Below are positions 1 through 64,000 of a DNA stretch of 64,000 bases, piece by piece. Both the position numbers and the translations under genes were made by a program. How positions within the stretch are numbered: position 1 is the stretch's first letter; each line of letters begins with the position of its first letter. Source of the DNA: Zeaxanthinibacter sp. PT1 (GTDB lineage: Bacteria > Bacteroidota > Bacteroidia > Flavobacteriales > Flavobacteriaceae); assembly GCF_028464225.1 (NCBI RefSeq), contig NZ_JAQPCN010000004.1:1-64000 (forward strand), in the 5' to 3' direction. The notes under the pieces were generated by a model. That model saw only the letters and a program-made list of their open reading frames with translations. It ran no database searches and had not been told where the DNA came from.

Positions 1-111
1 TTAGCTGTTAAAAACGAGAACAGTGTTGCTCGCCTTCACAAGTTCAAGAATTCAAGAATCAAAAAAGAATTGGCTTTCTCTACTAAAAGGAACAAGGCTA
101 AGTTGGCTTAA
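1..111 (+). CDS. C-terminal fragment of small secreted-protein paralogue (5' cut by window edge)
   Basis: Reading from base 1 gives 36 codons and a TAA stop. The last 30 residues match the C-terminus of the intact gene at 937 closely: both have VARL, then K-N-S, then KKEL-x-F, then TKRN and a final AKL plus one small residue. This is therefore the end of a second copy of the same small gene, whose signal peptide and start lie before the window. I know no function for the family. The conserved basic C-terminal half, rich in Lys and Arg, is its hallmark. The other ATG- or TTG-started frame across this stretch (23-223) is a shadow. Confidence rests on the protein-level match between the two copies, seen directly. 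Confidence 0.72.
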   Translation, partial: LAVKNENSVARLHKFKNSRIKKELAFSTKRNKAKLA

Positions 112-129
112 ATGGTTACAGCCCGCCCG

Positions 130-157
130 CCCGCCTGAACGAATCAGTTCGGGCAGG
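130..157. repeat. REP-like inverted repeat
   Basis: Two 11-base arms (130-140 and 147-157) around the 6-base loop gaatca pair with one mismatch and one G-U. The hairpin lies just after the stop of the truncated gene and is GC-rich compared with its surroundings. It has no T-run, so it is not a classic terminator. Short gttaca-type repeats flank it (114-120 and 183-197). From memory, similar GC-rich palindromes recur between genes in flavobacteria. Whether it is repeated elsewhere in this genome cannot be seen here. Confidence 0.45.
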
Positions 158-280
158 AACGTACCGTCCGATAGGGGCGGGGGTTACAGGGTTACAACGG
201 TACAGGGGGACAAAGGGACATAACGAATGTAGTAATAGATCTAGGACAAGATTATGGGCTGGCTGCACACTGTCAACTAC

Positions 281-653
281 CAACCTGGGGTTCTTAACCC
301 CGCCCCGCTCAAAAGTTAGCGTACCATACTGTAAGAACCTTGCAGGTAGTGATCAAAAAAATGGAAAATATATTCTACTGGACAAGCAAGGTTTTATCCC
401 TGTAAACTGGGAACTGCGAACTGTGTACCGCCAACCTGGGGTTCTTAACCCCGCCCCGCTTTGAAGTTAGCGAACCATACTGCAAGAACCTTGCAGGAAG
501 TGATCAAAAAAAATGGAAAGTATATTCTACTGGACAAGCAAGGTTTTATCCCTGTAAACTGGGAACTGCGAACTGCGTACCGCCAACCCGGGGCTCTTAA
601 CCCCGCCCCATCCTCAAGTTAAGCTCTACCAGTGCAAAAACCTTGCAGGAAGT
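281..653. repeat. Tandem repeat, about 2.5 units of 151-152 bp
   Basis: Units begin at 281, 432 and 584 with caacc-tggggttcttaacccc or a close variant; the third unit breaks off near 653. Each unit holds a perfect 6-bp palindrome (ggggtt ctt aacccc). The two full units also carry a second inverted pair, aaccttgc with gcaaggtt, 42-43 bases apart (336-343 with 386-393; 487-494 with 538-545). The units differ at scattered sites, so the duplication is not recent. No open frame runs through it. It sits between the two small-protein paralogues. It could be a repeated structured RNA, a recombination relic or a simple duplicated spacer. Confidence 0.8.
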
Positions 654-936
654 AAAATAGAATATCCCGTATTCACCCTTAGGAAATCCTGTCCAAGGCA
701 GAATAGGAACCCTAAATCTTACCACCCCCAGGCCATCATTTAGAATAAAATCCGGACAAGGGTATCGATGAAATGCACACAGTTTCGGCCAGTGGTTTTT
801 ACGGCACTTCCCGCTTATCGATGATAAAAAACACTTTAACCGATTATCGGTCAGATACCGAAAAATATAGGGGTTAGAGCGACTTTCATCGGATTCGGCT
901 ACCAGCTCAAGCTATCTTTAAACTATAAATAAAGCA
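654..936. other. Non-coding leader region before the small secreted-protein gene
   Basis: No convincing frame was found on either strand. It holds a short direct repeat (tatcgatga at 763 and 817) and a small hairpin tcggt-cagat-accga at 847-861, about 75 bases before the start of the next gene. No exact TAnnTTTG promoter element is visible. Confidence 0.4.
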
Positions 937-1197
937 ATGATGAAAGCACTTTTAACCCTTACTCTAACCTTAATCTTCAGCGCAACCGCGTTGGCTCAAA
1001 ACATAGATGCAAATGAGCAACTTAAAGCTAATACTGTGGACACTGCTTTGTCTGTTGGTGATAAGGTGGGTAACGGTGACCAGGAAATTAAAACGATTGA
1101 TGAGAAGGCCGTAGCGCGACTTTATCGTTCTAAAAATTCGTTAGTGAAAAAAGAGCTGCAGTTCAGAACTAAAAGAAACGCTGCTAAATTGTCTTAA
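937..1197 (+). CDS. Small secreted protein of unknown function, 86 residues
   Basis: The protein opens with a clear signal peptide (residues 1-20, cleavage after ALA-Q), so the mature chain is only about 66 residues and is exported. Its middle is acidic and its C-terminal 30 residues are basic and match the fragment at 1-111. Either of the two leading Met codons (937 or 940) could be the start. I recognise this as a type of small flavobacterial exported protein that occurs in several copies, but I know no function. Its TAA stop overlaps the stop of the convergent amidohydrolase gene, so the two messages must overlap at their 3' ends. No terminator hairpin lies between them. Confidence 0.7.
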   Translation: MMKALLTLTLTLIFSATALAQNIDANEQLKANTVDTALSVGDKVGNGDQEIKTIDEKAVARLYRSKNSLVKKELQFRTKRNAAKLS

Positions 1198-2771
1198 TTT
1201 ATTCCCGGTTGCTTCAACTGGTACCCCGTTTTTTCCTTTTCAGTTTGTACCCTGCTCTTCACATCTTCAAGTAAAGCTTTAGCATCGTAGATTATTCCAT
1301 CCTTGATCGTGTACTTCACGCCACCAACCCTAACTACTTCGTTATCTTCAGTAAGCCTGACCGCACCCGTACCATAAAGTACTTTCAGGTTCTTCAATGG
1401 ATTTTCTTCCACGATTACAAAATCTGCTAGCTTGCCAATAGCCACCGTTCCTATATCATCTGCCATCCCAAGTGCCTCGGCTCCATTCAGCGTGGCTGCC
1501 CTGATCACTTCCAATGGATGGAACCCCGCTTCACGTAGTAATTCCAACTCCCTTATGTAGGCAAAACCGTATAATTGAAAGATAAAACCGGAATCGGAAC
1601 CTGCTGTTACTCGTCCACCCCTGTTCTTATATTCGTTGACGAAGGTCATCCATAATCGGTAGTTGTTTTTCCAGGCTACTTCCTGTTCTGTTCCCCAATC
1701 GTGCCAGTAAGATCCGTGGGATATCTTGCTGGGCTGGTAAAACTCCCATAAAGACGGTAAGGTATAGTCTTCATGCCATTCAGCACGTCTAGCCCGGTGA
1801 AGGTCCCTGCTGGCTTCATAGATGTTGAAAGTAGGATCTAACGTAAAATCCAATGCCAGTAATTCGTCCATCACCTTATTCCAATGTTCAGAATAAGGTT
1901 CTGCTGCCTGGGACCACAATTTCCCCGCCTCTTCAAATCGATGTTGTTCATTCTGGTAATTGTAATCCAGGGGGTAGTCCTGTACCGTTCTATCGTCAAA
2001 CAGGGCTTCCGGTAAACCGTACCAGTGCTCCATACTCGTAAGACCTGCGCGGGCAGAATGAAGCACATTCCAGCGGGCAACGCTTAATTGTGCGTGGTGA
2101 GCCGCGGATCCTAATCCTAACTTTTTATTTTCATCCAAGGCGGCCGTCATGATCTCAGGTTCTGCCCCGAAAAATTTAATGCCATCTGCCCCCTTCTCAG
2201 CATTGGCACGCACCCATTTCCTGGCCTGCTCCGGTGTGCTTATGGGGATGTCATTCAGCGGGTTAAAGGAAGCACTGGTTTGTCCAAACCCGGTATATAC
2301 CACGATCCTGGGCGCTATAATCTCGTTTTTGCTACTTTTTCGCTTCAGGTCCATTGCAAAATCAACTCCTCTTCCGCTGGGCTCACGTACTGTGGTAATC
2401 CCGTGGCCCATCCATAGCTTAAAAACATAATCCGGGTCGGCTCCCTGTGCTTCTCCACCAATATGACCATGCATATCTATGAATCCCGGCATGAGGTACA
2501 TACCGCTTGCATCTAACTCCCTGCCGCCCGGTTTAAGTTGGGGCCGGCTCTTATCCTTAATGGCTACCCCGGGATAACCCACTACCTCTATATTGGTGAT
2601 ACGGTTATTCTCGACCACGATATCTATAGGTCCTTGTGGAGGTGCACCGTTCCCGTTGATCAGGGTTACCCCCCTTATGATCAATTGGTCATATGGACCT
2701 TCACCGTTTTGTGCGATGGCACACAGCAGGCTTAGAAAGAAGACGGTTATTGTATAGGTAAATTTCTTCAT
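1194..2771 (-). CDS. Secreted metal-dependent amidohydrolase
   Basis: A 525-residue amidohydrolase-superfamily enzyme with a signal peptide (residues 1-20). Visible metal-site elements are H101 and H103 of the D-M-H-G-H strand after PGFID, K199 in GIKF (the likely carboxylated bridging lysine), H225/H226, and the Asp in AGSDSG late in the barrel. These fit a two-metal TIM-barrel hydrolase that cleaves a C-N bond in a cyclic amide, imide or peptide. The substrate is unknown. The start lies 7 bases after the stop of the M14 carboxypeptidase gene, so the two secreted hydrolases very probably form an operon and may act together on extracellular peptides. Its stop overlaps that of the convergent small gene. 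Confidence 0.85.
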   Translation of the reverse strand: MKKFTYTITVFFLSLLCAIAQNGEGPYDQLIIRGVTLINGNGAPPQGPIDIVVENNRITNIEVVGYPGVAIKDKSRPQLKPGGRELDASGMYLMPGFIDMHGHIGGEAQGADPDYVFKLWMGHGITTVREPSGRGVDFAMDLKRKSSKNEIIAPRIVVYTGFGQTSASFNPLNDIPISTPEQARKWVRANAEKGADGIKFFGAEPEIMTAALDENKKLGLGSAAHHAQLSVARWNVLHSARAGLTSMEHWYGLPEALFDDRTVQDYPLDYNYQNEQHRFEEAGKLWSQAAEPYSEHWNKVMDELLALDFTLDPTFNIYEASRDLHRARRAEWHEDYTLPSLWEFYQPSKISHGSYWHDWGTEQEVAWKNNYRLWMTFVNEYKNRGGRVTAGSDSGFIFQLYGFAYIRELELLREAGFHPLEVIRAATLNGAEALGMADDIGTVAIGKLADFVIVEENPLKNLKVLYGTGAVRLTEDNEVVRVGGVKYTIKDGIIYDAKALLEDVKSRVQTEKEKTGYQLKQPGIN

Positions 2772-2778
2772 GGTTTTT

Positions 2779-5295
2779 TTAGTTTGGAATTTCTATGTGT
2801 TCCCCTAAGAAAAGCGCGTTCAGGAATAGCTTGTTGGTCCCGTACCAGGAACCTCTGAAATTAGGATTATCTGCGAACATGACTACCCTGCCACTACCCA
2901 ATGGACTAGTGATCAGTGATGCCGAAGGCTTAAGATATTGTTCCATATTTCTCTCAGTGATAAATCCATCGATATGCGGATCAGAAGTATACTTGGCAAC
3001 CGTAGCATATTCATTCTTACTTGGCGCCAGCCAGACTTCGTTATTCTTATATACCGGGATTACCTCGTCCCTATACCCAAACCCTAAAGGATGAGTAACA
3101 TCAAGGGATGTTTTAAGAATAATACCACCTACACTTTCTTTTCCGAGATGTTCATCGGCATCCACGTAAGGGAGTCGCTCAGGAACAGCAAGGCTGTCTT
3201 TTTCAACTTTGGTAAGTTGCTCCTTGACCCATTTCTTCTCGATGATATACTCTGAAGCAGATCCAATTGTGACCAACGTATTTCCTTGTTTAACCCAGGA
3301 AATGATCTTGTCCTTTTCGGTATCTGAGAGTTGGTAGTTCCCGGAGACCATCACCAGGGTTTCATATTTGCCCAGATCAACCCTACCCAGGTTACGCATC
3401 GGGATTTTAGTGATCGGCATATGGACACGGGTGTCCAGAAGGTGCCAAACTTCACCTGCTTCGTATGAACGGACACCGTTGCCGATCAACATCGCTACCT
3501 TAGGTTCACTCAATGGTTTTACAAAACGGCTACCAAGATCAACACCACTTATGTTGAGACCGGTGGAAACAGTATGAACCGGAATTTGAAACTTCTGCTG
3601 GGCTTCTTTTAACAGCTCATATACCTGTTGGGAGTCTTTTTCCTGTAATTGCACCGGCAATACTAATGACCCGTAGTTGAATTTTTGAGTTCCATTACCG
3701 CTTTTGACCGTAAAAGGTTTAAAAGCTGAAGCAAGGACCAGTCCATTTTTCTGTAGGTAGTATAATGCTGCGGGTGTATTGTAATCATCCCAATCCAGGA
3801 TGTAGGCATACTCGGATCTATCAAAAGATTTGACCGAGACAACATTTTCCGCATCAGTGATCTCATCACCCAGTTTCAGGCTGTTCACCGCTTTATAATT
3901 CATGTTGTAAAAATTAGCGACAGACCATGCAGAGGCATCGTAATATACACTGTCCCTGTATTTGTCATAGGTTTCAAACATGGTCTGTACCATGCGATAC
4001 TGTGGTTGCTTTGTGGGGACCACGTATCCTCCATCCGTCGATTTATATACCTTAATTCTGTGTAGCAATAGTTTGTCGATAAAAGCTTTGATCCGGTTCT
4101 GGTCGTTCTTTGCATTAAAGCTATAACCCTGTATCCTTGAATTGTCAGCGTTACTCAGGGCAGATCGGAAAAACCTTCTCTGGTAATCCATCAGGTAATC
4201 CTTATTCTCTACTGCGGCTTTAACTGTGGTCATTCCGGAAACAAACTGGTTGCGAATGGTAAAGGGGAAAGTGATTTCTCCGTAAGCCGTTGTCTGCTTA
4301 TGCCCCCTGGAACTCGCTTGTTCAAATAACAGACCAAGTCCTCCTTGAAGATCGGGGTAGGAGGATCCATATCCCGGATAGGTTCCATCAAATACTTCTT
4401 TGGTGAAATAAAGTGAACCTATGCTGTCCAGTGATGCCGCAAAATAATTACCGAACAAGGTATTAAGATCCTCGTAATTCTCTTTGGGCATTATAGGTTC
4501 CAAGCTGCCATTGGGCTTCATTGGCTCAAAGAAATAGGTGCTCTGAGTCCCCATTTCATGGAAATCGGTCACTACATTAGGATACCAGTGATGGTACCAA
4601 TTAAGTTTACCCCGGCTTTCCGGGTTAATTCCCAGTAACCAGTCACGGTTAAGGTCAAACCAGTAATGGTTGGTTCTGCCGGCGGGCCACATTTCGTTAT
4701 GTTCCGCGTCTTGCGGATCTGCCACAAGGGGATCAGCCCGGAAAGAATTAGCCCATTGCGTATGTCGGTCCCTGCCATCAGGATTAATTGTAGGGTCGAC
4801 AAAAATTACAGCCTGTTCCCTGTATTTTGCGATGGCGGGGTGCTCGGAGGCTACGAGCGTATAAGTCGTAAGTAAAGCGGCTTCTGAACTGGAGGGTTCA
4901 TTCCCATGCACATTGTAAGCCAGGTTGATGAATACAGGCATGTTCTCCGGTATAGCATCCCGGTTTTCAGGTTGGGTGAGAGCCAGGTGCTTTTGCCGTA
5001 AATCCTCGAGGTTATCCAACTGTTCCGGGGTTGATATGTTTAACATGACCAATTTTCTTCCTTCATGAGTTTTACCATAATAGGAAATAGAAGCACGATC
5101 AGATACTTCGGCCAATTTCTCTAAGTAAGATACGATGAGGTCATGCCGCGTATGCATCTCACCAATGCCGTAGCCGAGAAAGGCCTCCGGGCTGGGTATT
5201 TCTGAGTTAAAAGGTTCGTAATTTTTAAGGAAGTATTCTTGAGCGGGTAGGAGGGCATGGCAGAAAAAAGCCATGAGAAGTAATAGTTTTTTCAT
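2779..5295 (-). CDS. Secreted M14 family zinc carboxypeptidase
   Basis: An 838-residue exported protein with a signal peptide (residues 1-19). The N-terminal half is an M14 domain. Zinc ligands H130 and E133 lie in VHGNEPSS and H246 in VTDFHEMG. NPDGRDRH (171-178) and FDLNRDW (213-219) follow the substrate-binding pattern, and E325 in FEQASSRGH is the likely catalytic Glu. The C-terminal half (about 400-838) has no motif I recognise beyond a possible glutamine-amidotransferase-like fold common in such proteins. The family removes C-terminal residues from peptides, here in the periplasm or outside. It is the first gene of a pair with the amidohydrolase. Confidence 0.88.
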   Translation of the reverse strand: MKKLLLLMAFFCHALLPAQEYFLKNYEPFNSEIPSPEAFLGYGIGEMHTRHDLIVSYLEKLAEVSDRASISYYGKTHEGRKLVMLNISTPEQLDNLEDLRQKHLALTQPENRDAIPENMPVFINLAYNVHGNEPSSSEAALLTTYTLVASEHPAIAKYREQAVIFVDPTINPDGRDRHTQWANSFRADPLVADPQDAEHNEMWPAGRTNHYWFDLNRDWLLGINPESRGKLNWYHHWYPNVVTDFHEMGTQSTYFFEPMKPNGSLEPIMPKENYEDLNTLFGNYFAASLDSIGSLYFTKEVFDGTYPGYGSSYPDLQGGLGLLFEQASSRGHKQTTAYGEITFPFTIRNQFVSGMTTVKAAVENKDYLMDYQRRFFRSALSNADNSRIQGYSFNAKNDQNRIKAFIDKLLLHRIKVYKSTDGGYVVPTKQPQYRMVQTMFETYDKYRDSVYYDASAWSVANFYNMNYKAVNSLKLGDEITDAENVVSVKSFDRSEYAYILDWDDYNTPAALYYLQKNGLVLASAFKPFTVKSGNGTQKFNYGSLVLPVQLQEKDSQQVYELLKEAQQKFQIPVHTVSTGLNISGVDLGSRFVKPLSEPKVAMLIGNGVRSYEAGEVWHLLDTRVHMPITKIPMRNLGRVDLGKYETLVMVSGNYQLSDTEKDKIISWVKQGNTLVTIGSASEYIIEKKWVKEQLTKVEKDSLAVPERLPYVDADEHLGKESVGGIILKTSLDVTHPLGFGYRDEVIPVYKNNEVWLAPSKNEYATVAKYTSDPHIDGFITERNMEQYLKPSASLITSPLGSGRVVMFADNPNFRGSWYGTNKLFLNALFLGEHIEIPN

Positions 5296-5382
5296 TCGGT
5301 AGCTTTCATTAATATTCTCGCTTTTAAATATAGCAATTTATTAATGGAAGCGACCCCATAAATACACGGCCTGTGTCCGTGT

Positions 5383-6597
5383 TCAGATCACAGATTGAAC
5401 GTTTTCGCCGATTTCCCTGAATTCCAGGATGTAATTGGTTCCTTTCTTGGAAGTATCCCTGGAGATAGAACCTTTTAATTGTCTCGCCAGGTTGTGGATG
5501 AGTTTAAGACCGAGAGATTTGGAATTTTTCAGGTCAATATCTTCCGGGTAACCTACCCCGTTATCCCCGATCATTAGGATGAATTCATCCTGGTTTACTT
5601 TCCTCAGTGTAATATGAATCTCACCGGTTTCTTCGTCCTTGATACCGTACTTTAGTGCATTAGTGATGGTTTCATTGATAAGCAGTCCTAAGGGGATGGC
5701 AGTGTCTATTCCCAATTGAATATCCGGGATGTCTATTTGAAGACTTACGTTATCGGTAGCACCTTTGACAGATTTCAGAAGATATTCGCCCAATTCCTGG
5801 ACATAGGATTTATATTCAATCTTCGAAATGTCTTCGCGCATATACAACATCTCGTGTACCATGGCCATAGAAATGACGCGATTCTGGCTGCTTTTTATCA
5901 GGGTTCGCATTTCCGGGTCGGATATACTCCTGGCTTGCAGGCTTAGCAGGCTGGAAACCGTTTGCAGGTTATTTTTAACCCTGTGGTGGACCTCTTTGAG
6001 CAGCGTCTCCTTTTCCTTAATTTGTAGCTCGAGTTCGTGTTTGGTTTTATAAAGATTGTGATGCGCTCTCAGCAGGTTTTTCCCCAAGACGCCTCCTAGC
6101 AGGTATACGGAGAACAGAATACTGAGGAAACTGAATAGGTTCTGGGATGTAGCAGGTACAACGTTCTGTGTGAGCGAATACTCTGAAATTCCTTGTATAT
6201 AGATAAGGATAATCAGCAGTATACTGATATACAGGTATATTTTTCCGTAATTCCGGGTAGAGGTGTACCCGGCAAAAACAACCACCGCAAGTACAAAAAT
6301 AAAGGAACTGTTGATTCCCCCGGTGAAGAGCGTAACGATAATGGACGAGATGAGTCCTGTGATCGATATGACGTTATAGGTCAGGGTAAGATTTTCGTGA
6401 TACTTGTACGCCAGGGTATTCAACAGGTTCAACAGGCCGAACCCAATAAATATATACGGAACAACTTCGTAGATATCCAGGAGGAAAATGCAGAGTAAGC
6501 CGAAGACAAAGGAAAAAATAGAAGAGAAATAACTAACCCTCAGGGTCAGGCTTACTTTATCTCTCAGCCTGTCCTGGTCTAGTATGGTTGTAAGCAT
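5383..6597 (-). CDS. Membrane sensor histidine kinase (HisKA_2 type)
   Basis: A 404-residue kinase. Residues about 22-172 form roughly six hydrophobic segments with no large extracellular loop, so the sensor is the membrane domain itself. A short coiled coil (175-200) leads to KEVHHRVKNN, whose second His (about 204/205) is the phosphoacceptor of the HisKA_2 class. The ATPase domain shows the N box (LINETITNALKYG), the G1 box (GDNGVGYP) and LGLKLIHNL. No response regulator is next to it, so its partner must be elsewhere. It is transcribed after the secA terminator and so probably from its own promoter, though no exact TAnnTTTG element was found in its leader. Confidence 0.88.
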   Translation of the reverse strand: MLTTILDQDRLRDKVSLTLRVSYFSSIFSFVFGLLCIFLLDIYEVVPYIFIGFGLLNLLNTLAYKYHENLTLTYNVISITGLISSIIVTLFTGGINSSFIFVLAVVVFAGYTSTRNYGKIYLYISILLIILIYIQGISEYSLTQNVVPATSQNLFSFLSILFSVYLLGGVLGKNLLRAHHNLYKTKHELELQIKEKETLLKEVHHRVKNNLQTVSSLLSLQARSISDPEMRTLIKSSQNRVISMAMVHEMLYMREDISKIEYKSYVQELGEYLLKSVKGATDNVSLQIDIPDIQLGIDTAIPLGLLINETITNALKYGIKDEETGEIHITLRKVNQDEFILMIGDNGVGYPEDIDLKNSKSLGLKLIHNLARQLKGSISRDTSKKGTNYILEFREIGENVQSVI

Positions 6598-6676
6598 GGA
6601 GCAATTTTTTCTACGTTCATTGGCCTGCTCAAAATACGAAAAGAACCGTTATAATATGGCGCAGCTACGTAATTAC

Positions 6677-6704
6677 ATGGCATAAAACTAAATATGTTTT
6701 GCCA
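6677..6704. other. Imperfect palindrome in the kinase leader
   Basis: Arms atggca-t-aaaac and gttttgccat pair over 10 positions with one bulged stretch around an AT-rich loop (taaatat). It lies 80 bases upstream of the histidine kinase start and 120 bases past the secA terminator. It could be an operator or a leader hairpin. No T-run follows on either strand. Confidence 0.3.
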
Positions 6705-6821
6705 TATAATCAAAAACTTCTAGGAAGTTTCTTACAAAACTCACGACAAGCATTGATTTATCGAGGCTGGGTGTTCTACTTAAAATTTTGAGGGACAGTG
6801 ACATCTACCCCGTCTTAGAAT

Positions 6822-6852
6822 AAAAAAAGCGACTTTCTCAAGTCGCTTTTTT
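6822..6852 (-). terminator. Rho-independent terminator of secA
   Basis: Perfect stem aaaaaaagcgactt / aagtcgctttttt with loop tctc, 15 bases past the secA stop. A-runs and T-runs lie on both sides, so it could work in both directions. Confidence 0.85.
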
Positions 6853-6867
6853 CTCTGAGTTCATATA

Positions 6868-9800
6868 CTATTCGTGGTCAATCAGTACCCACTCTCCACG
6901 GTCTATCAGCGGCTCGGCTTGTTTATACTTCACCACTTTGCTTTCACCGGACCGGACATTCTTAATGGTGACCCTGTCATTTCGACCAATTTTTGGCTTC
7001 TCCCGGGTAATGGTCTCCGTAATAGAAGGCCTGTTACCTTGTGTCTGTCCGGCAGCCCTGTTTTGGGCCGCAAGTTCATCACTGTTCGGGATCTCTTCTT
7101 TAGAAGTCTGTAGCTTTTCTTTAGGACGTCTTACTTGTCGCTCTTCCTGTATTTCATTAGAACTTGCAGAAGGCAGTTCTCCCTTGAACAGGAATGAAAC
7201 CACTTCCTTATTCACCTTCACGATCATTTCCTTGAAGAGCTCAAAGGCTTCAAACTTGTAGATCAGCAATGGATCTTTCTGTTCGTGAACCGCCAGCTGT
7301 ACAGACTGTTTTAACTCGTCCATTTTTCTCAGGTGGGTCTTCCAGGCATCATCGATAATGGCGAGGGTGATGTTCTTTTCAAAATCGTTGACCAGTTGTT
7401 TCCCGTTACTCTGGTAGGCTTCTTCAAGGTTTGTAACCACGTTGAGGGTTTTTATCCCATCGGTGAATGGAACAACTATTCTTTCAAAGGAATTTGAATT
7501 GTCTTCATGAACTCTTTTTATTACCGGCAGTGCTGTTGCGGCACTTCGCTCCATCTTCAGCTGGTAATTCTTGTAAGCTTCATGGTAGACCTTCATCGCT
7601 AGTTCTGGGGTGCCCATCTTGCCGAATTCATCTTCAGAGACAGGAGCTGTGATGGAGAAATACTTGATGAGCTCAAATTCGAAATTCTTATAATCACTCG
7701 CCGCCTTGTTGGTCTCAGTGATCACTTCTGAGGTATCGTAGATCATATTGGCGATATCCAGCTTTAAACGGTCTCCCTGTAAAGCGTGCCTCCTGCGTTT
7801 GTATACTACCTCTCGCTGCGCGTTCATCACATCGTCATATTCCAGTAGTCGTTTCCGTATACCAAAGTTGTTTTCCTCAACTTTTTTCTGAGCACGCTCA
7901 ATAGATTTGGTCATCATAGAGTGCTGGATGACTTCTCCTTCTTCCAGCCCCATACGGTCCATCATTTTGGCTACGCGGTCAGAACCGAATAGGCGCATCA
8001 GGTTGTCCTCAAGGGAAACATAGAATTGGGAACTACCCGGATCTCCCTGTCGACCGGACCGTCCTCTCAACTGTCTGTCAACACGACGAGAATCATGTCT
8101 TTCCGTACCAATGATCGCCAGACCACCGGCATCTTTTACTTCCTTACTCAGCTTAATATCCGTACCCCTACCTGCCATGTTGGTGGCAATGGTAACGATC
8201 CCGCCTTTACCGGCTTCGGCAACGATATCCGCCTCCTTCTTGTGTAGCTTCGCATTAAGAACATTGTGATTGATCTTGCGAAGGGTAAGCATTCTTGAAA
8301 GCAATTCAGAGATTTCTACCGAGGTAGTACCTATCAGTACAGGTCTTCCTTTTTGAGACAGTTTAGTTACCTCTTCTATGATGGCGTTATATTTTTCTCT
8401 TTTGGTCTTATAGATAAGATCGTTCTTATCGTCCCGTGCGATCGGCCTGTTGGTAGGGATCTCCATCACATCCAGTTCGTAGATCTCCCAGAACTCACCG
8501 GCCTCAGTTATCGCGGTACCGGTCATCCCTGCCAGTTTTTTGTACATACGGAAGTAGTTCTGCAGGGTTACCGTAGCAAAGGTCTGAGTCATCGCTTCGA
8601 TCTTCACGTTTTCTTTGGCTTCTATAGCCTGGTGGAGCCCGTCAGAGTATCGCCGCCCATCCATGATCCTACCGGTCTGCTCGTCTACGATCATGACCTT
8701 GTTGTCAATAACCACGTATTCCACATCCTTCTCAAAAAGGGTATAAGCCTTCAGCAGCTGGCTCATAGTATGGATGCGCTCGCTCTTGATCGCAAAATCC
8801 TTAAAGAGTTCCTCCTTCAGAGCTGCTTCCTTTTCAATTTCCAGGTCCTGGTTTTCAATTTTTGCGATCTCACTACCAATATCGGGCATGACAAAGAAAT
8901 CTTTAGACTGGTCACCGGAGATGTACTCTATCCCTTTATCTGTAAGTTCTATTTGGTTATTCTTCTCATCGATCACGAATAGCAGTTCCGCATCCACCTG
9001 GTGCATTTCACGGTTGTTATCCTGCATATAGGTGTTCTCTGTCTTCTGCAGCAATTGTTTGATACCTTCTTCACTCAGGTATTTGATCAGTGCCTTGTTC
9101 TTGGGAAGACCACGCTGTACTCGCAATAACTGGAATCCACCTTCTTTGGTGTCGCCTGCAGCGATCAGCTTTTTGGCTTCGGCAAGTACACCTGTCAGGT
9201 ATTGTTTCTGCTTCTGTACAATGTCTGAAACTTTAGGCTTCAATTCGTTGAATTCGTGCCGGTCACCTTCGGGTACAGGACCGGAGATGATAAGCGGTGT
9301 ACGGGCATCGTCAATCAACACGGAATCCACTTCATCCACGATAGCATAGTGATGCGGGCGTTGTACCAGGTCATCTGGTTTGTGAGCCATGTTGTCTCTC
9401 AGGTAGTCAAAACCGAATTCATTATTGGTACCATAAGTGATGTCTGCATTATAAGCAGCCCTTCTGCCATCAGAATTTGGCTGGTGCTTGTCTATACAAT
9501 CTACAGTCATACCGTGGAATTCAAATATAGGCGCCATCCATGCACTATCTCTTTTTGCCAGGTAATCGTTAACAGTAACCAGGTGAGCTCCGTTGCCGGT
9601 AAGCGCATTCAGGTAGAGTGGGAGGGTGGCAACCAGGGTTTTACCCTCACCGGTCTGCATCTCTGCGATCTTACCCTGGTGGAGTGCAATTCCACCGATA
9701 AGTTGTACATCGTAATGTACCATATCCCAGGTTACCTCTTTCCCGGCAGCATCCCAGGAATTCTGCCAAACTGCGGTATCCCCCTGGAGTTGGACATAAT

Positions 9801-10233
9801 CTTTTTCTCCCGACAAGCTTCGGTCAAATTCGCTCGCAGTCACCGATATGGTTTCGTTCTCAGCGAAGCGTTTAGCCGTTTCCTTGACCACAGCAAAGGC
9901 TTCCGGTAAAATATCATTCAGCGTTTTCTGTTGAAGCTGGTAAGCCTCTTCCTGCAGTTTATCGATCTCTGCGTAGAGTTCTTCATTTTTATCAATATCC
10001 TCGGATTCCTTTACACCTGCGCGGATTTCTGCAATCTTCTCGTTAATCTCTCGGCAGGCCTCAGACAACTGTTGCTTAAAGCCCGTTGTTTTAGCCCTGA
10101 GCTCATCATGTGTAAGCTGGGAAAGGGCTTCTTCATGAGACTTTATCGCATTGACAAGGGGTTGTAATTCCTTAACATCCTTTTTTGCCTTATCTCCAAC
10201 AAAAGCCTTTAAAACAGAATTTAAAAAATTCAT
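6868..10233 (-). CDS. secA: Protein translocase ATPase SecA
   Basis: SecA drives preproteins through SecYEG by ATP hydrolysis. At 1121 residues it is far longer than the about 900 of Escherichia coli, as is usual in Bacteroidota. Walker A (QTGEGKT) is at 193-199, about 90 residues later than in E. coli because of an extra charged segment at about 60-105. DEVDSVLIDDARTPLIISG is the DEAD-type motif II, and a further insertion follows it (about 325-460). Helicase-like motifs TNMAGRGTDI and GRSGRQGDPGSS are intact. The tail lacks the usual Cys-rich zinc motif and ends in a short conserved WVLIDHE segment. The gene has its own terminator and appears monocistronic. Confidence 0.97.
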   Translation of the reverse strand: MNFLNSVLKAFVGDKAKKDVKELQPLVNAIKSHEEALSQLTHDELRAKTTGFKQQLSEACREINEKIAEIRAGVKESEDIDKNEELYAEIDKLQEEAYQLQQKTLNDILPEAFAVVKETAKRFAENETISVTASEFDRSLSGEKDYVQLQGDTAVWQNSWDAAGKEVTWDMVHYDVQLIGGIALHQGKIAEMQTGEGKTLVATLPLYLNALTGNGAHLVTVNDYLAKRDSAWMAPIFEFHGMTVDCIDKHQPNSDGRRAAYNADITYGTNNEFGFDYLRDNMAHKPDDLVQRPHHYAIVDEVDSVLIDDARTPLIISGPVPEGDRHEFNELKPKVSDIVQKQKQYLTGVLAEAKKLIAAGDTKEGGFQLLRVQRGLPKNKALIKYLSEEGIKQLLQKTENTYMQDNNREMHQVDAELLFVIDEKNNQIELTDKGIEYISGDQSKDFFVMPDIGSEIAKIENQDLEIEKEAALKEELFKDFAIKSERIHTMSQLLKAYTLFEKDVEYVVIDNKVMIVDEQTGRIMDGRRYSDGLHQAIEAKENVKIEAMTQTFATVTLQNYFRMYKKLAGMTGTAITEAGEFWEIYELDVMEIPTNRPIARDDKNDLIYKTKREKYNAIIEEVTKLSQKGRPVLIGTTSVEISELLSRMLTLRKINHNVLNAKLHKKEADIVAEAGKGGIVTIATNMAGRGTDIKLSKEVKDAGGLAIIGTERHDSRRVDRQLRGRSGRQGDPGSSQFYVSLEDNLMRLFGSDRVAKMMDRMGLEEGEVIQHSMMTKSIERAQKKVEENNFGIRKRLLEYDDVMNAQREVVYKRRRHALQGDRLKLDIANMIYDTSEVITETNKAASDYKNFEFELIKYFSITAPVSEDEFGKMGTPELAMKVYHEAYKNYQLKMERSAATALPVIKRVHEDNSNSFERIVVPFTDGIKTLNVVTNLEEAYQSNGKQLVNDFEKNITLAIIDDAWKTHLRKMDELKQSVQLAVHEQKDPLLIYKFEAFELFKEMIVKVNKEVVSFLFKGELPSASSNEIQEERQVRRPKEKLQTSKEEIPNSDELAAQNRAAGQTQGNRPSITETITREKPKIGRNDRVTIKNVRSGESKVVKYKQAEPLIDRGEWVLIDHE

Positions 10234-10368
10234 AGGTATATCTTGTAATTTAAGCCTGCTCCCTGAAGAAACCTGCTGTGAAGTAAAATCGATTTCAAAT
10301 TATGTGATTCTGTAACCTCAAAAGGTATTCCACATTGTAATACTGCCAATTTTGGCCCTGAGGGCTGT

Positions 10369-10376
10369 CAAAATTA
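10369..10376 (-). promoter_or_regulatory. Putative secA promoter -7 element
   Basis: TAATTTTG on the minus strand matches the Bacteroidota consensus TAnnTTTG. It would give a leader of about 130 bases. No clear TTG lies 17-23 bases upstream, so support is only the one box and its position just past the terminator of the preceding gene. Confidence 0.4.
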
Positions 10377-10380
10377 CATA

Positions 10381-10407
10381 AAAAAAAAGCCTCCTAAGAG
10401 ACTTTTT
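10381..10407 (-). terminator. Terminator of the DUF2795 gene
   Basis: Stem aaaaag-c-ctc / gag-a-cttttt with loop ctaa. On the minus strand it is followed by a long T-run, 22 bases past the DUF2795 stop. Confidence 0.75.
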
Positions 10408-10429
10408 AATTTGAATTCGTTATTTGGGA

Positions 10430-10654
10430 TCAATACTCGTCCTCGTTCCAAAGGTAATCCTCTTCAGTAGGATAGTCCGGCCAGATCTCCTCAATAGATT
10501 CATAAATCTCGCCTCCTTCTTCTTCCATGGATTGCAGATTCTCGACAACTTCCAATGGCGCACCTGTCCGAATTGCGTAATCTATCAATTCATCTTTGGT
10601 TGCGGGCCAAGGTGCGTCGCTTAGGTAAGATGCCAATTCTAAAGTCCAATACAT
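10430..10654 (-). CDS. DUF2795 domain protein
   Basis: A 74-residue acidic protein. The N-terminal part (YWTLELASYLSDAPWPATKDELIDYA, residues 2-27) is the DUF2795 helical domain, which places a Pro-Trp-Pro turn before a helix. The C-terminal third is mostly Glu, Asp and Tyr. Length and sequence are typical for the flavobacterial family, which has no established function. It has its own promoter and terminator, so it is a single-gene transcript between secA and the cobalamin adenosyltransferase gene. No signal peptide is present, so it acts in the cytoplasm. Confidence 0.85.
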   Translation of the reverse strand: MYWTLELASYLSDAPWPATKDELIDYAIRTGAPLEVVENLQSMEEEGGEIYESIEEIWPDYPTEEDYLWNEDEY

Positions 10655-10680
10655 CGTTCAAGTATGATTTTAATTTTTTG

Positions 10681-10710
10681 CAAAAATAATTTTAAAAGCC
10701 AAATAGCCAA
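10681..10710 (-). promoter_or_regulatory. Promoter of the DUF2795 gene
   Basis: On the minus strand TTG (10710-10708), a 19-base spacer and TATTTTTG (10688-10681) fit the flavobacterial consensus TTG-N17-23-TAnnTTTG. The leader would be about 22 bases. Confidence 0.6.
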
Positions 10711-10801
10711 GAGAATTCACGATTATTTCGTAAACATCGGGTGGGTTTTTCGGATTTACTAAAAAGATAACGAAGAAATAATAAAATTATTAGGCTTTTC
10801 C

Positions 10802-11365
10802 TTAATGAATCCACTTTTCTTCATCAACTTTCAAAAAATCGGACAAATTTCGTGCCAATACAAAAAGATAGTCAGAGAGCCTGTTGAGGTAGATAAGAAT
10901 ATCAGGGTTAAAGGGTTCATGCTCGTTCAGAAGCGAGGCCAGGCGCTCTGCCCTGCGGCAAACAGTTCTGCTGATATGACAGTATGACACCGTCGTATGG
11001 CCTCCGGGCAGGATAAAATGGGTCATTGGAGGGAGCGCTTCATTCATGCGGTCAATTTCTTTTTCCAGCAGGGCGATATCTTCTTCTTTTAAGGATGGGA
11101 TTTTTATACGCGATTGCCCTGCTTTACCCGGCTTTTGTTCGGGATCCGTAGCGAGTATAGATCCGATTATAAAGAGTTTATCCTGAATGTTTTTTAAAAC
11201 GTCCTTTGAGCTATCCGGTATTTCCTGGTCACGGACCAGTCCTATCCATGAATTAAGTTCATCCACAGTCCCGTAGCTGTCAATGCGTATGTGGTGCTTG
11301 GCCACTCGTTTTCCTCCTATCAAGGCCGTACTTCCCTGGTCCCCTGTCTTCGTATATATCTTCAT
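10802..11365 (-). CDS. Cob(I)yrinic acid a,c-diamide adenosyltransferase (PduO type)
   Basis: A 187-residue enzyme that transfers the adenosyl group of ATP to cob(I)alamin, giving coenzyme B12. The N-terminal KIYTKTGDQGSTALIGGKRV is the family's ATP-binding loop, and D-S-Y-G-T-V-D-E-L-N-S (29-39) is its second signature. RRAERLASLL and LNRLSDYLFVLARN near the C-terminus are the conserved helices of the trimer. Length is normal. It is probably first in a short operon with the 57-residue membrane-protein gene upstream of it (45 bases apart). The product would serve B12-dependent enzymes encoded elsewhere, such as methylmalonyl-CoA mutase. Confidence 0.93.
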   Translation of the reverse strand: MKIYTKTGDQGSTALIGGKRVAKHHIRIDSYGTVDELNSWIGLVRDQEIPDSSKDVLKNIQDKLFIIGSILATDPEQKPGKAGQSRIKIPSLKEEDIALLEKEIDRMNEALPPMTHFILPGGHTTVSYCHISRTVCRRAERLASLLNEHEPFNPDILIYLNRLSDYLFVLARNLSDFLKVDEEKWIH

Positions 11366-11410
11366 CAGTGTATTTAGGCCTTTGTGCCGGGTTGTAATTA
11401 AGTTCTTTAC

Positions 11411-11584
11411 CTAATTATTCCTGTTTTCTTGTTCCGGCGTTTTCTCCGCTTTTTTTTCCTTGCGCTGGTAACCTTCCATAAATTCCCTGGATCGTCTCCT
11501 GGTCGATTTCTTCTTGTTGTAAACCGTGATAAAAAGGTAGAGGACGATCACGATTCCCAGTACATAATAGATGTTAATTTCCAT
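11411..11584 (-). CDS. Small single-pass membrane protein, 57 residues
   Basis: Chosen start is the ATG at 11584 (MEINIYYVLG), because a longer in-frame extension to 11689 would overlap the end of the next gene and does not look coded. One hydrophobic segment (about residues 5-21) is followed by a strongly basic stretch (KKKSTRRRSREF) and a Lys/Glu-rich tail, giving an N-out, C-in topology. Function is unknown. It sits between the methyltransferase-like gene and the cobalamin adenosyltransferase gene on the same strand. Confidence 0.6.
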   Translation of the reverse strand: MEINIYYVLGIVIVLYLFITVYNKKKSTRRRSREFMEGYQRKEKKAEKTPEQENRNN

Positions 11585-11615
11585 CACAGTCTTGTGTTGG
11601 GTTAAAATTACGGCA

Positions 11616-12122
11616 TTATATCCGAATCCTAAAATGCTCCCTGGCCTGTTCCTGCCTGAAGAAGATCGCACAACAATGAAACATATCAATAGACACTGTA
11701 ACCCTGCTGTCTGTTTTTATGGCTTCCCATTGCTCCGTAGTTTCCTTGTCTTTATAAGGCTGATCCAGAAGCACAGCCGTATCATTGTGTAAAAGCCCCG
11801 GCTCGGACAGGAGTTCATATATTGTTTTGATCTCAAGGGCTGGTATAAAAATGAAATCGTAGGGCGTTGATCCCGTTCTGACATCCGGAAAATGGGATGC
11901 TATCTGATTCTCCATGTCCGGGTTGTTGCCGCTTATCATGATGTTACGCGACTTAAAGTACTCCAGGCTCTTTAGAAAGACCCTTGTTGTTTTAGTGCCC
12001 TTGAAACCGTAATCCCCGTACAGGCATTTGGTCACGTATTGGTAAACAAAAGGAGAATGAACTCCATGCTGGTTGGATGACTTTAGAAGAAAGCGGATAT
12101 ATGCTGTTAAAGAGTAGATCAA
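11616..12122 (-). CDS. Shortened methyltransferase-like protein
   Basis: 168 residues. The N-terminus (SNQHGVHSPFVYQYVTKCLY, residues 16-35) is the signature start of a flavobacterial class I SAM-dependent methyltransferase family that, as I recall it, usually runs to about 230-260 residues. Here the SAM-binding region seems shrunken: NIMISGNNPDMENQI stands where the glycine-rich motif I should be, and YDFIFI (the motif IV-like strand) follows after only about 30 residues. The protein may have lost SAM binding. No internal stop or frameshift is visible, so this is a shortened but intact frame. It follows the ABC-F gene by 14 bases in one operon. Confidence 0.6.
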   Translation of the reverse strand: MIYSLTAYIRFLLKSSNQHGVHSPFVYQYVTKCLYGDYGFKGTKTTRVFLKSLEYFKSRNIMISGNNPDMENQIASHFPDVRTGSTPYDFIFIPALEIKTIYELLSEPGLLHNDTAVLLDQPYKDKETTEQWEAIKTDSRVTVSIDMFHCCAIFFRQEQAREHFRIRI

Positions 12123-12136
12123 AACTTCAGTCCTTG

Positions 12137-14011
12137 CTATGATTCCATTTTTGCCGCAAGCTCAAACCAACGCTCTGTCTGTTGATCCAATTGGTCCATG
12201 ATCTCCTTAAGTTCAATGGAAAGCGAATCAATGGCCTCCCCTTCGAGGGAACCATCGGTGAATTTATCTTGTATGGCAAGCTTTTCTTTTTCCAGTTTCG
12301 CAATTTCTTTTTCAAGACGTTGGTATTCTTTTTGCTCCGTATAACTCAGTTTACCATCATCCTTATTCCTCCAGGTGTTTTTCTCGGTAGATTCTTTAGA
12401 GGAAGATTTATTATTGGCTTCTTCTGCTGCCTCAAGTGATTCGAATTCCCTGAAATCAGAATAGTTTCCGGGGAAATCCTTGATCTGCGCTTCTCCTTTA
12501 AAAATAAACAGGTGGTCAACGATCTTATCCATAAAATAACGGTCGTGGGAAACCACCAGGAGACAACCGGGAAAATCGAGAAGAAACTCTTCAAGAACAT
12601 TTAAGGTAACAATATCAAGGTCGTTCGTAGGTTCATCCAGGATAAGGAAATTGGGATTTTGTATCAGTACTGTGCAGAGGTAAAGTCTTTTGCGTTCACC
12701 ACCACTGAGTTTATCCACGAAATCATATTGTTTCTTCCGGTCAAATAAAAATCGCTCCAACAATTGTTGTGCAGATAATTGCCTTCCCTTCTTTAAGGGA
12801 ATATAATCACCATATTCTTTAATGACATCGATGACCTTTAAGCCCGCCTTGTCCGTGATTCCCTTTTGAGTGTAATAACCAAAGGTAACGGTATCGCCAA
12901 CCACGATTTTACCCTGGTCCGGAGCTTCCCTACCTGTAAGTAAATTCAGGAAAGTAGATTTCCCGGTACCGTTCTTACCAATAATGCCTACCCGTTCCCC
13001 TTTTTTAAAGGTATAGGAGAAGTTGTCCAGTATGGGTTTGCCCGGGAATGCTTTACTGACCTTGTGGATTTCTACGATCTTACTTCCCAGCCGGTCCATG
13101 TTGAGTTCCAGCTCTACTGTTCTCCTGTCCTTGCTCTGGTGAGCTTTTTGTTTGATGTCCTTAAAATCGTCTATCCGCGCCTTGGACTTGGTGGTCCGTG
13201 CTTTGGGCTGCCTGCGCATCCATTCCAATTCCTTCTTGTACAGCAGTTTGGATTTGTGTTGCTCCACGGCTTGCTGTTCCTGCATCGCCTCTTTCTTCTC
13301 CAGGTAATAAGAATAATTACCCTTGTAGGTGTATAGCTGGTTATCGTCTAATTCCAGGATCTCGTTGCAAACTCTTTCAAGGAAATACCTGTCATGGGTC
13401 ACCATCAGGAAGGAGAGTTGCTCTTTCGCGAAAAATTGCTCCAACCATTCTATCATTTCAAGGTCCAGGTGGTTAGTGGGTTCATCAAGGAGCAGGAGAT
13501 CGGGTTTATTGATCAATGCATTAGCCAGTGCTAATCGCTTTTTTTGCCCCCCGGAAAGGGTGGCCACCTTGGCATCCAGGTCCTGTAATTTTAACTGGAA
13601 GAGGATTTGTTTGTACTGAGTTTCAAAATCCCAGGCGTTAAATCGTTCCATTGCCTCGAAAGCTTTCTGGTAGGCTGTTTCATCTGAAGGGTCGGCCAAA
13701 GCCTTGTTGTACTTGCGGATCACTTTCAGGATCTCGGTATCTGCTGTAAAAATCGTCTCCTCTATTGTCAGCGAAGGGTCTAGGTTAGGCTCCTGTGATA
13801 AGAGGGAAACCCGTAATCCCTTGCGATAATTGACACGTCCGGTGTCCGGGCTGTCTAATCCGGCTAGAATATTCAGGATGGAGGTCTTTCCCGTTCCATT
13901 CTTGGCGATCAGTGCAATCTTTTGGTCTTGGTTTATACCAAAGGAAAGCCCGGAGAACAGTTGCCTTTCCCCATAGGATTTAGAAATATTTTCAACGGTG
14001 ATCAAGTTCAT
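12137..14011 (-). CDS. ABC-F family ATPase, Uup-like
   Basis: A 624-residue soluble protein with two ABC domains and no membrane segment. The first domain has GTGKTS in its Walker A (with Lys for the usual Pro-Asn start), LSGGQKKRLALANAL and LLLLDEPTNHLD. The second has IGKNGTGKST, LSGGERKRLYLCTVL and FLILDEPTNDLD. The linker between them (about 240-305) is basic and helical, as in ABC-F proteins that act on the ribosome. A C-terminal coiled coil (about 545-620) is the mark of the Uup branch, which binds DNA or ribosomes. Its ATG overlaps the stop of the upstream DUF4105 gene as ATGA, so the two are translationally coupled. Confidence 0.9.
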   Translation of the reverse strand: MNLITVENISKSYGERQLFSGLSFGINQDQKIALIAKNGTGKTSILNILAGLDSPDTGRVNYRKGLRVSLLSQEPNLDPSLTIEETIFTADTEILKVIRKYNKALADPSDETAYQKAFEAMERFNAWDFETQYKQILFQLKLQDLDAKVATLSGGQKKRLALANALINKPDLLLLDEPTNHLDLEMIEWLEQFFAKEQLSFLMVTHDRYFLERVCNEILELDDNQLYTYKGNYSYYLEKKEAMQEQQAVEQHKSKLLYKKELEWMRRQPKARTTKSKARIDDFKDIKQKAHQSKDRRTVELELNMDRLGSKIVEIHKVSKAFPGKPILDNFSYTFKKGERVGIIGKNGTGKSTFLNLLTGREAPDQGKIVVGDTVTFGYYTQKGITDKAGLKVIDVIKEYGDYIPLKKGRQLSAQQLLERFLFDRKKQYDFVDKLSGGERKRLYLCTVLIQNPNFLILDEPTNDLDIVTLNVLEEFLLDFPGCLLVVSHDRYFMDKIVDHLFIFKGEAQIKDFPGNYSDFREFESLEAAEEANNKSSSKESTEKNTWRNKDDGKLSYTEQKEYQRLEKEIAKLEKEKLAIQDKFTDGSLEGEAIDSLSIELKEIMDQLDQQTERWFELAAKMES

Positions 14012-15192
14012 AGAGTAGGGGATAATCCAGCTTTAAAATAACGGTATAAATAGGCGTAACGCAGCCCGAGGGTCGCCCATATGATGATCATGAGCGGTGA
14101 AAACACCTGGATATTCAATATCCAAAGTACGGGGGTCAGTAAAAGCATACCCAGGAGAAATGCCAGGTATCCGTTGAACCACATTCCGGGATTCGCTTTC
14201 TTAAGTACGGCTATTCCCGCTAAAAGATTCAGTGGGAATGCCCATAATATGTTGTAATTGTACAAGGTGGTCGTATGATCGGTAAAAAACCAGAGAAATA
14301 CAATAAGCACCCCGAGTATACCGGTAAAGAGGAGTAAAAAGGAATCCAATGCCCGGCTCCTGCTACCGTTGCGCAAATCCTTGTAAGTGAAAAGCGCGGT
14401 TATTAAGAAAAGAAGCAATAACCAGAAAGCAGGGGTTAGCAGGAAAAATGCGGAAGATTCCTCGCCCTGTTTTTGAAGGATACTTCTTTCTTTTTTCACC
14501 AAAGAGTTGCCGTTTAGTTGGGCGTGGTTCATCTGCCGCAAGACATAATCCGGCAGGAACATATGCTTTCTTGGACTGGCCTTCCTATCGATCACGGAGC
14601 CAAGGGCCAGGTCTATCCCGAGGCTGGACCAGGAGTTTGTCCTGAGGTACTGTTGGATCAGTTGACGAAAGGTATAGGTCTGTTCTAAATAGTCATCATC
14701 TAACACCAGTCTCCCGGGAAGCGCCCTTTCCAGGACTTCGGGGATCTTCGTGGAACAATTTTCATCCAGGAAATTGTATAGGTAATCCCGGTTTTCCGGG
14801 AGGTAATTGTATTCTAAAAACTGCAGTACTTTATTTTCTTCCTCAGGACTTAAGGCGAGTATTTGTTCTTTTACCCAGCGATCTTCCAGCTGGTACGTAT
14901 ACAGGAAGTTCTCAAAAGAATTCCGGCTTAAAGAGTAGAGTAACTGGCCTTTTGCAAACTTGGTATAAAATCCGGGGGTATTAAAATCAAAGGTACCGTA
15001 ATTGTACACCAGGTCTAAGCCCTTGACCGGGTCTTGTACCCTGAAAGCGCTATGACCAAAAGAAGCGTACAGTTCGCTCCCCGGCCCGCATGTGATTACG
15101 CTGATCTTCGCATCCGGAGATAATTGAGCCTGGCTGGAGATTATCCACAGGGTAAAAAAAGCAAATAAATACTTCTTCAGCGATAACGGCAT
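14008..15192 (-). CDS. DUF4105 (Lnb N-terminal-like) membrane protein
   Basis: 394 residues from the ATG at 15192. An in-frame extension to 15270 lacks a signal peptide and is not favoured. A signal peptide (MPLSLKKYLFAFFTLWIISSQA) leads to a periplasmic DUF4105 domain (about 25-250) with GPGSELYASFGHSAFRV and YNYGTFDF. The conserved His and the later DENCST resemble the papain-like/NlpC-type core proposed for this family. Four or more hydrophobic segments follow in the last 150 residues. The reaction is unknown; envelope peptide or lipid processing is a reasonable guess. It is first in the operon with the ABC-F gene. Confidence 0.82.
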   Translation of the reverse strand: MPLSLKKYLFAFFTLWIISSQAQLSPDAKISVITCGPGSELYASFGHSAFRVQDPVKGLDLVYNYGTFDFNTPGFYTKFAKGQLLYSLSRNSFENFLYTYQLEDRWVKEQILALSPEEENKVLQFLEYNYLPENRDYLYNFLDENCSTKIPEVLERALPGRLVLDDDYLEQTYTFRQLIQQYLRTNSWSSLGIDLALGSVIDRKASPRKHMFLPDYVLRQMNHAQLNGNSLVKKERSILQKQGEESSAFFLLTPAFWLLLLFLITALFTYKDLRNGSRSRALDSFLLLFTGILGVLIVFLWFFTDHTTTLYNYNILWAFPLNLLAGIAVLKKANPGMWFNGYLAFLLGMLLLTPVLWILNIQVFSPLMIIIWATLGLRYAYLYRYFKAGLSPTL

Positions 15193-15315
15193 ACAATAAT
15201 AAATCTGTTCTTTAAACTCTGGCGCAAATATCAGAATAATTGAGCTATGTCTGTGACCAAATAGCTTCATAATTCAGAATAGCTTTAATTGAAGTCCTCC
15301 CCGGAGGTACAGAGC

Positions 15316-15351
15316 TTGCTGCTATAATGCGACTTTTATTATTTATCTTCG
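15316..15351 (+). promoter_or_regulatory. Weak candidate pssA promoter
   Basis: TTG (15316-15318) and TATCTTCG (15344-15351), one mismatch from TAnnTTTG, with a rather long 25-base spacer. The leader would be about 16 bases. Confidence 0.3.
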
Positions 15352-15370
15352 TTTTAACAACGCCAACCCT

Positions 15371-16117
15371 ATGAAAAAACATATCCCGAATTTTATTACA
15401 CTCCTCAATGTATTATCCGGTTGTATCGCCGTGGTATTTGCGGTTCGGAACGAGATGGAACTCGCCGCCTTATTCGTATTCCTTGGGATTTTCTTTGATT
15501 ATTTTGACGGGATGGCTGCCCGCTTACTCAATGTAAAAAGTGAGGTAGGCCTTCAGCTGGATTCCCTGGCGGATATGATTACCAGCGGACTAGTTCCGGG
15601 AATCGTAATGTTCCAACTTCTATCCATGTCGGTTACGGGTGGATGGAACCATACAGGAATGCTGGGAGGGTCGGAGGACGTGTTCGCATCACTATTGCCT
15701 TTCGCCGGTTTTATGATCACCATGGCATCTGCCTACCGGCTGGCTAAATTTAATATAGACGAAAACCAGGTAAGTTCTTTCGTGGGGGTTCCCACCCCGG
15801 CAAATGCATTACTGATCCTTTCCCTACCACTGATCCTCATTTACCACGCGAATGATTACCTAAACAGTATTATCCTGAATACCTGGTTCTTGCTGGGCAT
15901 GACTGTGCTGAGCAGTTACCTGCTGAATTCTTCATTGAATTTGTTTGCGCTTAAATTTGAGAACTGGAGTTTCCGGGATAATGCACTCCGCTATATCTTT
16001 ATCGTTGTCAGCTTTGTATTACTCCTGACACTTAAATTCCTGGCCATCCCTGCGATTCTTTTATTCTACCTGGCGGCTTCCATTATTACGGATGCATCCA
16101 ATAAGACGACGGTTTAA
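15371..16117 (+). CDS. pssA: CDP-diacylglycerol--serine O-phosphatidyltransferase
   Basis: 248 residues, an integral membrane enzyme making phosphatidylserine, the precursor of phosphatidylethanolamine. The CDP-alcohol phosphotransferase motif is complete: D-Y-F-D-G-M-A-A-R, eight residues, G-L-Q-L-D-S-L-A-D (about 46-70). About eight hydrophobic segments follow one another, with PTPANALLILSLPL conserved in the second half. The gene stands alone on the plus strand between two minus-strand operons. Confidence 0.93.
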   Translation: MKKHIPNFITLLNVLSGCIAVVFAVRNEMELAALFVFLGIFFDYFDGMAARLLNVKSEVGLQLDSLADMITSGLVPGIVMFQLLSMSVTGGWNHTGMLGGSEDVFASLLPFAGFMITMASAYRLAKFNIDENQVSSFVGVPTPANALLILSLPLILIYHANDYLNSIILNTWFLLGMTVLSSYLLNSSLNLFALKFENWSFRDNALRYIFIVVSFVLLLTLKFLAIPAILLFYLAASIITDASNKTTV

Positions 16118-16153
16118 ATGTATTCCGAAAAAAGGATTTAGAAGGCCCTGGTG

Positions 16154-16894
16154 CTAGAAATCCAGTTTCTTCTTACGAAGCTCAAAATTCTGGCCCAAGT
16201 AAACCTTACGTACCATTTCGTCTTCCGCAAGGTCCTCCGGGATTCCTGATTTCAGGATACCCCCCTCAAACATCAGGTAAGATCGTTCTGTGATCGCCAG
16301 GGTTTCCTGCACGTTGTGGTCCGTGATCAGGATGCCGATATTTTTATTTTTCAGCTGGGCCACAATGCGCTGGATGTCTTCTACCGCAACCGGGTCTACC
16401 CCGGCAAAGGGTTCATCGAGTAGAATAAATTTTGGGTCCGTAGCCAATGCGCGGGCTATCTCGGTACGCCTGCGTTCTCCACCGGAAAGCAGGTCTCCCC
16501 GGTTTTTTCGGATGTGCCCCAGGCCAAATTCTTCTATCAGGGACTCCATACGCATATGTTGTTCCTTCTTGCTGAGGTCCGTGAGCTGAAGTACACTTAG
16601 AATGTTCTTTTCCACACTGAGCTTCCGAAACACAGATGCCTCCTGGGCCAGGTAGCCAATGCCGTTCTGCGCACGTTTGTACATTGGAAATTTAGTGATC
16701 TCCATAGAGTCCAGGAAGATCTGGCCCCCGTTAGGCTTTATCAGCCCGACGATCATATAAAAAGAAGTTGTTTTCCCGGCACCATTGGGGCCGAGCAGAC
16801 CAACGATTTCTCCCTGGTTGACTTCCAGTGAGATACCCTTCACCACCTTGCGGCCGCGATAGGATTTCATAATATTTTCTGCCCTTAATTTCAT
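16154..16894 (-). CDS. lptB: LPS export ABC transporter ATP-binding protein LptB
   Basis: 246 residues with one ABC domain: Walker A GPNGAGKT, signature [15 protein letters not shown], Walker [14 protein letters not shown] and the H-loop ITDHNV. The ERRR in the signature and FAGVDPVAV after Walker B mark LptB among ABC ATPases. It powers LptFG to pull lipopolysaccharide from the inner membrane to the LptC-LptA bridge. kdsD (Kdo supply) lies three genes upstream on the same strand and an OstA-like protein is elsewhere in the window. Confidence 0.95.
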
Positions 16895-16908
16895 ATGTTC
16901 TGCTCGGC

Positions 16909-16916
16909 CAAATCTA
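16909..16916 (-). promoter_or_regulatory. Candidate lptB promoter -7 element
   Basis: TAGATTTG on the minus strand fits TAnnTTTG and would give a leader of only about 10 bases. No good TTG lies at the right distance upstream. Confidence 0.35.
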
Positions 16917-16954
16917 AAACTTTCATTCCGGAAGCCGAAAGTTTTACGGGTTTT

Positions 16955-17326
16955 TTAACCTTCGCTTTCCTCCAGTGCTTCCCAGTATTCATAGGCTCTC
17001 CTAAGATGGGGGATCACTATGGTGCCCCCAACCAAAGTGGCGATAGAAAGGGTTTCCATAACTTCTTGCTTAGTGGCGCCCTGTTCCAGTGAGCTTTCAA
17101 GGTGGTACCGGACACAGTCATCACATCGCAATACGGCAGAGGCTACAAGCCCGAGTAACTCTTTGGTTTTTACATCCAGGGCACCCGGTGCAAAGGCATT
17201 GGTGTCCAGGTTAAAGATGCGTTTAATGATCTTATTGTCATTATTCAGCAACTTTTCATTCATGCGAGCCCGGTAATCGTTGAATTCTTTTACGGGATCG
17301 GGTTTATTTTCGTTCTTTTTTTGCAT
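16955..17326 (-). CDS. Carboxymuconolactone decarboxylase / AhpD-like protein
   Basis: 123 residues, all-helical AhpD fold. RCDDCVRYH (about 68-76) carries the CxxC pair and the nearby His that in AhpD-type proteins do thiol redox chemistry, and GATKQEVMETLSIATLVGG is the conserved following helix pair. It is probably a thiol peroxidase or reductase rather than a true decarboxylase. The start at 17326 overlaps the tatC end by 23 bases; a later Met at 17263 is possible, but the residues between look family-like. It follows tatC in one operon. Confidence 0.82.
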   Translation of the reverse strand: MQKKNENKPDPVKEFNDYRARMNEKLLNNDNKIIKRIFNLDTNAFAPGALDVKTKELLGLVASAVLRCDDCVRYHLESSLEQGATKQEVMETLSIATLVGGTIVIPHLRRAYEYWEALEESEG

Positions 17327-18128
17327 CGCGCTTAACTACGAATTTAGAGATGTATATACTGATTTGATAAAGGATAAGTACAGGTACCGCCACGATGATC
17401 TGGCTGGCTACATCCGGGGGTGTGATGACGGCAGAGATGATCAGGACGATAACCAGTGCTATTTTCCGGTATTTTTTTAAGATTTCCGGAGTGACAAGAC
17501 CAATTTTGGTCAGGAAGAATATGATGATCGGTAGTTCAAATATTAAACCACAAGCGATCACGGATGCACGTACTGTTGAAATATAGGAGCCCAGGTCAAT
17601 GTCGTTAAATACCTCCTCGCTCACCGTATAACTCCCCAAAAAGTTGATAGAAAGGGGCGCAACAACATAATAGCCGAACAGCACCCCGAGGAAGAAAAGG
17701 AAAGACGCGATAAAGATAAAGCCCTTAGAGCTCCTGCGCTCTTTCTCATACAGCCCGGGGCTGATGAATTTCCACATTTCGTAAAGAATATAGGGAAACC
17801 CAATAATGAATCCTGCCCAGATCGAGGTCCAGATATGGGCAGAGAACTGCCCTGCCATCACCCGGCTCTGCACCCGGAATGCCGGGCCATCACCACAGAA
17901 TGCCTCGCTTAACCCAAGCCATTTTGACAGTTTGCAGAAGATTTCGTAGGTAGGGAAATCTGCTTTTTTTGGTCCAAAAATGACCGTGTCAAAAATAAAA
18001 TCTTTCATAAGGAAAGCGACAAAGCCGATGATTACTACCGCCAGGGTAGATCTGATCAGGTGCCATCTCAGTTCTTCAAGATGGTCCAGGAAGGACATCT
18101 CGTTGGGGTTGTTTTTCTTTTTTGCCAT
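17304..18128 (-). CDS. tatC: Twin-arginine translocase subunit TatC
   Basis: 274 residues, six membrane segments. The N-terminal MSFLDHLEELRWHLIRS is the signal-peptide-binding signature of TatC, and the cytoplasmic loop FISPGLYEKERR is also conserved. It exports folded proteins with TatA, which is not in this window. A Flavobacteria-type long first periplasmic loop (about 45-105) is present. Its ATG overlaps the kdsD stop by one base (TGATG). Confidence 0.95.
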   Translation of the reverse strand: MAKKKNNPNEMSFLDHLEELRWHLIRSTLAVVIIGFVAFLMKDFIFDTVIFGPKKADFPTYEIFCKLSKWLGLSEAFCGDGPAFRVQSRVMAGQFSAHIWTSIWAGFIIGFPYILYEMWKFISPGLYEKERRSSKGFIFIASFLFFLGVLFGYYVVAPLSINFLGSYTVSEEVFNDIDLGSYISTVRASVIACGLIFELPIIIFFLTKIGLVTPEILKKYRKIALVIVLIISAVITPPDVASQIIVAVPVLILYQISIYISKFVVKRDAKKERK

Positions 18129-19093
18129 CAGAGGATGCCTTCTTTAATGAGGTTGTGCAAGTGAACTACTCCTTTGTAAACACCATTATCCACAGCCAGT
18201 AGTTGCGAGATCCCGTGTTCTTGCATGATCTCCAAGGCTTTCACAGCCAGTACTTCTGTCTCGATAGTCTTGGGACTAGTGGTCATGATATCCTGAGCAG
18301 TCAGTCCGTTGATATGTTCATATTTATTCAGCATACGCCGAATGTCACCATCGGTGACAATACCCTTCAGTTCATCACCGTCAACCACCGCGGTGACCCC
18401 GAGCATTTTTTCAGAGATTTCAACGATTACATTCTTGACGTCCGATCCGATGGATACTTCGGGCTTTAAATTTGTTAAAATGATATCGGAGACCCTCAGG
18501 TATAGTTTTTTGCCCAAAGTGCCCCCGGGGTGGAAGCGAGCAAAATCCCGACTGCTGAAACCCCTGAGTTCCAGCAGGCAGATAGCCAGGGCATCGCCCA
18601 TAACAAGTTGTGCCGTGGTGCTGGTTGTAGGCGCCAGGTTGTTGGGGCAAGCCTCCTTTTCAATGAAGGTGTTTAAAACGTAGTCGGCTTGCTGGCCAAG
18701 GGATGATTCCGGGTTAGCCGTCATTCCTATTAACTTGTTCTTAGCCTGTTTGATCAGGGGCACCAGCATTTTTATTTCCGGTGTATTCCCGCTTTTAGAG
18801 ATTAACATCACCACATCGTTCTCCTGAATGATTCCCAGGTCTCCATGAATGGCGTCTGCCGCATGCATGAAAATCGAAGGGGTGCCGGTAGAATTCAGCG
18901 TGGCAACGATCTTGGAGGCAATAATTGCACTTTTCCCAATTCCTGACACAATGACCCTGCCTTTAGAGTCCAGTATGGTTGTAACAGCCTCTGCGAAGGC
19001 ACTGTCAAGGAGGGTAGTAAGATTTTGAATAGCGTCAGCTTCCGTTTCTATAGCTTTTCGCGCTATTTCGAGGATGGCATTATTTTTGATCAA
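18128..19093 (-). CDS. kdsD: Arabinose-5-phosphate isomerase (KpsF/GutQ family)
   Basis: 321 residues: an N-terminal SIS sugar-isomerase domain (about 35-175, with VSGIGKSA, ADAIHGDLG and SKSGNTPE) and two CBS domains (about 205-320). It converts ribulose-5-phosphate to arabinose-5-phosphate, the first step to Kdo for lipopolysaccharide. The CBS pair probably senses a nucleotide. It is the first gene of a four-gene minus-strand run with tatC, the AhpD-like gene and lptB, and is divergent from recQ. Confidence 0.92.
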   Translation of the reverse strand: MIKNNAILEIARKAIETEADAIQNLTTLLDSAFAEAVTTILDSKGRVIVSGIGKSAIIASKIVATLNSTGTPSIFMHAADAIHGDLGIIQENDVVMLISKSGNTPEIKMLVPLIKQAKNKLIGMTANPESSLGQQADYVLNTFIEKEACPNNLAPTTSTTAQLVMGDALAICLLELRGFSSRDFARFHPGGTLGKKLYLRVSDIILTNLKPEVSIGSDVKNVIVEISEKMLGVTAVVDGDELKGIVTDGDIRRMLNKYEHINGLTAQDIMTTSPKTIETEVLAVKALEIMQEHGISQLLAVDNGVYKGVVHLHNLIKEGIL

Positions 19094-19179
19094 GGTCGAT
19101 TGAAAATTAGCTAATTTGCGTCAGATTTTATTCCTTAAGAGGGAATAAAATCCTTTGAAAAATTTTATATTTAAGTAAA

Positions 19180-19187
19180 CAAAAGTA
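19180..19187 (-). promoter_or_regulatory. Candidate kdsD promoter -7 element
   Basis: TACTTTTG on the minus strand, about 85 bases before the kdsD start, in the AT-rich 231-base gap shared with the divergent recQ gene. No clear TTG upstream. Confidence 0.4.
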
Positions 19188-19324
19188 CGGAAACTTATTT
19201 TATAGGGATTCTTAAAGTTCGTCTTAAAATTGAATCCGCTTACCCCGAATTCCATAAATAGTTCATACCTTAATAAAATGGGTGTTAACCCTATGATAAA
19301 GTATTGGCAATTAAACAGTACAGC

Positions 19325-21526
19325 ATGATTTTAAATGAGATTGATCTACATGCCTCACTAAAGAAATATTTTGGTTTCTCGCAGTTTAAAGGACTGCAGG
19401 AAGATGTGATCAGCAATGTAGTAAAAGGCAATAACACTTTTGTGGTTATGCCGACGGGTGGAGGTAAATCCATGTGTTACCAGTTACCTGCCTTAATACA
19501 GGAAGGGACAGCTATTGTTGTTTCCCCTCTGATTGCATTGATGAAGAACCAGGTGGATGCTATCCGAAGCGTCTCGTCCCATAACGGGGTCGCCCATGTA
19601 TTGAATTCTTCCCTCACCAAAACCGAGATTAAGAATGTGAAGAGCGATATTAAGTCGGGCATCACAAAACTGCTTTATGTAGCACCGGAGTCACTCACCA
19701 AAGAGGAAAACGTAGAATTTTTAAGATCGGTACCCCTATCTTTTGTCGCCATAGATGAAGCCCATTGTATTTCTGAATGGGGGCATGATTTCCGTCCGGA
19801 ATACAGGAACCTAAGAAGCATCATCAACAGGCTTGGAGATGATATACCTGTTATTGCTCTGACTGCAACGGCCACGCCAAAAGTTCAGGAAGACATCATC
19901 AAAAACCTAGGTATTCCGGAAGCAAAAGTTTTTAAGGCGTCTTTCAACAGGCCCAACCTGTTTTACGAAGTAAGACCCAAGACTAAGAATGTTGATGCCG
20001 ATATCATCCGGTTCGTAAAGAAGAATTCCGGTAAATCAGGGATCATCTATTGCCTGAGTAGGAAAAAAGTTGAAGAGCTGGCCCAGGTTTTACAGGTGAA
20101 TGGTGTTAGTGCTGTGCCTTACCATGCCGGGTTCGACGCTAAGACCCGCTCCAGGTACCAGGATATGTTCCTCATGGAGGAAGTAGATGTAGTGGTTGCA
20201 ACCATCGCCTTTGGGATGGGAATAGACAAGCCGGATGTCCGTTACGTCATCCATCACGATATCCCTAAAAGTATAGAAAGTTATTACCAGGAGACCGGCC
20301 GTGCCGGGAGGGACGGTGGTGAAGGTCATTGCCTGGCATTTTATGCCTACAAGGACATAGAAAAATTAGAGAAGTTCATGTCCGGAAAACCTGTGGCCGA
20401 ACAAGAGATCGGTAATGCACTGTTGCAGGAGATTGTGGCCTATGCGGAAACTTCTATGTCGCGTCGAAAATTCATACTCCACTACTTCGGGGAGGCCTTT
20501 GACGAAGTCCATGGTGATGGTGCAGATATGGATGACAATTCCCGTAATCCAAAAGAAAAAGAAGAAGCTGGTGGCGATGTGGTTAAATTACTGCAGGCAG
20601 TCAAGGATACCAGTGAAAAATTTAAGGCGAAAGAAGTGGTAAAAACCCTGACGGGTAAAACCAATTCCCTGATTTCCTCACACAAAACCGACACCAAATC
20701 GGTATTTGGAAGTGGGGCAGAGCATGATAAATCCTATTGGATGGCACTGATCAGGCAAGTTCTTGTAGCAGGTCTGCTACGAAAAGAGATAGAGCAATAC
20801 GGTGTATTGCACATTACGGATAAAGGTCATGCTTTTCTTAAAAAGCCGGGTTCCTTTATGATGACAAAAGACCATTCTTACAACCAGGAAACAGATAATG
20901 CCATCGTTACTGCTGCCAAAGCAAATGCGGGTGTCACTGATGATAATTTGCTGAAGTTGCTGAAAGACCTGCGTAAAAAAGAGGCGCAAAAAAGAGATGT
21001 GCCTCCTTTTGTAGTGTTCCAGGACCCTTCACTACAGGATATGGCCCTGAAGTATCCGGTTACCATGGATGAGCTGGTCAACATACACGGGGTAGGGGAA
21101 GGGAAGGCCAAACGCTTTGGAGCTCCCTTTATCAAAATGATCTCTGACTACGTGGAAGAAAATGACATTGTACGTCCGGATGACCTGGTCGTTAAAAGTA
21201 CTGGTGCTAATTCTGCCCTGAAGCTTTACATCATTCAGAATATAGACCGGAAGCTACCGCTGGATGATATTGCCTCTGCCAAAGGCTTAGAGATCCCAGA
21301 ACTGGTCAAAGAAATGGAGCAGATCGTTTTTAGTGGTACTAAGCTGAATCTCGGTTACTGGATCGATGAAATTCTGGATGAGGACCAGCAAGAAGAAATT
21401 CACGATTATTTCCTTGAAGCGGAAACTGATAATATAGAAAAGGCCCTGAAGGAATTTGATGGCGAATATGAAGATGAGGAACTGCGCCTCTACCGGCTCA
21501 AATTCATGAGCGAAGTCGCCAACTAG
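19325..21526 (+). CDS. recQ: ATP-dependent DNA helicase RecQ
   Basis: 733 residues from the ATG at 19325; an in-frame TTG 21 bases earlier is less likely. The helicase core shows the Q-motif region [10 protein letters not shown], Walker A PTGGGKS, the DEAH box [22 protein letters not shown] and motif [11 protein letters not shown]. The RQC zinc site is not obvious. A winged-helix-like region covers about 440-530, and an HRDC domain (about 545-620, [15 protein letters not shown]) and a C-terminal extension follow. It unwinds D-loops and forks in recombinational repair. The gene is monocistronic with a strong terminator. Confidence 0.95.
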
Positions 21527-21547
21527 TTCTATAAGGGTCATAATAAA

Positions 21548-21579
21548 AAAAACACCCCTGGTCTTCCAGGGGTGTTTTT
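21548..21579 (+). terminator. recQ terminator
   Basis: Perfect stem aaaaacacccctgg / ccaggggtgttttt with loop tctt, about 20 bases past the recQ stop. A-runs and T-runs on both sides could let it act in both directions. Confidence 0.9.
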
Positions 21580-21588
21580 GATTGTATA

Positions 21589-21620
21589 CGGTGTTTAACT
21601 AATTATAAGGTTAAACACCG
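21589..21620. repeat. Second 11-bp inverted repeat after recQ
   Basis: Arms cggtgtttaac and gttaaacaccg pair perfectly around the 10-base loop taattataag. It has no T-run, unlike the terminator 10 bases before it. It lies between the 3' ends of recQ and the convergent small-membrane-protein operon. It could be an operator-like palindrome or a 3'-end-protecting hairpin. Confidence 0.6.
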
Positions 21621-21657
21621 AATATTTGGAATGCCGAACCTTGGCTAGGCGTCCGCT

Positions 21658-21966
21658 TCAGAAATCGTCTAAATTTCCGGTAGTAACCAGCGCAATAATC
21701 ACCCCAAAATACAAGATGAGCACTATAAGCATAAAAGCAGAGAGGCCTAATCCTACATAGGACAGGATTTTCCCGGTTTTTACGTTTTCAAAGCCGGAGT
21801 AAAGCCCGGGTTGGGATTCATAGAGCTGCTTGGCCTTCTTGGCCTGTGACAGTCCAATAAAGCTGAATATGGCAGCAAAGGGACCACAACACATCAGTGC
21901 ACCAACCACGGAAAGAATTCCCATGGTGAGGGTGGTGCTGGCCCCTGGTAAAGTTGTTTGGTTCAT
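21658..21966 (-). CDS. Small membrane protein, DUF4190-like
   Basis: 102 residues with two hydrophobic segments (about 13-38 and 68-95). The first contains MCCGPF and leads into GLSQAKKAKQLYESQPG, a cytoplasmic loop typical of DUF4190-like or CCC-motif membrane proteins. Function is unknown. It is the last of three small membrane-protein genes and probably a distant paralogue of the preceding one: both have Cys-rich first segments and a lysine-tyrosine-rich middle loop. Confidence 0.7.
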   Translation of the reverse strand: MNQTTLPGASTTLTMGILSVVGALMCCGPFAAIFSFIGLSQAKKAKQLYESQPGLYSGFENVKTGKILSYVGLGLSAFMLIVLILYFGVIIALVTTGNLDDF

Positions 21967-21983
21967 AATTGGTATTTACAGGA

Positions 21984-22316
21984 TTATTCTTCTATTCCCC
22001 ATTCTTCCATCATTTCCATAGATCGCTCCATATAAGCGTCCCATCCTCCCATCTGTGAGATGGTATACAGGATATAGATGAGGGTTAATACACCGAGTGC
22101 TATTGCAATAATAGCCATGATCTTGGCGGTTTTTAGCTGGCTGTAATTGGAATAGGTTTCCGGGGCTGACATATACTTCTTTTCATCGCTCCTGATCAGG
22201 AGCAGGGCAATACCTCCCAGCAATATTCCGGGGACTCCCCAGATACAGCAGCATAAGTATCCCAGGATAGAAAGCACAATAGCTATAGTTACATTTGGTA
22301 ATTTCTGTTGTTCCAT
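21984..22316 (-). CDS. CCC-motif membrane protein
   Basis: 110 residues. The first hydrophobic segment carries the GYLCCCIWG triple cysteine (about 18-26), after which the protein family is named. The loop RSDEKKYMSAPETYSNYSQLKTAK follows, then a second segment (about 69-88) and an acidic, Met-rich tail. Function is unknown. It lies between the DUF4190-like and DUF2752 genes with gaps of 17 and 9 bases, so the three form one operon. Confidence 0.75.
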   Translation of the reverse strand: MEQQKLPNVTIAIVLSILGYLCCCIWGVPGILLGGIALLLIRSDEKKYMSAPETYSNYSQLKTAKIMAIIAIALGVLTLIYILYTISQMGGWDAYMERSMEMMEEWGIEE

Positions 22317-22325
22317 AGTAAAGGA

Positions 22326-22631
22326 TTAAATTAATTTGAAAATATAGTTGGTTAAAATGGTTAAAACACTAAGTATCATCAGGCTTATACTGATGGTATT
22401 AGCGTAGCGTATCCTGATAAAACGGTCTGCAATAAGGAAGGCAAAAAGTAAGATCAACGGAAATATGGCCGGGTACATGAGGAAGGCTTCTCCGAATTTA
22501 CCTTCCAGCAAAAGCCAGAAAGATCGTTGTATCCCACAACCCGGGCATTCAAACCCAAAAATTTGTTTGTTCAGGCAGGGGAGCATATAATCTTTCCCTG
22601 AGGTGATAGCTATGGTTGGTTGGAGTTTCAT
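22326..22631 (-). CDS. DUF2752 membrane protein
   Basis: 101 residues. FECPGCGIQRSFWLLLEG (about 28-45) is the DUF2752 signature, a CPGCG turn that could bind a metal. Two hydrophobic segments follow (about 54-72 and 78-100). The family is widespread next to CCC-motif and DUF4190-like proteins in Bacteroidota and has no settled role. It is the first gene of the three-gene operon and is divergent from the 58-residue membrane protein. Confidence 0.82.
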   Translation of the reverse strand: MKLQPTIAITSGKDYMLPCLNKQIFGFECPGCGIQRSFWLLLEGKFGEAFLMYPAIFPLILLFAFLIADRFIRIRYANTISISLMILSVLTILTNYIFKLI

Positions 22632-22664
22632 CCCTTGGTCGGTTCCTCAACCGAAAATTACTAC

Positions 22665-22672
22665 TATTTTTG
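22665..22672 (+). promoter_or_regulatory. Promoter -7 element placed for a leaderless message
   Basis: TATTTTTG ends 4 bases before the ATG at 22677. If transcription starts where this box predicts, the message begins at or next to the start codon. Confidence 0.5.
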
Positions 22673-22676
22673 AGGA

Positions 22677-22853
22677 ATGAAAATAAAAGGAATCATTAAT
22701 TTTCTGTTGATCGCCGGCGGAGCTAGTCTTTTAGCCAGTGGCGATACCCTGGTAAAGAATGAATACGCAATGAGTCTCGGCATCATCATATTGATGTTCG
22801 GTGTTTATAGAACGTCCAGGGGATGGAATAGTGAAAGATCGGAAGAAAGATGA
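22677..22853 (+). CDS. Small two-segment membrane protein, 58 residues
   Basis: ATG at 22677 to TGA at 22853. Two hydrophobic segments (about residues 3-20 and 31-44) are joined by a short polar loop (SGDTLVKNEY), with a basic and acidic C-terminal tail (RTSRGWNSERSEER). Its stop overlaps the start of the Smr gene as ATGA, which strongly supports it as a real, coupled gene. A promoter box lies just before it. Function is unknown. Confidence 0.72.
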   Translation: MKIKGIINFLLIAGGASLLASGDTLVKNEYAMSLGIIILMFGVYRTSRGWNSERSEER

Positions 22854-23419
22854 AGGCAGAAAACTTCAATAAGCCGTTTTTCCGTGTTGGAGACAGGGCA
22901 GAAGCTATAGACGACCTGATTTCAGGGACAATTACCCATGTAGAGGGCGGAGTGGTCACCCTACAGACTGATGATGGTTTCCCGATGAGTTTTGAGATAC
23001 ATGAATTGGTACGGATCTCCGGTGAAATTCCTATAGAGATTAGCAACGCCGAGATATCCAGGGTGAAGGATGAGGAGGCCCGGTCTAAAAAACGTCGCAA
23101 GCCTGCGCTAAAACCCAAAGAGCGCAATGCGCCCAGGATGGAAGTGGATCTGCATATAGAAAAGCTTACCCAGGGATTTAAAAGGATGGAGACTTTTGAA
23201 ATCCTGGAATTACAGCTGGAAACTGCAAAAAGACAACTCGATTTTGCCATTCGAAAAAGAATACAAAAAGTGGTTTTTATCCATGGGGTAGGCGAGGGAA
23301 TATTGCGCGAGGAATTAAAATACCTTTTTAACAGGTATGAGGGGGTGCGCTTTTATGATGCGGATTATCAAAAATACGGTATGGGGGCTACAGAGGTGTA
23401 TATCACCCAACAAGCCTAA
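22850..23419 (+). CDS. Smr domain protein (DUF2027/MutS2-like C-terminus)
   Basis: 189 residues. The N-terminal 60 residues form a small beta-rich region (VGDRAEAIDDLISGTITHVEGGVVTLQ) like the KOW-like module of DUF2027 proteins. A basic linker follows (RSKKRRKPALKPKERN), then a C-terminal Smr domain with VDLHIEKL (about 98-105) and FIHGVGEG (about 139-146), the two motifs needed for Smr nuclease activity. It probably acts on nucleic acid. It is translated from the ATGA overlap with the small membrane protein. Confidence 0.85.
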   Translation: MKAENFNKPFFRVGDRAEAIDDLISGTITHVEGGVVTLQTDDGFPMSFEIHELVRISGEIPIEISNAEISRVKDEEARSKKRRKPALKPKERNAPRMEVDLHIEKLTQGFKRMETFEILELQLETAKRQLDFAIRKRIQKVVFIHGVGEGILREELKYLFNRYEGVRFYDADYQKYGMGATEVYITQQA

Positions 23420-23421
23420 AT

Positions 23422-23928
23422 TTATTCCGAGGTTGTAATGGTCCCAAAATTACTGATCCTGAGGTCAGTGATCCGCTCTCCCTTATCATTTACCAGGCTG
23501 ATATTGCTGATTACGATATTGTGTTCAAATTGGGTGCTGTCACTTTCACTCTGTATAGTGGTAACCAGAATTTCCCCCGCCGCAGCTTCTACTTCTTCAA
23601 GTACCGATGGATCTGCCGGAGGGAGATCATCACAGAAATAGGACTTGCTGACATCATCAGAAAAAATCCTGTAGATAAGTCTTGATTGGGTTGGAATGGT
23701 GCTAACAATAGTTCCATCAGAAACCTCGTTTTTCAGTACCCCGTCCTGTAAATCCAGGATAAGGGCCTGGTCTCCACTGATCTTAAAGAAAAAATCACTC
23801 TGCGTGGTCGTCTGGCTGTCGCAGAACTGGATGGACTCACCGTCAAAATCAATTGTCTCTATCTGTAGGTCACCGTCACTACATGCTAAAAACAGCAACG
23901 CGGTGAGGATTATAAGGTATCTTCCCAT
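23422..23928 (-). CDS. Lipoprotein of unknown function, 168 residues
   Basis: A short signal peptide ends in LFLACSD, a lipobox with Cys16. The mature part is mostly beta-strand-like and acidic and has two further Cys (residues 36 and 99), which may form a disulfide. The FFFKISGDQALILDLQDGVL stretch looks like a beta-sandwich strand pair. I recognise no family. It is convergent with the Smr gene with only 2 bases between stops, and has a promoter box almost touching its start. Confidence 0.65.
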   Translation of the reverse strand: MGRYLIILTALLFLACSDGDLQIETIDFDGESIQFCDSQTTTQSDFFFKISGDQALILDLQDGVLKNEVSDGTIVSTIPTQSRLIYRIFSDDVSKSYFCDDLPPADPSVLEEVEAAAGEILVTTIQSESDSTQFEHNIVISNISLVNDKGERITDLRISNFGTITTSE

Positions 23929-23932
23929 GTCC

Positions 23933-23940
23933 CAAATTTA
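23933..23940 (-). promoter_or_regulatory. Promoter -7 element of the lipoprotein gene (leaderless position)
   Basis: TAAATTTG on the minus strand ends 4 bases before the start codon at 23928, so transcription would begin at or beside the ATG. Confidence 0.5.
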
Positions 23941-24007
23941 ATAGAATCCAGGCTGACTATCCTATAGCTTTAACTTAATTTTTAGGGTGATTTCGACAAA
24001 TTTCAGC

Positions 24008-24015
24008 TATTTTTG
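24008..24015 (+). promoter_or_regulatory. Candidate promoter -7 element of the cysteine desulfurase gene
   Basis: TATTTTTG, giving a leader of about 25 bases. T-rich sequence but no exact TTG lies upstream at the right distance. Confidence 0.45.
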
Positions 24016-24044
24016 GCTGCACCATTAAAATCTGATCATTTCTC

Positions 24045-25193
24045 ATGAAAAGAGTATATCTCGATAACGCCGCCACCACCCAGGTACGGGAAGAAGTCAT
24101 CGAAAAGATGCAGGAAGCTTTACGTGAAACCTATGGGAACCCTTCTTCTACCCATGGCTTTGGACGTAGTGCGAAAACGGCTATAGAGCAGGCGAGGAAA
24201 ACCATTGCCAAAATCCTCAATGCCCAGCCTTCGGAGATTATTTTTACCTCGGGGGGGACAGAAGCGGATAATATGATTTTGAGAAGTGCAGTCAAAGATC
24301 TTGGGGTTAAGCGCATAATTACCAGTAAAATAGAGCATCACGCCGTACTGCATACGGCAGAAGCGCTTGCAGAAGAATATGGTATAGAGCTGCAGTGTAT
24401 TGCCCTGGACCAGGACGGGAACCCGGATATTGAACAGCTTAGAGCAGCTTTGGTCAAGGATGATAAAAAAAAGCTGGTAAGCCTGATGCATGTGAATAAC
24501 GAGATCGGGAATATCCTGGATATAGACCAAGTCGGGATGCTCTGTAAGGAACACGGAGCCTTATTTCATTCAGACACAGTTCAGTCTATTGGTCACTTTC
24601 ATTGGGATGTCCAAAAGGCTCCTGTAGATTTCCTGACGGCGGCCGCACATAAATTTCACGGTCCAAAGGGGATAGGATTCGCGTATATCCGAAAGAATTC
24701 GGGTATACAGCCCCTGATACTAGGAGGCTCGCAGGAGAGAGGTTACAGGGCGGGTACCGAGGCATTCCACAATATCGTAGGATTAGAGGCTGCTATGATC
24801 GCTGCTTACGAATCCCTAGAGGAAGAAAAAGCCTATGTGGCAGATTTAAAACAATACTTCATTACAGGTTTAAAGGAAGCCCTGCCCGAAGTTCATTTTA
24901 ACGGCTTATCGGGCTCAGCAGACAGGGGCACCTATACCCTTGTTAATGTATGTTTGCCTTATGATGAGCAGAAAGCTTTGATGCTGCTTTTTCATCTTGA
25001 TCTAAAGGGGATTGCCTGTTCTAAAGGTAGTGCATGTCAATCCGGAAGTAACCAGGGGTCTCATGTGCTCAATGAAATACTCTCCGAGGAACACCTTAAA
25101 AGACCGTCTATCCGGTTTTCATTTTCTAAATATAATACCCGGGAAGACCTGGATCACGTGATTGCAACTCTGAAAGAGTTCGCGGAAGAATAG
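24045..25193 (+). CDS. Cysteine desulfurase, NifS/IscS-like
   Basis: 382 residues, PLP-dependent class V aminotransferase fold. The N-terminus YLDNAATT and FTSGGTEADN (about 68-77) fit the family, HSDTVQSIGH precedes the PLP lysine in TAAAHKFHGPKG (Lys about 204), and SKGSACQSGS (about 324-333) holds the catalytic Cys loop. It removes sulfur from cysteine as a persulfide for Fe-S clusters or tRNA thiolation. No iscU or other iron-sulfur gene is next to it, so its acceptor is not visible here. The compact loop suggests a group I (NifS/IscS) rather than SufS enzyme. Confidence 0.9.
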   Translation: MKRVYLDNAATTQVREEVIEKMQEALRETYGNPSSTHGFGRSAKTAIEQARKTIAKILNAQPSEIIFTSGGTEADNMILRSAVKDLGVKRIITSKIEHHAVLHTAEALAEEYGIELQCIALDQDGNPDIEQLRAALVKDDKKKLVSLMHVNNEIGNILDIDQVGMLCKEHGALFHSDTVQSIGHFHWDVQKAPVDFLTAAAHKFHGPKGIGFAYIRKNSGIQPLILGGSQERGYRAGTEAFHNIVGLEAAMIAAYESLEEEKAYVADLKQYFITGLKEALPEVHFNGLSGSADRGTYTLVNVCLPYDEQKALMLLFHLDLKGIACSKGSACQSGSNQGSHVLNEILSEEHLKRPSIRFSFSKYNTREDLDHVIATLKEFAEE

Positions 25194-25195
25194 GT

Positions 25196-25840
25196 CTAGC
25201 GTTGTCGCTCCTTATCGTAAGGAAATTTCCGGGTAGCCTGTTTCATCATCCGGTCGATAAGATCATCTGTATTCTTTCCGGTGCGTTTATTGATCTTCTG
25301 CTCATATTTCCAGAGCAGCTTCCCGGAATCTCCGTCGCTTATCTTTATCCCTACCCGGCCATAGTCCGCATCACCAAGGATAAAATCGAAGATACTGGAT
25401 TCTGCCGGCACCCCTTCTGAAAGCAAGATGTTCAGGTCAAGGTTTCCACTGATAATCCCATCAACTTCCAGGATTTTGCTGAGTTCCTTAATGGTGTAGG
25501 TATCAATATTGTCGTAATTGATATTATTCTTGCTGAGAATGGCATTGGTATTTTCAGTATTCTGGAAATCGACGGTGAATTTCTTTTTCTTCTTACCCCT
25601 GCCAAAGTAAGTTTCTAATGCCTCTTGTACGGCATAACCCTCTTTTTCCTGGAGCTTATATAATTCTGTTTTGGAAACACGCTCATCTAATTCAAGGTGT
25701 GTAAAGAATGGGATTATGGCAAGAACGGTATGTTCTTCACTGTACTCGTCAAAACGAGCACTTTCATAAATGTTTTTTTGACCATGTACCAATAAAGACA
25801 ACATAATCGCCACTGCGGCAAGTAAACTTTTCAGTTTCAT
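25196..25840 (-). CDS. Secreted protein of unknown function, 214 residues
   Basis: A signal peptide (residues 1-20, cleavage after VHG-Q) leads to a mature domain with a basic patch (GRGKKKKKFTV). Its later half (VDGIISGNLDLN, then VGIKISDGDSGKLLWKYE) resembles the strand-helix pattern of CsgG/LpoB-type periplasmic proteins, in which a GxL motif is followed by a phrase ending in G-x-x-L-W. That likeness is weak and from pattern only. A lipobox is absent. It is convergent with the cysteine desulfurase gene, 2 bases apart. Confidence 0.6.
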   Translation of the reverse strand: MKLKSLLAAVAIMLSLLVHGQKNIYESARFDEYSEEHTVLAIIPFFTHLELDERVSKTELYKLQEKEGYAVQEALETYFGRGKKKKKFTVDFQNTENTNAILSKNNINYDNIDTYTIKELSKILEVDGIISGNLDLNILLSEGVPAESSIFDFILGDADYGRVGIKISDGDSGKLLWKYEQKINKRTGKNTDDLIDRMMKQATRKFPYDKERQR

Positions 25841-25880
25841 ATGAATTATTTAAAATGGGCCCGATGGGACATTTATGCCG

Positions 25881-25888
25881 CAAAAATA
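25881..25888 (-). promoter_or_regulatory. Candidate promoter -7 element
   Basis: TATTTTTG on the minus strand, about 40 bases before the 25840 start. No exact TTG lies 17-23 bases upstream; the nearest is 26 bases away. Confidence 0.4.
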
Positions 25889-26005
25889 ATGGAAAATCTC
25901 CGGACCTCCATCCTCAATGCTCTTAATCTATAGCTAAATAACAAGCCTGTAAAACTCAGCCTTACAGTGGTTTCCGAGTTTGGTCTTTGCTTGCGAACGT
26001 GGTTA

Positions 26006-27694
26006 TCACTTTCGGAAAAATGTACTTTTAAATACCGTGGTATTCCCAACGTTATCTTTTACAGTTACTTCCAATTCACACTCTGTTTTGTCCAGGATCT
26101 TATCGTCAAAATTATAAGTGATAGTACTGGTTTTTGGCTCGTACTCCATCAGTATCCATTCCCCGTTTATCGTCGCCGTATAACTATCTATTCCGCTCAT
26201 GTCGTCAGAGATCAGTAGGCTCAGGTACCTGTAATTAGTAAGCCATTGCTTTGGCTTAAAGTTCTTGGTCCTAACTCTTGGGGGGGTAATGTCTTTAGCC
26301 AGGGTATATGTCCCCAATTGCCGTGTACGTGTTGTAAAGGTGTTGTTGCGTTTATAAGTATTACTGTAATCTGGCCTAAGTTTACTGTCCAGTCGCGCGA
26401 TGAACCATTGCTTTCTTTCCTCCATGGGGATATGAGAGACGTCAAAACTGATGGTGAAATTCCGGTGTGCCGGTACGGTATTCTGGTGAATGCTAACCGT
26501 CTTCTCATCAGAGCTCAGATCCAGGTAAAAGTCGTTGTAAAACGTATTTGCCGGGAAATAGACCCTGGCGATTCCCAGGTCGTAATTATTTGGTTTCTGG
26601 GCGGCCAGGAAATAATCGGTCTTTTTTGGGGACTCCTTTATTTCCAGGGGGAGTCTTTTGCCCTGTACCGGGACTTTTAGTACCGTGGTATTCCCGGCAA
26701 GATCACGGATCTGTAGTATCACCTCGTAATTTTCACCTTCAACTACTTCTATCTTCCCTTCATTTTTAAGGGTGTTATAGATGCTGAGGTTATTGCCGGG
26801 TACCTTGAAGCATCGCTGAACTCTCTGGTAGGTTTTGCCAAAATGTTCATAATCGATCAAGGTGTTGAGGTAGCGGGTCTCGGAAAATGAAAAGGAGTCA
26901 AAATCCAGGTCACTGTAAACCTCCCCGTTCACCAGTTGAGTTACGGCATAGGGGCCATTCTTATTGGCCGCCATATCCTGCCGGTCATAGGTGTTCAGGC
27001 CAAAGCCAATGGTGCCTGCTGCGTTCAGGGTGTCCGCAACATAGGTTCCGTCAGTTTGTCGCCGGATATTCAGCTGTAATTTCGTATTAGCCCTGTTCAC
27101 TTGGGCATCCTCGGATAGTGGGTAGGCATAAGCATCTACCAGGGTAGGGTTGGTGGCATCCCTTATGCTATACCCGAACAACAGGGGATTGATGGGCATC
27201 TCTGATACGCTGTTCCGGATCTCAAAATGTAGGTGTGGTCCGGAAGACCCCCCGGTATTACCACCATAGGCGATGAGCTCCCCCTTGTCTACAGTCAATT
27301 CTCCGTAGTCTGGGAACAATTCTATTTCATAGGTCTGTTTCTCGTACTGCTTCTTCTTGATGTATTCTTCGATTTTAGGAGCGAATTTCTGTAAATGGGC
27401 ATATACAGAAGTATAGCCGTTTGGATGCGCTAAATAGAGCACTTTACCGTATCCCCAGTGACTGATCTTGATCCTGGATACGGTACCGGGACCTATGGCT
27501 TTAACCGATAGCCCTTCCCTGGATTGGGTTTTAATATCCAGCCCGGAATGAAAGTGGTTAGAGCGTAATTCCCCGAAAGTTCCGGCCAGGATAAGGGGAA
27601 TATCTAAAGGCGAATCAAAGGCATCCTGCGGATAAGGAGATTGTCCGTTCAGCAGGTAACCTATTAAAAGGAAGAATGTTATTTTCAGTTTCAT
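26006..27694 (-). CDS. Secreted M23 family metallopeptidase
   Basis: 562 residues with a signal peptide (1-17). The LytM-type active site is complete: H49 and D53 in HSGLD, H98 in YAHL, and H152/H154 in PHLHFE. The catalytic domain takes the first 165 residues. The remainder (about 190-562) is beta-rich, with Ig-like stretches (VVEGENYEVILQIRDLAGNTT and ECELEVTVKDNVGN) that may bind the wall or substrate. It probably cuts peptidoglycan cross-bridges or glycine-rich peptides in the periplasm. A protein of this shape is common in flavobacteria. Confidence 0.9.
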   Translation of the reverse strand: MKLKITFFLLIGYLLNGQSPYPQDAFDSPLDIPLILAGTFGELRSNHFHSGLDIKTQSREGLSVKAIGPGTVSRIKISHWGYGKVLYLAHPNGYTSVYAHLQKFAPKIEEYIKKKQYEKQTYEIELFPDYGELTVDKGELIAYGGNTGGSSGPHLHFEIRNSVSEMPINPLLFGYSIRDATNPTLVDAYAYPLSEDAQVNRANTKLQLNIRRQTDGTYVADTLNAAGTIGFGLNTYDRQDMAANKNGPYAVTQLVNGEVYSDLDFDSFSFSETRYLNTLIDYEHFGKTYQRVQRCFKVPGNNLSIYNTLKNEGKIEVVEGENYEVILQIRDLAGNTTVLKVPVQGKRLPLEIKESPKKTDYFLAAQKPNNYDLGIARVYFPANTFYNDFYLDLSSDEKTVSIHQNTVPAHRNFTISFDVSHIPMEERKQWFIARLDSKLRPDYSNTYKRNNTFTTRTRQLGTYTLAKDITPPRVRTKNFKPKQWLTNYRYLSLLISDDMSGIDSYTATINGEWILMEYEPKTSTITYNFDDKILDKTECELEVTVKDNVGNTTVFKSTFFRK

Positions 27695-27970
27695 AGAATG
27701 GGAATTGCTGCGAAATTAAAGAATCGTGATTGAAATTTGTTCTAAGATCGTGCCATTTTAAGTTTTTTGGAACAGTGTTAGCAGTGAGTATATGAATTAC
27801 GGGGGCTGAGCTGTAATTATAAACTTATTAAGGCGATTTGAGGTTTTGTTTTTGAAAGGAGATGCAGGGCTAGCAGATTGAAGGTCAGGTCCTCAGGATA
27901 TATAGGGAAATGTATGGTATAACAGCCCATAAACAGGCCGGTAAACCCCTAATAATAATTCTTAAAACTA
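27695..27970. other. Intergenic gap between divergent genes
   Basis: Part of a 331-base gap between the M23 peptidase and the cell-division genes. The rest is AT-rich with no convincing frame; the promoter for the plus-strand genes lies at its right edge. No exact TAnnTTTG box was found for the peptidase gene; TAATTTCG at 27711-27718 (minus) is one mismatch away. Confidence 0.4.
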
Positions 27971-28001
27971 TTGCGCATCCGATGCAGGTATGTTAACTTT
28001 G
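27971..28001 (+). promoter_or_regulatory. Promoter of the coiled-coil/zapA operon
   Basis: TTG (27971-27973), a 20-base spacer and TAACTTTG (27994-28001) fit the flavobacterial consensus. The leader would be about 20 bases. Confidence 0.65.
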
Positions 28002-28025
28002 TGTTGAACGCATGGAATTCTGCAA

Positions 28026-28316
28026 ATGAGTGAATTGGTTGAGATCGTTGATTCTCTGGAAAACAAGATCAGCAAACTGCTACATAAAATAGAGTTGCTG
28101 AGCCAAGCCAATAATAGATTGGAAGGAGAATTAAAAGATCTTGCCGCTGAGCGAGATACTATCCAGAACTCAGTCATGGCCTGGGAAGAGAAGTACAAAG
28201 CCCTGAAACTCGCAAATTCTATGCTGGGCAGTGATACAAACAAAACTGAAGCTAAGCTCAAAATAAACTCATTGATCAGGGAACTGGATTATTGTATTGA
28301 ACAGTTGGCTGAGTAA
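28026..28316 (+). CDS. Coiled-coil protein upstream of zapA (ZapB-like in form)
   Basis: 96 residues, almost wholly heptad-like coiled coil (about 5-65), then a short helix-loop end (LKINSLIRELDYCIEQLAE). No signal peptide. It is the first gene of the operon with zapA, 15 bases apart. Its form and position suggest a divisome partner of ZapA, in the way ZapB pairs with ZapA in proteobacteria, but I see no sequence match to ZapB and this is inference. The C-terminal helix with its single Cys is likely the conserved, interacting part. Confidence 0.75.
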   Translation: MSELVEIVDSLENKISKLLHKIELLSQANNRLEGELKDLAAERDTIQNSVMAWEEKYKALKLANSMLGSDTNKTEAKLKINSLIRELDYCIEQLAE

Positions 28317-28331
28317 TGACATCTCGAATAT

Positions 28332-28628
28332 ATGGCAGAGAAGCTTAAAATAAAGCTTTCTATAGCGGACAGAGTATACCCTTTGACCATCGATCCAAAT
28401 CAGGAAGAGGGGTTGCGTAAGGCAGCTAAGAACATTGAGCAACTCGCTAAAAAATTTGAGCAGAATTACGCCGTGAGAGACAAACAGGATGTCCTGGCCA
28501 TGTGTGCCTTGCAGTTTGCCTCGAAAATCGAGCAGCGCGGAATAGAAAATCATGAAGACACTAAGGACGTTACAGAACGACTGAAAGCACTGAATGACCT
28601 TGTGAATTCTCACTTAAGCATAAAATAA
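28332..28628 (+). CDS. zapA: Cell division protein ZapA
   Basis: 98 residues. The N-terminal KLKIKLSIADRVYPLTIDPNQEEGLRKAAKNIEQLAKKF is the ZapA globular domain, and the C-terminal half is the long coiled-coil helix by which ZapA forms dimers and tetramers. It bundles FtsZ filaments at mid-cell. DVLAMCALQFA (about 54-64) is a conserved helix in the flavobacterial family. Next comes the candidate 6S RNA, matching the zapA-ssrS neighbourhood known from Escherichia coli. Confidence 0.9.
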   Translation: MAEKLKIKLSIADRVYPLTIDPNQEEGLRKAAKNIEQLAKKFEQNYAVRDKQDVLAMCALQFASKIEQRGIENHEDTKDVTERLKALNDLVNSHLSIK

Positions 28629-28669
28629 GTTCTTTTACATACGTAAAGTTACTGCCCACATTGGTAATT

Positions 28670-28677
28670 TATTTTTG
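28670..28677 (+). promoter_or_regulatory. Promoter -7 element of the candidate 6S RNA
   Basis: TATTTTTG, with TTA 18 bases upstream. The predicted start lies at the foot of the RNA's closing stem. Confidence 0.5.
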
Positions 28678-28790
28678 ACAAACTCAACACTAATTAGTTT
28701 AAAAAGGGTGAGTTTAGGTTGTAAAAGCAAGCCTTCTAGAAAGGATCCTTGATCAGCCTGTTAGCCCTAAACCTGTTTATCGGAGTTTGT
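28678..28790 (+). ncRNA. ssrS: Candidate 6S RNA
   Basis: A stretch with no frame between zapA and rny folds by eye like 6S RNA. The closing stem is 28678-28685 (acaaactc) with 28783-28790 (gagtttgt), a perfect 8 bp. A large bubble has 26 bases on the 5' side and 10 on the 3' side. A second stem is gtttagg (28712-28718) with cctaaac (28766-28772). The tip hairpin is caag-cctt / aagg-(atc)-cttg around ctaga. A promoter box sits just before it and a terminator about 10 bases after. 6S RNA mimics an open promoter and binds RNA polymerase; it is next to zapA in proteobacteria. The assignment rests on structure and position, with no covariance search. Confidence 0.6.
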
Positions 28791-28799
28791 ACAAAACTT

Positions 28800-28821
28800 C
28801 CCATCAATGTGGGCTTTTTTT
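28800..28821 (+). terminator. Terminator after the candidate 6S RNA
   Basis: Short stem cccat / gtggg (one G-U) with loop caat, followed by ctttttttt. It would end the RNA and separate it from rny. Confidence 0.65.
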
Positions 28822-28919
28822 GTTTAGCGCTCAAAGGTTCACTGCCATTTAAAATGCCGGAGGCAAGCGGTACAATAGTATTCCCTTCAGAGATGTGGGG
28901 GCAAACAAAACAAACTAAA

Positions 28920-30488
28920 ATGGATATTACTACAATTATTATCGGAGTGCTGGCAGGGTTGATCCTCGGGTTTCTCTTGGCTAAGTTGATAGAGAAAGGC
29001 AAGGCTTCCAAGACCATAGCCAATGCAAAAAAAGAGGCTGCGGAAATTCTTAAAGATGCTTCCAAACAAGGGGAAAACGTTAAGAAGGATAAGATCTTCC
29101 AGGCAAAAGAAAAATTCCTCGAGCTAAAAGCGGAACATGAGAAAGTGATCATATCTAAGGATAAGAAGATTGCCGAGGCCGAGAAACGCACTCGTGATAA
29201 GGAGTCCCAGATCAGTAACGAACTGGCAAAAAGCAAGAAACTAAACGATCAGCTGGAACAAAAGATCAAAGAAGTTGATCACCGTTCCGAATTTATTGAA
29301 AAGAAACAATCAGAGCTCGATAAACTACACAAGAGCCAGGTACAGCAGCTAGAGGTCATCTCCGGCCTTTCAGCCGAAGAAGCTAAAAGCCAGCTACTGG
29401 AATCCCTGAAAGAAACAGCGAAGACCGACGCTATGGCTTTTATGCAATCCACAATGGAGGAGGCTAAATTAACGGCGCAGCAAGAAGCAAAGAAAATCAT
29501 TATTAATACGATCCAGAGGATAGGTGCGGAAGAGGCCGTTGAAAATTGTGTCTCTGTCTTTAACCTGGAATCGGATGACGTTAAAGGTAGGATCATCGGC
29601 CGGGAAGGCCGAAACATCCGCGCCCTGGAAGCAGCTACTGGTGTAGAGATCATCGTTGATGACACCCCGGAGGCTATTATTCTCTCTTGTTTTGACTCCG
29701 TCAGGCGAGAGGTGGCCAGGCTTTCCCTACACAAACTCGTTACGGATGGAAGGATTCACCCGGCCAGGATTGAAGAAGTGGTACAGAAGACTGAAAAGCA
29801 GATAGAGCAGGAGATTGCTGAGGTGGGGAAACGAACCGTAATAGACCTTGGGATCCATGGTCTTCACCCGGAACTGATCAAAGCCGTAGGTCGCATGAAA
29901 TACCGCTCTTCATACGGGCAGAACCTATTACAGCATTCGCGAGAGGTAGCAAAACTTTGTGGTATAATGGCGGCCGAATTAGGCCTGAACCCTAAAATGG
30001 CTAAAAGAGCAGGACTGTTACACGATATCGGGAAAGTTCCGAACTCCGAAGCCGAAGTAGAAATCCCGCACGCTATCCTGGGCATGCAATGGGCCGAAAA
30101 ATATGGTGAAAAACCGGATGTGTGTAATGCCATAGGTGCTCACCACGATGAGATTGAAATGAAAACATTGATTTCACCTATCGTTCAGGTCTGTGATGCG
30201 ATCAGCGGTGCAAGACCGGGCGCGAGGAGACAAGTACTGGATTCCTATATCCAAAGATTAAAAGATCTAGAAGATATTGCCTTTGGTTTCGGAGGTGTAC
30301 AAAAAGCTTATGCTATCCAGGCAGGGAGAGAGTTAAGAGTGATCGTAGAAAGTGAAAAGGTGAGCGACGAGAAAGCTTCTCAGCTCTCGTTTGAAATCTC
30401 TCAAAAGATTCAGACCGATATGACCTACCCGGGGCAGGTTAAGGTGACAGTTATCCGTGAAACGCGGGCAGTGAATGTTGCCAAATAA
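28920..30488 (+). CDS. rny: Ribonuclease Y
   Basis: 522 residues from the ATG at 28920. A longer in-frame start at 28749 would run through the RNA and terminator before it and is rejected. Residues 4-22 form the membrane anchor, followed by a long coiled coil (about 25-180). A KH RNA-binding domain follows (about 205-275, with [20 protein letters not shown]) and then an HD domain with [10 protein letters not shown] and LLHDIGKV (about 335-375). It starts mRNA decay with endonucleolytic cuts at the membrane. Length is exactly typical. Confidence 0.95.
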
Positions 30489-30509
30489 GATTGAGCACTA
30501 ATTTAATGT

Positions 30510-30538
30510 AAAAGCGAGCTGTTCAGCTCGCTTTTTTT
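30510..30538 (+). terminator. rny terminator
   Basis: Stem aaaagcgagct / agctcgctttttt with loop gttc, about 22 bases after the rny stop. Confidence 0.88.
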
Positions 30539-30554
30539 ATTCTGGCAAATGCAA

Positions 30555-31826
30555 TCAGTGACATTCAAAACACGGAAGCAATTTTGTACCTGCCCGGCTA
30601 TCCTCTGAACCTTTCAGAGGTTCGGTTATAGGCCCCATTTCCTGTATGGCCTCGTAAAAGGATTGGGCTAATTCCTGTAGATGATCCCGCCTGGAGATCA
30701 CTTTCTCAGTGATCTCCTCCTCGTTGAGACGGCGTATATTTTCCGGCCAGCGGGCAAAGCATTCCCGGATGGCTTCATCGGTAAGCTTATTTTGCAAATA
30801 CCTGGCCTCTTGCAGGAAGACTTCCCGCGGAATTTTGAGGAGGAAAAATCGATCGAACTCCATAACAAGCCCGGGCATATGATCAACTTCTTTGTCATGA
30901 GGTTGCACCTTAGGCAGGAAGTGACGATTAGAGATGAGCGTTGGTACTATCCCTCCTAAGTGAAAGAATGCGTTATCCCTGTCCCCGGGCAGGGGAGTGG
31001 CGAAATATCCTTCAGGAGTATCCTGTACCACCCAACCCCATTGTTTGGCATGCCGGTCCCAGTCCCCGATGAGGAGGTCAAATAAACGTGCCCTTACCAG
31101 GATAGGCTTGTTGATCTCTACCGGTCTTGCCGATTCTACCTTGAGTTCCTGAAGATCCTCGGTATCCAGGATTTCTACTACATCTTCCAGTGAAGTCCAA
31201 TTGGTTAGGCCCTCCGTTTCGTACTCCAGCAAGAAAAGCCGGTTCCCGTATTTTTTATTCAACGATCCCAACAAGGGCTGATTTGGCACAAAATAGACCT
31301 TTGGATGGGTGTGTAAAAGCCCGACTTTCTCAGCCAGTGCTGCAACGACGATGGCGGCATAAGGATGCTGCGCACTTACCCCGTCTATGATGATGTTTTT
31401 CAGTCCCAGTTTCTCAGCAATATCCGGGACCAGGGGCTCCGGGTTCTTGGTGATACTTCTCAGGGAATACCTTACCCCGGCCGGAGATTCAATTTCTAAT
31501 GAGTGCGTCTGCTTACCTCCACCTTCTTCGATGATCTTCATGCCCCCCATAAGGGTATCCAGGTATACTATAGGTACGGTAACCGGGCTGGCCCAGGCTT
31601 CACGATACTGCCTGCCCTGCATTAATTTTTTAAGACCATTGGCCTTATAGAGGTCTGTGGCCATCAGTGTGACCGAATCGTATTTCCTGAAGTTGATATT
31701 TTCTGACGGGTCGGGATCCAGGATAACACTCCTGGCTTGCACCTCAGAGGTGCTGTGAAGTGAGAGATATAATAAGCCTATAAATAAAAGAATGACGATC
31801 AGAAGTATCGCAATAATTTTTTTCAT
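30555..31826 (-). CDS. Membrane-anchored kinase-like protein with C-terminal CXXCH
   Basis: 423 residues. An N-terminal hydrophobic segment (3-23) anchors it or acts as an uncleaved signal. The rest resembles a domain found in larger Bacteroidota outer-membrane phosphoesterase proteins. A glycine-rich EGGGKQT loop (101-107) is followed by YSLRSITK, then GDWDRH (254-259), then GDRDNAF (281-287). The order fits an atypical HipA/FAM20-like kinase core, in which the Asp of DRH is catalytic and the Asp of DRDN binds metal. The final six residues are PCFECH, a CXXCH motif like that for covalent heme. Function is unknown; the kinase reading is inference. Confidence 0.6.
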   Translation of the reverse strand: MKKIIAILLIVILLFIGLLYLSLHSTSEVQARSVILDPDPSENINFRKYDSVTLMATDLYKANGLKKLMQGRQYREAWASPVTVPIVYLDTLMGGMKIIEEGGGKQTHSLEIESPAGVRYSLRSITKNPEPLVPDIAEKLGLKNIIIDGVSAQHPYAAIVVAALAEKVGLLHTHPKVYFVPNQPLLGSLNKKYGNRLFLLEYETEGLTNWTSLEDVVEILDTEDLQELKVESARPVEINKPILVRARLFDLLIGDWDRHAKQWGWVVQDTPEGYFATPLPGDRDNAFFHLGGIVPTLISNRHFLPKVQPHDKEVDHMPGLVMEFDRFFLLKIPREVFLQEARYLQNKLTDEAIRECFARWPENIRRLNEEEITEKVISRRDHLQELAQSFYEAIQEMGPITEPLKGSEDSRAGTKLLPCFECH

Positions 31827-31950
31827 GCCCCCGGTATATTTTGTACCATACTACTGTAAATACTCTAGAAATACGGGTGTTATCCCAAATTGTTTTGGTC
31901 TTGATAGTTAATCCGTGAGTATTATGCTTTCTTACTTAAGGATCACTGAA

Positions 31951-33396
31951 CTAATCATTCCTTGGCGGAACCGGTGGTGGGCCGTCGGGCAACATGGCCT
32001 TCCAGGTCTCATCGCCTTTTCTCCTGATAAATTCTTCACGGATCTCTTTTCTGATCGTATCGTTTTCAAAAAGGTCTACCATAGTCAGTCCTAAAGTTTT
32101 TGCGGCAAAGAGCATACCTTTGTGACCGATACTCATGCCCCCGCAGGCAACGACAACCCAGGAATGCCAGGGAGATTTATAGGGTGCTGTGGTGGCCAAC
32201 AGGGATATCTCCGGAACAATGTAACTGACATCTCCTACATCTGTTGAACCTCCTCCCTGTAATGCTTTATGGGGTTCAAGATCCTGGATTTCTCCGTCCA
32301 AGCCTTGTGGTTCAATTCCATAGGACTTCATGATAGCGTCCGCAAATGCCTGTTCATCGGCCGTATAAGTGATAGGACCTACCAATTCCATATTTTCCTG
32401 TAATACTTTGGCTCCCCTTTCATTCACCAATATCTCGTAAAGGCCATTGTTGAGGCTAACTTCTTGTTGTACCCCGGCCATCAGTGCCGCTCCTTTGGCA
32501 ATCTCCTTCATCCGTTCCGACACTTCTGCAACCCCACTTCTTTTAGAATCCCTGATCCAGATCCATACGGCTGCTTCTTCCGGGATTACGTTGGGCACGT
32601 CTCCGGCTTTAGTATATACGTAATGCATGCGTACAGTAGGCTTTACGTGTTCCCTGAGCGCATTGATTCCTGTTGTAAAAAATTCTGCAGCGTCTAGGGC
32701 ACTTCTCCCATTCCAGGGATCTGCAGCGGCATGGGCACTTTTACCTTTAAAGGTGACCGTATAATCAGTTACGGCCTGTGAGCTTTGTGTCCCTGCTTTA
32801 TTCTGGTAATCGGGGTGCCAGTCCAGGCAGACATCGAGATCGTCAAAGAGCCCTGCCCTGGCCATATAAACTTTACCCGCCAGGTCTTCCTCCGCCGGGG
32901 TTCCATAAAACCGGATAGTGCCTTGTAATTCCCCCTTTGCTATCAGTTCCTTGATGGCAATTGCAGCTCCAAGGCTACCAGGGCCAAACATATTATGGCC
33001 ACAGCCATGACCTGCGGCACCCGGTTTTAGCGGAGCTTTTTCTGGTGATGCCTGCTGGGATAAACCGGGTAAGGCATCATACTCGCCCATGATCCCTATA
33101 ACCGGGGTTCCACTACCGTAAGAAGCGATAAATGCAGTAGGTATTTCCGCTACACCTCTTTGTACCTTAAAGCCATTTTTTTCGGCATAATCGGCCAGGA
33201 TCTCTGCGGAGCGGTATTCTTTCATTGCCGTTTCAGCATAATTCCAGATAGAATCACTCATCCGGATCAAGGATTGTTGGTGGTATTCAACGGATTTCAG
33301 AATGGCCTGCTTCTTGGGTGAAATGTTTCCCTGGGACATAACAGCAGTGGTGCAAAGACAGAAAAAGACGATGATTTTTGGTATAGGTAAGTTCAT
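31951..33396 (-). CDS. Secreted M20D family amidohydrolase (AbgB-like)
   Basis: 481 residues with a signal peptide (1-21). GIMGEYDALPG (about 99-109) and GHGCGHNMFG (about 129-138) are M20 metal-site motifs, followed by GTPAEEDLAGK with the catalytic Glu pair and DWHPDY. The insert domain (about 205-320) is the dimerisation lid. The family cleaves aminoacylated aromatic or p-aminobenzoyl-glutamate amides. Export is unusual for AbgB and suggests use of an external substrate. It follows the kinase-histidine-protein operon by 73 bases. Confidence 0.85.
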   Translation of the reverse strand: MNLPIPKIIVFFCLCTTAVMSQGNISPKKQAILKSVEYHQQSLIRMSDSIWNYAETAMKEYRSAEILADYAEKNGFKVQRGVAEIPTAFIASYGSGTPVIGIMGEYDALPGLSQQASPEKAPLKPGAAGHGCGHNMFGPGSLGAAIAIKELIAKGELQGTIRFYGTPAEEDLAGKVYMARAGLFDDLDVCLDWHPDYQNKAGTQSSQAVTDYTVTFKGKSAHAAADPWNGRSALDAAEFFTTGINALREHVKPTVRMHYVYTKAGDVPNVIPEEAAVWIWIRDSKRSGVAEVSERMKEIAKGAALMAGVQQEVSLNNGLYEILVNERGAKVLQENMELVGPITYTADEQAFADAIMKSYGIEPQGLDGEIQDLEPHKALQGGGSTDVGDVSYIVPEISLLATTAPYKSPWHSWVVVACGGMSIGHKGMLFAAKTLGLTMVDLFENDTIRKEIREEFIRRKGDETWKAMLPDGPPPVPPRND

Positions 33397-33469
33397 AGGA
33401 ATAGAATTGTCCTATCAATGTTACGAATTTTTTGCCACTGAAACGCAAAGGAGTAATGCGGGGGGCAGG

Positions 33470-34756
33470 CTAATTTGTGGGGAACCAAATGCTGAAGGTA
33501 GCACCTTCACCTAGTTTTCCATCTGCATGGACCAATCCATTATGGTTTTCCACGATTTTCTTAACAATAGCCAGGCCAATACCAGTGCCTTCATACTCGT
33601 CCCTGCTGTGAAGTCGCTGAAATAATTCGAATAGCTTATCGCTGTATTTCTGTGAAAAACCGACCCCGTTATCAGAAATGCGAAGGTTGCAATAGTAATC
33701 TTTCTTAGGGAGTTTTCTTAAACCATCCGGTCGCTGAGAATGTATCTCACTCTGAATCCGGATATGGGGTGTTCTTCCGGGAACCGTGAACTTTAAGGAA
33801 TTGCTGACGAGGTTCAGTATTAACTGCTTGAATTGGAATGGAATTACTTCGGCTTCGCAGAGCTCACCAACTTCGATCACTGCCCCCGCTCTCTCGATCT
33901 TCATGTGCAGATCGTTCAGCACCTCGTTGACAATGTCGTTCATGTCTGTCTTCTCGTAAACCTTGTTTTCATTAGAAGCCCGGGAATAATCCAGAAGGTC
34001 TTCAATTAAGTTCTGCATCCTTGTAGCGGCCTGCGTAATCCGTTGAAAGTAATCTTCACCCCGGCTACTCAGGTTAGATGTTTCTTTATCTTCTATTCGA
34101 GATATGAAGGTCTGAATCTTTCTAAGGGGTTCTTGTAGGTCATGGGAGGCAATATATACAAAGGAAGCCAGTTCCTTGTTGGTCGTGCTGAGTTCCTTGT
34201 TTTTTAATTTCAGGTTCTGTTGGTACTGCAGGATTAGTTTTTCCTTATTTTTAAAATCGGTGAGATCGGTCATGATAATCCCTATGGTCGATAATTTAGG
34301 TTGCAGTGATGTCATGGAAACCAGCGCTGGTCTTCGCTCTTGGCCGACTCGTAAAAACACTTCACCCTTGGCCTGTCCCCTAAGTGCTTTTTTAAACATA
34401 TGCCTGAACTTTTCACGTGAATCAGGATGTATAAAATCGAACAGTGAATTACCTACGATCTTATCTCTACTCAGGTTAAATACTTTTAACAGGTGAGGGT
34501 TAGCAAAAGAAATAATTCCGTCTTCAGTAACATTTAAAGCACCTTCTCCTATCTCTTCTACGAGTACACGGAAGGCGTGATCCCCGGATTGCAGGGTGAA
34601 AATCTCGGACTCTTCATTGGTTTTATTATTAATCGCAAAAGCATCGACTTCTCCAGATTTGATCGCATTTACCAATTGGTTAGACTCCTCCAACCGAATT
34701 TCTAATTCCTGGATGCGTTCTATCAATCGATCTCTTGAGGTATTTTTTTTCGTCAT
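33470..34756 (-). CDS. Soluble PAS sensor histidine kinase of the Kai operon
   Basis: 428 residues and no membrane segment. A short coiled coil (about 8-33) and the phrase SGEVDAFAIN lead into a PAS domain (about 60-165, VTEDGIISFANPHLLKVFN), a second short coiled coil and HisKA with IASHDLQEPLRK (His205). HATPase_c follows (about 270-425) with LILNLVSNSLKF, DNGVGFS and GTGIGLAIVKKI. I have seen the N-terminal phrase around SGEVDA in kinases encoded beside KaiC homologues, so it is a likely output or input kinase of this KaiBC set. Its ATG overlaps the stop of the 82-residue frame as ATGA. No response regulator is adjacent. Confidence 0.88.
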   Translation of the reverse strand: MTKKNTSRDRLIERIQELEIRLEESNQLVNAIKSGEVDAFAINNKTNEESEIFTLQSGDHAFRVLVEEIGEGALNVTEDGIISFANPHLLKVFNLSRDKIVGNSLFDFIHPDSREKFRHMFKKALRGQAKGEVFLRVGQERRPALVSMTSLQPKLSTIGIIMTDLTDFKNKEKLILQYQQNLKLKNKELSTTNKELASFVYIASHDLQEPLRKIQTFISRIEDKETSNLSSRGEDYFQRITQAATRMQNLIEDLLDYSRASNENKVYEKTDMNDIVNEVLNDLHMKIERAGAVIEVGELCEAEVIPFQFKQLILNLVSNSLKFTVPGRTPHIRIQSEIHSQRPDGLRKLPKKDYYCNLRISDNGVGFSQKYSDKLFELFQRLHSRDEYEGTGIGLAIVKKIVENHNGLVHADGKLGEGATFSIWFPTN

Positions 34757-35001
34757 TTAATATAGAATGAAGAAATTTTTAAAATTACAACTGCACTTGG
34801 TCTTGGAGTATTCGGTCTGAACTGCTGCCGGAGGGGAAAGAGGAAATCGTATAAAAAGGAAAGTAAGTCGTTTTTAATCGAGGGTACTTGTGGTGAAGTG
34901 AAATTAACCAGGGTAAAGCAACCCCCTTCCGGTGAAATACCGGCACAAAATTGGTGGGCTAAGGCCCGATAAAATCCTTTTATTTTACTCAGTAAGCTCA
35001 T
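34753..35001 (-). CDS. Unrecognised 82-residue protein between KaiB and the kinase
   Basis: The frame overlaps the KaiB stop at one end and the kinase start at the other, both as ATGA, which is the main support for it being real. The sequence is not like KaiB and I recognise no family. It is basic at the start ([17 protein letters not shown]), has two Cys (about residues 19 and 28) and a hydrophobic-aromatic middle ([12 protein letters not shown]), with no convincing signal peptide. It could be a small adaptor of the Kai set, or a spacer frame kept open to couple translation from kaiB to the kinase. Confidence 0.5.
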
Positions 35002-35288
35002 TTATCAAGTGGTCTGATATTGAGACCAACAAGCACTTTCTCCTCATTAGAGAGATCTCCAATAATCTTCCTAAGCGGTTCCGGCACCCTTCTTACCAAA
35101 GTTGGTATGGCAAATATCTGGTCTCCTTCAGCTAATTGTGGATTTTCCAGCAGGTCTATAATTTCAATATTGTAATTGTCGGTAAGGTGCTTTTTACAAT
35201 ATTTAGTAATGTTTTCTAAAGCAATTACCGATTTAGGAGTTTGCCCCGCTATGTAAAGGCGTAATTCCCATTTTTTTTCTTTTTTCAT
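34998..35288 (-). CDS. kaiB: KaiB-like protein
   Basis: 96 residues and a very clear Kai[20 protein letters not shown] at the start, [32 protein letters not shown] in the centre and VLVGLNIRP at the end. In cyanobacteria KaiB changes fold to bind the CI ring of KaiC and competes with the kinase SasA. The residues around the fold-switch region ([12 protein letters not shown]) are conserved. It lies 12 bases after kaiC, and its stop overlaps the 82-residue frame as ATGA. It is the usual length with no extra domain. Confidence 0.93.
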
Positions 35289-35300
35289 GGATTACCTAGA

Positions 35301-36749
35301 TTAATTGGTCGTATCGGTCATTTGTTCTGTTGGTATGGTAAACCGAAACCCGTTATCCGTGATCATAAATTCCTGGGCTTCGGGGTCATGGCCCATTCCC
35401 CGGGCTTTTACAATTCTCATGGTCCGGTGCTGTCTGCGGTTCTTCCGGTTATTATTCAGGTCGATCCAGGCGTCAGACAATGATGAAATGGCCTCCACCG
35501 TCAGGTCTCCTTTATCCTTAAAATTAGATTGTGTCAATGCCGTAAATACCGCATTGATCTGCTTGTTCTTTAAAGTGTCTAACAAACGGATTAGCATTGC
35601 CCGCACTTCGCTACTGCTTCCGATGGTGATAAGACTGCTGATGGGGTCCACGATAACCGTCCTGGGTTTAATTTCCTCCAGGGCATTGTAGAAACGGATC
35701 AGGTGCATTTCCAACCCCTGTAGTGATGGCCTGGATGCTTTAATATGCAGCAGTCCTGAATCCAGATGTGGTTTAAAGTCGATCCCGATACTTTCCATAT
35801 TCCGGACCAGTTGTTCCGGTGATTCTTCAAAGGAAAAAAATAATACCGGTTCCTGCCTGGCTATCGAGGCCATAGCAAAATGAGCTGCCATTATAGTTTT
35901 GGACGTTCCGGCAGATCCGGTGATGAGCGTACTGCTGCCACGGTAAAAACCGCCGTGATCCAGGGAATCATCCAATTGTGTTAACCCGGTAGAAACAATC
36001 TCCCTGGACGAGCCATAGGTGAGATTCAACGATGTTACCGGGATCACTGATATTCCGTCTTCGTTGATAAGAAATGGATATTCGTTGGTACCATGCATGG
36101 AACCCCGGTATTTCACAATGCGCAACCTACGGGTCGCAATCTGGTCTATAACCCTGAAATCGAGTAAAATTACACAGTCAGAGACATATTCTTCCAGCCC
36201 CTGCCTCGTAAAGCTTTGTTTCCCTCGCTCCCCGGTGATCACGGTGGTAACACCCTTCTCTTTAAGCCAGCTGAAAAGCCTCCTCAACTCGGCTCTCAGG
36301 ATGCCATAATTTTCAATCCCGCCAAACAGTGCTTCAACCGTGTCTAATACCACTCTTTTGGCACCTACACTATCAATAGCGTGGTTCAGCCGTATAAAGA
36401 TGGCTTCCAGGTCAAATTCTCCCGTTTCCTCTATCTCTGAGCGTTCTATGCGTACATGATCTACCTTGAGTTTTCCGGATTCCTGTAATTCATCCAGGTC
36501 AAAGCCCAGGGATTTTACATTCATACTCAGATCATTGGCAGTTTCTTCAAAACTCATAAAAACTCCCGGTTCATCATGCTTCAGAATACCGTTAACCAGG
36601 AACTGTACGCCAAAGAGAGTTTTACCGCACCCGGCACCACCACATATCAGTACTGGTCTCCCGGAGGGGAATCCTCCCATCATAATCTCGTCCAGGCCAT
36701 TAATACCTGAGGGAGTTTTGGGGAATTGATCCTTAGAATTTTCAGTCAT
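35301..36749 (-). CDS. kaiC: KaiC-like double ATPase
   Basis: 482 residues from the ATG at 36749; a longer frame to 36842 is not needed. Two RecA-like KaiC domains are present. CI has Walker A GGAGCGKT (37-44) and catalytic Glu pair FEE (68-69). CII has GSAGTSKT (278-285), with Ser where Gly is usual, and FEE (308-309). By alignment the phosphosites Thr426, Ser431 and Thr432 of cyanobacterial KaiC are Thr417, Ser422 and Ser423, so autophosphorylation is possible with a Ser-Ser pair. The chain ends soon after the EFMIT strand, so the KaiA-binding tail is missing, in line with no kaiA here. It is likely a timer or redox-stress switch. Confidence 0.92.
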   Translation of the reverse strand: MTENSKDQFPKTPSGINGLDEIMMGGFPSGRPVLICGGAGCGKTLFGVQFLVNGILKHDEPGVFMSFEETANDLSMNVKSLGFDLDELQESGKLKVDHVRIERSEIEETGEFDLEAIFIRLNHAIDSVGAKRVVLDTVEALFGGIENYGILRAELRRLFSWLKEKGVTTVITGERGKQSFTRQGLEEYVSDCVILLDFRVIDQIATRRLRIVKYRGSMHGTNEYPFLINEDGISVIPVTSLNLTYGSSREIVSTGLTQLDDSLDHGGFYRGSSTLITGSAGTSKTIMAAHFAMASIARQEPVLFFSFEESPEQLVRNMESIGIDFKPHLDSGLLHIKASRPSLQGLEMHLIRFYNALEEIKPRTVIVDPISSLITIGSSSEVRAMLIRLLDTLKNKQINAVFTALTQSNFKDKGDLTVEAISSLSDAWIDLNNNRKNRRQHRTMRIVKARGMGHDPEAQEFMITDNGFRFTIPTEQMTDTTN

Positions 36750-36776
36750 AGGCTGCGTCTTACGCTGTTGGAAGTA

Positions 36777-36784
36777 CAAAAATA
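36777..36784 (-). promoter_or_regulatory. Candidate kaiC operon promoter -7 element
   Basis: TATTTTTG on the minus strand, about 28 bases before the kaiC start, in the 161-base gap after the DUF349 gene. A T-rich stretch stands where TTG would be expected. Confidence 0.45.
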
Positions 36785-36910
36785 AGTACGGAAGTGGAAA
36801 AAAGTTGTTTGGTTTTGAAGGAATTGTTAACCCATAAAGCACTGCCGTGGACTTTTCCTACAAAACAACCGTAGGTGAAATAATAGCGAGGAAAGCAGCT
36901 TACCTATTCC

Positions 36911-38944
36911 TTATTCTTCAGAATCATCTGATTCTTCATCTTCGGATTCCGCTGCGCGTATCAGGTCGTTCTGTAAGATATTCAGTTTCTTTAACTTGGT
37001 CTTCCATGTAGCAAGGGCCTCTTTGTGCCTTTCAATGTTCTGCACTACTTCCTGGACCAGGGGATTGCTGTCTGTAGCCCCTGAAAAGAACTGCAGGTTA
37101 TTTTCTAATTGGCGAATTTCATCTTTGGCATCAGAGATCTTTCTCCGGATAAAAGTGCGTTCTTTATAGAGCGCATCTTCATCTTCGGTTTTTGCCAGTT
37201 GCTGAATCTTATTCCCATACTTGAGCAGTTCTGCTTCTTGCTGGGAAATATCCAGTTTCCTGAAGAGCGCATCAAGGATCTTATTGAACTTATTGGTAAT
37301 TCCTTTCTTATTGAAAGGGACCCTCCCATGAGACTTCCATTCTGTAACAAAGCCTTTAATGGTTTCTATATCCTTATCCCGGTCCCCGGATAGGGTGAAT
37401 TCTTTCAATTGCTCCAGGCAAGCACTCTTCTTCTCGTAGTTTTCAGCCTCTTTTTTATGATCTTTATTCTTCCTGGCATGTAAGCGGTCAAAATAATGGT
37501 TACAGGCTGTTTTAAAATCTTTCCAAATGCTATCCGAGTATTTCCGTGGAACATGGCCGATTTTTTTCCATTCGTTCTGTATCCGTTTCATCTCCGGGGT
37601 GGTCTGCTCCCAATCCTCACTGTCTTTCAGTTCAACGGCCAGGGCTAAGAGCGCTCTTTTCTTATCCAGGTTTTCCTGCTGCTCTTTTTTAAGGTTCTTA
37701 TAATAGGCATTCTTATTCCGGTTAAAGCCACGGACCGCGGTCTTAAATTTAGACCATGTAGCCTCATTGACCTTCTGGGGGACCTTACCGGCTTTAAAGA
37801 AGGCTTCCCTTAAGGATTCCACTTCTTTGATCTGCTGCTGTATAGCCCTATGGTTGTTGGCGACATTTTCAGCTATATGAGCTATTTTTGCAATGAGTTC
37901 CTCCTTCTTTTCCAGGTTTTTTTCATAGACTTTATCAAGCTCCTTGTAGTGATCTTGCCTTCTCTGGTGCATAGCCTTGGTAGCTGTACTGAATTGCTCC
38001 CAGATTTTTTCCCGGTGTTCCTGGTCAACAGGTCCAATATCTTCCTTCCAAATTTTATGAAGGGTCTGCAGTTCCCGGAATGCCTTATTCAGGTCTGGTT
38101 CTTCAGCGAGCTTTTCGGCCCGTTCAATAAGTTTTAATTTTTCTTCAAGGTTGTGCTTAAAATCCAGATCTCGTAATTCCCTGTTCAGGTGTAGGAAGTC
38201 ATAAAAGATTTCGATGTGGTGGTGATAGGTGCGCCAAACATCGTTATAACTGCTTCGCGGTACCGGGCCTGCATTGCGCCAGCGCTCCTGCAACTCTTTG
38301 AAGTTTTTATAGGTAGTATTAATGTCCTCCTCTACATTGACCAGGCTTTTAAGCTCTTCAATGATCTCCAACCTGTTTTGAAGGTTAGTCTTTAAATTCT
38401 GTTCAAGGTTTTTGTAATACTGATTTCGCTTTTCCCTGTAATCGGCGTAAACCTCGTTAAACTGCCGCTTGGTAACCGAATTGTATTTAAAATCGATCTC
38501 GTTTCCACCTTTACTGATGAAATCCTCTTTCTTCTCTTCCAAGAAATCCTGGAATTTAAGGTCAAATTCGGTTTTTATGCCCTCCACATGTTTCCGGATG
38601 GCCTGTACTTTTTCGTTACGAACCAGGCGCTGGAGTTCTCCCACAAGATTTTCCATAGACATCTCGTGGTAGTCCAGGATAGGAATATGATGCCTTTGGT
38701 GATTATCCTCGTCCTCAGCATCTTCTGCGTTAGATTCGTCTATTTCTTCCTGTAGTTCACTGTCATTCGACTCATCGGAAGCAAGCTGCTCTTCGGCATT
38801 TTCTTCGTTTAAAGTGTCCTGAGAATGCTCCTTTTCGGGTAAGTCTTCAGTGCTTTTCTCCTGGCTTGTTTCGGTGCCGGTAGTTCCTGATTTTTCGTTT
38901 CCCCCTACAGCATCCTGTAGTTTGTCCTTCTGCTCTTCCAACAT
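36911..38944 (-). CDS. DUF349 repeat protein
   Basis: 677 residues. An acidic, low-complexity first 85 residues lead into a chain of about six DUF349 repeats (from about 95 to 600), each a helical hairpin marked by W-K-x-x-G-x-V-P or W-R-N-A-G-P-V-P phrases. A charged coiled coil and an acidic end (ESEDEESDDSEE) follow. It is cytoplasmic with no signal peptide. Function is unknown, although the family is common and usually single-copy in flavobacteria. DUF349 repeats are thought to bind nucleic acid or scaffold proteins; that is only a suggestion. Confidence 0.85.
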   Translation of the reverse strand: MLEEQKDKLQDAVGGNEKSGTTGTETSQEKSTEDLPEKEHSQDTLNEENAEEQLASDESNDSELQEEIDESNAEDAEDEDNHQRHHIPILDYHEMSMENLVGELQRLVRNEKVQAIRKHVEGIKTEFDLKFQDFLEEKKEDFISKGGNEIDFKYNSVTKRQFNEVYADYREKRNQYYKNLEQNLKTNLQNRLEIIEELKSLVNVEEDINTTYKNFKELQERWRNAGPVPRSSYNDVWRTYHHHIEIFYDFLHLNRELRDLDFKHNLEEKLKLIERAEKLAEEPDLNKAFRELQTLHKIWKEDIGPVDQEHREKIWEQFSTATKAMHQRRQDHYKELDKVYEKNLEKKEELIAKIAHIAENVANNHRAIQQQIKEVESLREAFFKAGKVPQKVNEATWSKFKTAVRGFNRNKNAYYKNLKKEQQENLDKKRALLALAVELKDSEDWEQTTPEMKRIQNEWKKIGHVPRKYSDSIWKDFKTACNHYFDRLHARKNKDHKKEAENYEKKSACLEQLKEFTLSGDRDKDIETIKGFVTEWKSHGRVPFNKKGITNKFNKILDALFRKLDISQQEAELLKYGNKIQQLAKTEDEDALYKERTFIRRKISDAKDEIRQLENNLQFFSGATDSNPLVQEVVQNIERHKEALATWKTKLKKLNILQNDLIRAAESEDEESDDSEE

Positions 38945-39012
38945 AATCTGGATGTTTAAAGCGCCTCATTAGTATGATTGCTTATCTAAGATAATAACAA
39001 GCCCGCACTCTG

Positions 39013-39020
39013 CAAAGGTA
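39013..39020 (-). promoter_or_regulatory. Candidate promoter -7 element of the DUF349 gene
   Basis: TACCTTTG on the minus strand, about 68 bases before the start. No TTG upstream. Confidence 0.38.
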
Positions 39021-39069
39021 TAGGAAAAACTTTTTATCTATCCACGGTGTCGGGTTAAGGCAATGGGTT

Positions 39070-39804
39070 TCACATATTCCAGATCTGCCAGGCTTTTTCA
39101 GCCTGCAGTTTCAACATTTCATAGCCATTGAGGGTGGTGGCCCCACCTTCTTGTCCGGCAGCCATAAAAGCGGTGATTTCAGGGTTGTAAATCAGGTCAA
39201 ATAAAAGATGATGCTCTCCAATAGCTTCGTAGGGTAACTGGGGCTTACGTTCTACTTCCGGGTAAGTACCCAGGGGGGTGCAATTGACCAATAAGGTGTT
39301 TTCGGAAATGATCTGTTGGTCTAAGTCTGCATAATGGAATTGACCTTCCTTTGGGTTTCGGGAAACATACGTATACGATAAACCTAGCTCATCAAGTACG
39401 TAGGCAACAGCCTTAGAGGCGCCCCCGGTTCCTAAGATCAGTGCATTTTTGTGATTTGATTTTAAATGGGGAAGCAGGGAAGCCCTGAACCCATAAACAT
39501 CCGTATTATAACCCATGGTACCCTTTGCCGTGAATTTAATGGTATTAACGGCCCCGATTTTTTTGGCTTCGGGATCCACTGAGGATAATAAGGGCATTAC
39601 TGCTTCTTTATAGGGGATGGTAACATTGAGACCTTTGACATTACCGGGATTCTTCAGTAAAGTCTCGAGTTCTGAAAGTTCAGGCAAGTCAAAATTAACA
39701 TAGTGATGATCTGTCAGCCCTAAGCGGCTAAACTTCTCCGAGAAATATTTCCTGGAAAATGAATATTCGATGTTTTTTCCGATCAGACCAAATTTATGCA
39801 TCAC
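39070..39804 (-). CDS. aroE: Shikimate dehydrogenase
   Basis: 244 residues (243 from the second Met, 39801). The N-terminal KFGLIGKNIEYSFSRKYF binds shikimate, and LNVTIPYKEAV (about 59-69) holds the catalytic Lys. GAVNTIKF and the Rossmann loop LGTGGASKAV bind NADPH. It makes shikimate in aromatic amino-acid synthesis. Compared with E. coli AroE (272 residues) it is short, as is normal in flavobacteria. Its start overlaps the end of the first DUF368 gene by about 11 bases. Confidence 0.94.
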   Translation of the reverse strand: MMHKFGLIGKNIEYSFSRKYFSEKFSRLGLTDHHYVNFDLPELSELETLLKNPGNVKGLNVTIPYKEAVMPLLSSVDPEAKKIGAVNTIKFTAKGTMGYNTDVYGFRASLLPHLKSNHKNALILGTGGASKAVAYVLDELGLSYTYVSRNPKEGQFHYADLDQQIISENTLLVNCTPLGTYPEVERKPQLPYEAIGEHHLLFDLIYNPEITAFMAAGQEGGATTLNGYEMLKLQAEKAWQIWNM

Positions 39805-40813
39805 CCTTCCTGTTTTTCCCGTACCAGTCTAGTCCGAGGAGGATTAGTACTCCTAAAATAATAAATAGTACAGCCCACCAGGTCTCGGCCAATGCCGGGT
39901 CCGGGAAGTATCTTTCGTAATTTAGTATGATGGGATCACCATTAGAATCGTACATTATGTTCCCTTCTGCACTGGTCTGTATAACCGTTTTTTTCCAGGG
40001 CCATACCACTCCCAGTGAGCCTGTAATGAAACCGATGATGACCGCTGTGGTCACATGCTTATAATGTTTTAAGACATAACCGAGCAGGTGGGAAAGCGAA
40101 ACCAGGCCCGTTGCTGAACCAGCTGTAAATACCGCGAGTATTTGTAGCGTATTTAATCGTTCCCGGTCCTGTACAAAACTAAAATCACCTCCTAGGATTT
40201 CGGCAAAGGTGTCGTACAACGCATTGACCGAATCTACGAGGAGCAATACATAGTTGCCAAGAAGGATAAGAATAAAAGATCCCGACAGTCCGGGTAAAGT
40301 CATCCCTGATACACTGATGATACCACAGAGGAAAATGAAAAAGAGGTTATCGTTCTCTGTAGCCGGATTTAAAAAACTGATAGAGATTCCTGCTAATAAC
40401 CCAATGATCCCGGCCATGACGGTCTTCCTGTTCCAGTGTTCAAAATCTTTTGAAATAAAATATATAGAACCAATGATCATCCCAAAAAATGAAGCCCAGA
40501 CAAACAGTTCTTTGGTCTCCAGGAAATAATCCAGCAATTTGGATACACTGAAATAACTTACCAGCATACCAAAGATGATGAGGCTGAGAAAAGGCCCGTT
40601 GATATACCTGTAGAGACTTTTGAATCTTCCGCCTAATAGCAGTTTAAAAGCCTTGAGGTTGATCTTTTGCAGGGAATAGATGAATTCTTCATAGAAACCT
40701 GCGACAAAAGCTACGATTCCACCGGAGACACCGGGCACCTTGTTGGCAGCACCCATACACATTCCCTTGATGAATAAGAAGAACCGGTCTGATATTGTCC
40801 TGGGTTCGTACAT
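39794..40813 (-). CDS. DUF368 membrane protein (likely polyprenyl-phosphate transporter)
   Basis: 339 residues with eight or more hydrophobic segments. GAANKVPGVSGGIVAFVAGFYEE (about 20-42) is the DUF368 signature, and a related PGLSG phrase recurs near the middle (about 174-178), so the two halves are a likely internal repeat. DUF368 proteins were recently shown in other bacteria to recycle undecaprenyl phosphate across the inner membrane (PopT). Here that would feed peptidoglycan and LPS synthesis. It is paralogous to the next gene upstream, 13 bases away. Confidence 0.9.
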   Translation of the reverse strand: MYEPRTISDRFFLFIKGMCMGAANKVPGVSGGIVAFVAGFYEEFIYSLQKINLKAFKLLLGGRFKSLYRYINGPFLSLIIFGMLVSYFSVSKLLDYFLETKELFVWASFFGMIIGSIYFISKDFEHWNRKTVMAGIIGLLAGISISFLNPATENDNLFFIFLCGIISVSGMTLPGLSGSFILILLGNYVLLLVDSVNALYDTFAEILGGDFSFVQDRERLNTLQILAVFTAGSATGLVSLSHLLGYVLKHYKHVTTAVIIGFITGSLGVVWPWKKTVIQTSAEGNIMYDSNGDPIILNYERYFPDPALAETWWAVLFIILGVLILLGLDWYGKNRKGDA

Positions 40814-40826
40814 AGGGGCAGATGGC

Positions 40827-41744
40827 TTAATTTCGGGCTGCTAATTTTTCGAGTATAAAAATAAGGGAAAAACCAAGGATAGCCAGTGCAATTGCAAAAA
40901 GGAGTTGATTGTCCCCGCTATAGGTCATCGGGGATACATTCTGTTCGGCAACGGCAACGACCTTATCACCGTATACTTTTGTTTGCAGCACCTCTTTCCA
41001 CGGCCATATCTTATTGAGACTGCCTAAAATAAAACCGGTCAACAGTGTAAGCGTTAAATCCTTATAATGGCTGAACATCCATTTAAGGACGCGCGCAAAA
41101 CTGAGTATGCCGAAGATCGCTCCGATCCCAACGGTCATGATCAGGCCCAGTTCTCTTTCGTGAACGGCATCCAGAACTGTCTTATAGGAACCTAAGAGTA
41201 CAAGAATAAATGCGCCTGATATCCCGGGAAGGATCATCGCACAGATAGCCAAAGCCCCCGATAAGAACAAGAATGGCAGGTTCGCCGTATCTTCTATGGG
41301 TGGGAGTGAAGTGATATACCAGGCCAAAGCTGCACCTGCAAGCAGGAAGAGGATCTTGGCCAAGGTCCATTTTTCAATAGCCCTGGCGACGATTATTACA
41401 CTGGCCAGTACTAAGCCAAAGAAGAACGACCATAAGAGTATGGGTTGATTCTCCAACAGCCAGCTGATCATCTTGGCTAAAGAGGCTACACTGATCAGGA
41501 TACCGGAAAAAATGGCTAACAGGAAACCTCCATTTAGTTGGCGCCAGAAAGCCATAAAACCGTTCTTGCGCCAGGTGCGGAACAAAGAGAGGTTAATATT
41601 ATTAATCGAGGTGATAAGTTCTTCGTAGATACCGGAGATAAAGGCAATGGTTCCTCCGGATACTCCGGGTACTACATCGGCGGCCCCCATGGCCATTCCT
41701 TTTAAAATTAATACGGTATACTGAATGCGGTTTCGTTCTCCCAT
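40827..41744 (-). CDS. DUF368 membrane protein (second copy)
   Basis: 305 residues, eight or more hydrophobic segments, with GAADVVPGVSGGTIAFISGIYEELI as its signature and PGISGAF as the inner repeat. It closely resembles the neighbouring copy in length and layout and probably arose by tandem duplication. The two may form a heterodimer or have divided roles. This one opens the pair and has a promoter box just before it. Its N-terminus is basic and short. Confidence 0.9.
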   Translation of the reverse strand: MGERNRIQYTVLILKGMAMGAADVVPGVSGGTIAFISGIYEELITSINNINLSLFRTWRKNGFMAFWRQLNGGFLLAIFSGILISVASLAKMISWLLENQPILLWSFFFGLVLASVIIVARAIEKWTLAKILFLLAGAALAWYITSLPPIEDTANLPFLFLSGALAICAMILPGISGAFILVLLGSYKTVLDAVHERELGLIMTVGIGAIFGILSFARVLKWMFSHYKDLTLTLLTGFILGSLNKIWPWKEVLQTKVYGDKVVAVAEQNVSPMTYSGDNQLLFAIALAILGFSLIFILEKLAARN

Positions 41745-41757
41745 AAAAAATAAAAAA

Positions 41758-41765
41758 CAAAAGTA
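41758..41765 (-). promoter_or_regulatory. Candidate promoter -7 element of the DUF368 pair
   Basis: TACTTTTG on the minus strand, ending 14 bases before the start of the second DUF368 gene and lying just past the TPR gene's stop. No TTG at the right distance. Confidence 0.42.
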
Positions 41766-41770
41766 GTTTT

Positions 41771-43171
41771 TTATTCGGAAGCTTTCTTAATATCCGTAAT
41801 TATGTTTTGCGCCCAATCTGAATGGAAAACGGCAGGGTATTCTCCCTGGAAAAAGGTGAGTTTGCTAATATCCTGTCGCAACGCTTTAATAAACAGTTTC
41901 CGCGCTTTAGCTGGTTGATCGGTCAACAATAAAACGCCGGCCAGCATATATTCTAATTCCGTGGCTTCCGGGAAGAACTCCAAACCTTGTTTCAGGATCT
42001 GAACCGCTGCTTCGGCTTCCTGGTTGTTCCTGACCACCCTGGACCATTGCATCCAGGTTTCTAATTCGTAGTTGCCAAGATCTACGGTCTGTTTAAAGGA
42101 AAAATCGGCTTCGTCAAGATTGCCCAGGGCAGCATGGATCTTTGCACATTTCTTCCAGTAGAGGGGATTCTCCTCATCAATATTGATCGCTTTATTGATG
42201 TAGTAGAGCGCCCTTTCATAATCGGCATGCCTGTAATAGTACTGGGTTATGGCCAACCATCCTTTATCCAGCAAAGGATCCTCGTGTACGGTTTTGTAAT
42301 AATAGTATTTTGCCATATCCTCGTTGCCGAGTTTCTCATGGCATTTCCCGATACGCAGGTAGGCGTGTGAGGTGGGATCATCGATAGCGATGGTGGTTTC
42401 ATAATTCTCAATGGCCTCCTCGTATTTACCCAGTTTTTCAAGGACCTTTCCTTTTTCAAAATAGGCACCGATAAATGTATCGTCAGAGATAACAGCAAAG
42501 TCGAAAGATGTCAATGCTTCCGGGTACATCCCCACGGTAAAATATTGTTTACCAAGTTGATGCCAGGCTACCTGGCAGTATGGGTTGCGCTCCAGGAAAT
42601 TATTGAGGTATTGTATGGCTCCTTCGTAATCTTCCAGGAATTCAAAGCAATAGATAACGTTGTAGAGGGAGGAATAATCCTCTTCATCAAAGGCAACGCA
42701 TTTCATGAAATTCACTTTAGCCTGCTGAAAATCGTCCATAAAGAGGTACTCCATCCCCAGGAGGGAATAGATATCAAAACTCTCTTCGGCCATTTCAAGC
42801 GCCTGGTGTAACAATAGCACGGCGGCTTCGTGGTTGTCCTTTTTGGAGTAGATGTTGGCACGTTGTATGTAGATCTCTTCGTTTCCGCTATCGAGCAGCT
42901 GAAGATCATCCAGGATACGTTCTGCTACATCCAGGTTGTTTTCAAAAACCAGTACTTCAACATCCAGTAAGCGCAATTCAATGGCATCCGGGTGTTGTTG
43001 TAGTCCTATTCTGATTGCTTTCTTTGCCAGCGATATCTTCCCGTTGTTCAAGTAATGATGAATTATGTCTTCAAAATCTTCAGCGTCAAAGAAATAGACG
43101 TCATCAGTTTTGAGCATGGATTCGAACTTGGCTATGGGCTTGCTGGGTTTTCCGTTGGAGTTGAACGCCAT
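41771..43171 (-). CDS. Tetratricopeptide repeat protein
   Basis: 466 residues with about ten TPR units (roughly 35-430), marked by repeated Gly-Tyr/Ala and Pro positions such as GKYEEAIENYETTIAIDDPTSHAYLRIG. No signal peptide or membrane segment, so cytoplasmic. The N-terminal 25 residues contain KPIAKFESMLK. Such proteins scaffold complexes, and no partner can be named from sequence. It lies between the aminotransferase and the DUF368 pair on the same strand with 100 and 26 bases of spacing. Confidence 0.88.
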   Translation of the reverse strand: MAFNSNGKPSKPIAKFESMLKTDDVYFFDAEDFEDIIHHYLNNGKISLAKKAIRIGLQQHPDAIELRLLDVEVLVFENNLDVAERILDDLQLLDSGNEEIYIQRANIYSKKDNHEAAVLLLHQALEMAEESFDIYSLLGMEYLFMDDFQQAKVNFMKCVAFDEEDYSSLYNVIYCFEFLEDYEGAIQYLNNFLERNPYCQVAWHQLGKQYFTVGMYPEALTSFDFAVISDDTFIGAYFEKGKVLEKLGKYEEAIENYETTIAIDDPTSHAYLRIGKCHEKLGNEDMAKYYYYKTVHEDPLLDKGWLAITQYYYRHADYERALYYINKAINIDEENPLYWKKCAKIHAALGNLDEADFSFKQTVDLGNYELETWMQWSRVVRNNQEAEAAVQILKQGLEFFPEATELEYMLAGVLLLTDQPAKARKLFIKALRQDISKLTFFQGEYPAVFHSDWAQNIITDIKKASE

Positions 43172-43270
43172 AGATACTAAGGTTGGTTATACTATGGAAT
43201 TAAAAATAACATTTTTGATACCATGCATTTTCTAATCTTCCTGTTTATATTAACAATATTGTTAACAGCT

Positions 43271-44452
43271 TTATTGCTCGATATGCGTTAAAACTTGTAG
43301 GATGATATCGCACCCTTCTTCAATTTCTTCAATAGATATGGGCAATGGCGGCGATATCCGCACTGCCCTGGGCTCAAATAAAAGCCAAAATAACACCAGT
43401 CCCCGGCGAGCACATTCCAGGACCAGCTCATTGGCGATTTTTGGATTTTTGACCATAATCGCCAACATAAGACCTTTACCACGAATTTCCGAAATGAGTT
43501 TATGTTGAAGCTTTTCCCTGAAAATTTTCTCTTTTTCCATTGTCTCTGTAACGAGCTGCCCGGAAGTGATTTCGTTCAGAGTGGCCAGGGCTGCGGCTGC
43601 AATCACGGGATTACCCCCAAAGGTGGTGATATGTCCCAGCTTCGGTTTATCGCTAAGTAATTGCATCAGCGCATGAGAAGCTGTAAAAGCTCCTATCGGC
43701 AGACCTGATGCCATACCCTTACCAAGAACCAGGATATCAGGAATGCAGCGGTAATGTTCAAAAGCAAATAATTTACCTGTCCTGCCAAAACCGGGTTGTA
43801 TCTCATCAAGGACCAGTAAAGCGCCTACTTCATCACAACGTTCCCGTACCTTCTCCAGGTAACCCGCTTCCGGTAAAATGAATCCGGCACCTCCCTGAAT
43901 GGTCTCCAGAACTACGGCAGCCGTCTTTTCAGTGATCAGCGGCAGATCTTCTATTTTATTAAAAGTTATGTGTGATACCCCTGGAATCAATGGCCGGAAC
44001 GGAGCCAGTCTTTCTTCGTAATCCATAAGGCTGAGACTGCCCATTGTATTACCGTGGTAGGCATTCCTGGCTGATATGATCTCTGTCCGTCCCGTAGCTC
44101 TTCTCGCCAGTTTTAAGGCCCCTTCCATAGCTTCCGTACCCGAATTAACCAGGTAAGTGGATTCTAATGGTTCCGGTAAGAGGGAGGCCAGTTTTTTGCT
44201 GTAGGCTACAGCCGGCTCTTGCACGTATTCCCCGTAGACCATGACATGCATGTATTTTTCTGTCTGCTCTTGAATGGCCTTTACCACCGCAGGGTGACAA
44301 TGCCCGAGACTGCATGCAGAAACCCCAGCGACAAAATCCAGGTGTGCCTTACCATCCGTATCATATATATAACTTCCCTTCGCATGGGATATCTCAAGCG
44401 CAAGGGGATGAGGTGTGGTTTGAGCCTGGTATCTGAAAAAATCTTCTTTCAT
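43271..44452 (-). CDS. Class III aminotransferase (acetylornithine/ornithine type)
   Basis: 393 residues, PLP-dependent. The N-terminal YIYDTDGKAHLDFVAGVSACSLGHCHP, NSGTEAMEGALKLAR, DEIQPGFGRTG and the PLP lysine in LGKGMASGLP are all in place. The most likely substrates are N-acetylornithine, ornithine or 4-aminobutyrate; sequence alone does not decide. The arginine switch and the GNPVIAAAALATL helix are typical of the class. It starts 3 bases after the OstA-like gene ends, so they are cotranscribed although their roles look unrelated. Confidence 0.88.
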   Translation of the reverse strand: MKEDFFRYQAQTTPHPLALEISHAKGSYIYDTDGKAHLDFVAGVSACSLGHCHPAVVKAIQEQTEKYMHVMVYGEYVQEPAVAYSKKLASLLPEPLESTYLVNSGTEAMEGALKLARRATGRTEIISARNAYHGNTMGSLSLMDYEERLAPFRPLIPGVSHITFNKIEDLPLITEKTAAVVLETIQGGAGFILPEAGYLEKVRERCDEVGALLVLDEIQPGFGRTGKLFAFEHYRCIPDILVLGKGMASGLPIGAFTASHALMQLLSDKPKLGHITTFGGNPVIAAAALATLNEITSGQLVTETMEKEKIFREKLQHKLISEIRGKGLMLAIMVKNPKIANELVLECARRGLVLFWLLFEPRAVRISPPLPISIEEIEEGCDIILQVLTHIEQ

Positions 44453-44455
44453 GAT

Positions 44456-46156
44456 CTAAGGCTTTTTTTTGCCGGTTTTGGCACTGTCTGCGGGTATGAC
44501 AGCTTTCTTATTGACCGTTGAGGCTGGATCTTCTTTTCCCGGGTTTTCTTCCAGGGGTGGCGCTTGTTCACCTTCAAGATCGATAGGGTGATCCACTCCA
44601 CGAATTTTCACCAGTTCTATGCTGTTGTCATCTTCATCAAAAATATCATCCTTGCTGTAGATACGTTCATCACCTCTCCATATAAACCCTTTAAGTTTAC
44701 GACTGTTTTCCGGCAGATCTTTGGGTGGGAAAATGTCCCCATCCGGGTTAGTGAAAAAGGTGATATCTTCTATATCGTTATTCGCCATGGTCATTCTAAT
44801 GGCACTGCAGATGGTCTTGTTAATGCCCATGAGCTTATTATCGTCGTTGTACATATAATAAATGACCTCTGTATTCTTGACAAGGTCTACATAGTCCAAC
44901 GAATTGTTCTTGAATTTTCCGAACAAATCCTTGCCTTTTGCCTGGTTAAAACCAACTTTCCCGATACTGTCTTGTGATATGATGAAGGCATTATTAATGA
45001 CCTTGAGCGAATCCATTTTTTCTGTTTGCAGGTCTGATACCAGGTGAATACTGTCTCCTGTCATCTGGTTGTCCACGTTCCATAAAACCGGGTTTGTGAT
45101 GAGTTGAGTTACCCCGGTTCTTTGATCAAAGTGAATAGAATCGCATTTTCCACTGAGGTCTGTCTTGTAAAATTTAGCATTCCTGAATGCCCGTAATATT
45201 CGTTCTTCAGGTTGGCCTGTGACCATGAGGGTATCTCCGTGCATGTAGAGCGAATCTTTCTCCACAAGGCTAATAGAGACGGCTCGCTTAGTGGCAAAAA
45301 CGGAGTCTTTATCCTTGTAAACTTCTGCGTAATGAGCCCTGATCACTCCTTTGTTTATGGTATCCGTAACTTTGATATTATTGGTCGCCGATGCAAATTG
45401 AGCCAGTTTATTAAAGTAGACGCTGTCACCTTCTATGATACGGTTGTTGTAGTCTATACGGGTATTCTTGATGCCGTAACCGCTTTCTACCTTGGTGTCG
45501 TAAAAACCCCGTTCACAATAGATCTTGTAGGTGTCACCGGTAATTGTCGACGGGCCGTACATATACGCATTCTTAGAAGTGGTGTAGTAGTCCAGTTGCC
45601 TGGATTCCATCAGGTAATCGGGATTATTGATCTTCACGCTATCGAGGAACTGGTACTTTTTCTGTTCCATGTAATAGCGCCCGATCTTGCTCGTTAGGGT
45701 GTTTACGGAATCTACTACGGTCCCTGAGCTGCGGTAGAACGATTCCTGCTTTTCACGGTCAAAATACAAGGTGTCCGTGCGCAGGGTCATGGAAGCATTT
45801 CTGAGCACTACTTTCTCATAGGCCTTAGCCAGGCGGGTGTCCCCGTTATATTCAATTTTGCCACTGTTCATCTGAACAGAGTCGCCCTGCTTTAATACAA
45901 TATTCCCTATGGCCCTCAGCCGGTTTTCTTTCTGGTAAAAAATGGCAATATCGCAGAAGAGATCGGCTCCCTGGTGTTCAAACTGTACTTGCCGGTCATC
46001 CTTACTGAAGATAGCGGCCCCGGGATATTTTACTTCATCTTTCGTAAAGTTGGCCCCGTAGACAATATTGATCTGCTGCCCTTCGGAAGCTTGTTCCTGG
46101 GCAGTCCCTAATAAGGGAAGCGTAAGTAGGCAAAAAAGAAATACCAGTTGCTTCAA
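44456..46156 (-). CDS. OstA-like protein (LPS transport family)
   Basis: 566 residues from a TTG start at 46156, giving the signal peptide (M)KQLVFLFCLLTLPLLGTAQ. The TTG at 46174 lies inside a promoter box and the six residues it would add spoil the signal peptide. The mature protein is rich in short beta-strands with repeated D-S-V / D-T-L phrases, an OstA (LptA-like) jelly-roll chain that binds LPS lipid A. The C-terminal 60 residues are acidic then Pro/Lys-rich. It is probably the periplasmic bridge or assembly factor matching the LptB encoded at 16154. Confidence 0.85.
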   Translation of the reverse strand: MKQLVFLFCLLTLPLLGTAQEQASEGQQINIVYGANFTKDEVKYPGAAIFSKDDRQVQFEHQGADLFCDIAIFYQKENRLRAIGNIVLKQGDSVQMNSGKIEYNGDTRLAKAYEKVVLRNASMTLRTDTLYFDREKQESFYRSSGTVVDSVNTLTSKIGRYYMEQKKYQFLDSVKINNPDYLMESRQLDYYTTSKNAYMYGPSTITGDTYKIYCERGFYDTKVESGYGIKNTRIDYNNRIIEGDSVYFNKLAQFASATNNIKVTDTINKGVIRAHYAEVYKDKDSVFATKRAVSISLVEKDSLYMHGDTLMVTGQPEERILRAFRNAKFYKTDLSGKCDSIHFDQRTGVTQLITNPVLWNVDNQMTGDSIHLVSDLQTEKMDSLKVINNAFIISQDSIGKVGFNQAKGKDLFGKFKNNSLDYVDLVKNTEVIYYMYNDDNKLMGINKTICSAIRMTMANNDIEDITFFTNPDGDIFPPKDLPENSRKLKGFIWRGDERIYSKDDIFDEDDNSIELVKIRGVDHPIDLEGEQAPPLEENPGKEDPASTVNKKAVIPADSAKTGKKKP

Positions 46157-46171
46157 ACCGAAAATTTGGTC

Positions 46172-46179
46172 CAAAAGTA
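46172..46179 (-). promoter_or_regulatory. Promoter -7 element that decides the OstA start
   Basis: TACTTTTG on the minus strand. Transcription would begin about 5 bases downstream, so the TTG inside the box cannot be the start codon, while the TTG at 46156 can. Confidence 0.45.
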
Positions 46180-46243
46180 GGACATTTTAAAGGAGTTCAC
46201 GATCCGAGATGGCTATTTAGGATTTTCTTGGGAAGTAACGGAT

Positions 46244-47515
46244 TTACCGGTTGATGGTCTGGGTCCTGTCCGGTCCTACAGAAACTATAGCGATCGGTAC
46301 TCCCACTTCTTTTTCCAGAAAATCTATATAGTCATTTAATGCTTTAGGCAATTGGGAGGCTTTGGTCATCTTGGTCAGATCTGCCTGCCAGCCCTCCATT
46401 TCCTTATACACCGGGGTGACATTCTCAGCTTCTATATTAAAGGGCAGGTGGTTGATTTCTTTTCCCTTATAATTGTAAGCCGTGCAAACCCTGATCTTTT
46501 CTATCCCACTGAGGACATCTGCCTTCATCATCATCAGTTGGGTTACCCCATTAACCTGTACCGCGTACTTCAGGGCTACCAGGTCTAGCCAGCCACAACG
46601 CCTGGGTCTCCCGGTGGTAGCGCCAAATTCGTTTCCAACCGTCGCAATAGTCTTCCCCGTCTCATCAAAGAGTTCTGTTGGGAAAGGGCCGCTACCAACC
46701 CGGGTGGTATAGGCCTTAAAAATACCAAATACTTCTCCGATGGCCGTTGGTGCAATCCCAAGACCGGTACAGGCCCCGGCAGCTGTAGTGTTGGAGGAAG
46801 TTACGAACGGGTATGTTCCAAAATCAATATCTAGCAAGGATCCCTGCGCGCCTTCAGCCAATATTTTCTTTCCCGAACGGAATGCCTGGTAGAGGTATTC
46901 CTCGCTGTCGATAAAACTGAGTTTCTTTAGCTCTTTAACCGCTGCAAAAAACTCGGCTTCCAGTTCTTTAAGGTTATATTGGATGTCCACATCATAAAAA
47001 TGGATCATGGCTTCGTGCTTGTTGGCCAGGGCCCGGTATTTCTCTTTCCAGTCGTCCATTTCAAGGTCGCCTACACGCAGACCATTACGCCCGGTTTTGT
47101 CCATATACGTAGGACCGATTCCTTTAAGCGTGGAACCAATCTTAGCCTTACCCTTAGCTGCCTCTGATGCAGCATCGAGTAAACGATGTGTTGGCAAGAT
47201 AAGGTGAGCTTTACGCGAAATGAGTAATTTGGAAACTATATCGATATTAAATTGCTCCAGGTTCTCCAGTTCTTTCCTGAAAATCACCGGGTCAATTACT
47301 ACACCATTCCCGACAACGTTGATGGCATTTTTATGGAAAATCCCCGAAGGAATTGTATGTAGCACATGTTTAATACCGTCAAATTCAAGGGTGTGGCCGG
47401 CGTTAGGTCCTCCCTGGAACCGTGCTATGATATCGTAATCCGTGGTAAGTACGTCAACAATCTTTCCCTTTCCTTCGTCTCCCCATTGAAGACCTAATAG
47501 CAAATCTACTGCCAT
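46244..47515 (-). CDS. purA: Adenylosuccinate synthase
   Basis: 423 residues from the ATG at 47515; a frame running back to 47659 is a chance extension into the Fur-type gene. LLGLQWGDEGKGKIVD is the GTP-binding loop, GPNAGHT binds IMP, and GPTYMDKTGR and TRVGSGPFPTEL are family motifs. It makes adenylosuccinate from IMP, aspartate and GTP, the first step to AMP. It follows the Fur-type regulator by 13 bases and is downstream of spoT. Confidence 0.96.
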   Translation of the reverse strand: MAVDLLLGLQWGDEGKGKIVDVLTTDYDIIARFQGGPNAGHTLEFDGIKHVLHTIPSGIFHKNAINVVGNGVVIDPVIFRKELENLEQFNIDIVSKLLISRKAHLILPTHRLLDAASEAAKGKAKIGSTLKGIGPTYMDKTGRNGLRVGDLEMDDWKEKYRALANKHEAMIHFYDVDIQYNLKELEAEFFAAVKELKKLSFIDSEEYLYQAFRSGKKILAEGAQGSLLDIDFGTYPFVTSSNTTAAGACTGLGIAPTAIGEVFGIFKAYTTRVGSGPFPTELFDETGKTIATVGNEFGATTGRPRRCGWLDLVALKYAVQVNGVTQLMMMKADVLSGIEKIRVCTAYNYKGKEINHLPFNIEAENVTPVYKEMEGWQADLTKMTKASQLPKALNDYIDFLEKEVGVPIAIVSVGPDRTQTINR

Positions 47516-47528
47516 AAATAATAGCTGG

Positions 47529-47981
47529 TTATTTTGTTTCTTTTTCGTCTTTATTACGAGTACCGTAGAAATAAAGTGAGTGATTATTGATCTTGATATC
47601 AAAGACCTCTTCGATGGTTTTCTTGATCGATTGGATCCTCGGATCACAGAATTCCACAACCTCTCCCGTATCGGTCAGGATGACGTGATCGTGCTGTCGA
47701 TCAAAATACGATTTTTCGTATTGAGCCTGGTTCTTTCCAAACTGGTGCTTACGGACCAGTTTACATTCCAACAGCAATTCTATGGTATTGTATAAGGTGG
47801 CACGGCTAACCCGGTAGTTCTTGTTTTTCATATTGATATAGAGTGATTCTATATCAAAATGCTCATCACTTTCATAGATTTCCTGGAGGATCGCATAGCG
47901 TTCCGGGGTCTTCCGGTGCCCGTTTTCCTCTAAGAAAGCGGTGAAAACATTCTTAACAATTTCCTGGTTTTTGTTATCCAT
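47529..47981 (-). CDS. Fur family regulator lacking the structural CXXC
   Basis: 150 residues from the ATG at 47981. A longer start at 48008 would lie over a promoter box. The N-terminal winged helix (about 10-80: [24 protein letters not shown] and [15 protein letters not shown]) is typical of Fur, as is [16 protein letters not shown]. The structural zinc CXXC of Fur/PerR is replaced by LTDTG, and only one Cys, in EFCDP, remains. HDH of the regulatory metal site persists. It may sense a different metal, or oxidants. It is in the run spoT, this gene, purA. Confidence 0.85.
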
Positions 47982-48005
47982 GGTACCGTCTACAGTATCG
48001 AGGTG

Positions 48006-48013
48006 CAAATGTA
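48006..48013 (-). promoter_or_regulatory. Candidate promoter -7 element of the Fur-type gene
   Basis: TACATTTG on the minus strand in the short gap after spoT. It gives transcription from about 48001 and so supports the 47981 start over 48008. No clear TTG upstream. Confidence 0.4.
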
Positions 48014-48023
48014 GGGTTTAAAA

Positions 48024-50231
48024 TTAAATTCTGAAGACTTTATCAATTCCATTGATCCCTTTCAGATGGTCTATCAGCTTCTTGAGAATATTCTTGTTCT
48101 TGACCACTACGGTGATTCTTCCGGTAAAGGTTCCGCCGTCCGTGCTGAAGTTCAGGTTACGCATATTCACATGCATGTTATCCGAGATAATTTCAGTGAT
48201 CTCGTTCATCAAACCAAGGTTGTCAATACCTGTCATTTTAATTTCGGCAGTGAATTCTTCCTGGGTAGAATCGATCCACTTGGCGCTGATGATTCGATAG
48301 GCGTAATTAGACTGCAGGGAAATGGCATTAGGGCAATTTTTCTTGTGAACCTTGATGCCTTCATTAACACTGACAAACCCGAAGACATCATCCCCCGGAA
48401 TTGGCTTACAGCACTGTGAAAGCGTGTAATTAAGTCTTTCTTCTTCCTTTCCGAATACGAGCAGGTCGTATTTGGTCGTGATCTCATCTTTATCAACATC
48501 AACCGGGGCCGTAGGTTTCCGGATCTTGTTTTTAAAGAAACTGATAAAGGCGTTATTATAAGAGGAAGCAAAATCCTTGATCTTCTGGTTGTCTATTGCG
48601 CCAATTGCAACCCTGTAAAAGAGATCCAGGCTTGTTTTCAGCTTAAAGAAGACCACCATTTTATTAATGACTTCTTCTGATAGGTTAATTTTCTGGGACT
48701 TCAGTTTTCGTCTCAGAATCTCCTTTCCTTCCATGGCCACTTCTTTCTTCTCTTCTCTCAGGACAGAGCGAATTTTGGACCTTGCCCGTGCCGTGGTCGC
48801 GTAGTTGAGCCAGTTCTGGTTGGGTTGAGCGTGTTCTGATGTAATGATGTCTACCTGGTCGCCACTATTGAGCTCTGTATTCAATGGTACCAGCTTACCA
48901 TTCACCTTAGCTCCACGGGTCCTCATTCCCACTTCGGTGTGTATATGGAAGGCAAAATCTAAAGGGGTAGCTCCCTTTGGGAGTGATTTAAGATCTCCCT
49001 TGGGTGTAAATACGAAGATTTCCTTAGAATACAGGTTGAGTTTGAATTCTTCAACAAAATCAACGGCACTGCCGTTAGAATTTTCAAGGGCGTCTTGTAA
49101 ACGGTTTAACCAAACTTCTATACCCTGTTCTTTCTGGGCACCATGCTTGTACTTAAAATGGGCTGCATACCCTTTTTCAGCAATCTCATGCATCCGTTCA
49201 CTCCTGATCTGTACTTCTACCCATTTGCCTTGAGGGCCCATGACCGTAATGTGTAAGGCCTCATAGCCCGTAGACTTCGGAGAAGAGATCCAGTCTCTTA
49301 ACCGGATAGGGTTGGGGGTAAAGTGATCTGTAACAACGGAATAGATCTTCCAGGCAAGGAACTTCTCATTCTGTCGGTCCGACTTATAGATAATTCGAAT
49401 GGCAAACTTATCGTAGATCTCGTCAAAAGCTACGTTCTGGGCTACCATCTTTTTCCGGATAGAGTAAATTGACTTGGTTCGTCCCTTGATGACATAGTTA
49501 AGTCCTTCTTTATCCAGAGAATTGTGAATGATGGCCGAGAAATCATCAATATACTTCTGTTGTTCCTCCTTCGTCTCCTCGATTTTACCCAGTATGTCCT
49601 TGTAAACTTCGGGTTCGGTATATTTAAGGCTCAGGTCTTCGAGCTCTGTTTTAATATTATAGAGCCCGATCCTATGGGCGACAGGGGCATAAATGTAAAG
49701 GGTCTCTGACGCTATCTGCACCTGTTTATGCTCCGGCATGGCGTCCATAGTGAGCAAGTTATGGTAGCGGTCCGCGATCTTAATGATAATTACCCGAACA
49801 TCATCATTCAGGGTCAGCAGCATTTTCCGGAAATTCTCTGCCTGCTGCGAGATGTTCATGTCCTTATTCAAGTGGGCGATCTTGGTCAGTCCGTCCACGA
49901 TCCTCGCAATGGTTTCCCCAAACATACGTTCAATATCGTCCAGGGTATATTCTGTATCTTCAACTACGTCATGGAGCAATGCGGCTGCGATAGAGACAGC
50001 ATCGAGACCGATTTCAGAAGCGACGATCTTAGCTACGGCAATAGGGTGAAATATATATGCTTCACCAGATTTGCGTCTTTGGTTCTTGTGGGCGTCAACT
50101 GCAATGTCAAAGGCAGAGCGTATCAGTTGCTTGTCCTCCTTGCTCAGGGTCTGGTAACTGATGCGCAGTAATTCCTTATACTGTTTAGCAATCTCCTTGT
50201 TCTCTTTTTCTATAGCAGCTTCCGTCCTCAT
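48024..50231 (-). CDS. spoT: Bifunctional (p)ppGpp synthetase/hydrolase
   Basis: 735 residues from the ATG at 50231; the track start at 50249 adds only six unlikely residues. The HD hydrolase domain (about 40-185) is intact with YIFHPIAVA, HDVVEDTEYT and IKIADRYHNL. The synthetase domain (about 230-350) has the KIYSVV and GYEALHITV substrate residues. TGS (about 390-450, VFTPKGDLKSLPKGATPLDFAF) and a C-terminal ACT domain follow. With both activities retained it is a RelA/SpoT-type enzyme of the stringent response. Confidence 0.95.
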   Translation of the reverse strand: MRTEAAIEKENKEIAKQYKELLRISYQTLSKEDKQLIRSAFDIAVDAHKNQRRKSGEAYIFHPIAVAKIVASEIGLDAVSIAAALLHDVVEDTEYTLDDIERMFGETIARIVDGLTKIAHLNKDMNISQQAENFRKMLLTLNDDVRVIIIKIADRYHNLLTMDAMPEHKQVQIASETLYIYAPVAHRIGLYNIKTELEDLSLKYTEPEVYKDILGKIEETKEEQQKYIDDFSAIIHNSLDKEGLNYVIKGRTKSIYSIRKKMVAQNVAFDEIYDKFAIRIIYKSDRQNEKFLAWKIYSVVTDHFTPNPIRLRDWISSPKSTGYEALHITVMGPQGKWVEVQIRSERMHEIAEKGYAAHFKYKHGAQKEQGIEVWLNRLQDALENSNGSAVDFVEEFKLNLYSKEIFVFTPKGDLKSLPKGATPLDFAFHIHTEVGMRTRGAKVNGKLVPLNTELNSGDQVDIITSEHAQPNQNWLNYATTARARSKIRSVLREEKKEVAMEGKEILRRKLKSQKINLSEEVINKMVVFFKLKTSLDLFYRVAIGAIDNQKIKDFASSYNNAFISFFKNKIRKPTAPVDVDKDEITTKYDLLVFGKEEERLNYTLSQCCKPIPGDDVFGFVSVNEGIKVHKKNCPNAISLQSNYAYRIISAKWIDSTQEEFTAEIKMTGIDNLGLMNEITEIISDNMHVNMRNLNFSTDGGTFTGRITVVVKNKNILKKLIDHLKGINGIDKVFRI

Positions 50232-50272
50232 AAAATAAAAATACCACAATCTTTAATTGTAACCAACAAAAA

Positions 50273-51505
50273 TCATGCCCTAAGCTCCCTGATCCTGTCC
50301 TTCAGCGGGGGATGGGAATAGTGTACAAAAACGTAAGTTTTATGGGGTGTCAGGTTACTCAGGTTATTCTTAGATAATTTTTTAAGAGAACTGATAAGTG
50401 GTTCAGCCTTGTAAGTACTCCTGGCATAATGGTCTGCCTCGTATTCAAATTTCCTCGAGATATAATTCATCAACAATCCGGTGCATTCAGATACCGGGCT
50501 GTAAAGTAACCCGAACCCGACCAGGGCAGCATGGAAGCTGGGTTGGGAAACCCCTATGGCGAGGGAGAATTCCGGGTTGTTGATAAAGAGCGATAAGAGG
50601 AAGAGGGTGAGCCCGGTAGTCAGTATCGCTGCTGCCAGGTTAACCAGGATATGGTTTTTCTTATAATGACCAACTTCATGGGCCAGTACTGCGACAATTT
50701 CTTCTTCCTCCAGGTCATCGACCAGGGTGTCAAACAAGGTAACCCGCTTTTCTTTCCCGAAGCCGGAGAAGTAAGCGTTAGCCTTGGTAGACCTTTTAGA
50801 ACCGTCAATGATGAATATGTTTTTTAATTCAAAACCTACCGTAGCGGCATAAGCTTCAATTTTATCTCTAAGTGATCCGTTCTCCAGGGGAGTTTGCTTG
50901 TTGAACAAAGGAACGATCAATTTGCTGTAGAATAAGTTCATGAATACGGTAAAGACAGCAATAAGTAGCCAGGCATATACCCAGAACCATGATCCGCTTA
51001 ACTGGTACAACAAGATGACCGCAGACAGGATACCCCCTCCGATAAGGGCCATAAGTACCCAGCCCTTCAACTTGTCGATGACAAACAGTCTGGGCGTGGT
51101 TTTATTAAATCCGAAACGTTCTTCGATGACAAAGGTGTGGTAATAAGAAAATGGCAGCGTTAGCAGGTCCGTACCGATAAAAATCAGCCCGAAGAACAAT
51201 AGGGCCATAGGGATGGGACTTTCCGTAATGCTCCTGACCCATTGGTCTATGATCTCAAATCCTCCGAAAAACAGGACGGCAAGGGTCAGTAGTAAAGAAA
51301 AAGTAGAAGTGACCAGTCCAAACCGATAGTTACTATGCTTGTAGGACTGTGATTTAGCGTATTGTTCCTCTTCATACACATCGGAGAGCGAAGGCGGGAT
51401 GGCATCTTTAAAATGACGGGCATTCAGGAAATTCAGCCAGGATTCCCATAAAAATTGCAGGATAAGCAGGCTGATAATAATTAAGAATAAGGTTTGGTGA
51501 TTCAT
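50273..51505 (-). CDS. M48 family metallopeptidase (Ste24-like)
   Basis: 410 residues, seven or more hydrophobic segments. AHEVGHYKKNH (about 276-286) is the HExxH zinc site, and the third ligand is in EYEADHYARSTY (about 350). The large N-terminal half is a Peptidase_M48_N domain as in Ste24/CAAX proteases, which sit in the inner membrane and degrade or process membrane proteins. It lies 24 bases after the RNA methyltransferase and 41 bases before spoT. Confidence 0.9.
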   Translation of the reverse strand: MNHQTLFLIIISLLILQFLWESWLNFLNARHFKDAIPPSLSDVYEEEQYAKSQSYKHSNYRFGLVTSTFSLLLTLAVLFFGGFEIIDQWVRSITESPIPMALLFFGLIFIGTDLLTLPFSYYHTFVIEERFGFNKTTPRLFVIDKLKGWVLMALIGGGILSAVILLYQLSGSWFWVYAWLLIAVFTVFMNLFYSKLIVPLFNKQTPLENGSLRDKIEAYAATVGFELKNIFIIDGSKRSTKANAYFSGFGKEKRVTLFDTLVDDLEEEEIVAVLAHEVGHYKKNHILVNLAAAILTTGLTLFLLSLFINNPEFSLAIGVSQPSFHAALVGFGLLYSPVSECTGLLMNYISRKFEYEADHYARSTYKAEPLISSLKKLSKNNLSNLTPHKTYVFVHYSHPPLKDRIRELRA

Positions 51506-51529
51506 AACGGTGCTTGAGGTTAATGAAGA

Positions 51530-52348
51530 TTATCCTTTTCGGAATCCCCTTTGCCGCATTGATTCAAATATAAGTATTGCGGCTGATACGGAAACATTCA
51601 TAGAGTCGATCGCTCCCTGCATCGGAATGATGATATTTTCATCTGCATTGTTCAGCCATTCATCACTGAGGCCATCTGCCTCTGTGCCGACAACTATGGC
51701 ACCTCCCAGGCTAAGATCCATTTCATGGTAAGGCTTGGAAGCACTTAAGGCAGCACACCAAATTTTCAGTTTCTGCTGTTTTAAAAATGCAATGATCTCT
51801 TCGGTGCTTCCCGTTGCTATGGGGACACTGAAAAGGCAACCAACACTGGAACGGATGATATTGGGATTGTAGAGATCTGTCCTGGGGTTGGCGATCAGTA
51901 CTGCGTCCAGGGCTGCGGCATCCGCCGTGCGAAGCAATGCTCCTATATTACCAGGTTTCTCCGGTGCTTCAGCTACGAGAACTAATGGTTGATCGCGCTT
52001 AAAAGCTAAACTATCGAGATGATGTTTTCCGGAATGCATTATCGCTATTACTCCTTCCGTGCCACCACGGTATGCGATTTTACGGTAAATTTGTAAAGAG
52101 ACATGGACAAGGTGTTCCGGAATACCCTGTTTTTGTAGGAGTCTGTCCCTGCTTTCCGGATCTAATAATTCCGGGCATAATATGAGCGTCTCCGCCCGGT
52201 ACCCGGCACCCAGGGCCAGTTCTAGTTCACGGCTTCCTTCAAGGACGAAAAGACCGATTTTACGCCGTTCTCTTGATTTATCCTGGAGGGCTGTGATTTG
52301 CTTGACTATAGGATTTTGAAGACTACTTACTTCTGTGATTCTGATCAT
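51530..52348 (-). CDS. SpoU-type RNA methyltransferase
   Basis: 272 residues from the ATG at 52348; the longer frame from 52378 would start upstream of the promoter box. An N-terminal substrate-binding domain (about 1-95: SLQNPIVKQITALQ) is followed by the knotted SPOUT fold with EKPGNIGALLRTADAA (about 128-143), GTEADGLSDEWL (about 220) and IIPMQGAIDSMNVSVSAAI (about 238-256). It 2'-O-methylates rRNA or tRNA. Substrate choice cannot be read from the sequence. It is first in the run with the M48 peptidase, spoT and others. Confidence 0.9.
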   Translation of the reverse strand: MIRITEVSSLQNPIVKQITALQDKSRERRKIGLFVLEGSRELELALGAGYRAETLILCPELLDPESRDRLLQKQGIPEHLVHVSLQIYRKIAYRGGTEGVIAIMHSGKHHLDSLAFKRDQPLVLVAEAPEKPGNIGALLRTADAAALDAVLIANPRTDLYNPNIIRSSVGCLFSVPIATGSTEEIIAFLKQQKLKIWCAALSASKPYHEMDLSLGGAIVVGTEADGLSDEWLNNADENIIIPMQGAIDSMNVSVSAAILIFESMRQRGFRKG

Positions 52349-52353
52349 AAAAA

Positions 52354-52361
52354 CAAAAGTA
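52354..52361 (-). promoter_or_regulatory. Promoter -7 element at a leaderless distance
   Basis: TACTTTTG on the minus strand ends 5 bases before the ATG at 52348, so the message would have almost no leader. It also makes the ATG at 52378 unusable. Confidence 0.5.
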
Positions 52362-52413
52362 ATGTAAAGCGTAAACATGTCAGAACATTAACGACTAACC
52401 TTAAAATTATACT

Positions 52414-53217
52414 ATGAAGCTGTTGTTCCCTTTATTGATATTGGCGCTACTCGGTACCGCATGCAAGGAAGTTAAAGACAATTCAAAAGATAAGAAGGAT
52501 ACACCAACTGATACTACCGCCATCGTAGAAAGCAGCTATCCTGATGCCCTGGGCCAGGTGTTTGACGCACACGGGGGTCTCGATATCTGGAAGCTTCAAC
52601 GTACCTTAAAATTTACGCTGCCTAAGAATAACACGGAAGAAGTCCATACTATTGACTTGTACTCGAGGAAAGACAGGATTGATGCAACGGATTACAGTAT
52701 GGGCTTTGACGGTGAAGACGTATGGCTGCATGACCCCATGAATAAGTACGAGGGAGACCCGGTCTTTTATCACAACCTGATGTTTTATTTTTACGCCATG
52801 CCGTTTGTCCTCGCTGATGACGGGATACAATATCAAAATGCCGAACCACTCCAATTTCAGGGAACTTCATATCAGGGATTCCGGATACAATACGAGCCCG
52901 GGGTAGGGGTGAGTCCGGAAGATGAATATTATTTGTACTATGACCCCAAAACTATGCGGATGGAATGGCTGGGATATACGGTGACCTACGGAAAAGACGG
53001 CCCTTCAGATGATGTTCACTGGATTCGCTATAACGATTGGCAGCTGATTAACGGGGTGTATCTCCCTGCTTCCATTTCGTGGTACAATTACGAGGATGGG
53101 AGACCGACGGATATGAGAAAGCAGGTAATTTTTAAGAATGTCAACCTCAGGTCATCTCCCGTGGAACCGTCTTTCTTCAAAAAGCCTGAAGGGGCGGAGA
53201 TCGCTATCCAGGAATAA
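52414..53217 (+). CDS. Lipoprotein, DUF6503-like
   Basis: 267 residues. Signal peptide ends in LLGTACKE (lipobox, Cys17), followed by a charged spacer (DNSKDKKDTPTD). The mature part is a beta-rich domain starting AHGGLDIWKLQRTLKF, a pattern I associate with flavobacterial DUF6503 lipoproteins, which resemble a LolA/LolB-like fold. The FQGTSYQGFRIQYEPGVGVSPEDEYYLYYDPKT stretch matches the fold's central sheet. It could bind lipid or lipoprotein at the outer membrane, though that is inference. It is convergent with the DUF3810 gene, 7 bases apart. Confidence 0.72.
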   Translation: MKLLFPLLILALLGTACKEVKDNSKDKKDTPTDTTAIVESSYPDALGQVFDAHGGLDIWKLQRTLKFTLPKNNTEEVHTIDLYSRKDRIDATDYSMGFDGEDVWLHDPMNKYEGDPVFYHNLMFYFYAMPFVLADDGIQYQNAEPLQFQGTSYQGFRIQYEPGVGVSPEDEYYLYYDPKTMRMEWLGYTVTYGKDGPSDDVHWIRYNDWQLINGVYLPASISWYNYEDGRPTDMRKQVIFKNVNLRSSPVEPSFFKKPEGAEIAIQE

Positions 53218-53224
53218 ATTAAAA

Positions 53225-54310
53225 TCAATGCACTTCCTTACGTTGATAGGCTATAATCAGGGAAACCACCCTGTTATAACTTAAAATCCCATCCTTCTGC
53301 TTGTTAGCATGGAGGTAAGAATTGAAAATGGCCTTAAAAACAGGCTCGGTCGGATTTTCATAGGATCTCCAGAACTCATCCATCTCCTCGTAATTTTTTT
53401 GTACCCCGGGATTAAGATCCTGGTATAGAGTCCTGGACAAGTCCGGGTCTGTACGTCGCAATTGCGCTAGGCAGTAGCCAAGGGCGTAAGCATTAGCGGC
53501 ATATGTAAGGTATGGGTCATTATTATGAAGTGTGACCAGGTACCCTATGAAATTAGTTTCGTTCTCTGCCGAGTAGCCCAGTTGGTGGCCTATCTCATGA
53601 CCATATACTATAGCAGCCCTGAAAGCGGGCAGCAAACGGTTCACCTGGCCTTCATTGGTAAAGGGGTTCAGGTAGCCGCCATACCCCATATAACTAAGCA
53701 TCCTGCTGTAGAGGGATGTCTTTATGCTGGCAGGGGTGTAGTGGGCAAAATCCATTTCCTTGGCCAGGTCTTGGTACCCCTGTAGGGTCAGCTGCCTGAT
53801 CTCATTTTTGGTGTATGGAATATGAACCCTTTGAAGGCTGTCCCCGCTAAGCGTGAGTTGTTGTTGATTGGTATGAGCAATAAGTTCGCGAGTATATGCG
53901 ATAACCTCCTCCTTAGTCACCATATCTTTTAATTCTAGCCTTTCAGCTAATGGGACACGGTGGTAATTGAGCCCCCACAATAAGTGAAAACTGAAATAGG
54001 CAATAGAAAGCACAAGGAAAACATCTCTGGTAAGACCCGTTAAATTATAGCGGATTTCATGCCTGTTCCTGATGAGGTAGCCTATAGCTAGCAGTCCGAT
54101 GGCGGTGTAAAGAAAGTCACCCACAGAAAAAGGAACCCAACCATAGAGCGTCCTCAAGGCAGAAGAGATGTAAGGGTATATTCCAAGGCTGTAATACTCC
54201 TCAATCCATCCCGGTTTACTATGCAGATATCGTACGATAAGGACCTGGGGAATAAGAGAGAGAGCGATATAATTTTTCAACTTGTTTTTCACGGCTTTAA
54301 ATTTAACCAT
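53225..54310 (-). CDS. DUF3810 membrane metalloprotease-like protein
   Basis: 361 residues. About three hydrophobic segments in the first 120 residues anchor it. HEIGHQLGYSAENETNF (about 239-255) gives a clear HExxH zinc site followed by the second Glu, so a membrane-bound metallopeptidase is likely. This is the usual size of DUF3810 proteins. Substrate is unknown. It is divergent from pepD. Confidence 0.85.
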   Translation of the reverse strand: MVKFKAVKNKLKNYIALSLIPQVLIVRYLHSKPGWIEEYYSLGIYPYISSALRTLYGWVPFSVGDFLYTAIGLLAIGYLIRNRHEIRYNLTGLTRDVFLVLSIAYFSFHLLWGLNYHRVPLAERLELKDMVTKEEVIAYTRELIAHTNQQQLTLSGDSLQRVHIPYTKNEIRQLTLQGYQDLAKEMDFAHYTPASIKTSLYSRMLSYMGYGGYLNPFTNEGQVNRLLPAFRAAIVYGHEIGHQLGYSAENETNFIGYLVTLHNNDPYLTYAANAYALGYCLAQLRRTDPDLSRTLYQDLNPGVQKNYEEMDEFWRSYENPTEPVFKAIFNSYLHANKQKDGILSYNRVVSLIIAYQRKEVH

Positions 54311-54338
54311 TTCAGTACCACAGTCTTGATTCTATCAG

Positions 54339-54346
54339 TAATTTTG
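54339..54346 (+). promoter_or_regulatory. Candidate pepD promoter -7 element
   Basis: TAATTTTG, about 18 bases before the ATG at 54364. A TTG lies 10 bases upstream, too near for the consensus. Confidence 0.45.
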
Positions 54347-54363
54347 CGATTAAATTGTTTACT

Positions 54364-55824
54364 ATGAATGAAAATATAGCAGTCCTGGAGCCCGCAGGAG
54401 TATGGAAGAATTTTGTGAAATTGAACGAAGTACCCCGCCCATCAAAAAAAGAGGAACGGGTGATTGCATTTATGATGGAGTTTGGCAGGTCTCTTAACCT
54501 GGAAACCATTAAAGACAGTATAGGTAACGTTATTATTCGTAAGCCGGCTACCGCCGGAATGGAAGACCGGCCTATGGTCACCTTGCAGTCGCACCTGGAT
54601 ATGGTTCACCAGAAAAACGCGGATACCAGTTTTGACTTTGATAAGGAAGGTATACGGATGAAAGTGGCCGGGGAATGGGTGAAAGCCGAAGGAACCACAC
54701 TTGGTGCTGATAATGGGATGGGAGTTGCCGCAATTATGGCGTTGTTAGAGAGCACTGATATTCCGCACCCCCCGCTTGAAGCTTTATTTACTATTGACGA
54801 AGAGACGGGCATGACAGGTGCAAAAGGATTGGAAAAAGGCACCCTTGAGGGAGAAATTTTGCTGAACCTGGACACGGAAGAAGATGATGAGATTGATATA
54901 GGATGCGCAGGGGGAGTGGATATTACTGCCCAACGCGATTATATGGAGGAGGAGCTGACCGATGATCACGAGATCTATCAGCTCGTGGTCCGTGGTTTAC
55001 AGGGTGGTCATAGCGGTATGGACATCGACAAGGGATTGGGGAATGCCAATAAAATTATGAACAGGCTGCTGGCAGGATTGACGGAAAACCTGGAAATACG
55101 GATCAACAGCATTCACGGTGGAGGTCTCAGGAATGCCATCCCGAGAGAAAGTAAAGCGATTATCGCGGTACCGGCTGTAAAGACCGATCAGCTGGAGTCC
55201 CGATTAGAACTCATTTCGTCAGAAATCACGGCCGAGCTTACCCTTACCGAACCAGGCCTGAAGATGGAGAGTTCTAAGGTTCCCGGCCCTGTACTGGTAA
55301 TGGACCGGGAATCACAGGAAAAACTTCTGAAGATGATCTCTGCAGCCCATAACGGGGTGTATACCATGAGTGCAGCCTTTGATGGGCTGGTGGAAAGCTC
55401 GAACAACATAGCACGGATTACATTGAGCGAGGGGAAACTGGAAATAGGATGTCTGACGCGATCATCCGTAGAATCTGTGAAGATGGTGTTGGCAGACAGC
55501 CTGAAGTCAGTTTTTGAATTAGGAGGGTGTGAAGTGAGTTTTAGCGGGGAGTATCCCGGCTGGACGCCTGACCCTGAATCTAAAATACTTAAAGTCCTGG
55601 AGGAGCGCTATACAGCCCTGTTCGAAGAGCAACCACGGGTAGTTGCATGCCATGCAGGCTTAGAATGTGGGATCATTGGAAATACTTTCCCGGAATTGGA
55701 TATGATAAGCTTTGGCCCGACTATACGAGGAGCACATTCCCCGGATGAAAGGGTTCATATTGGCAGCGTAAAAAAATTCTGGACGTTTCTTCTCGATATT
55801 TTACGGCATATCCCCAAAAAATAA
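54364..55824 (+). CDS. pepD: Aminoacyl-histidine dipeptidase (M20C)
   Basis: 486 residues from the ATG at 54364; a TTG at 54355 adds only three residues. QSHLDMVHQK (about 74-83), LGADNGMG (about 113-120) and DEETGMTGAKGL (about 145-156) are the M20 zinc and catalytic sites. NLDTEEDDEIDIGCAGG is the next ligand, and a lid domain lies about 185-390. It cleaves Xaa-His dipeptides such as carnosine and other short peptides in the cytoplasm. No signal peptide. Length and motifs match the bacterial PepD family closely. Confidence 0.93.
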   Translation: MNENIAVLEPAGVWKNFVKLNEVPRPSKKEERVIAFMMEFGRSLNLETIKDSIGNVIIRKPATAGMEDRPMVTLQSHLDMVHQKNADTSFDFDKEGIRMKVAGEWVKAEGTTLGADNGMGVAAIMALLESTDIPHPPLEALFTIDEETGMTGAKGLEKGTLEGEILLNLDTEEDDEIDIGCAGGVDITAQRDYMEEELTDDHEIYQLVVRGLQGGHSGMDIDKGLGNANKIMNRLLAGLTENLEIRINSIHGGGLRNAIPRESKAIIAVPAVKTDQLESRLELISSEITAELTLTEPGLKMESSKVPGPVLVMDRESQEKLLKMISAAHNGVYTMSAAFDGLVESSNNIARITLSEGKLEIGCLTRSSVESVKMVLADSLKSVFELGGCEVSFSGEYPGWTPDPESKILKVLEERYTALFEEQPRVVACHAGLECGIIGNTFPELDMISFGPTIRGAHSPDERVHIGSVKKFWTFLLDILRHIPKK

Positions 55825-55934
55825 GGATTCCTGCTCCCGGTATACCCCTTTATGAATGCCTTTCGATTTAATGTCAAATATTGAATAAAGTCTCTGGAAT
55901 TCAGTATATTTAATAGACAACAAATCACGGTATT

Positions 55935-56396
55935 ATGGGTATAAAGAGTTTTATGGGGCGAAGACAGCCCTTGCAAGAAGCGGATGTTCCCTTAAAGGTT
56001 AGTGATTATATGACGCGCAAGCTGATTACATTTAACCCTGAACAATCCGTAGAAGAAGTTATACAGAAGCTGATCAGGTATAAAATTTCCGGGGGACCGG
56101 TGGTCAATGATAAGAATGAGCTGGTGGGTATCATCTCTGAAGGTGATTGTATCAAACACATCAGTGAAAGTAGGTATTACAATATGCCACTGGAAAATAA
56201 CAAGGTTTCACAGCACATGGTGAAAGATGTTGAGACCATTGATGGAAACATGAATATCTTTGATGCGGCCAAGAAGTTCCTGGAGACCAAGAGAAGGCGC
56301 TTTCCAATTTTGGAAGATGGAAAACTGGCAGGCCAGATATCACAGAAGGATATCCTTAAGGCTACTGTAAAGCTGAAATCGCAGAACTGGAAATAA
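55935..56396 (+). CDS. CBS domain pair protein
   Basis: 153 residues. Two CBS domains (about 24-83 and 94-145) after a short basic start (GIKSFMGRRQ). The first has ISGGPVVNDKNELVGIISEGDCIK and the second RRFPILEDGKLAGQISQKDILK, each ending in the usual GI-x-S/T-x-x-D strand. Such small CBS proteins bind adenine nucleotides and sense energy status or act as small regulators. It is a single gene with its own terminator. Confidence 0.9.
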   Translation: MGIKSFMGRRQPLQEADVPLKVSDYMTRKLITFNPEQSVEEVIQKLIRYKISGGPVVNDKNELVGIISEGDCIKHISESRYYNMPLENNKVSQHMVKDVETIDGNMNIFDAAKKFLETKRRRFPILEDGKLAGQISQKDILKATVKLKSQNWK

Positions 56397-56413
56397 CTTT
56401 TCCTAATTAAAAT

Positions 56414-56443
56414 AAAAACCCGGGTGTATATCCCGGGTTTTTT
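56414..56443 (+). terminator. Terminator of the CBS gene
   Basis: Stem aaaaacccggg / cccgggtttttt with loop tgtatat, about 20 bases after the stop. It is near-symmetrical, so it may also serve the convergent lipoprotein gene. Confidence 0.85.
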
Positions 56444-56493
56444 AATGGCCTTAGTGTGGATTTCAATACTACTACAGCAGCTGAATTCTGTTA

Positions 56494-57690
56494 TTAGCTC
56501 CTAGGCTTTTTATCACCCTGGTGTCCGTTTCCATTACTGTTCCCGTTGTTTCCCTGTTGGTGACCATTTCCATTATGGTTCCCGTTGTTTCCATCACGGT
56601 GTCCATTCCCAATCTTATCATCATCGTCCTCATCATCGTCGTCATCGTCTTCATCGTCTTCATCGTCTTCATCGTCATCGTCTTCATCATCATCATCGTC
56701 CTCATCATTCTCATCGTCCTCGTCATCGTCCTCGTCATCATCGTCATCATCATTCTCTCCATCGTCTTCGTCGTTCTCATCATCATCATCATTGTCCTCG
56801 TCAGAGTTGTCCTCGTTTTGTTCTTCTTGCTCTTCTTCCTCTGTATCCTGCTCTTCTTCGCCGTTATCGTTATCGTTTTCTTCCCCGTCGTTCTCGGTTT
56901 CCTCACCCTCATTACCTGTGGGCTCTTCTTCCGTTGTCTCCTCTTCGGTGGATGGTGGAGTGTAGGTTGAGGTGCCTTGCAAACAGCTAACCCTCAGGTT
57001 GTCAATTGCCCCCTTATTATTCATCTCGATCTCCATCCTGACTACCCCCGGCATGGCTCCCAGGTTTACATATTGTTTGGCATTATCATTGGCGAAAGGT
57101 ATAATCACTTCCTGCACCAGTTGTTCCTGTTCATCGTAAAGTGAGACTCGTGCCGGTATTGCATTGGCATCTTCTTTGTTGAGATCCAACATGTCAAAAC
57201 CGTATACTGTGGCCGATCCCTCCCCGTAATTTTTAAAACTGAAGACAAACTTGGTGCCCTCTGCAGTGCTCACAAGGGGTTCTGTGGGGGTAGAATATTC
57301 AGAAATAACCAGGACCGTTCCCAAAGGGATATCATTACTGGGTTCCTCGCCCTGTTCAGACTTACCGGGGCCTCCATACAGCTGGTTGGGAGTGCCCAGG
57401 TCTTCGTTACCGGGGTTCGGCAGGGAGGAATCAAAACTGAGGCAGCTGTTATGGCCCGGTGTACCAGGGTTAAAAGCGCTTACAGTTATTTCACCTTCAC
57501 ATCCATCTTTCCCGATGGCAGAGACACTGTGTCCCCCACTGAGGTCATTAAAATCAAAGGTGATAATATTGACAGTCTTAGTAGGGTCGGCCTGTGCTTT
57601 GATTTCAAGAATATCTTCCAGGGAATCGTCTGTACATGAGAAGAATAACAGGGAAATAAAGGCCAGGGGGAAAAATTTATATGTGCGCAT
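56494..57690 (-). CDS. Lipoprotein with a long Asp/Glu tract and a Gly-Asn-His tail
   Basis: 398 residues. Lipobox LLFFSC (Cys19). Residues 36-236 form a beta-rich domain with three Cys (64, 83, 236) and a TFDFNDLSGGHS start that looks like a sugar- or protein-binding sandwich. Residues about 249-358 are almost only Asp and Glu with some Asn, and 361-390 are GNGH/NGN repeats rich in Asn, Gly and His, ending KKPRS. The acidic tract could bind calcium and the His-Asn tail other metals. The DNA of the tract is a run of gat/gac/gaa codons and is expected to change length by slippage. Function is unknown. Confidence 0.72.
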   Translation of the reverse strand: MRTYKFFPLAFISLLFFSCTDDSLEDILEIKAQADPTKTVNIITFDFNDLSGGHSVSAIGKDGCEGEITVSAFNPGTPGHNSCLSFDSSLPNPGNEDLGTPNQLYGGPGKSEQGEEPSNDIPLGTVLVISEYSTPTEPLVSTAEGTKFVFSFKNYGEGSATVYGFDMLDLNKEDANAIPARVSLYDEQEQLVQEVIIPFANDNAKQYVNLGAMPGVVRMEIEMNNKGAIDNLRVSCLQGTSTYTPPSTEEETTEEEPTGNEGEETENDGEENDNDNGEEEQDTEEEEQEEQNEDNSDEDNDDDDENDEDDGENDDDDDDEDDDEDDENDEDDDDDEDDDDEDDEDDEDDDDDDEDDDDKIGNGHRDGNNGNHNGNGHQQGNNGNSNGNGHQGDKKPRS

Positions 57691-57803
57691 GGAGTGAGTC
57701 GATTTGATGCCCGAATATAACCATGTAGTCCAGGTTTTATGAATCCCTTAACGTCTATTTTTGATCGCATAAGTAGGGATATTTCCAGGACTGCGCTCCA
57801 TTA

Positions 57804-57826
57804 AAAAACCCCCTTAAAAGGGGGTT
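57804..57826 (-). terminator. Terminator of the cyclophilin-FKBP gene
   Basis: Stem aaccccc / gggggtt with loop ttaaaa, followed on the minus strand by a T-run, about 25 bases past the gene's stop. Confidence 0.75.
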
Positions 57827-57850
57827 CGTATATTCTTATTCTGCCTGTAC

Positions 57851-58960
57851 TTATTCTGCGGCTTTTAAGATCTCTATATCAAAGACCAGTTCTGCATTGG
57901 GCGGGATGGGTCCGCCACCTTGTGCACCATAGCCAAGGTGTGGGGGTATAAACAGCCGCACTTTATCGCCGATCTTCATGGAGAGCAGCCCTTCCTTAAA
58001 CCCGGCTACCAGCCTGGAATCGGGGCTATAGTCCATAGGGACAGGACTGAGGTTGCCGCGGTGCATTTGGTTGATCTTTTCAAATTGCCCGAATTTTCGT
58101 GCGATTTCTGCCTCGCTGGTATCAAACAAAGTTCCGTCTGTCAGCCACCCGGCGTAATCCACTAATACCTGTTTGCCTATTGCCGGTTTTTCACCACTGC
58201 CTTCTTCAAGGCGTAAGATTTTTAGACCGGAAGGCAGGGAATCAGCTTTCGCTCTTTGTTCTGCAGTCGTCGCGATAAAATCTGTTCTTACCTTCTCTGC
58301 AGCGGCCAATTTTGCCTCTTCTTCTGCGAAATAATCAGACATGACTTTTACGGCATCAAAATTTTTGGCTGCCTTACCGTTACGAATGATTTCTACCTTG
58401 TTCATCACCACGTCTTTCACCGGTTTATCCTTATCGCCTGTTTTAACCTGTGCTATGGTATCAACGACGCCCATACCTTCTACTACTTCTCCGAAAACGG
58501 TATGCCTGCCATCTAGCCAAGGCGTCTCCTTATGGGTTATGAAGAACTGGCTGCCATTGGTACCGGGACCGGCATTGGCCATGGATAGGATGCCTGCTTT
58601 ATTGTGCGATAGGGAGTCGTGTATTTCGTTCTTGAACTTGTAGCCGGGATTACCGTTACCGCTGGCAGTAGGATCCCCGGTTTGTATCATAAAATCTTTG
58701 ATCACCCTGTGGAAGGTCACCCCGTCATAGTACTTCTTCTCTTTGTATTCGTCACTGACGAAAGGATTAGTGCCTTCAGCCAGGGAAATAAAGTTAGCCA
58801 CCGTCACCGGTGTCTTGTCGTATTCCAGCCTGATGATAATATCACCTTCGCTGGTCTCAATGTCGGCAAAGATACCGTCACCCAGGTCTGCGTGTTGGCT
58901 GGATTTACAACTCGAAAGGATAGCGGTAAATAGAAATAAGAAATAAATAGCGTTTTTCAT
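57851..58960 (-). CDS. Fused cyclophilin-FKBP peptidyl-prolyl isomerase lipoprotein
   Basis: 369 residues from the ATG at 58960; the 58969 start adds three residues. Lipobox LSSC. The first domain (about 30-195) is a cyclophilin with GVTFHRVIKDFMIQTGD, NGSQFFIT and HTVFGEV; the Phe/Trp pocket is intact. A helical linker (about 205-245) joins a C-terminal FKBP domain (about 260-369) with VLVDYAGWLTDGTLFDTS and IPPHLGYGAQGGGPIPPNAELVF. Both folding domains are complete. It would catalyse proline isomerisation on periplasmic proteins. It lies 14 bases after gldI ends, so the pair share an operon. Confidence 0.93.
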   Translation of the reverse strand: MKNAIYFLFLFTAILSSCKSSQHADLGDGIFADIETSEGDIIIRLEYDKTPVTVANFISLAEGTNPFVSDEYKEKKYYDGVTFHRVIKDFMIQTGDPTASGNGNPGYKFKNEIHDSLSHNKAGILSMANAGPGTNGSQFFITHKETPWLDGRHTVFGEVVEGMGVVDTIAQVKTGDKDKPVKDVVMNKVEIIRNGKAAKNFDAVKVMSDYFAEEEAKLAAAEKVRTDFIATTAEQRAKADSLPSGLKILRLEEGSGEKPAIGKQVLVDYAGWLTDGTLFDTSEAEIARKFGQFEKINQMHRGNLSPVPMDYSPDSRLVAGFKEGLLSMKIGDKVRLFIPPHLGYGAQGGGPIPPNAELVFDIEILKAAE

Positions 58961-58974
58961 GGATTGCAATTAAT

Positions 58975-59523
58975 TTATATACTGTCGTTTTGTTTCTCGA
59001 TGTCTAAAATGGTCAATTGTACTTTTAAAGGAACATTGGGACCAATCTTATTTTTATCCCCGATATACCCGTAGCCCTGGGAGGAAGGGTAGAGGAAGAT
59101 AGCACTTTCCCCTTGTTTCAGAAGCTTCACACTATGTCTTAACCCGGGGAATAATTCCTGTCTGTCTACCCGGTATAATACGGTGCCCACTTCATCATGG
59201 GCATAGAGGGTGTCGTTATCCAGGGTCATCATATCATAGGTTAAGTAGACCAGGTCATCCGGTTTTGGCAGGTAATCGTCCTGCTCATTCTTAACCAGGT
59301 AACGATACCACGAACCACTGGCGCTGGATAGGTAGGTGTTAAGGCTGTCATCAGCAATGATCGCCCGGATACGGGCTTCCTCCTGGGACAATAGGTCTTT
59401 ATTCCGTTCAACCGAGGTTTTCAGAAAACTCCCGGATTTAACCTTAACGGGTTTCCTGGGTTCAGCTTCCCCGCAACTCATTAACATGCAGATCGCCAGC
59501 CCGGTAAGCAGGTATATTCTCAT
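58975..59523 (-). CDS. gldI: Gliding-motility lipoprotein GldI
   Basis: 182 residues. Lipobox CMLMSC, then a helical segment, then an FKBP-type domain (about 85-178) with DDLVYLTYDMMTLDNDTLY and LLKQGESAIFLYPSSQGYGYIG. GldI is a known lipoprotein foldase needed for gliding in Flavobacterium johnsoniae. Here it stands with nrnA and the fused isomerase, as in other flavobacteria. Its ATG overlaps the nrnA stop (ATGA). Confidence 0.93.
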   Translation of the reverse strand: MRIYLLTGLAICMLMSCGEAEPRKPVKVKSGSFLKTSVERNKDLLSQEEARIRAIIADDSLNTYLSSASGSWYRYLVKNEQDDYLPKPDDLVYLTYDMMTLDNDTLYAHDEVGTVLYRVDRQELFPGLRHSVKLLKQGESAIFLYPSSQGYGYIGDKNKIGPNVPLKVQLTILDIEKQNDSI

Positions 59524-60539
59524 GGGTTCAAATCCTTTTTATGTTTCTCGAGAAGTGATTCAAAATAGGCCACTGTATCTTCCATCGATCTTTCGCTACG
59601 ACCCCCTGCAGCATTTTTATGCCCACCTCCATTAAAATAGGTCCTGGCAAAATCATTCACTGAAAATTCACCGGCTGAACGAAAGGATATCTTGATGATT
59701 CCTTCTTCCTTATTCTCTATGAAGATCACGGCAAATTTAATTCCTTCAAGGGTTAAACCGTAATTTACGAACCCTTCGGTGTCTCCTTTTTTGTATTGAT
59801 ACTGATCTAACTCTGCCTGGGATAAAGTGATGTAAGCTGTGCTCACCTCTGCTTTAATGACCATATTCTTAAGCGCGCAGCCCAGTAAATGTAACCTGGC
59901 TGGAGTATTGGTATCAAAAATATTGCTGTGTATATCAGAGTTCTGGGCTCCCTTGTCTATCAGGTCTGCCGCAATCCTGTGGGTATCACTGCTGGTTGAA
60001 GGGAATTTGAAAGAGCCCGTGTCGGTGACAATCCCTGCGTAAAGACAATTAGCGATATCCGCATCGATGATCTCTGTAGAACCGACAGCCTCGATAAAAC
60101 GGTAGACCATTTCACAAGTAGAACTCATCCCGGTATCGGAATAGGTTACTTTTGCATAATCCGAGGGAGCCTGGTGATGATCTATCATGACCATCGGGAC
60201 CTTTAGCTGTTTTAAAGATGTTTCCATATGTGGGCCAACCCTGCCGAGATCATTGAAATCCAGGGTGAATACCAGGGCCGCCTTGTCCAGCAGACCCTGT
60301 GCTAATTCTGTCTGCTTATCAAATATGATTACATCATCGTTCCCCGGCATCCATTTCAGGAATTTGGGATAATCGTTGGGGGCAACGACCTTGGCGTCAT
60401 GCCCTAATTTTCTTAGAAAATGATATAATCCCAGGCAGGAGCCGATAGCGTCACCGTCCGGATTTTTATGTGGAATTATTACGGCCTGTTGAGGCTCTGA
60501 TAGCAGGGCTCTTACCGTATTTACCTCGTGTGGATTCAT
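59520..60539 (-). CDS. nrnA: Bifunctional oligoribonuclease/pAp phosphatase NrnA
   Basis: 339 residues from the ATG at 60539. A frame running back to 60854 is non-coding. DHH motif IDHH (about 115-118) and the earlier HKNPDGDAIGS (about 24-34) bind manganese, and a DHHA1 domain (about 235-335) with NGGGHKNAAGG ends the protein. It degrades nanoRNA and dephosphorylates pAp. A promoter box lies 5 bases before the start. The stop overlaps gldI by ATGA. Confidence 0.93.
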   Translation of the reverse strand: MNPHEVNTVRALLSEPQQAVIIPHKNPDGDAIGSCLGLYHFLRKLGHDAKVVAPNDYPKFLKWMPGNDDVIIFDKQTELAQGLLDKAALVFTLDFNDLGRVGPHMETSLKQLKVPMVMIDHHQAPSDYAKVTYSDTGMSSTCEMVYRFIEAVGSTEIIDADIANCLYAGIVTDTGSFKFPSTSSDTHRIAADLIDKGAQNSDIHSNIFDTNTPARLHLLGCALKNMVIKAEVSTAYITLSQAELDQYQYKKGDTEGFVNYGLTLEGIKFAVIFIENKEEGIIKISFRSAGEFSVNDFARTYFNGGGHKNAAGGRSERSMEDTVAYFESLLEKHKKDLNP

Positions 60540-60544
60540 TCGCC

Positions 60545-60552
60545 CAAATATA
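60545..60552 (-). promoter_or_regulatory. Promoter -7 element of the nrnA operon (leaderless distance)
   Basis: TATATTTG on the minus strand ends 5 bases before the ATG of nrnA, so the message would begin at or beside the start codon. Confidence 0.5.
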
Positions 60553-60644
60553 CAATTTAATGCGAAAGAGGGAAGGAGCATCCACATTAATTGAACCGGA
60601 ATACACCTTGCCGGGCTGCTCAGTAATTCCTTGACCCATAAATG

Positions 60645-60675
60645 TTGCGGGTTGCGATCAGAAAGCTTATTTTTG
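60645..60675 (+). promoter_or_regulatory. ndk promoter
   Basis: TTG (60645-60647), 20-base spacer and TATTTTTG (60668-60675), a full consensus match. The leader would be about 14 bases. It also excludes the ATG at 60642 as the ndk start. Confidence 0.68.
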
Positions 60676-60692
60676 CGCAAAATTTTAAGAAA

Positions 60693-61112
60693 ATGACAGG
60701 AAACAGAACCTTTACCATGATTAAGCCTGATGCGGTCGAAAATGGTCATATAGGAGCAATTTTGGAAAAAATAACCTCTGCCGGCTTTAAGATCGTGGCT
60801 ATGAAGTACACGCAACTGAGTTTGAGGGATGCCCAGGAATTTTACGCTATCCACAAAGAGCGACCATTCTTTGGTGAACTGGTAGAATTTATGACCAGGG
60901 GGCCTATAGTATCTGCAATTCTTGAAAAAGAGAACGCGGTAGAAGATTTCAGGGCTTTGATCGGTGCTACTAATCCAAAAGAAGCAGCAGAAGGTACAAT
61001 CCGAAAATTATTCGCTAAAGATATTGGTGAAAATGCGGTACACGGTTCAGATAGTGATGAGAATGCACAAATAGAAGGAGCATTTCATTTCTCCGGTAGG
61101 GAAATCTACTAG
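60693..61112 (+). CDS. ndk: Nucleoside diphosphate kinase
   Basis: 139 residues from the ATG at 60693; a frame from 60642 would include the promoter. [20 protein letters not shown] (about 5-24) and the active-site phrase [12 protein letters not shown] (about 113-124, with the phospho-His in VHGSDS) are characteristic. It equalises NTP pools. It stands alone with its own promoter and terminator, divergent from the nrnA operon. Confidence 0.97.
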
Positions 61113-61145
61113 GTATAAGTCTGTTCTAATTTTGATAAGACAGTT

Positions 61146-61171
61146 AACCGGGGCTATGCCCCGGTTTTTTT
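61146..61171 (+). terminator. ndk terminator
   Basis: Perfect stem aaccggggc / gccccggtt with loop tat and a T-run, which overlaps the stop codon of the convergent DUF721 gene. Confidence 0.9.
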
Positions 61172-61472
61172 ATCTCAGCACAATCTTTTTAATGAGGTCT
61201 TGCCCGATAGCTTCATTGAGCATCTGGACAATTTTACTTTTCCCAAGACTGAGTTCTTCCCGGAGTACTGAGGAACTGAGCGAGACAAAAAGCGTATCAT
61301 TTCGGAATACAACGCCTGTAGTGTAATTATTCACACCGGGACCCATGGTATCTTTCCACGCCTCCTCGGCATTAATGCGATTTATTCCTCCCTGAAGCTT
61401 GTTGTCTTTGATGAAATCTTTCAATATTCCACCCAGGGACTGATCTTTATCCTTGTCTTTCTTCATCTTCAT
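61170..61472 (-). CDS. DUF721 protein
   Basis: 100 residues. A Lys/Asp-rich start leads into the DUF721 core (about 30-100) with W-K-D-T-M-G-P-G-V and TLFVSLSSSVLREELSLGKSKIVQMLNE. It has the usual length. The family lies near dnaA/recF in many bacteria, probably binds nucleic acid or replication proteins, and has no fixed function. Here it follows the lipoprotein and recF on the same strand, with an ATGA overlap to the lipoprotein. Confidence 0.88.
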   Translation of the reverse strand: MKMKKDKDKDQSLGGILKDFIKDNKLQGGINRINAEEAWKDTMGPGVNNYTTGVVFRNDTLFVSLSSSVLREELSLGKSKIVQMLNEAIGQDLIKKIVLR

Positions 61473-61888
61473 TTTTGGATGTTAATGGGTTCGTATCGCT
61501 TGTAACGGTAGATCACTTGTTCGTCATTGATCACTTCTAAATCTGAAGCCTCCAATTGCAGAATGCGCTCAGACCATTCGTTGTCCGCTTCCCGGTAGTT
61601 GATATAGAACACACCTTCTTTCTCACTTATTGAAATCTTGACGGCATCATCAGATGTTGTGTAGGTCCCGCTTAGCGATGGCTGAACTTTTTTGCGGTAA
61701 CCCTCCCGGCCTTGTAGAGAGATGTAATCTACTGTGGTGCTGGCCTTGTACTCCCTGGACTGGCCGTCAGGCATTTCTACTTCGGCAATTTCCCAGTACC
61801 CATCCAGGTGTTGTAAGTCCTCACTTTTAACATCATGACCACAACCACTTAAGGTGAAAATAAGAGTTAATAGGAGCAGTTTTTTCAT
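61469..61888 (-). CDS. Lipoprotein, lipocalin-like
   Basis: 139 residues from the ATG at 61888; the longer track start is not favoured. Lipobox LSGCG. A lipocalin-like strand pattern follows: LDGYWEIAEVEMPDG at the start is the family's G-x-W, then YISLQGREGYRKKVQPSLSGTY. It is probably a small outer-membrane lipoprotein of a common flavobacterial type of unknown role. It lies one base after recF and overlaps DUF721 by four bases. Confidence 0.72.
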   Translation of the reverse strand: MKKLLLLTLIFTLSGCGHDVKSEDLQHLDGYWEIAEVEMPDGQSREYKASTTVDYISLQGREGYRKKVQPSLSGTYTTSDDAVKISISEKEGVFYINYREADNEWSERILQLEASDLEVINDEQVIYRYKRYEPINIQK

Positions 61889-61889
61889 A

Positions 61890-62969
61890 TTACAAGGTAA
61901 ATATTTTATAAGATTGATGGATGGATTTAACGATTTCTTCCGTTCGTTCCCGATGGGTATCACTGAGGAAAATCTGCCCAAAATTATCGTCTTCAACCAG
62001 GGTGATAATATGTTTTACCCGGTTTTCATCCAATTTGTCAAAAATATCATCCAGCAATAGCACCGGGGTTGTTGCTGCATGTGCTTTAATAAAATGGAAT
62101 TGGGCGAATTTCAAAGCGATCAGGAAAGTTTTTTGCTGACCCTGGCTGCCAAATTTCTTTATAGGGTGCTCGTCGATGGTAAATTTAAGGTCGTCCTTAT
62201 GTGTTCCTACACTGGTGTATTGCAATGCCCGGTCTTTCTCCAGGTTATTTTTCAGTAAGCTTCCCAGTTCCTCCTCGTGTAATTTACTGTCATACTCCAG
62301 GCCGATAACTTCGTGTCCACCAGAAATCACCTTGTATTGTTCTCTAAAAGTGTCTATGAATTCTGAAATGAACTGTTTTCTCCGTTCAAAGATCAGCGAA
62401 CCGTAATGGGATAGCTGCTCGTTATACACTTCCAGGGTTGCAGGGTCGAACCGGTGATTTACCGCGAAATACTTTAAAAGGGAATTTCGTTGCATAAGCA
62501 CCTTATTATAGTGAATAAGGGCCTGCAGGTAATCTTTATCTGATTGTGCGATCACACCGTCGATGAACTTACGCCTGGTCTCGCTTCCTTCAATAATAAG
62601 GTCCCGGTCTGCCGGAGAGATCATGACAAGCGGCAGTAAGCCTATATGGTCAGAAAACCGCTCATATGCCTTACCATTGCGTTTTATGACCTTTTTACTG
62701 CCTTTTTTAAGACTGCAAACGATCCGCTCTTCCCGTTCTTCTTTCTGGAATACCCCTTCAATCATAAAAAAATCCTCACCATGCCTGATATTCTGGCTAG
62801 AGATGGGGTTAAAGTAGCTTTTTCCGAAACAGAGATGGTATACAGCGTCTAATACGTTCGTCTTTCCAACGCCGTTAGCACCCACGAAAGCGTTGATTTT
62901 TGAATCGAATTCAAATTCCCCGCTGTCAAAATTTTTATAATTAACGAGCGAGATCTTTTTTAAAAACAT
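61890..62969 (-). CDS. recF: DNA replication/repair protein RecF
   Basis: 359 residues. [19 protein letters not shown] (about 29-47) is Walker A, and the signature [15 protein letters not shown] (about 273-287) precedes Walker [12 protein letters not shown] (about 305-315). It helps RecA load at gaps. The N-terminal [10 protein letters not shown] is the usual ABC-type start. It opens a three-gene operon with the lipoprotein and DUF721. Confidence 0.95.
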
Positions 62970-63035
62970 GGTGGGTTTTGGAGAATTTAATTAAATAGGG
63001 GCTGCAAATTATCGAAAAATAACGAATTAATAGGG

Positions 63036-63064
63036 TTGAGGTTTTGATAAAAACTTTATTTTTG
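63036..63064 (+). promoter_or_regulatory. Promoter of the TPR-ribH operon
   Basis: TTG (63036-63038), 18-base spacer and TATTTTTG (63057-63064), a full consensus match. Leader about 17 bases. Confidence 0.68.
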
Positions 63065-63084
63065 CGCGACCAATAACTAGAACC

Positions 63085-63849
63085 ATGGCAACATATAAGA
63101 AGCGCGGCTTTAAGCCAAAGAATAAAGCCGAAGAACAACAACAATCAGTTGATAACAGTACTACCGCCGAGGTTTTCAGTACCCTGGATGAGAGTGCGTC
63201 CAGGTCTGAACAGTGGGTTTACAAGAATCAGAACTATATCCTGGGGGTGATCGGCGTTATCGCGATCGGAGTATTGGGATACCTTGCCTATAACCAGTTT
63301 GTCCTCGCTCCACGCGAAGCTACCGCGGCCAACGAGATGTATTATCCGCAACAGTATTTTGACCAGGCGCTGAACAGTGCAGAAAAAGACAGCCTTTACC
63401 TCCTGGCCCTGAACGGTGCAGAGGGTAAATATGGCTTCCTGGATATCATCGATGAGTACAGCGGTACCAAGGCAGCTAACCTTGCGAATTATTCAGCGGG
63501 GATGGCTTACCTGAACATGCAGAAATACCAGGAGGCTATTGATCATCTTGAAGACTTTTCTTCAGACGATGCTATCCTGGGTGCCCTAGCTAAAGGAGGA
63601 ATTGGTGATGCATTTATGCAATTAGAGCAACCGGAAGAGGCACTTTCTTATTACGAGAAGGCTTTTAATCATAATGAGAACGAGTATACCACTCCGAAAT
63701 TTCTACACAAGGCGGGGATTACTGCGCTCGAACTTGGGGAAGCCAGCAAGGCAGCCGAGTATTTTGAGCGCATTAAGGAAGAGTACCCTAATGCCGTAGA
63801 AGCTGGTTCTATTGATGTATTTCTTGGAATGGCTAAAAGTGGTAACTAA
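63085..63849 (+). CDS. Membrane-anchored TPR protein (YfgM-like in form)
   Basis: 254 residues. A basic, Gln-rich cytoplasmic start (about 1-47), one membrane segment (about 51-70) and a periplasmic part with at least three TPR units (about 110-245, such as AAN-LANYSAGMAYLNMQKYQEAIDHL). The layout matches YfgM of proteobacteria, which works with the PpiD chaperone at SecYEG; the sequence likeness is not enough to claim identity. Its stop overlaps the ribH start by one base (TAATG). Confidence 0.82.
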   Translation: MATYKKRGFKPKNKAEEQQQSVDNSTTAEVFSTLDESASRSEQWVYKNQNYILGVIGVIAIGVLGYLAYNQFVLAPREATAANEMYYPQQYFDQALNSAEKDSLYLLALNGAEGKYGFLDIIDEYSGTKAANLANYSAGMAYLNMQKYQEAIDHLEDFSSDDAILGALAKGGIGDAFMQLEQPEEALSYYEKAFNHNENEYTTPKFLHKAGITALELGEASKAAEYFERIKEEYPNAVEAGSIDVFLGMAKSGN

Positions 63850-64000
63850 TGGCCACCGTTAACAAGAACCTTTCTGATTACGATAAAACATCCCTGCCGG
63901 ATGCAGCTTCACTCCGAATAGGAGTTGTGGTTTCCGAATGGAATACAGAGATTACCGAGAGTCTGTTTGAAGGGGCACAGGCAGCCCTGGAAGAGGCCGG
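63849..64000 (+). CDS. ribH: 6,7-dimethyl-8-ribityllumazine synthase, 5' part (runs off window)
   Basis: The first 50 codons are present. RIGVVVSEWNTEITESLFEGAQAALEEA (about 23-50) is the conserved start of RibH, with the substrate-binding Trp (W of EWN). It catalyses the next-to-last step of riboflavin synthesis. The start overlaps the TPR gene's stop by one base, so it is translationally coupled, although the two functions look unrelated. The rest lies outside the window. Confidence 0.9.
   Translation, partial: MATVNKNLSDYDKTSLPDAASLRIGVVVSEWNTEITESLFEGAQAALEEA

Follow-up and report, generated by a model that had tools for sequence, protein, structure and literature searches.

A derived KaiBC-histidine kinase cassette in Zeaxanthinibacter with an altered KaiC CII domain and an open frame in place of a second kaiB

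What might a kaiC-kaiB operon do in a flavobacterium? The operon considered here lies in a 64,000-nucleotide stretch of Zeaxanthinibacter sp. PT1 DNA (the window, closely related to Zeaxanthinibacter enoshimensis; Table 1). The kind of operon is not new: kaiC followed by kaiB, a second kaiB and a histidine kinase gene is a widespread arrangement. Sequence comparison establishes three losses from it in this lineage: KaiC has lost the glycine of its CII P-loop as well as its coiled-coil tail and much the greater part of the A-loop region, and the second KaiB is gone. We lean slightly toward reading what is left as a derived KaiC2-type KaiBC-histidine kinase cassette, altered in CII, that would act on the PAS kinase as a switch or hourglass driven by ATP/ADP and gated by KaiB.

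Table 1 Features of the kai operon and its surroundings in the window.
Feature	Position	Strand	Description
Block with kai operon	30555..36842	(-)	here between DUF349 gene and rny
PAS-HisKA-HATPase histidine kinase	33470..34756	(-)	428 aa; domains over cut-off
82-codon open frame	34753..35001	(-)	second-kaiB slot; ATGA overlap at both ends; no visible protein-level constraint
kaiB	34998..35288	(-)	96 aa; sole PF07689 match in genome
kaiC	35301..36749	(-)	482 aa; KaiC2-like, with two KaiC ATPase domains and a short C terminus
Operon leader	36750..36910	(-)	AAACCAAACAACTTTTT and TTATTTTTGT identical in three species

A preliminary description of this DNA proposed, as a test, to see whether the four reading frames from kaiC to the kinase stay together in related genomes. 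They do so in 3 of the 4 genomes of the genus (KaiC is absent from the fourth). Outside it, the nearest genome has a second kaiB in third place, and of the 89 distinct loci that extend 900 nt or more downstream, 70 have two KaiB, each of these with a kinase match. Such cassettes, from Bacteroidota, Pseudomonadota and others, share gene order and kinase with the window, which differs in missing the second KaiB and carrying the 82-codon frame in its place. One KaiB copy was found in the window genome (G000) and in G001 and G003 (the last 68% complete), and two in G045; a single kaiB is the condition of all three kai-bearing genomes of the genus. Decay of the second KaiB in place was rejected, as unfiltered profile searches of the slot from three genomes, translated in all six frames, found no KaiB remnant and stayed at noise level (best E 1.6). 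A literature search on KaiC in Flavobacteri, judged by title and abstract start for part of the matches, found no paper on this system.

The remaining KaiB had been called a textbook one, and it scored 91.4 bits against PF07689 (cut-off 27) with the conserved GDLS region present, though it fell short of two NCBIfam KaiB equivalog cut-offs (96.2 vs 110 and 90.3 vs 145.3). We take Lpp1115 to be a KaiB-like protein of the Legionella kai operon. Its structure (PDB 4KUN) was among the matches of the window KaiB, but the window is without such a second KaiB; no literature on lpp1115 with KaiC was found.

The genes are closely packed: 12 bases separate kaiC from kaiB, and at each of the two remaining joins the frames share the four bases ATGA, coordinates and sequence agreeing with what was first described. 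Within the leader, TTATTTTTGT contains TATTTTTG, which presumably fits the Bacteroidota -7 element TAnnTTTG. One of the two genes flanking the surrounding block in Table 1, rny, stands for RNase Y. The genus has a fourth genome in which the DUF349 gene adjoins rny, with no such block between them. At 26 loci outside the genus, rny, KaiC, the kinase and two other genes were never matched beside the DUF349 gene (30 loci surveyed, including the four of the genus, with about 1.5 kb of flank each and less at contig ends), a pattern that fits an insertion of the block as well as its deletion.

KaiC, KaiB and the PAS kinase are, by their sequences, real genes under strong purifying selection; when the window is compared with its nearest relative, dN/dS is ~0.04 in kaiC and ~0.03 in the kinase gene. 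Most of the initial portrait of KaiC was borne out. PF06745 matched it in two stretches in a Pfam profile search, as expected of a double-domain protein; the catalytic Glu pairs are present as FEE from residues 67 and 307; and the Thr/Ser/Ser set at the three phosphosites is T417/S422/S423, which includes the Ser-Ser pair of the KaiC2 subgroup. The protein scored 645.7 bits against NF006799 (cut-off 408) and did not reach the cut-off of TIGR02655, circ_KaiC (318.7 vs 546.25).

The description had also listed both Walker A sites and assumed an ordinary, intact CII kinase ring. The CI site, GGAGCGKT starting at residue 37, has the canonical form. The CII site reads GSAGTSKT from residue 278, S283 replacing the Gly before the Lys, and the assumption of an ordinary ring is not supported. 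The position is Gly in 77 of 77 KaiC outside a clade carrying Ala or Ser there. In a tree built by a quick method, all 18 Ala/Ser rows formed one clade (SH-aLRT 96), the other 75 KaiC keeping Gly, and within that clade all 7 short-tail rows grouped together (SH-aLRT 100). By parsimony on this tree, Gly first gave way to Ala, the tail was then lost, Ala was replaced by Ser, and the second KaiB disappeared.

S283 may cripple nucleotide binding by CII, in which case phosphorylation of S422/S423 would not cycle. CII may have ceased to be a kinase; KaiC would then work as a hexamer through its CI ATPase, with CII sensing nucleotide or purely structural, and would signal by way of KaiB without a phosphorylation cycle. 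The loss of the otherwise conserved Gly and of the KaiC tail fits this alternative, as does the finding that near-invariant positions are altered more often in CII (13/62) than in CI (4/106) of the short-tail clade (Fisher P 0.0008). However, the clade of the window KaiC retains the CII FEE motif, the Walker B Asp and S422/S423, and CII alone shows purifying selection (dN 0.015, dS 0.332, window vs closest relative). Active MCM and MoxR ATPases with Ala or Ser preceding the P-loop Lys also occur, which weakens the case for a dead CII; a literature text search for MCM P-loop motif strings found no paper. We regard an inactive CII as improbable, though only mildly so.

The C terminus adds a second departure. 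Only 10 residues follow the last conserved motif of the window KaiC, compared with 72-111 in long-tail rows, confirming that the tail KaiA would bind is absent; the KaiC2 coiled-coil tail, which the first account did not mention, is missing too. According to passages of PMC10076222, a C-terminal extension of ~50 aa is predominant, though not universal, in the kaiC2 subgroup. The Rhodobacter-type system treated there, the KaiB-KaiC hourglass of R. sphaeroides (PDB 8DBA, 8DB3, 8FWJ), gave the best PDB match for both window proteins (KaiC to 8DB3, E 5.7e-158). It has in common with the window the KaiC2 type, the Ser-Ser pair, KaiB and the lack of KaiA, but its KaiC has a coiled-coil tail and forms a dodecamer, whereas the coil is missing from the window KaiC, whose CII P-loop carries SKT. 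The same passages report that R. sphaeroides KaiC deprived of its coil is a hexamer that phosphorylates normally but hardly dephosphorylates, and that the timer is reset by the ATP/ADP ratio.

In line with the first account, a KaiBC set that lacks KaiA and is linked with a histidine kinase is most likely an hourglass or energy-state switch; R. sphaeroides KaiC, the closest relative with a solved structure, was shown to work in this way (PMC10076222). A self-sustained clock is unlikely because no KaiA was found: PF07688 had no match in G000, and of 14 control genomes only Synechococcus elongatus matched. As for light input, rhodopsin (PF01036) had no match in G000, but it had none in any control genome either. 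While Kai homologs and the serine pair would suit a circadian oscillator, the missing KaiA and coil tail and the altered CII P-loop make one highly improbable here, and PMC10076222 describes the R. sphaeroides pair, despite its tail, as an hourglass timer.

Output would run through the kinase. As initially described, it is a PAS histidine kinase, with PAS, HisKA and HATPase domains all above cut-off; we take its motifs ASHDLQEPLRKI (203), NLVSNSLKF (315), ISDNGVGF (360) and GTGIGLAIVKKI (390) to be the H, N, G1 and G2 boxes. The cyanobacterial KaiC-binding kinase SasA likewise provides a histidine kinase output, but the window kinase differs in having a PAS domain and no KaiB-like domain of the kind found at the N terminus of SasA-type kinases, the profile search giving no KaiB match in it with an E limit of 1. 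The window KaiB and KaiB2 proteins weakly matched NF006800, presumably the SasA model, in its N-terminal part. A search with the kinase across 196 genomes of the order (E 1e-100) gave matches in G000 and G001 only, and by eye no cognate response regulator adjoins the operon. Passages of the Ramlibacter genome paper (PMC3164672) describe a kaiC-kaiB-histidine kinase context, with kinase or GGDEF/EAL genes directly after kaiC or kaiB in non-cyanobacterial genomes, as in the window; unlike the window, those passages contain no short-tail KaiC with an altered P-loop.

The 82-codon frame was first described as an unknown small protein that might help read KaiC. The frame itself stands: it is open at equal length in two relatives, and the ATGA joins at both ends are kept in all three genomes, two of which are close. 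Its product fares less well. Differences are spread evenly across the three codon positions (6, 13 and 10, compared with 3, 0 and 15 in kaiB), dN is 0.116 against dS 0.172 between close species, and protein identity to Z. enoshimensis is 23%, compared with 91-97% for the neighbors. Neither Pfam nor NCBIfam matched the product, and AlphaFold gave no confident model (mean pLDDT 43.9, from three sequences only). A small protein that evolves fast and serves as a partner of KaiB/KaiC or the kinase would account for the retained frame, length and joins and for the constant operon position, but given this pattern of substitution it is quite unlikely, and a role in reading KaiC is unsupported. An RNA element in the slot was also rejected, as no unusual fold was seen (z +1.13).

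Could the frame instead be plain spacer, open by chance after loss of the second kaiB? The neutral-looking substitutions would agree, and among 51 spacers compared between two genomes, 5 (this one included) have an open sense-strand frame in both and 9 kept their length. Yet in neutral simulations the frame was stop-free in only 2.5% of 600 runs at the Z. enoshimensis divergence, though in 29% for the closer relative, and of the 7 spacers with aligned identity <=0.67 it alone kept its length, the other 6 of 6 having changed; the simulations and spacer counts were made post hoc, with the frame already known. Ungapped identity in register to Z. enoshimensis was 51% (maximum of 2000 shuffles, 36%) and was spread along the whole frame (0.37 to 0.63); a global aligner placed 10 gap openings in the spacer. 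Chance is, in our view, an unlikely explanation. Frame, length and ATGA joins are kept while the amino acids look unconstrained; our reading of the 82-codon frame is that of a spacer for translational coupling rather than a protein partner.

Taken as a switch or hourglass, the cassette might work as follows. KaiC would be a single hexamer in which the nucleotide state governs KaiB binding by the CI ring, while CII would bind or use ATP in an altered way and so set S422/S423 phosphorylation; the ATP/ADP ratio would drive slow switching without a self-sustained rhythm. KaiB-bound and free KaiC would then differ in their effect on PAS kinase activity (gene order suggests the link from kinase to KaiC), and the kinase would signal to a response regulator whose gene lies elsewhere. 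By way of the 82-codon frame, ribosomes that have finished kaiB would arrive at the kinase gene and start again there, so that the amount of kinase follows that of KaiB. More tentatively, we suggest that the CII ring, tailless and with an MCM/MoxR-like P-loop, may stand outside the classical kinase cycle and report ATP/ADP via KaiB to the PAS kinase, joined to a coupling ORF free of sequence demands that replaced a lost gene.

As a natural series, these losses show which parts of a KaiBC timer can be lost with the remaining parts still under selection. The naturally short-tailed KaiC also tests the claim of coil-driven dephosphorylation and exposed-A-loop phosphorylation. The 82-codon frame warns against naming small operonic frames proteins and offers a simple system for tests of translational coupling; if our reading is true, an operon frame has been retained for being translated, not for its encoded product.

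The four reading frames of the preliminary description are present, all on the minus strand, and profile searches bore out three of its identifications: KaiC contains two PF06745 matches and scores 645.7 bits against NF006799, KaiB scores 91.4 bits against PF07689, and PAS, HisKA and HATPase domains were recognised in the kinase. No KaiA match was found in a profile search of the window's genome, which as a whole encodes a single KaiB. Differences at codon positions 1, 2 and 3 between the window and the closer of its two kai-bearing relatives in the genus numbered 13, 2 and 99 in kaiC, 3, 0 and 15 in kaiB, and 11, 4 and 80 in the kinase gene, and the leader motif of the operon is conserved. 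These three proteins are under selection and the operon is conserved; it is real and belongs to a known kind, of which it represents a reduced variant. A kinase downstream of kaiC-kaiB has been reported before (PMC3164672).

Features of the kai region and compared loci
Feature	Sequence	Positions	Strand	Remark
kaiC	window	35301-36749	-	
kaiB	window	34998-35288	-	
82-codon frame	window	34753-35001	-	
PAS kinase	window	33470-34756	-	
423-aa protein	window	30555-31826	-	N-terminal hydrophobic stretch (by eye)
Membrane protein pair	window	39794-40813, 40827-41744	-	
DUF349 gene facing rny	L151 (G002)	5844-9543		no kai genes between
Transposase-like gene pair (by eye)	L084 (G045)	15916-17153		~2 kb downstream of kai operon

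The proposed four-gene order is kept in the three Zeaxanthinibacter genomes with kai. The third gene is instead a second KaiB, with its own consensus, in the nearest outgroup, G045 (KaiC 69%; kaiC-kaiB-kaiB2-kinase; two KaiB genome-wide), and in 70 of 89 distinct loci. These 89 loci all have an entire CII (the second KaiC ATPase ring) and 900 nt or more of sequence beyond the end of kaiC. Each of the 70 also has a kinase match. One KaiB was found in 10 loci and none in nine, though 9 of these 19 hold only ~1.2 kb of downstream sequence. Five of the 10 have a kinase; the window and its two relatives make up three of those five. Each of the three genus genomes with kai, one only 68% complete, has one KaiB, and the 82-codon frame occupies the place of the second. 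Two loci inside the short-tail KaiC clade described below, L010 and L062, also have a second KaiB; in a third, L009, the contig ends too early to show one. Three Chloroploca loci (L055, L057 and L059), with short-tail KaiC, a normal P-loop, one KaiB and no kinase match at the locus, represent a separate reduced form.

The 82-residue product had been put forward as an unknown that perhaps takes part in the system. Against the close relative, the frame shows 6, 13 and 10 differences at codon positions 1, 2 and 3 (dN 0.116, dS 0.172); against Z. enoshimensis, differences number 42, 39 and 40, with 51% DNA and 23% protein identity. Its predicted structure has a mean pLDDT of 43.9 (three sequences), and it matched no Pfam or NCBIfam profile. 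The even codon-position differences and low-pLDDT model thus give no sign of amino-acid selection. The kai system probably does not include a protein made from this frame, and a real protein evolving fast is the less probable reading.

Its openness is nevertheless likely to be preserved. The distance from its start to the kinase start is 245 nt in all three genus genomes. In-register identity to Z. enoshimensis is 0.51 (0.37 to 0.63 across six consecutive parts) and at most 0.36 when slid one to six bases. Neutral simulations, started from the window sequence and run to the same number of differences, stayed stop-free in 2.5% of 600 runs for the Z. enoshimensis divergence and 29% of 2000 for that of the close relative. 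The spacers that separate orthologous neighbours and measure 120-500 nt number 51. Aligned identity was 0.67 or lower in seven of them, with length changed in six and unchanged in the 82-codon slot alone; length was kept in nine of the 51, and the eight others were at least 0.80 identical. Against frame-keeping, a sense-strand frame is open across the whole spacer in both genomes in 5 of the 51, this slot included, and the aligner put 10 gaps into the slot. Frame-keeping is likely rather than proven, and translational coupling is its simplest reason.

KaiC itself departs from a canonical Walker A in CII: in 18/18 sequences of one clade, the window's included, the residue preceding the P-loop lysine is Ser (6) or Ala (12), whereas it is Gly in the 77/77 sequences that fall elsewhere. 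In a quick-method tree omitting that column (93 rows, after dropping eight partial, gapped or duplicate ones), these 18 form one clade (SH-aLRT 96), and a single origin of the short tail lies inside it (7 rows, SH-aLRT 100). A normal P-loop accompanies the short tail in the three Chloroploca, in L047 and L054, and in L056 (the last not included in the tree), so the two losses do not always go together. Near-invariant positions changed in the short-tail clade at 13/62 in CII, excluding four further changed positions at the ragged C terminus, versus 4/106 in CI, the first ring (Fisher P 0.0008); purifying selection persists on CII. In the window KaiC, the coil truncation made in R. sphaeroides KaiC occurs naturally. 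By alignment range this KaiC stops close to residue 491 of the S. elongatus protein; most of the A-loop, which we take to be residues 488-497, would therefore be missing too. Wild-type-like phosphorylation with little dephosphorylation is described for R. sphaeroides KaiC lacking the coil, and hyperphosphorylation is reported for S. elongatus KaiC lacking the A-loop (PMC10076222).

The nearest named genomes by KaiC are MAG SS_bin_70 (97%) and Z. enoshimensis DSM 18435 (91%). At E 1e-100 or better, KaiC was detected in 5 of the 397 Flavobacteriaceae in the sample, in 40 of 395 genomes from a phylum-wide sample and in three of four genomes of the genus. In the fourth, G002, the DUF349 gene directly adjoins rny, so at this site the kai block and two more genes are either all present or all absent. 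The 423-aa protein, a member of the block with no Pfam or NCBIfam match, is missing there too. By eye, the adjacent, similar membrane proteins elsewhere in the window resemble a tandem pair of DUF368 proteins. The transposase-like pair in G045 may bear on the patchy spread of kai. One organism group, all Bacteroidetes, encodes only KaiB2/KaiC2-like proteins, according to PMC5520375.

The nucleotide state of KaiC would switch the PAS kinase via KaiB. No response regulator adjoins the kinase within the window (by eye); in some relatives (L087, L013 and L025), an apparent single receiver domain directly after the kinase (by eye) is a candidate output. Against NF006800, which we take to be the SasA model, the second KaiB of two short-tail relatives scored 34.6 and 30.8 bits, as against 26.0 for the window KaiB; the scores of three second KaiB taken from other loci ranged from 18.7 to 27.4. 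Speculatively, the second KaiB may have been an adaptor to the kinase, a job with which the window KaiB alone would then be left.
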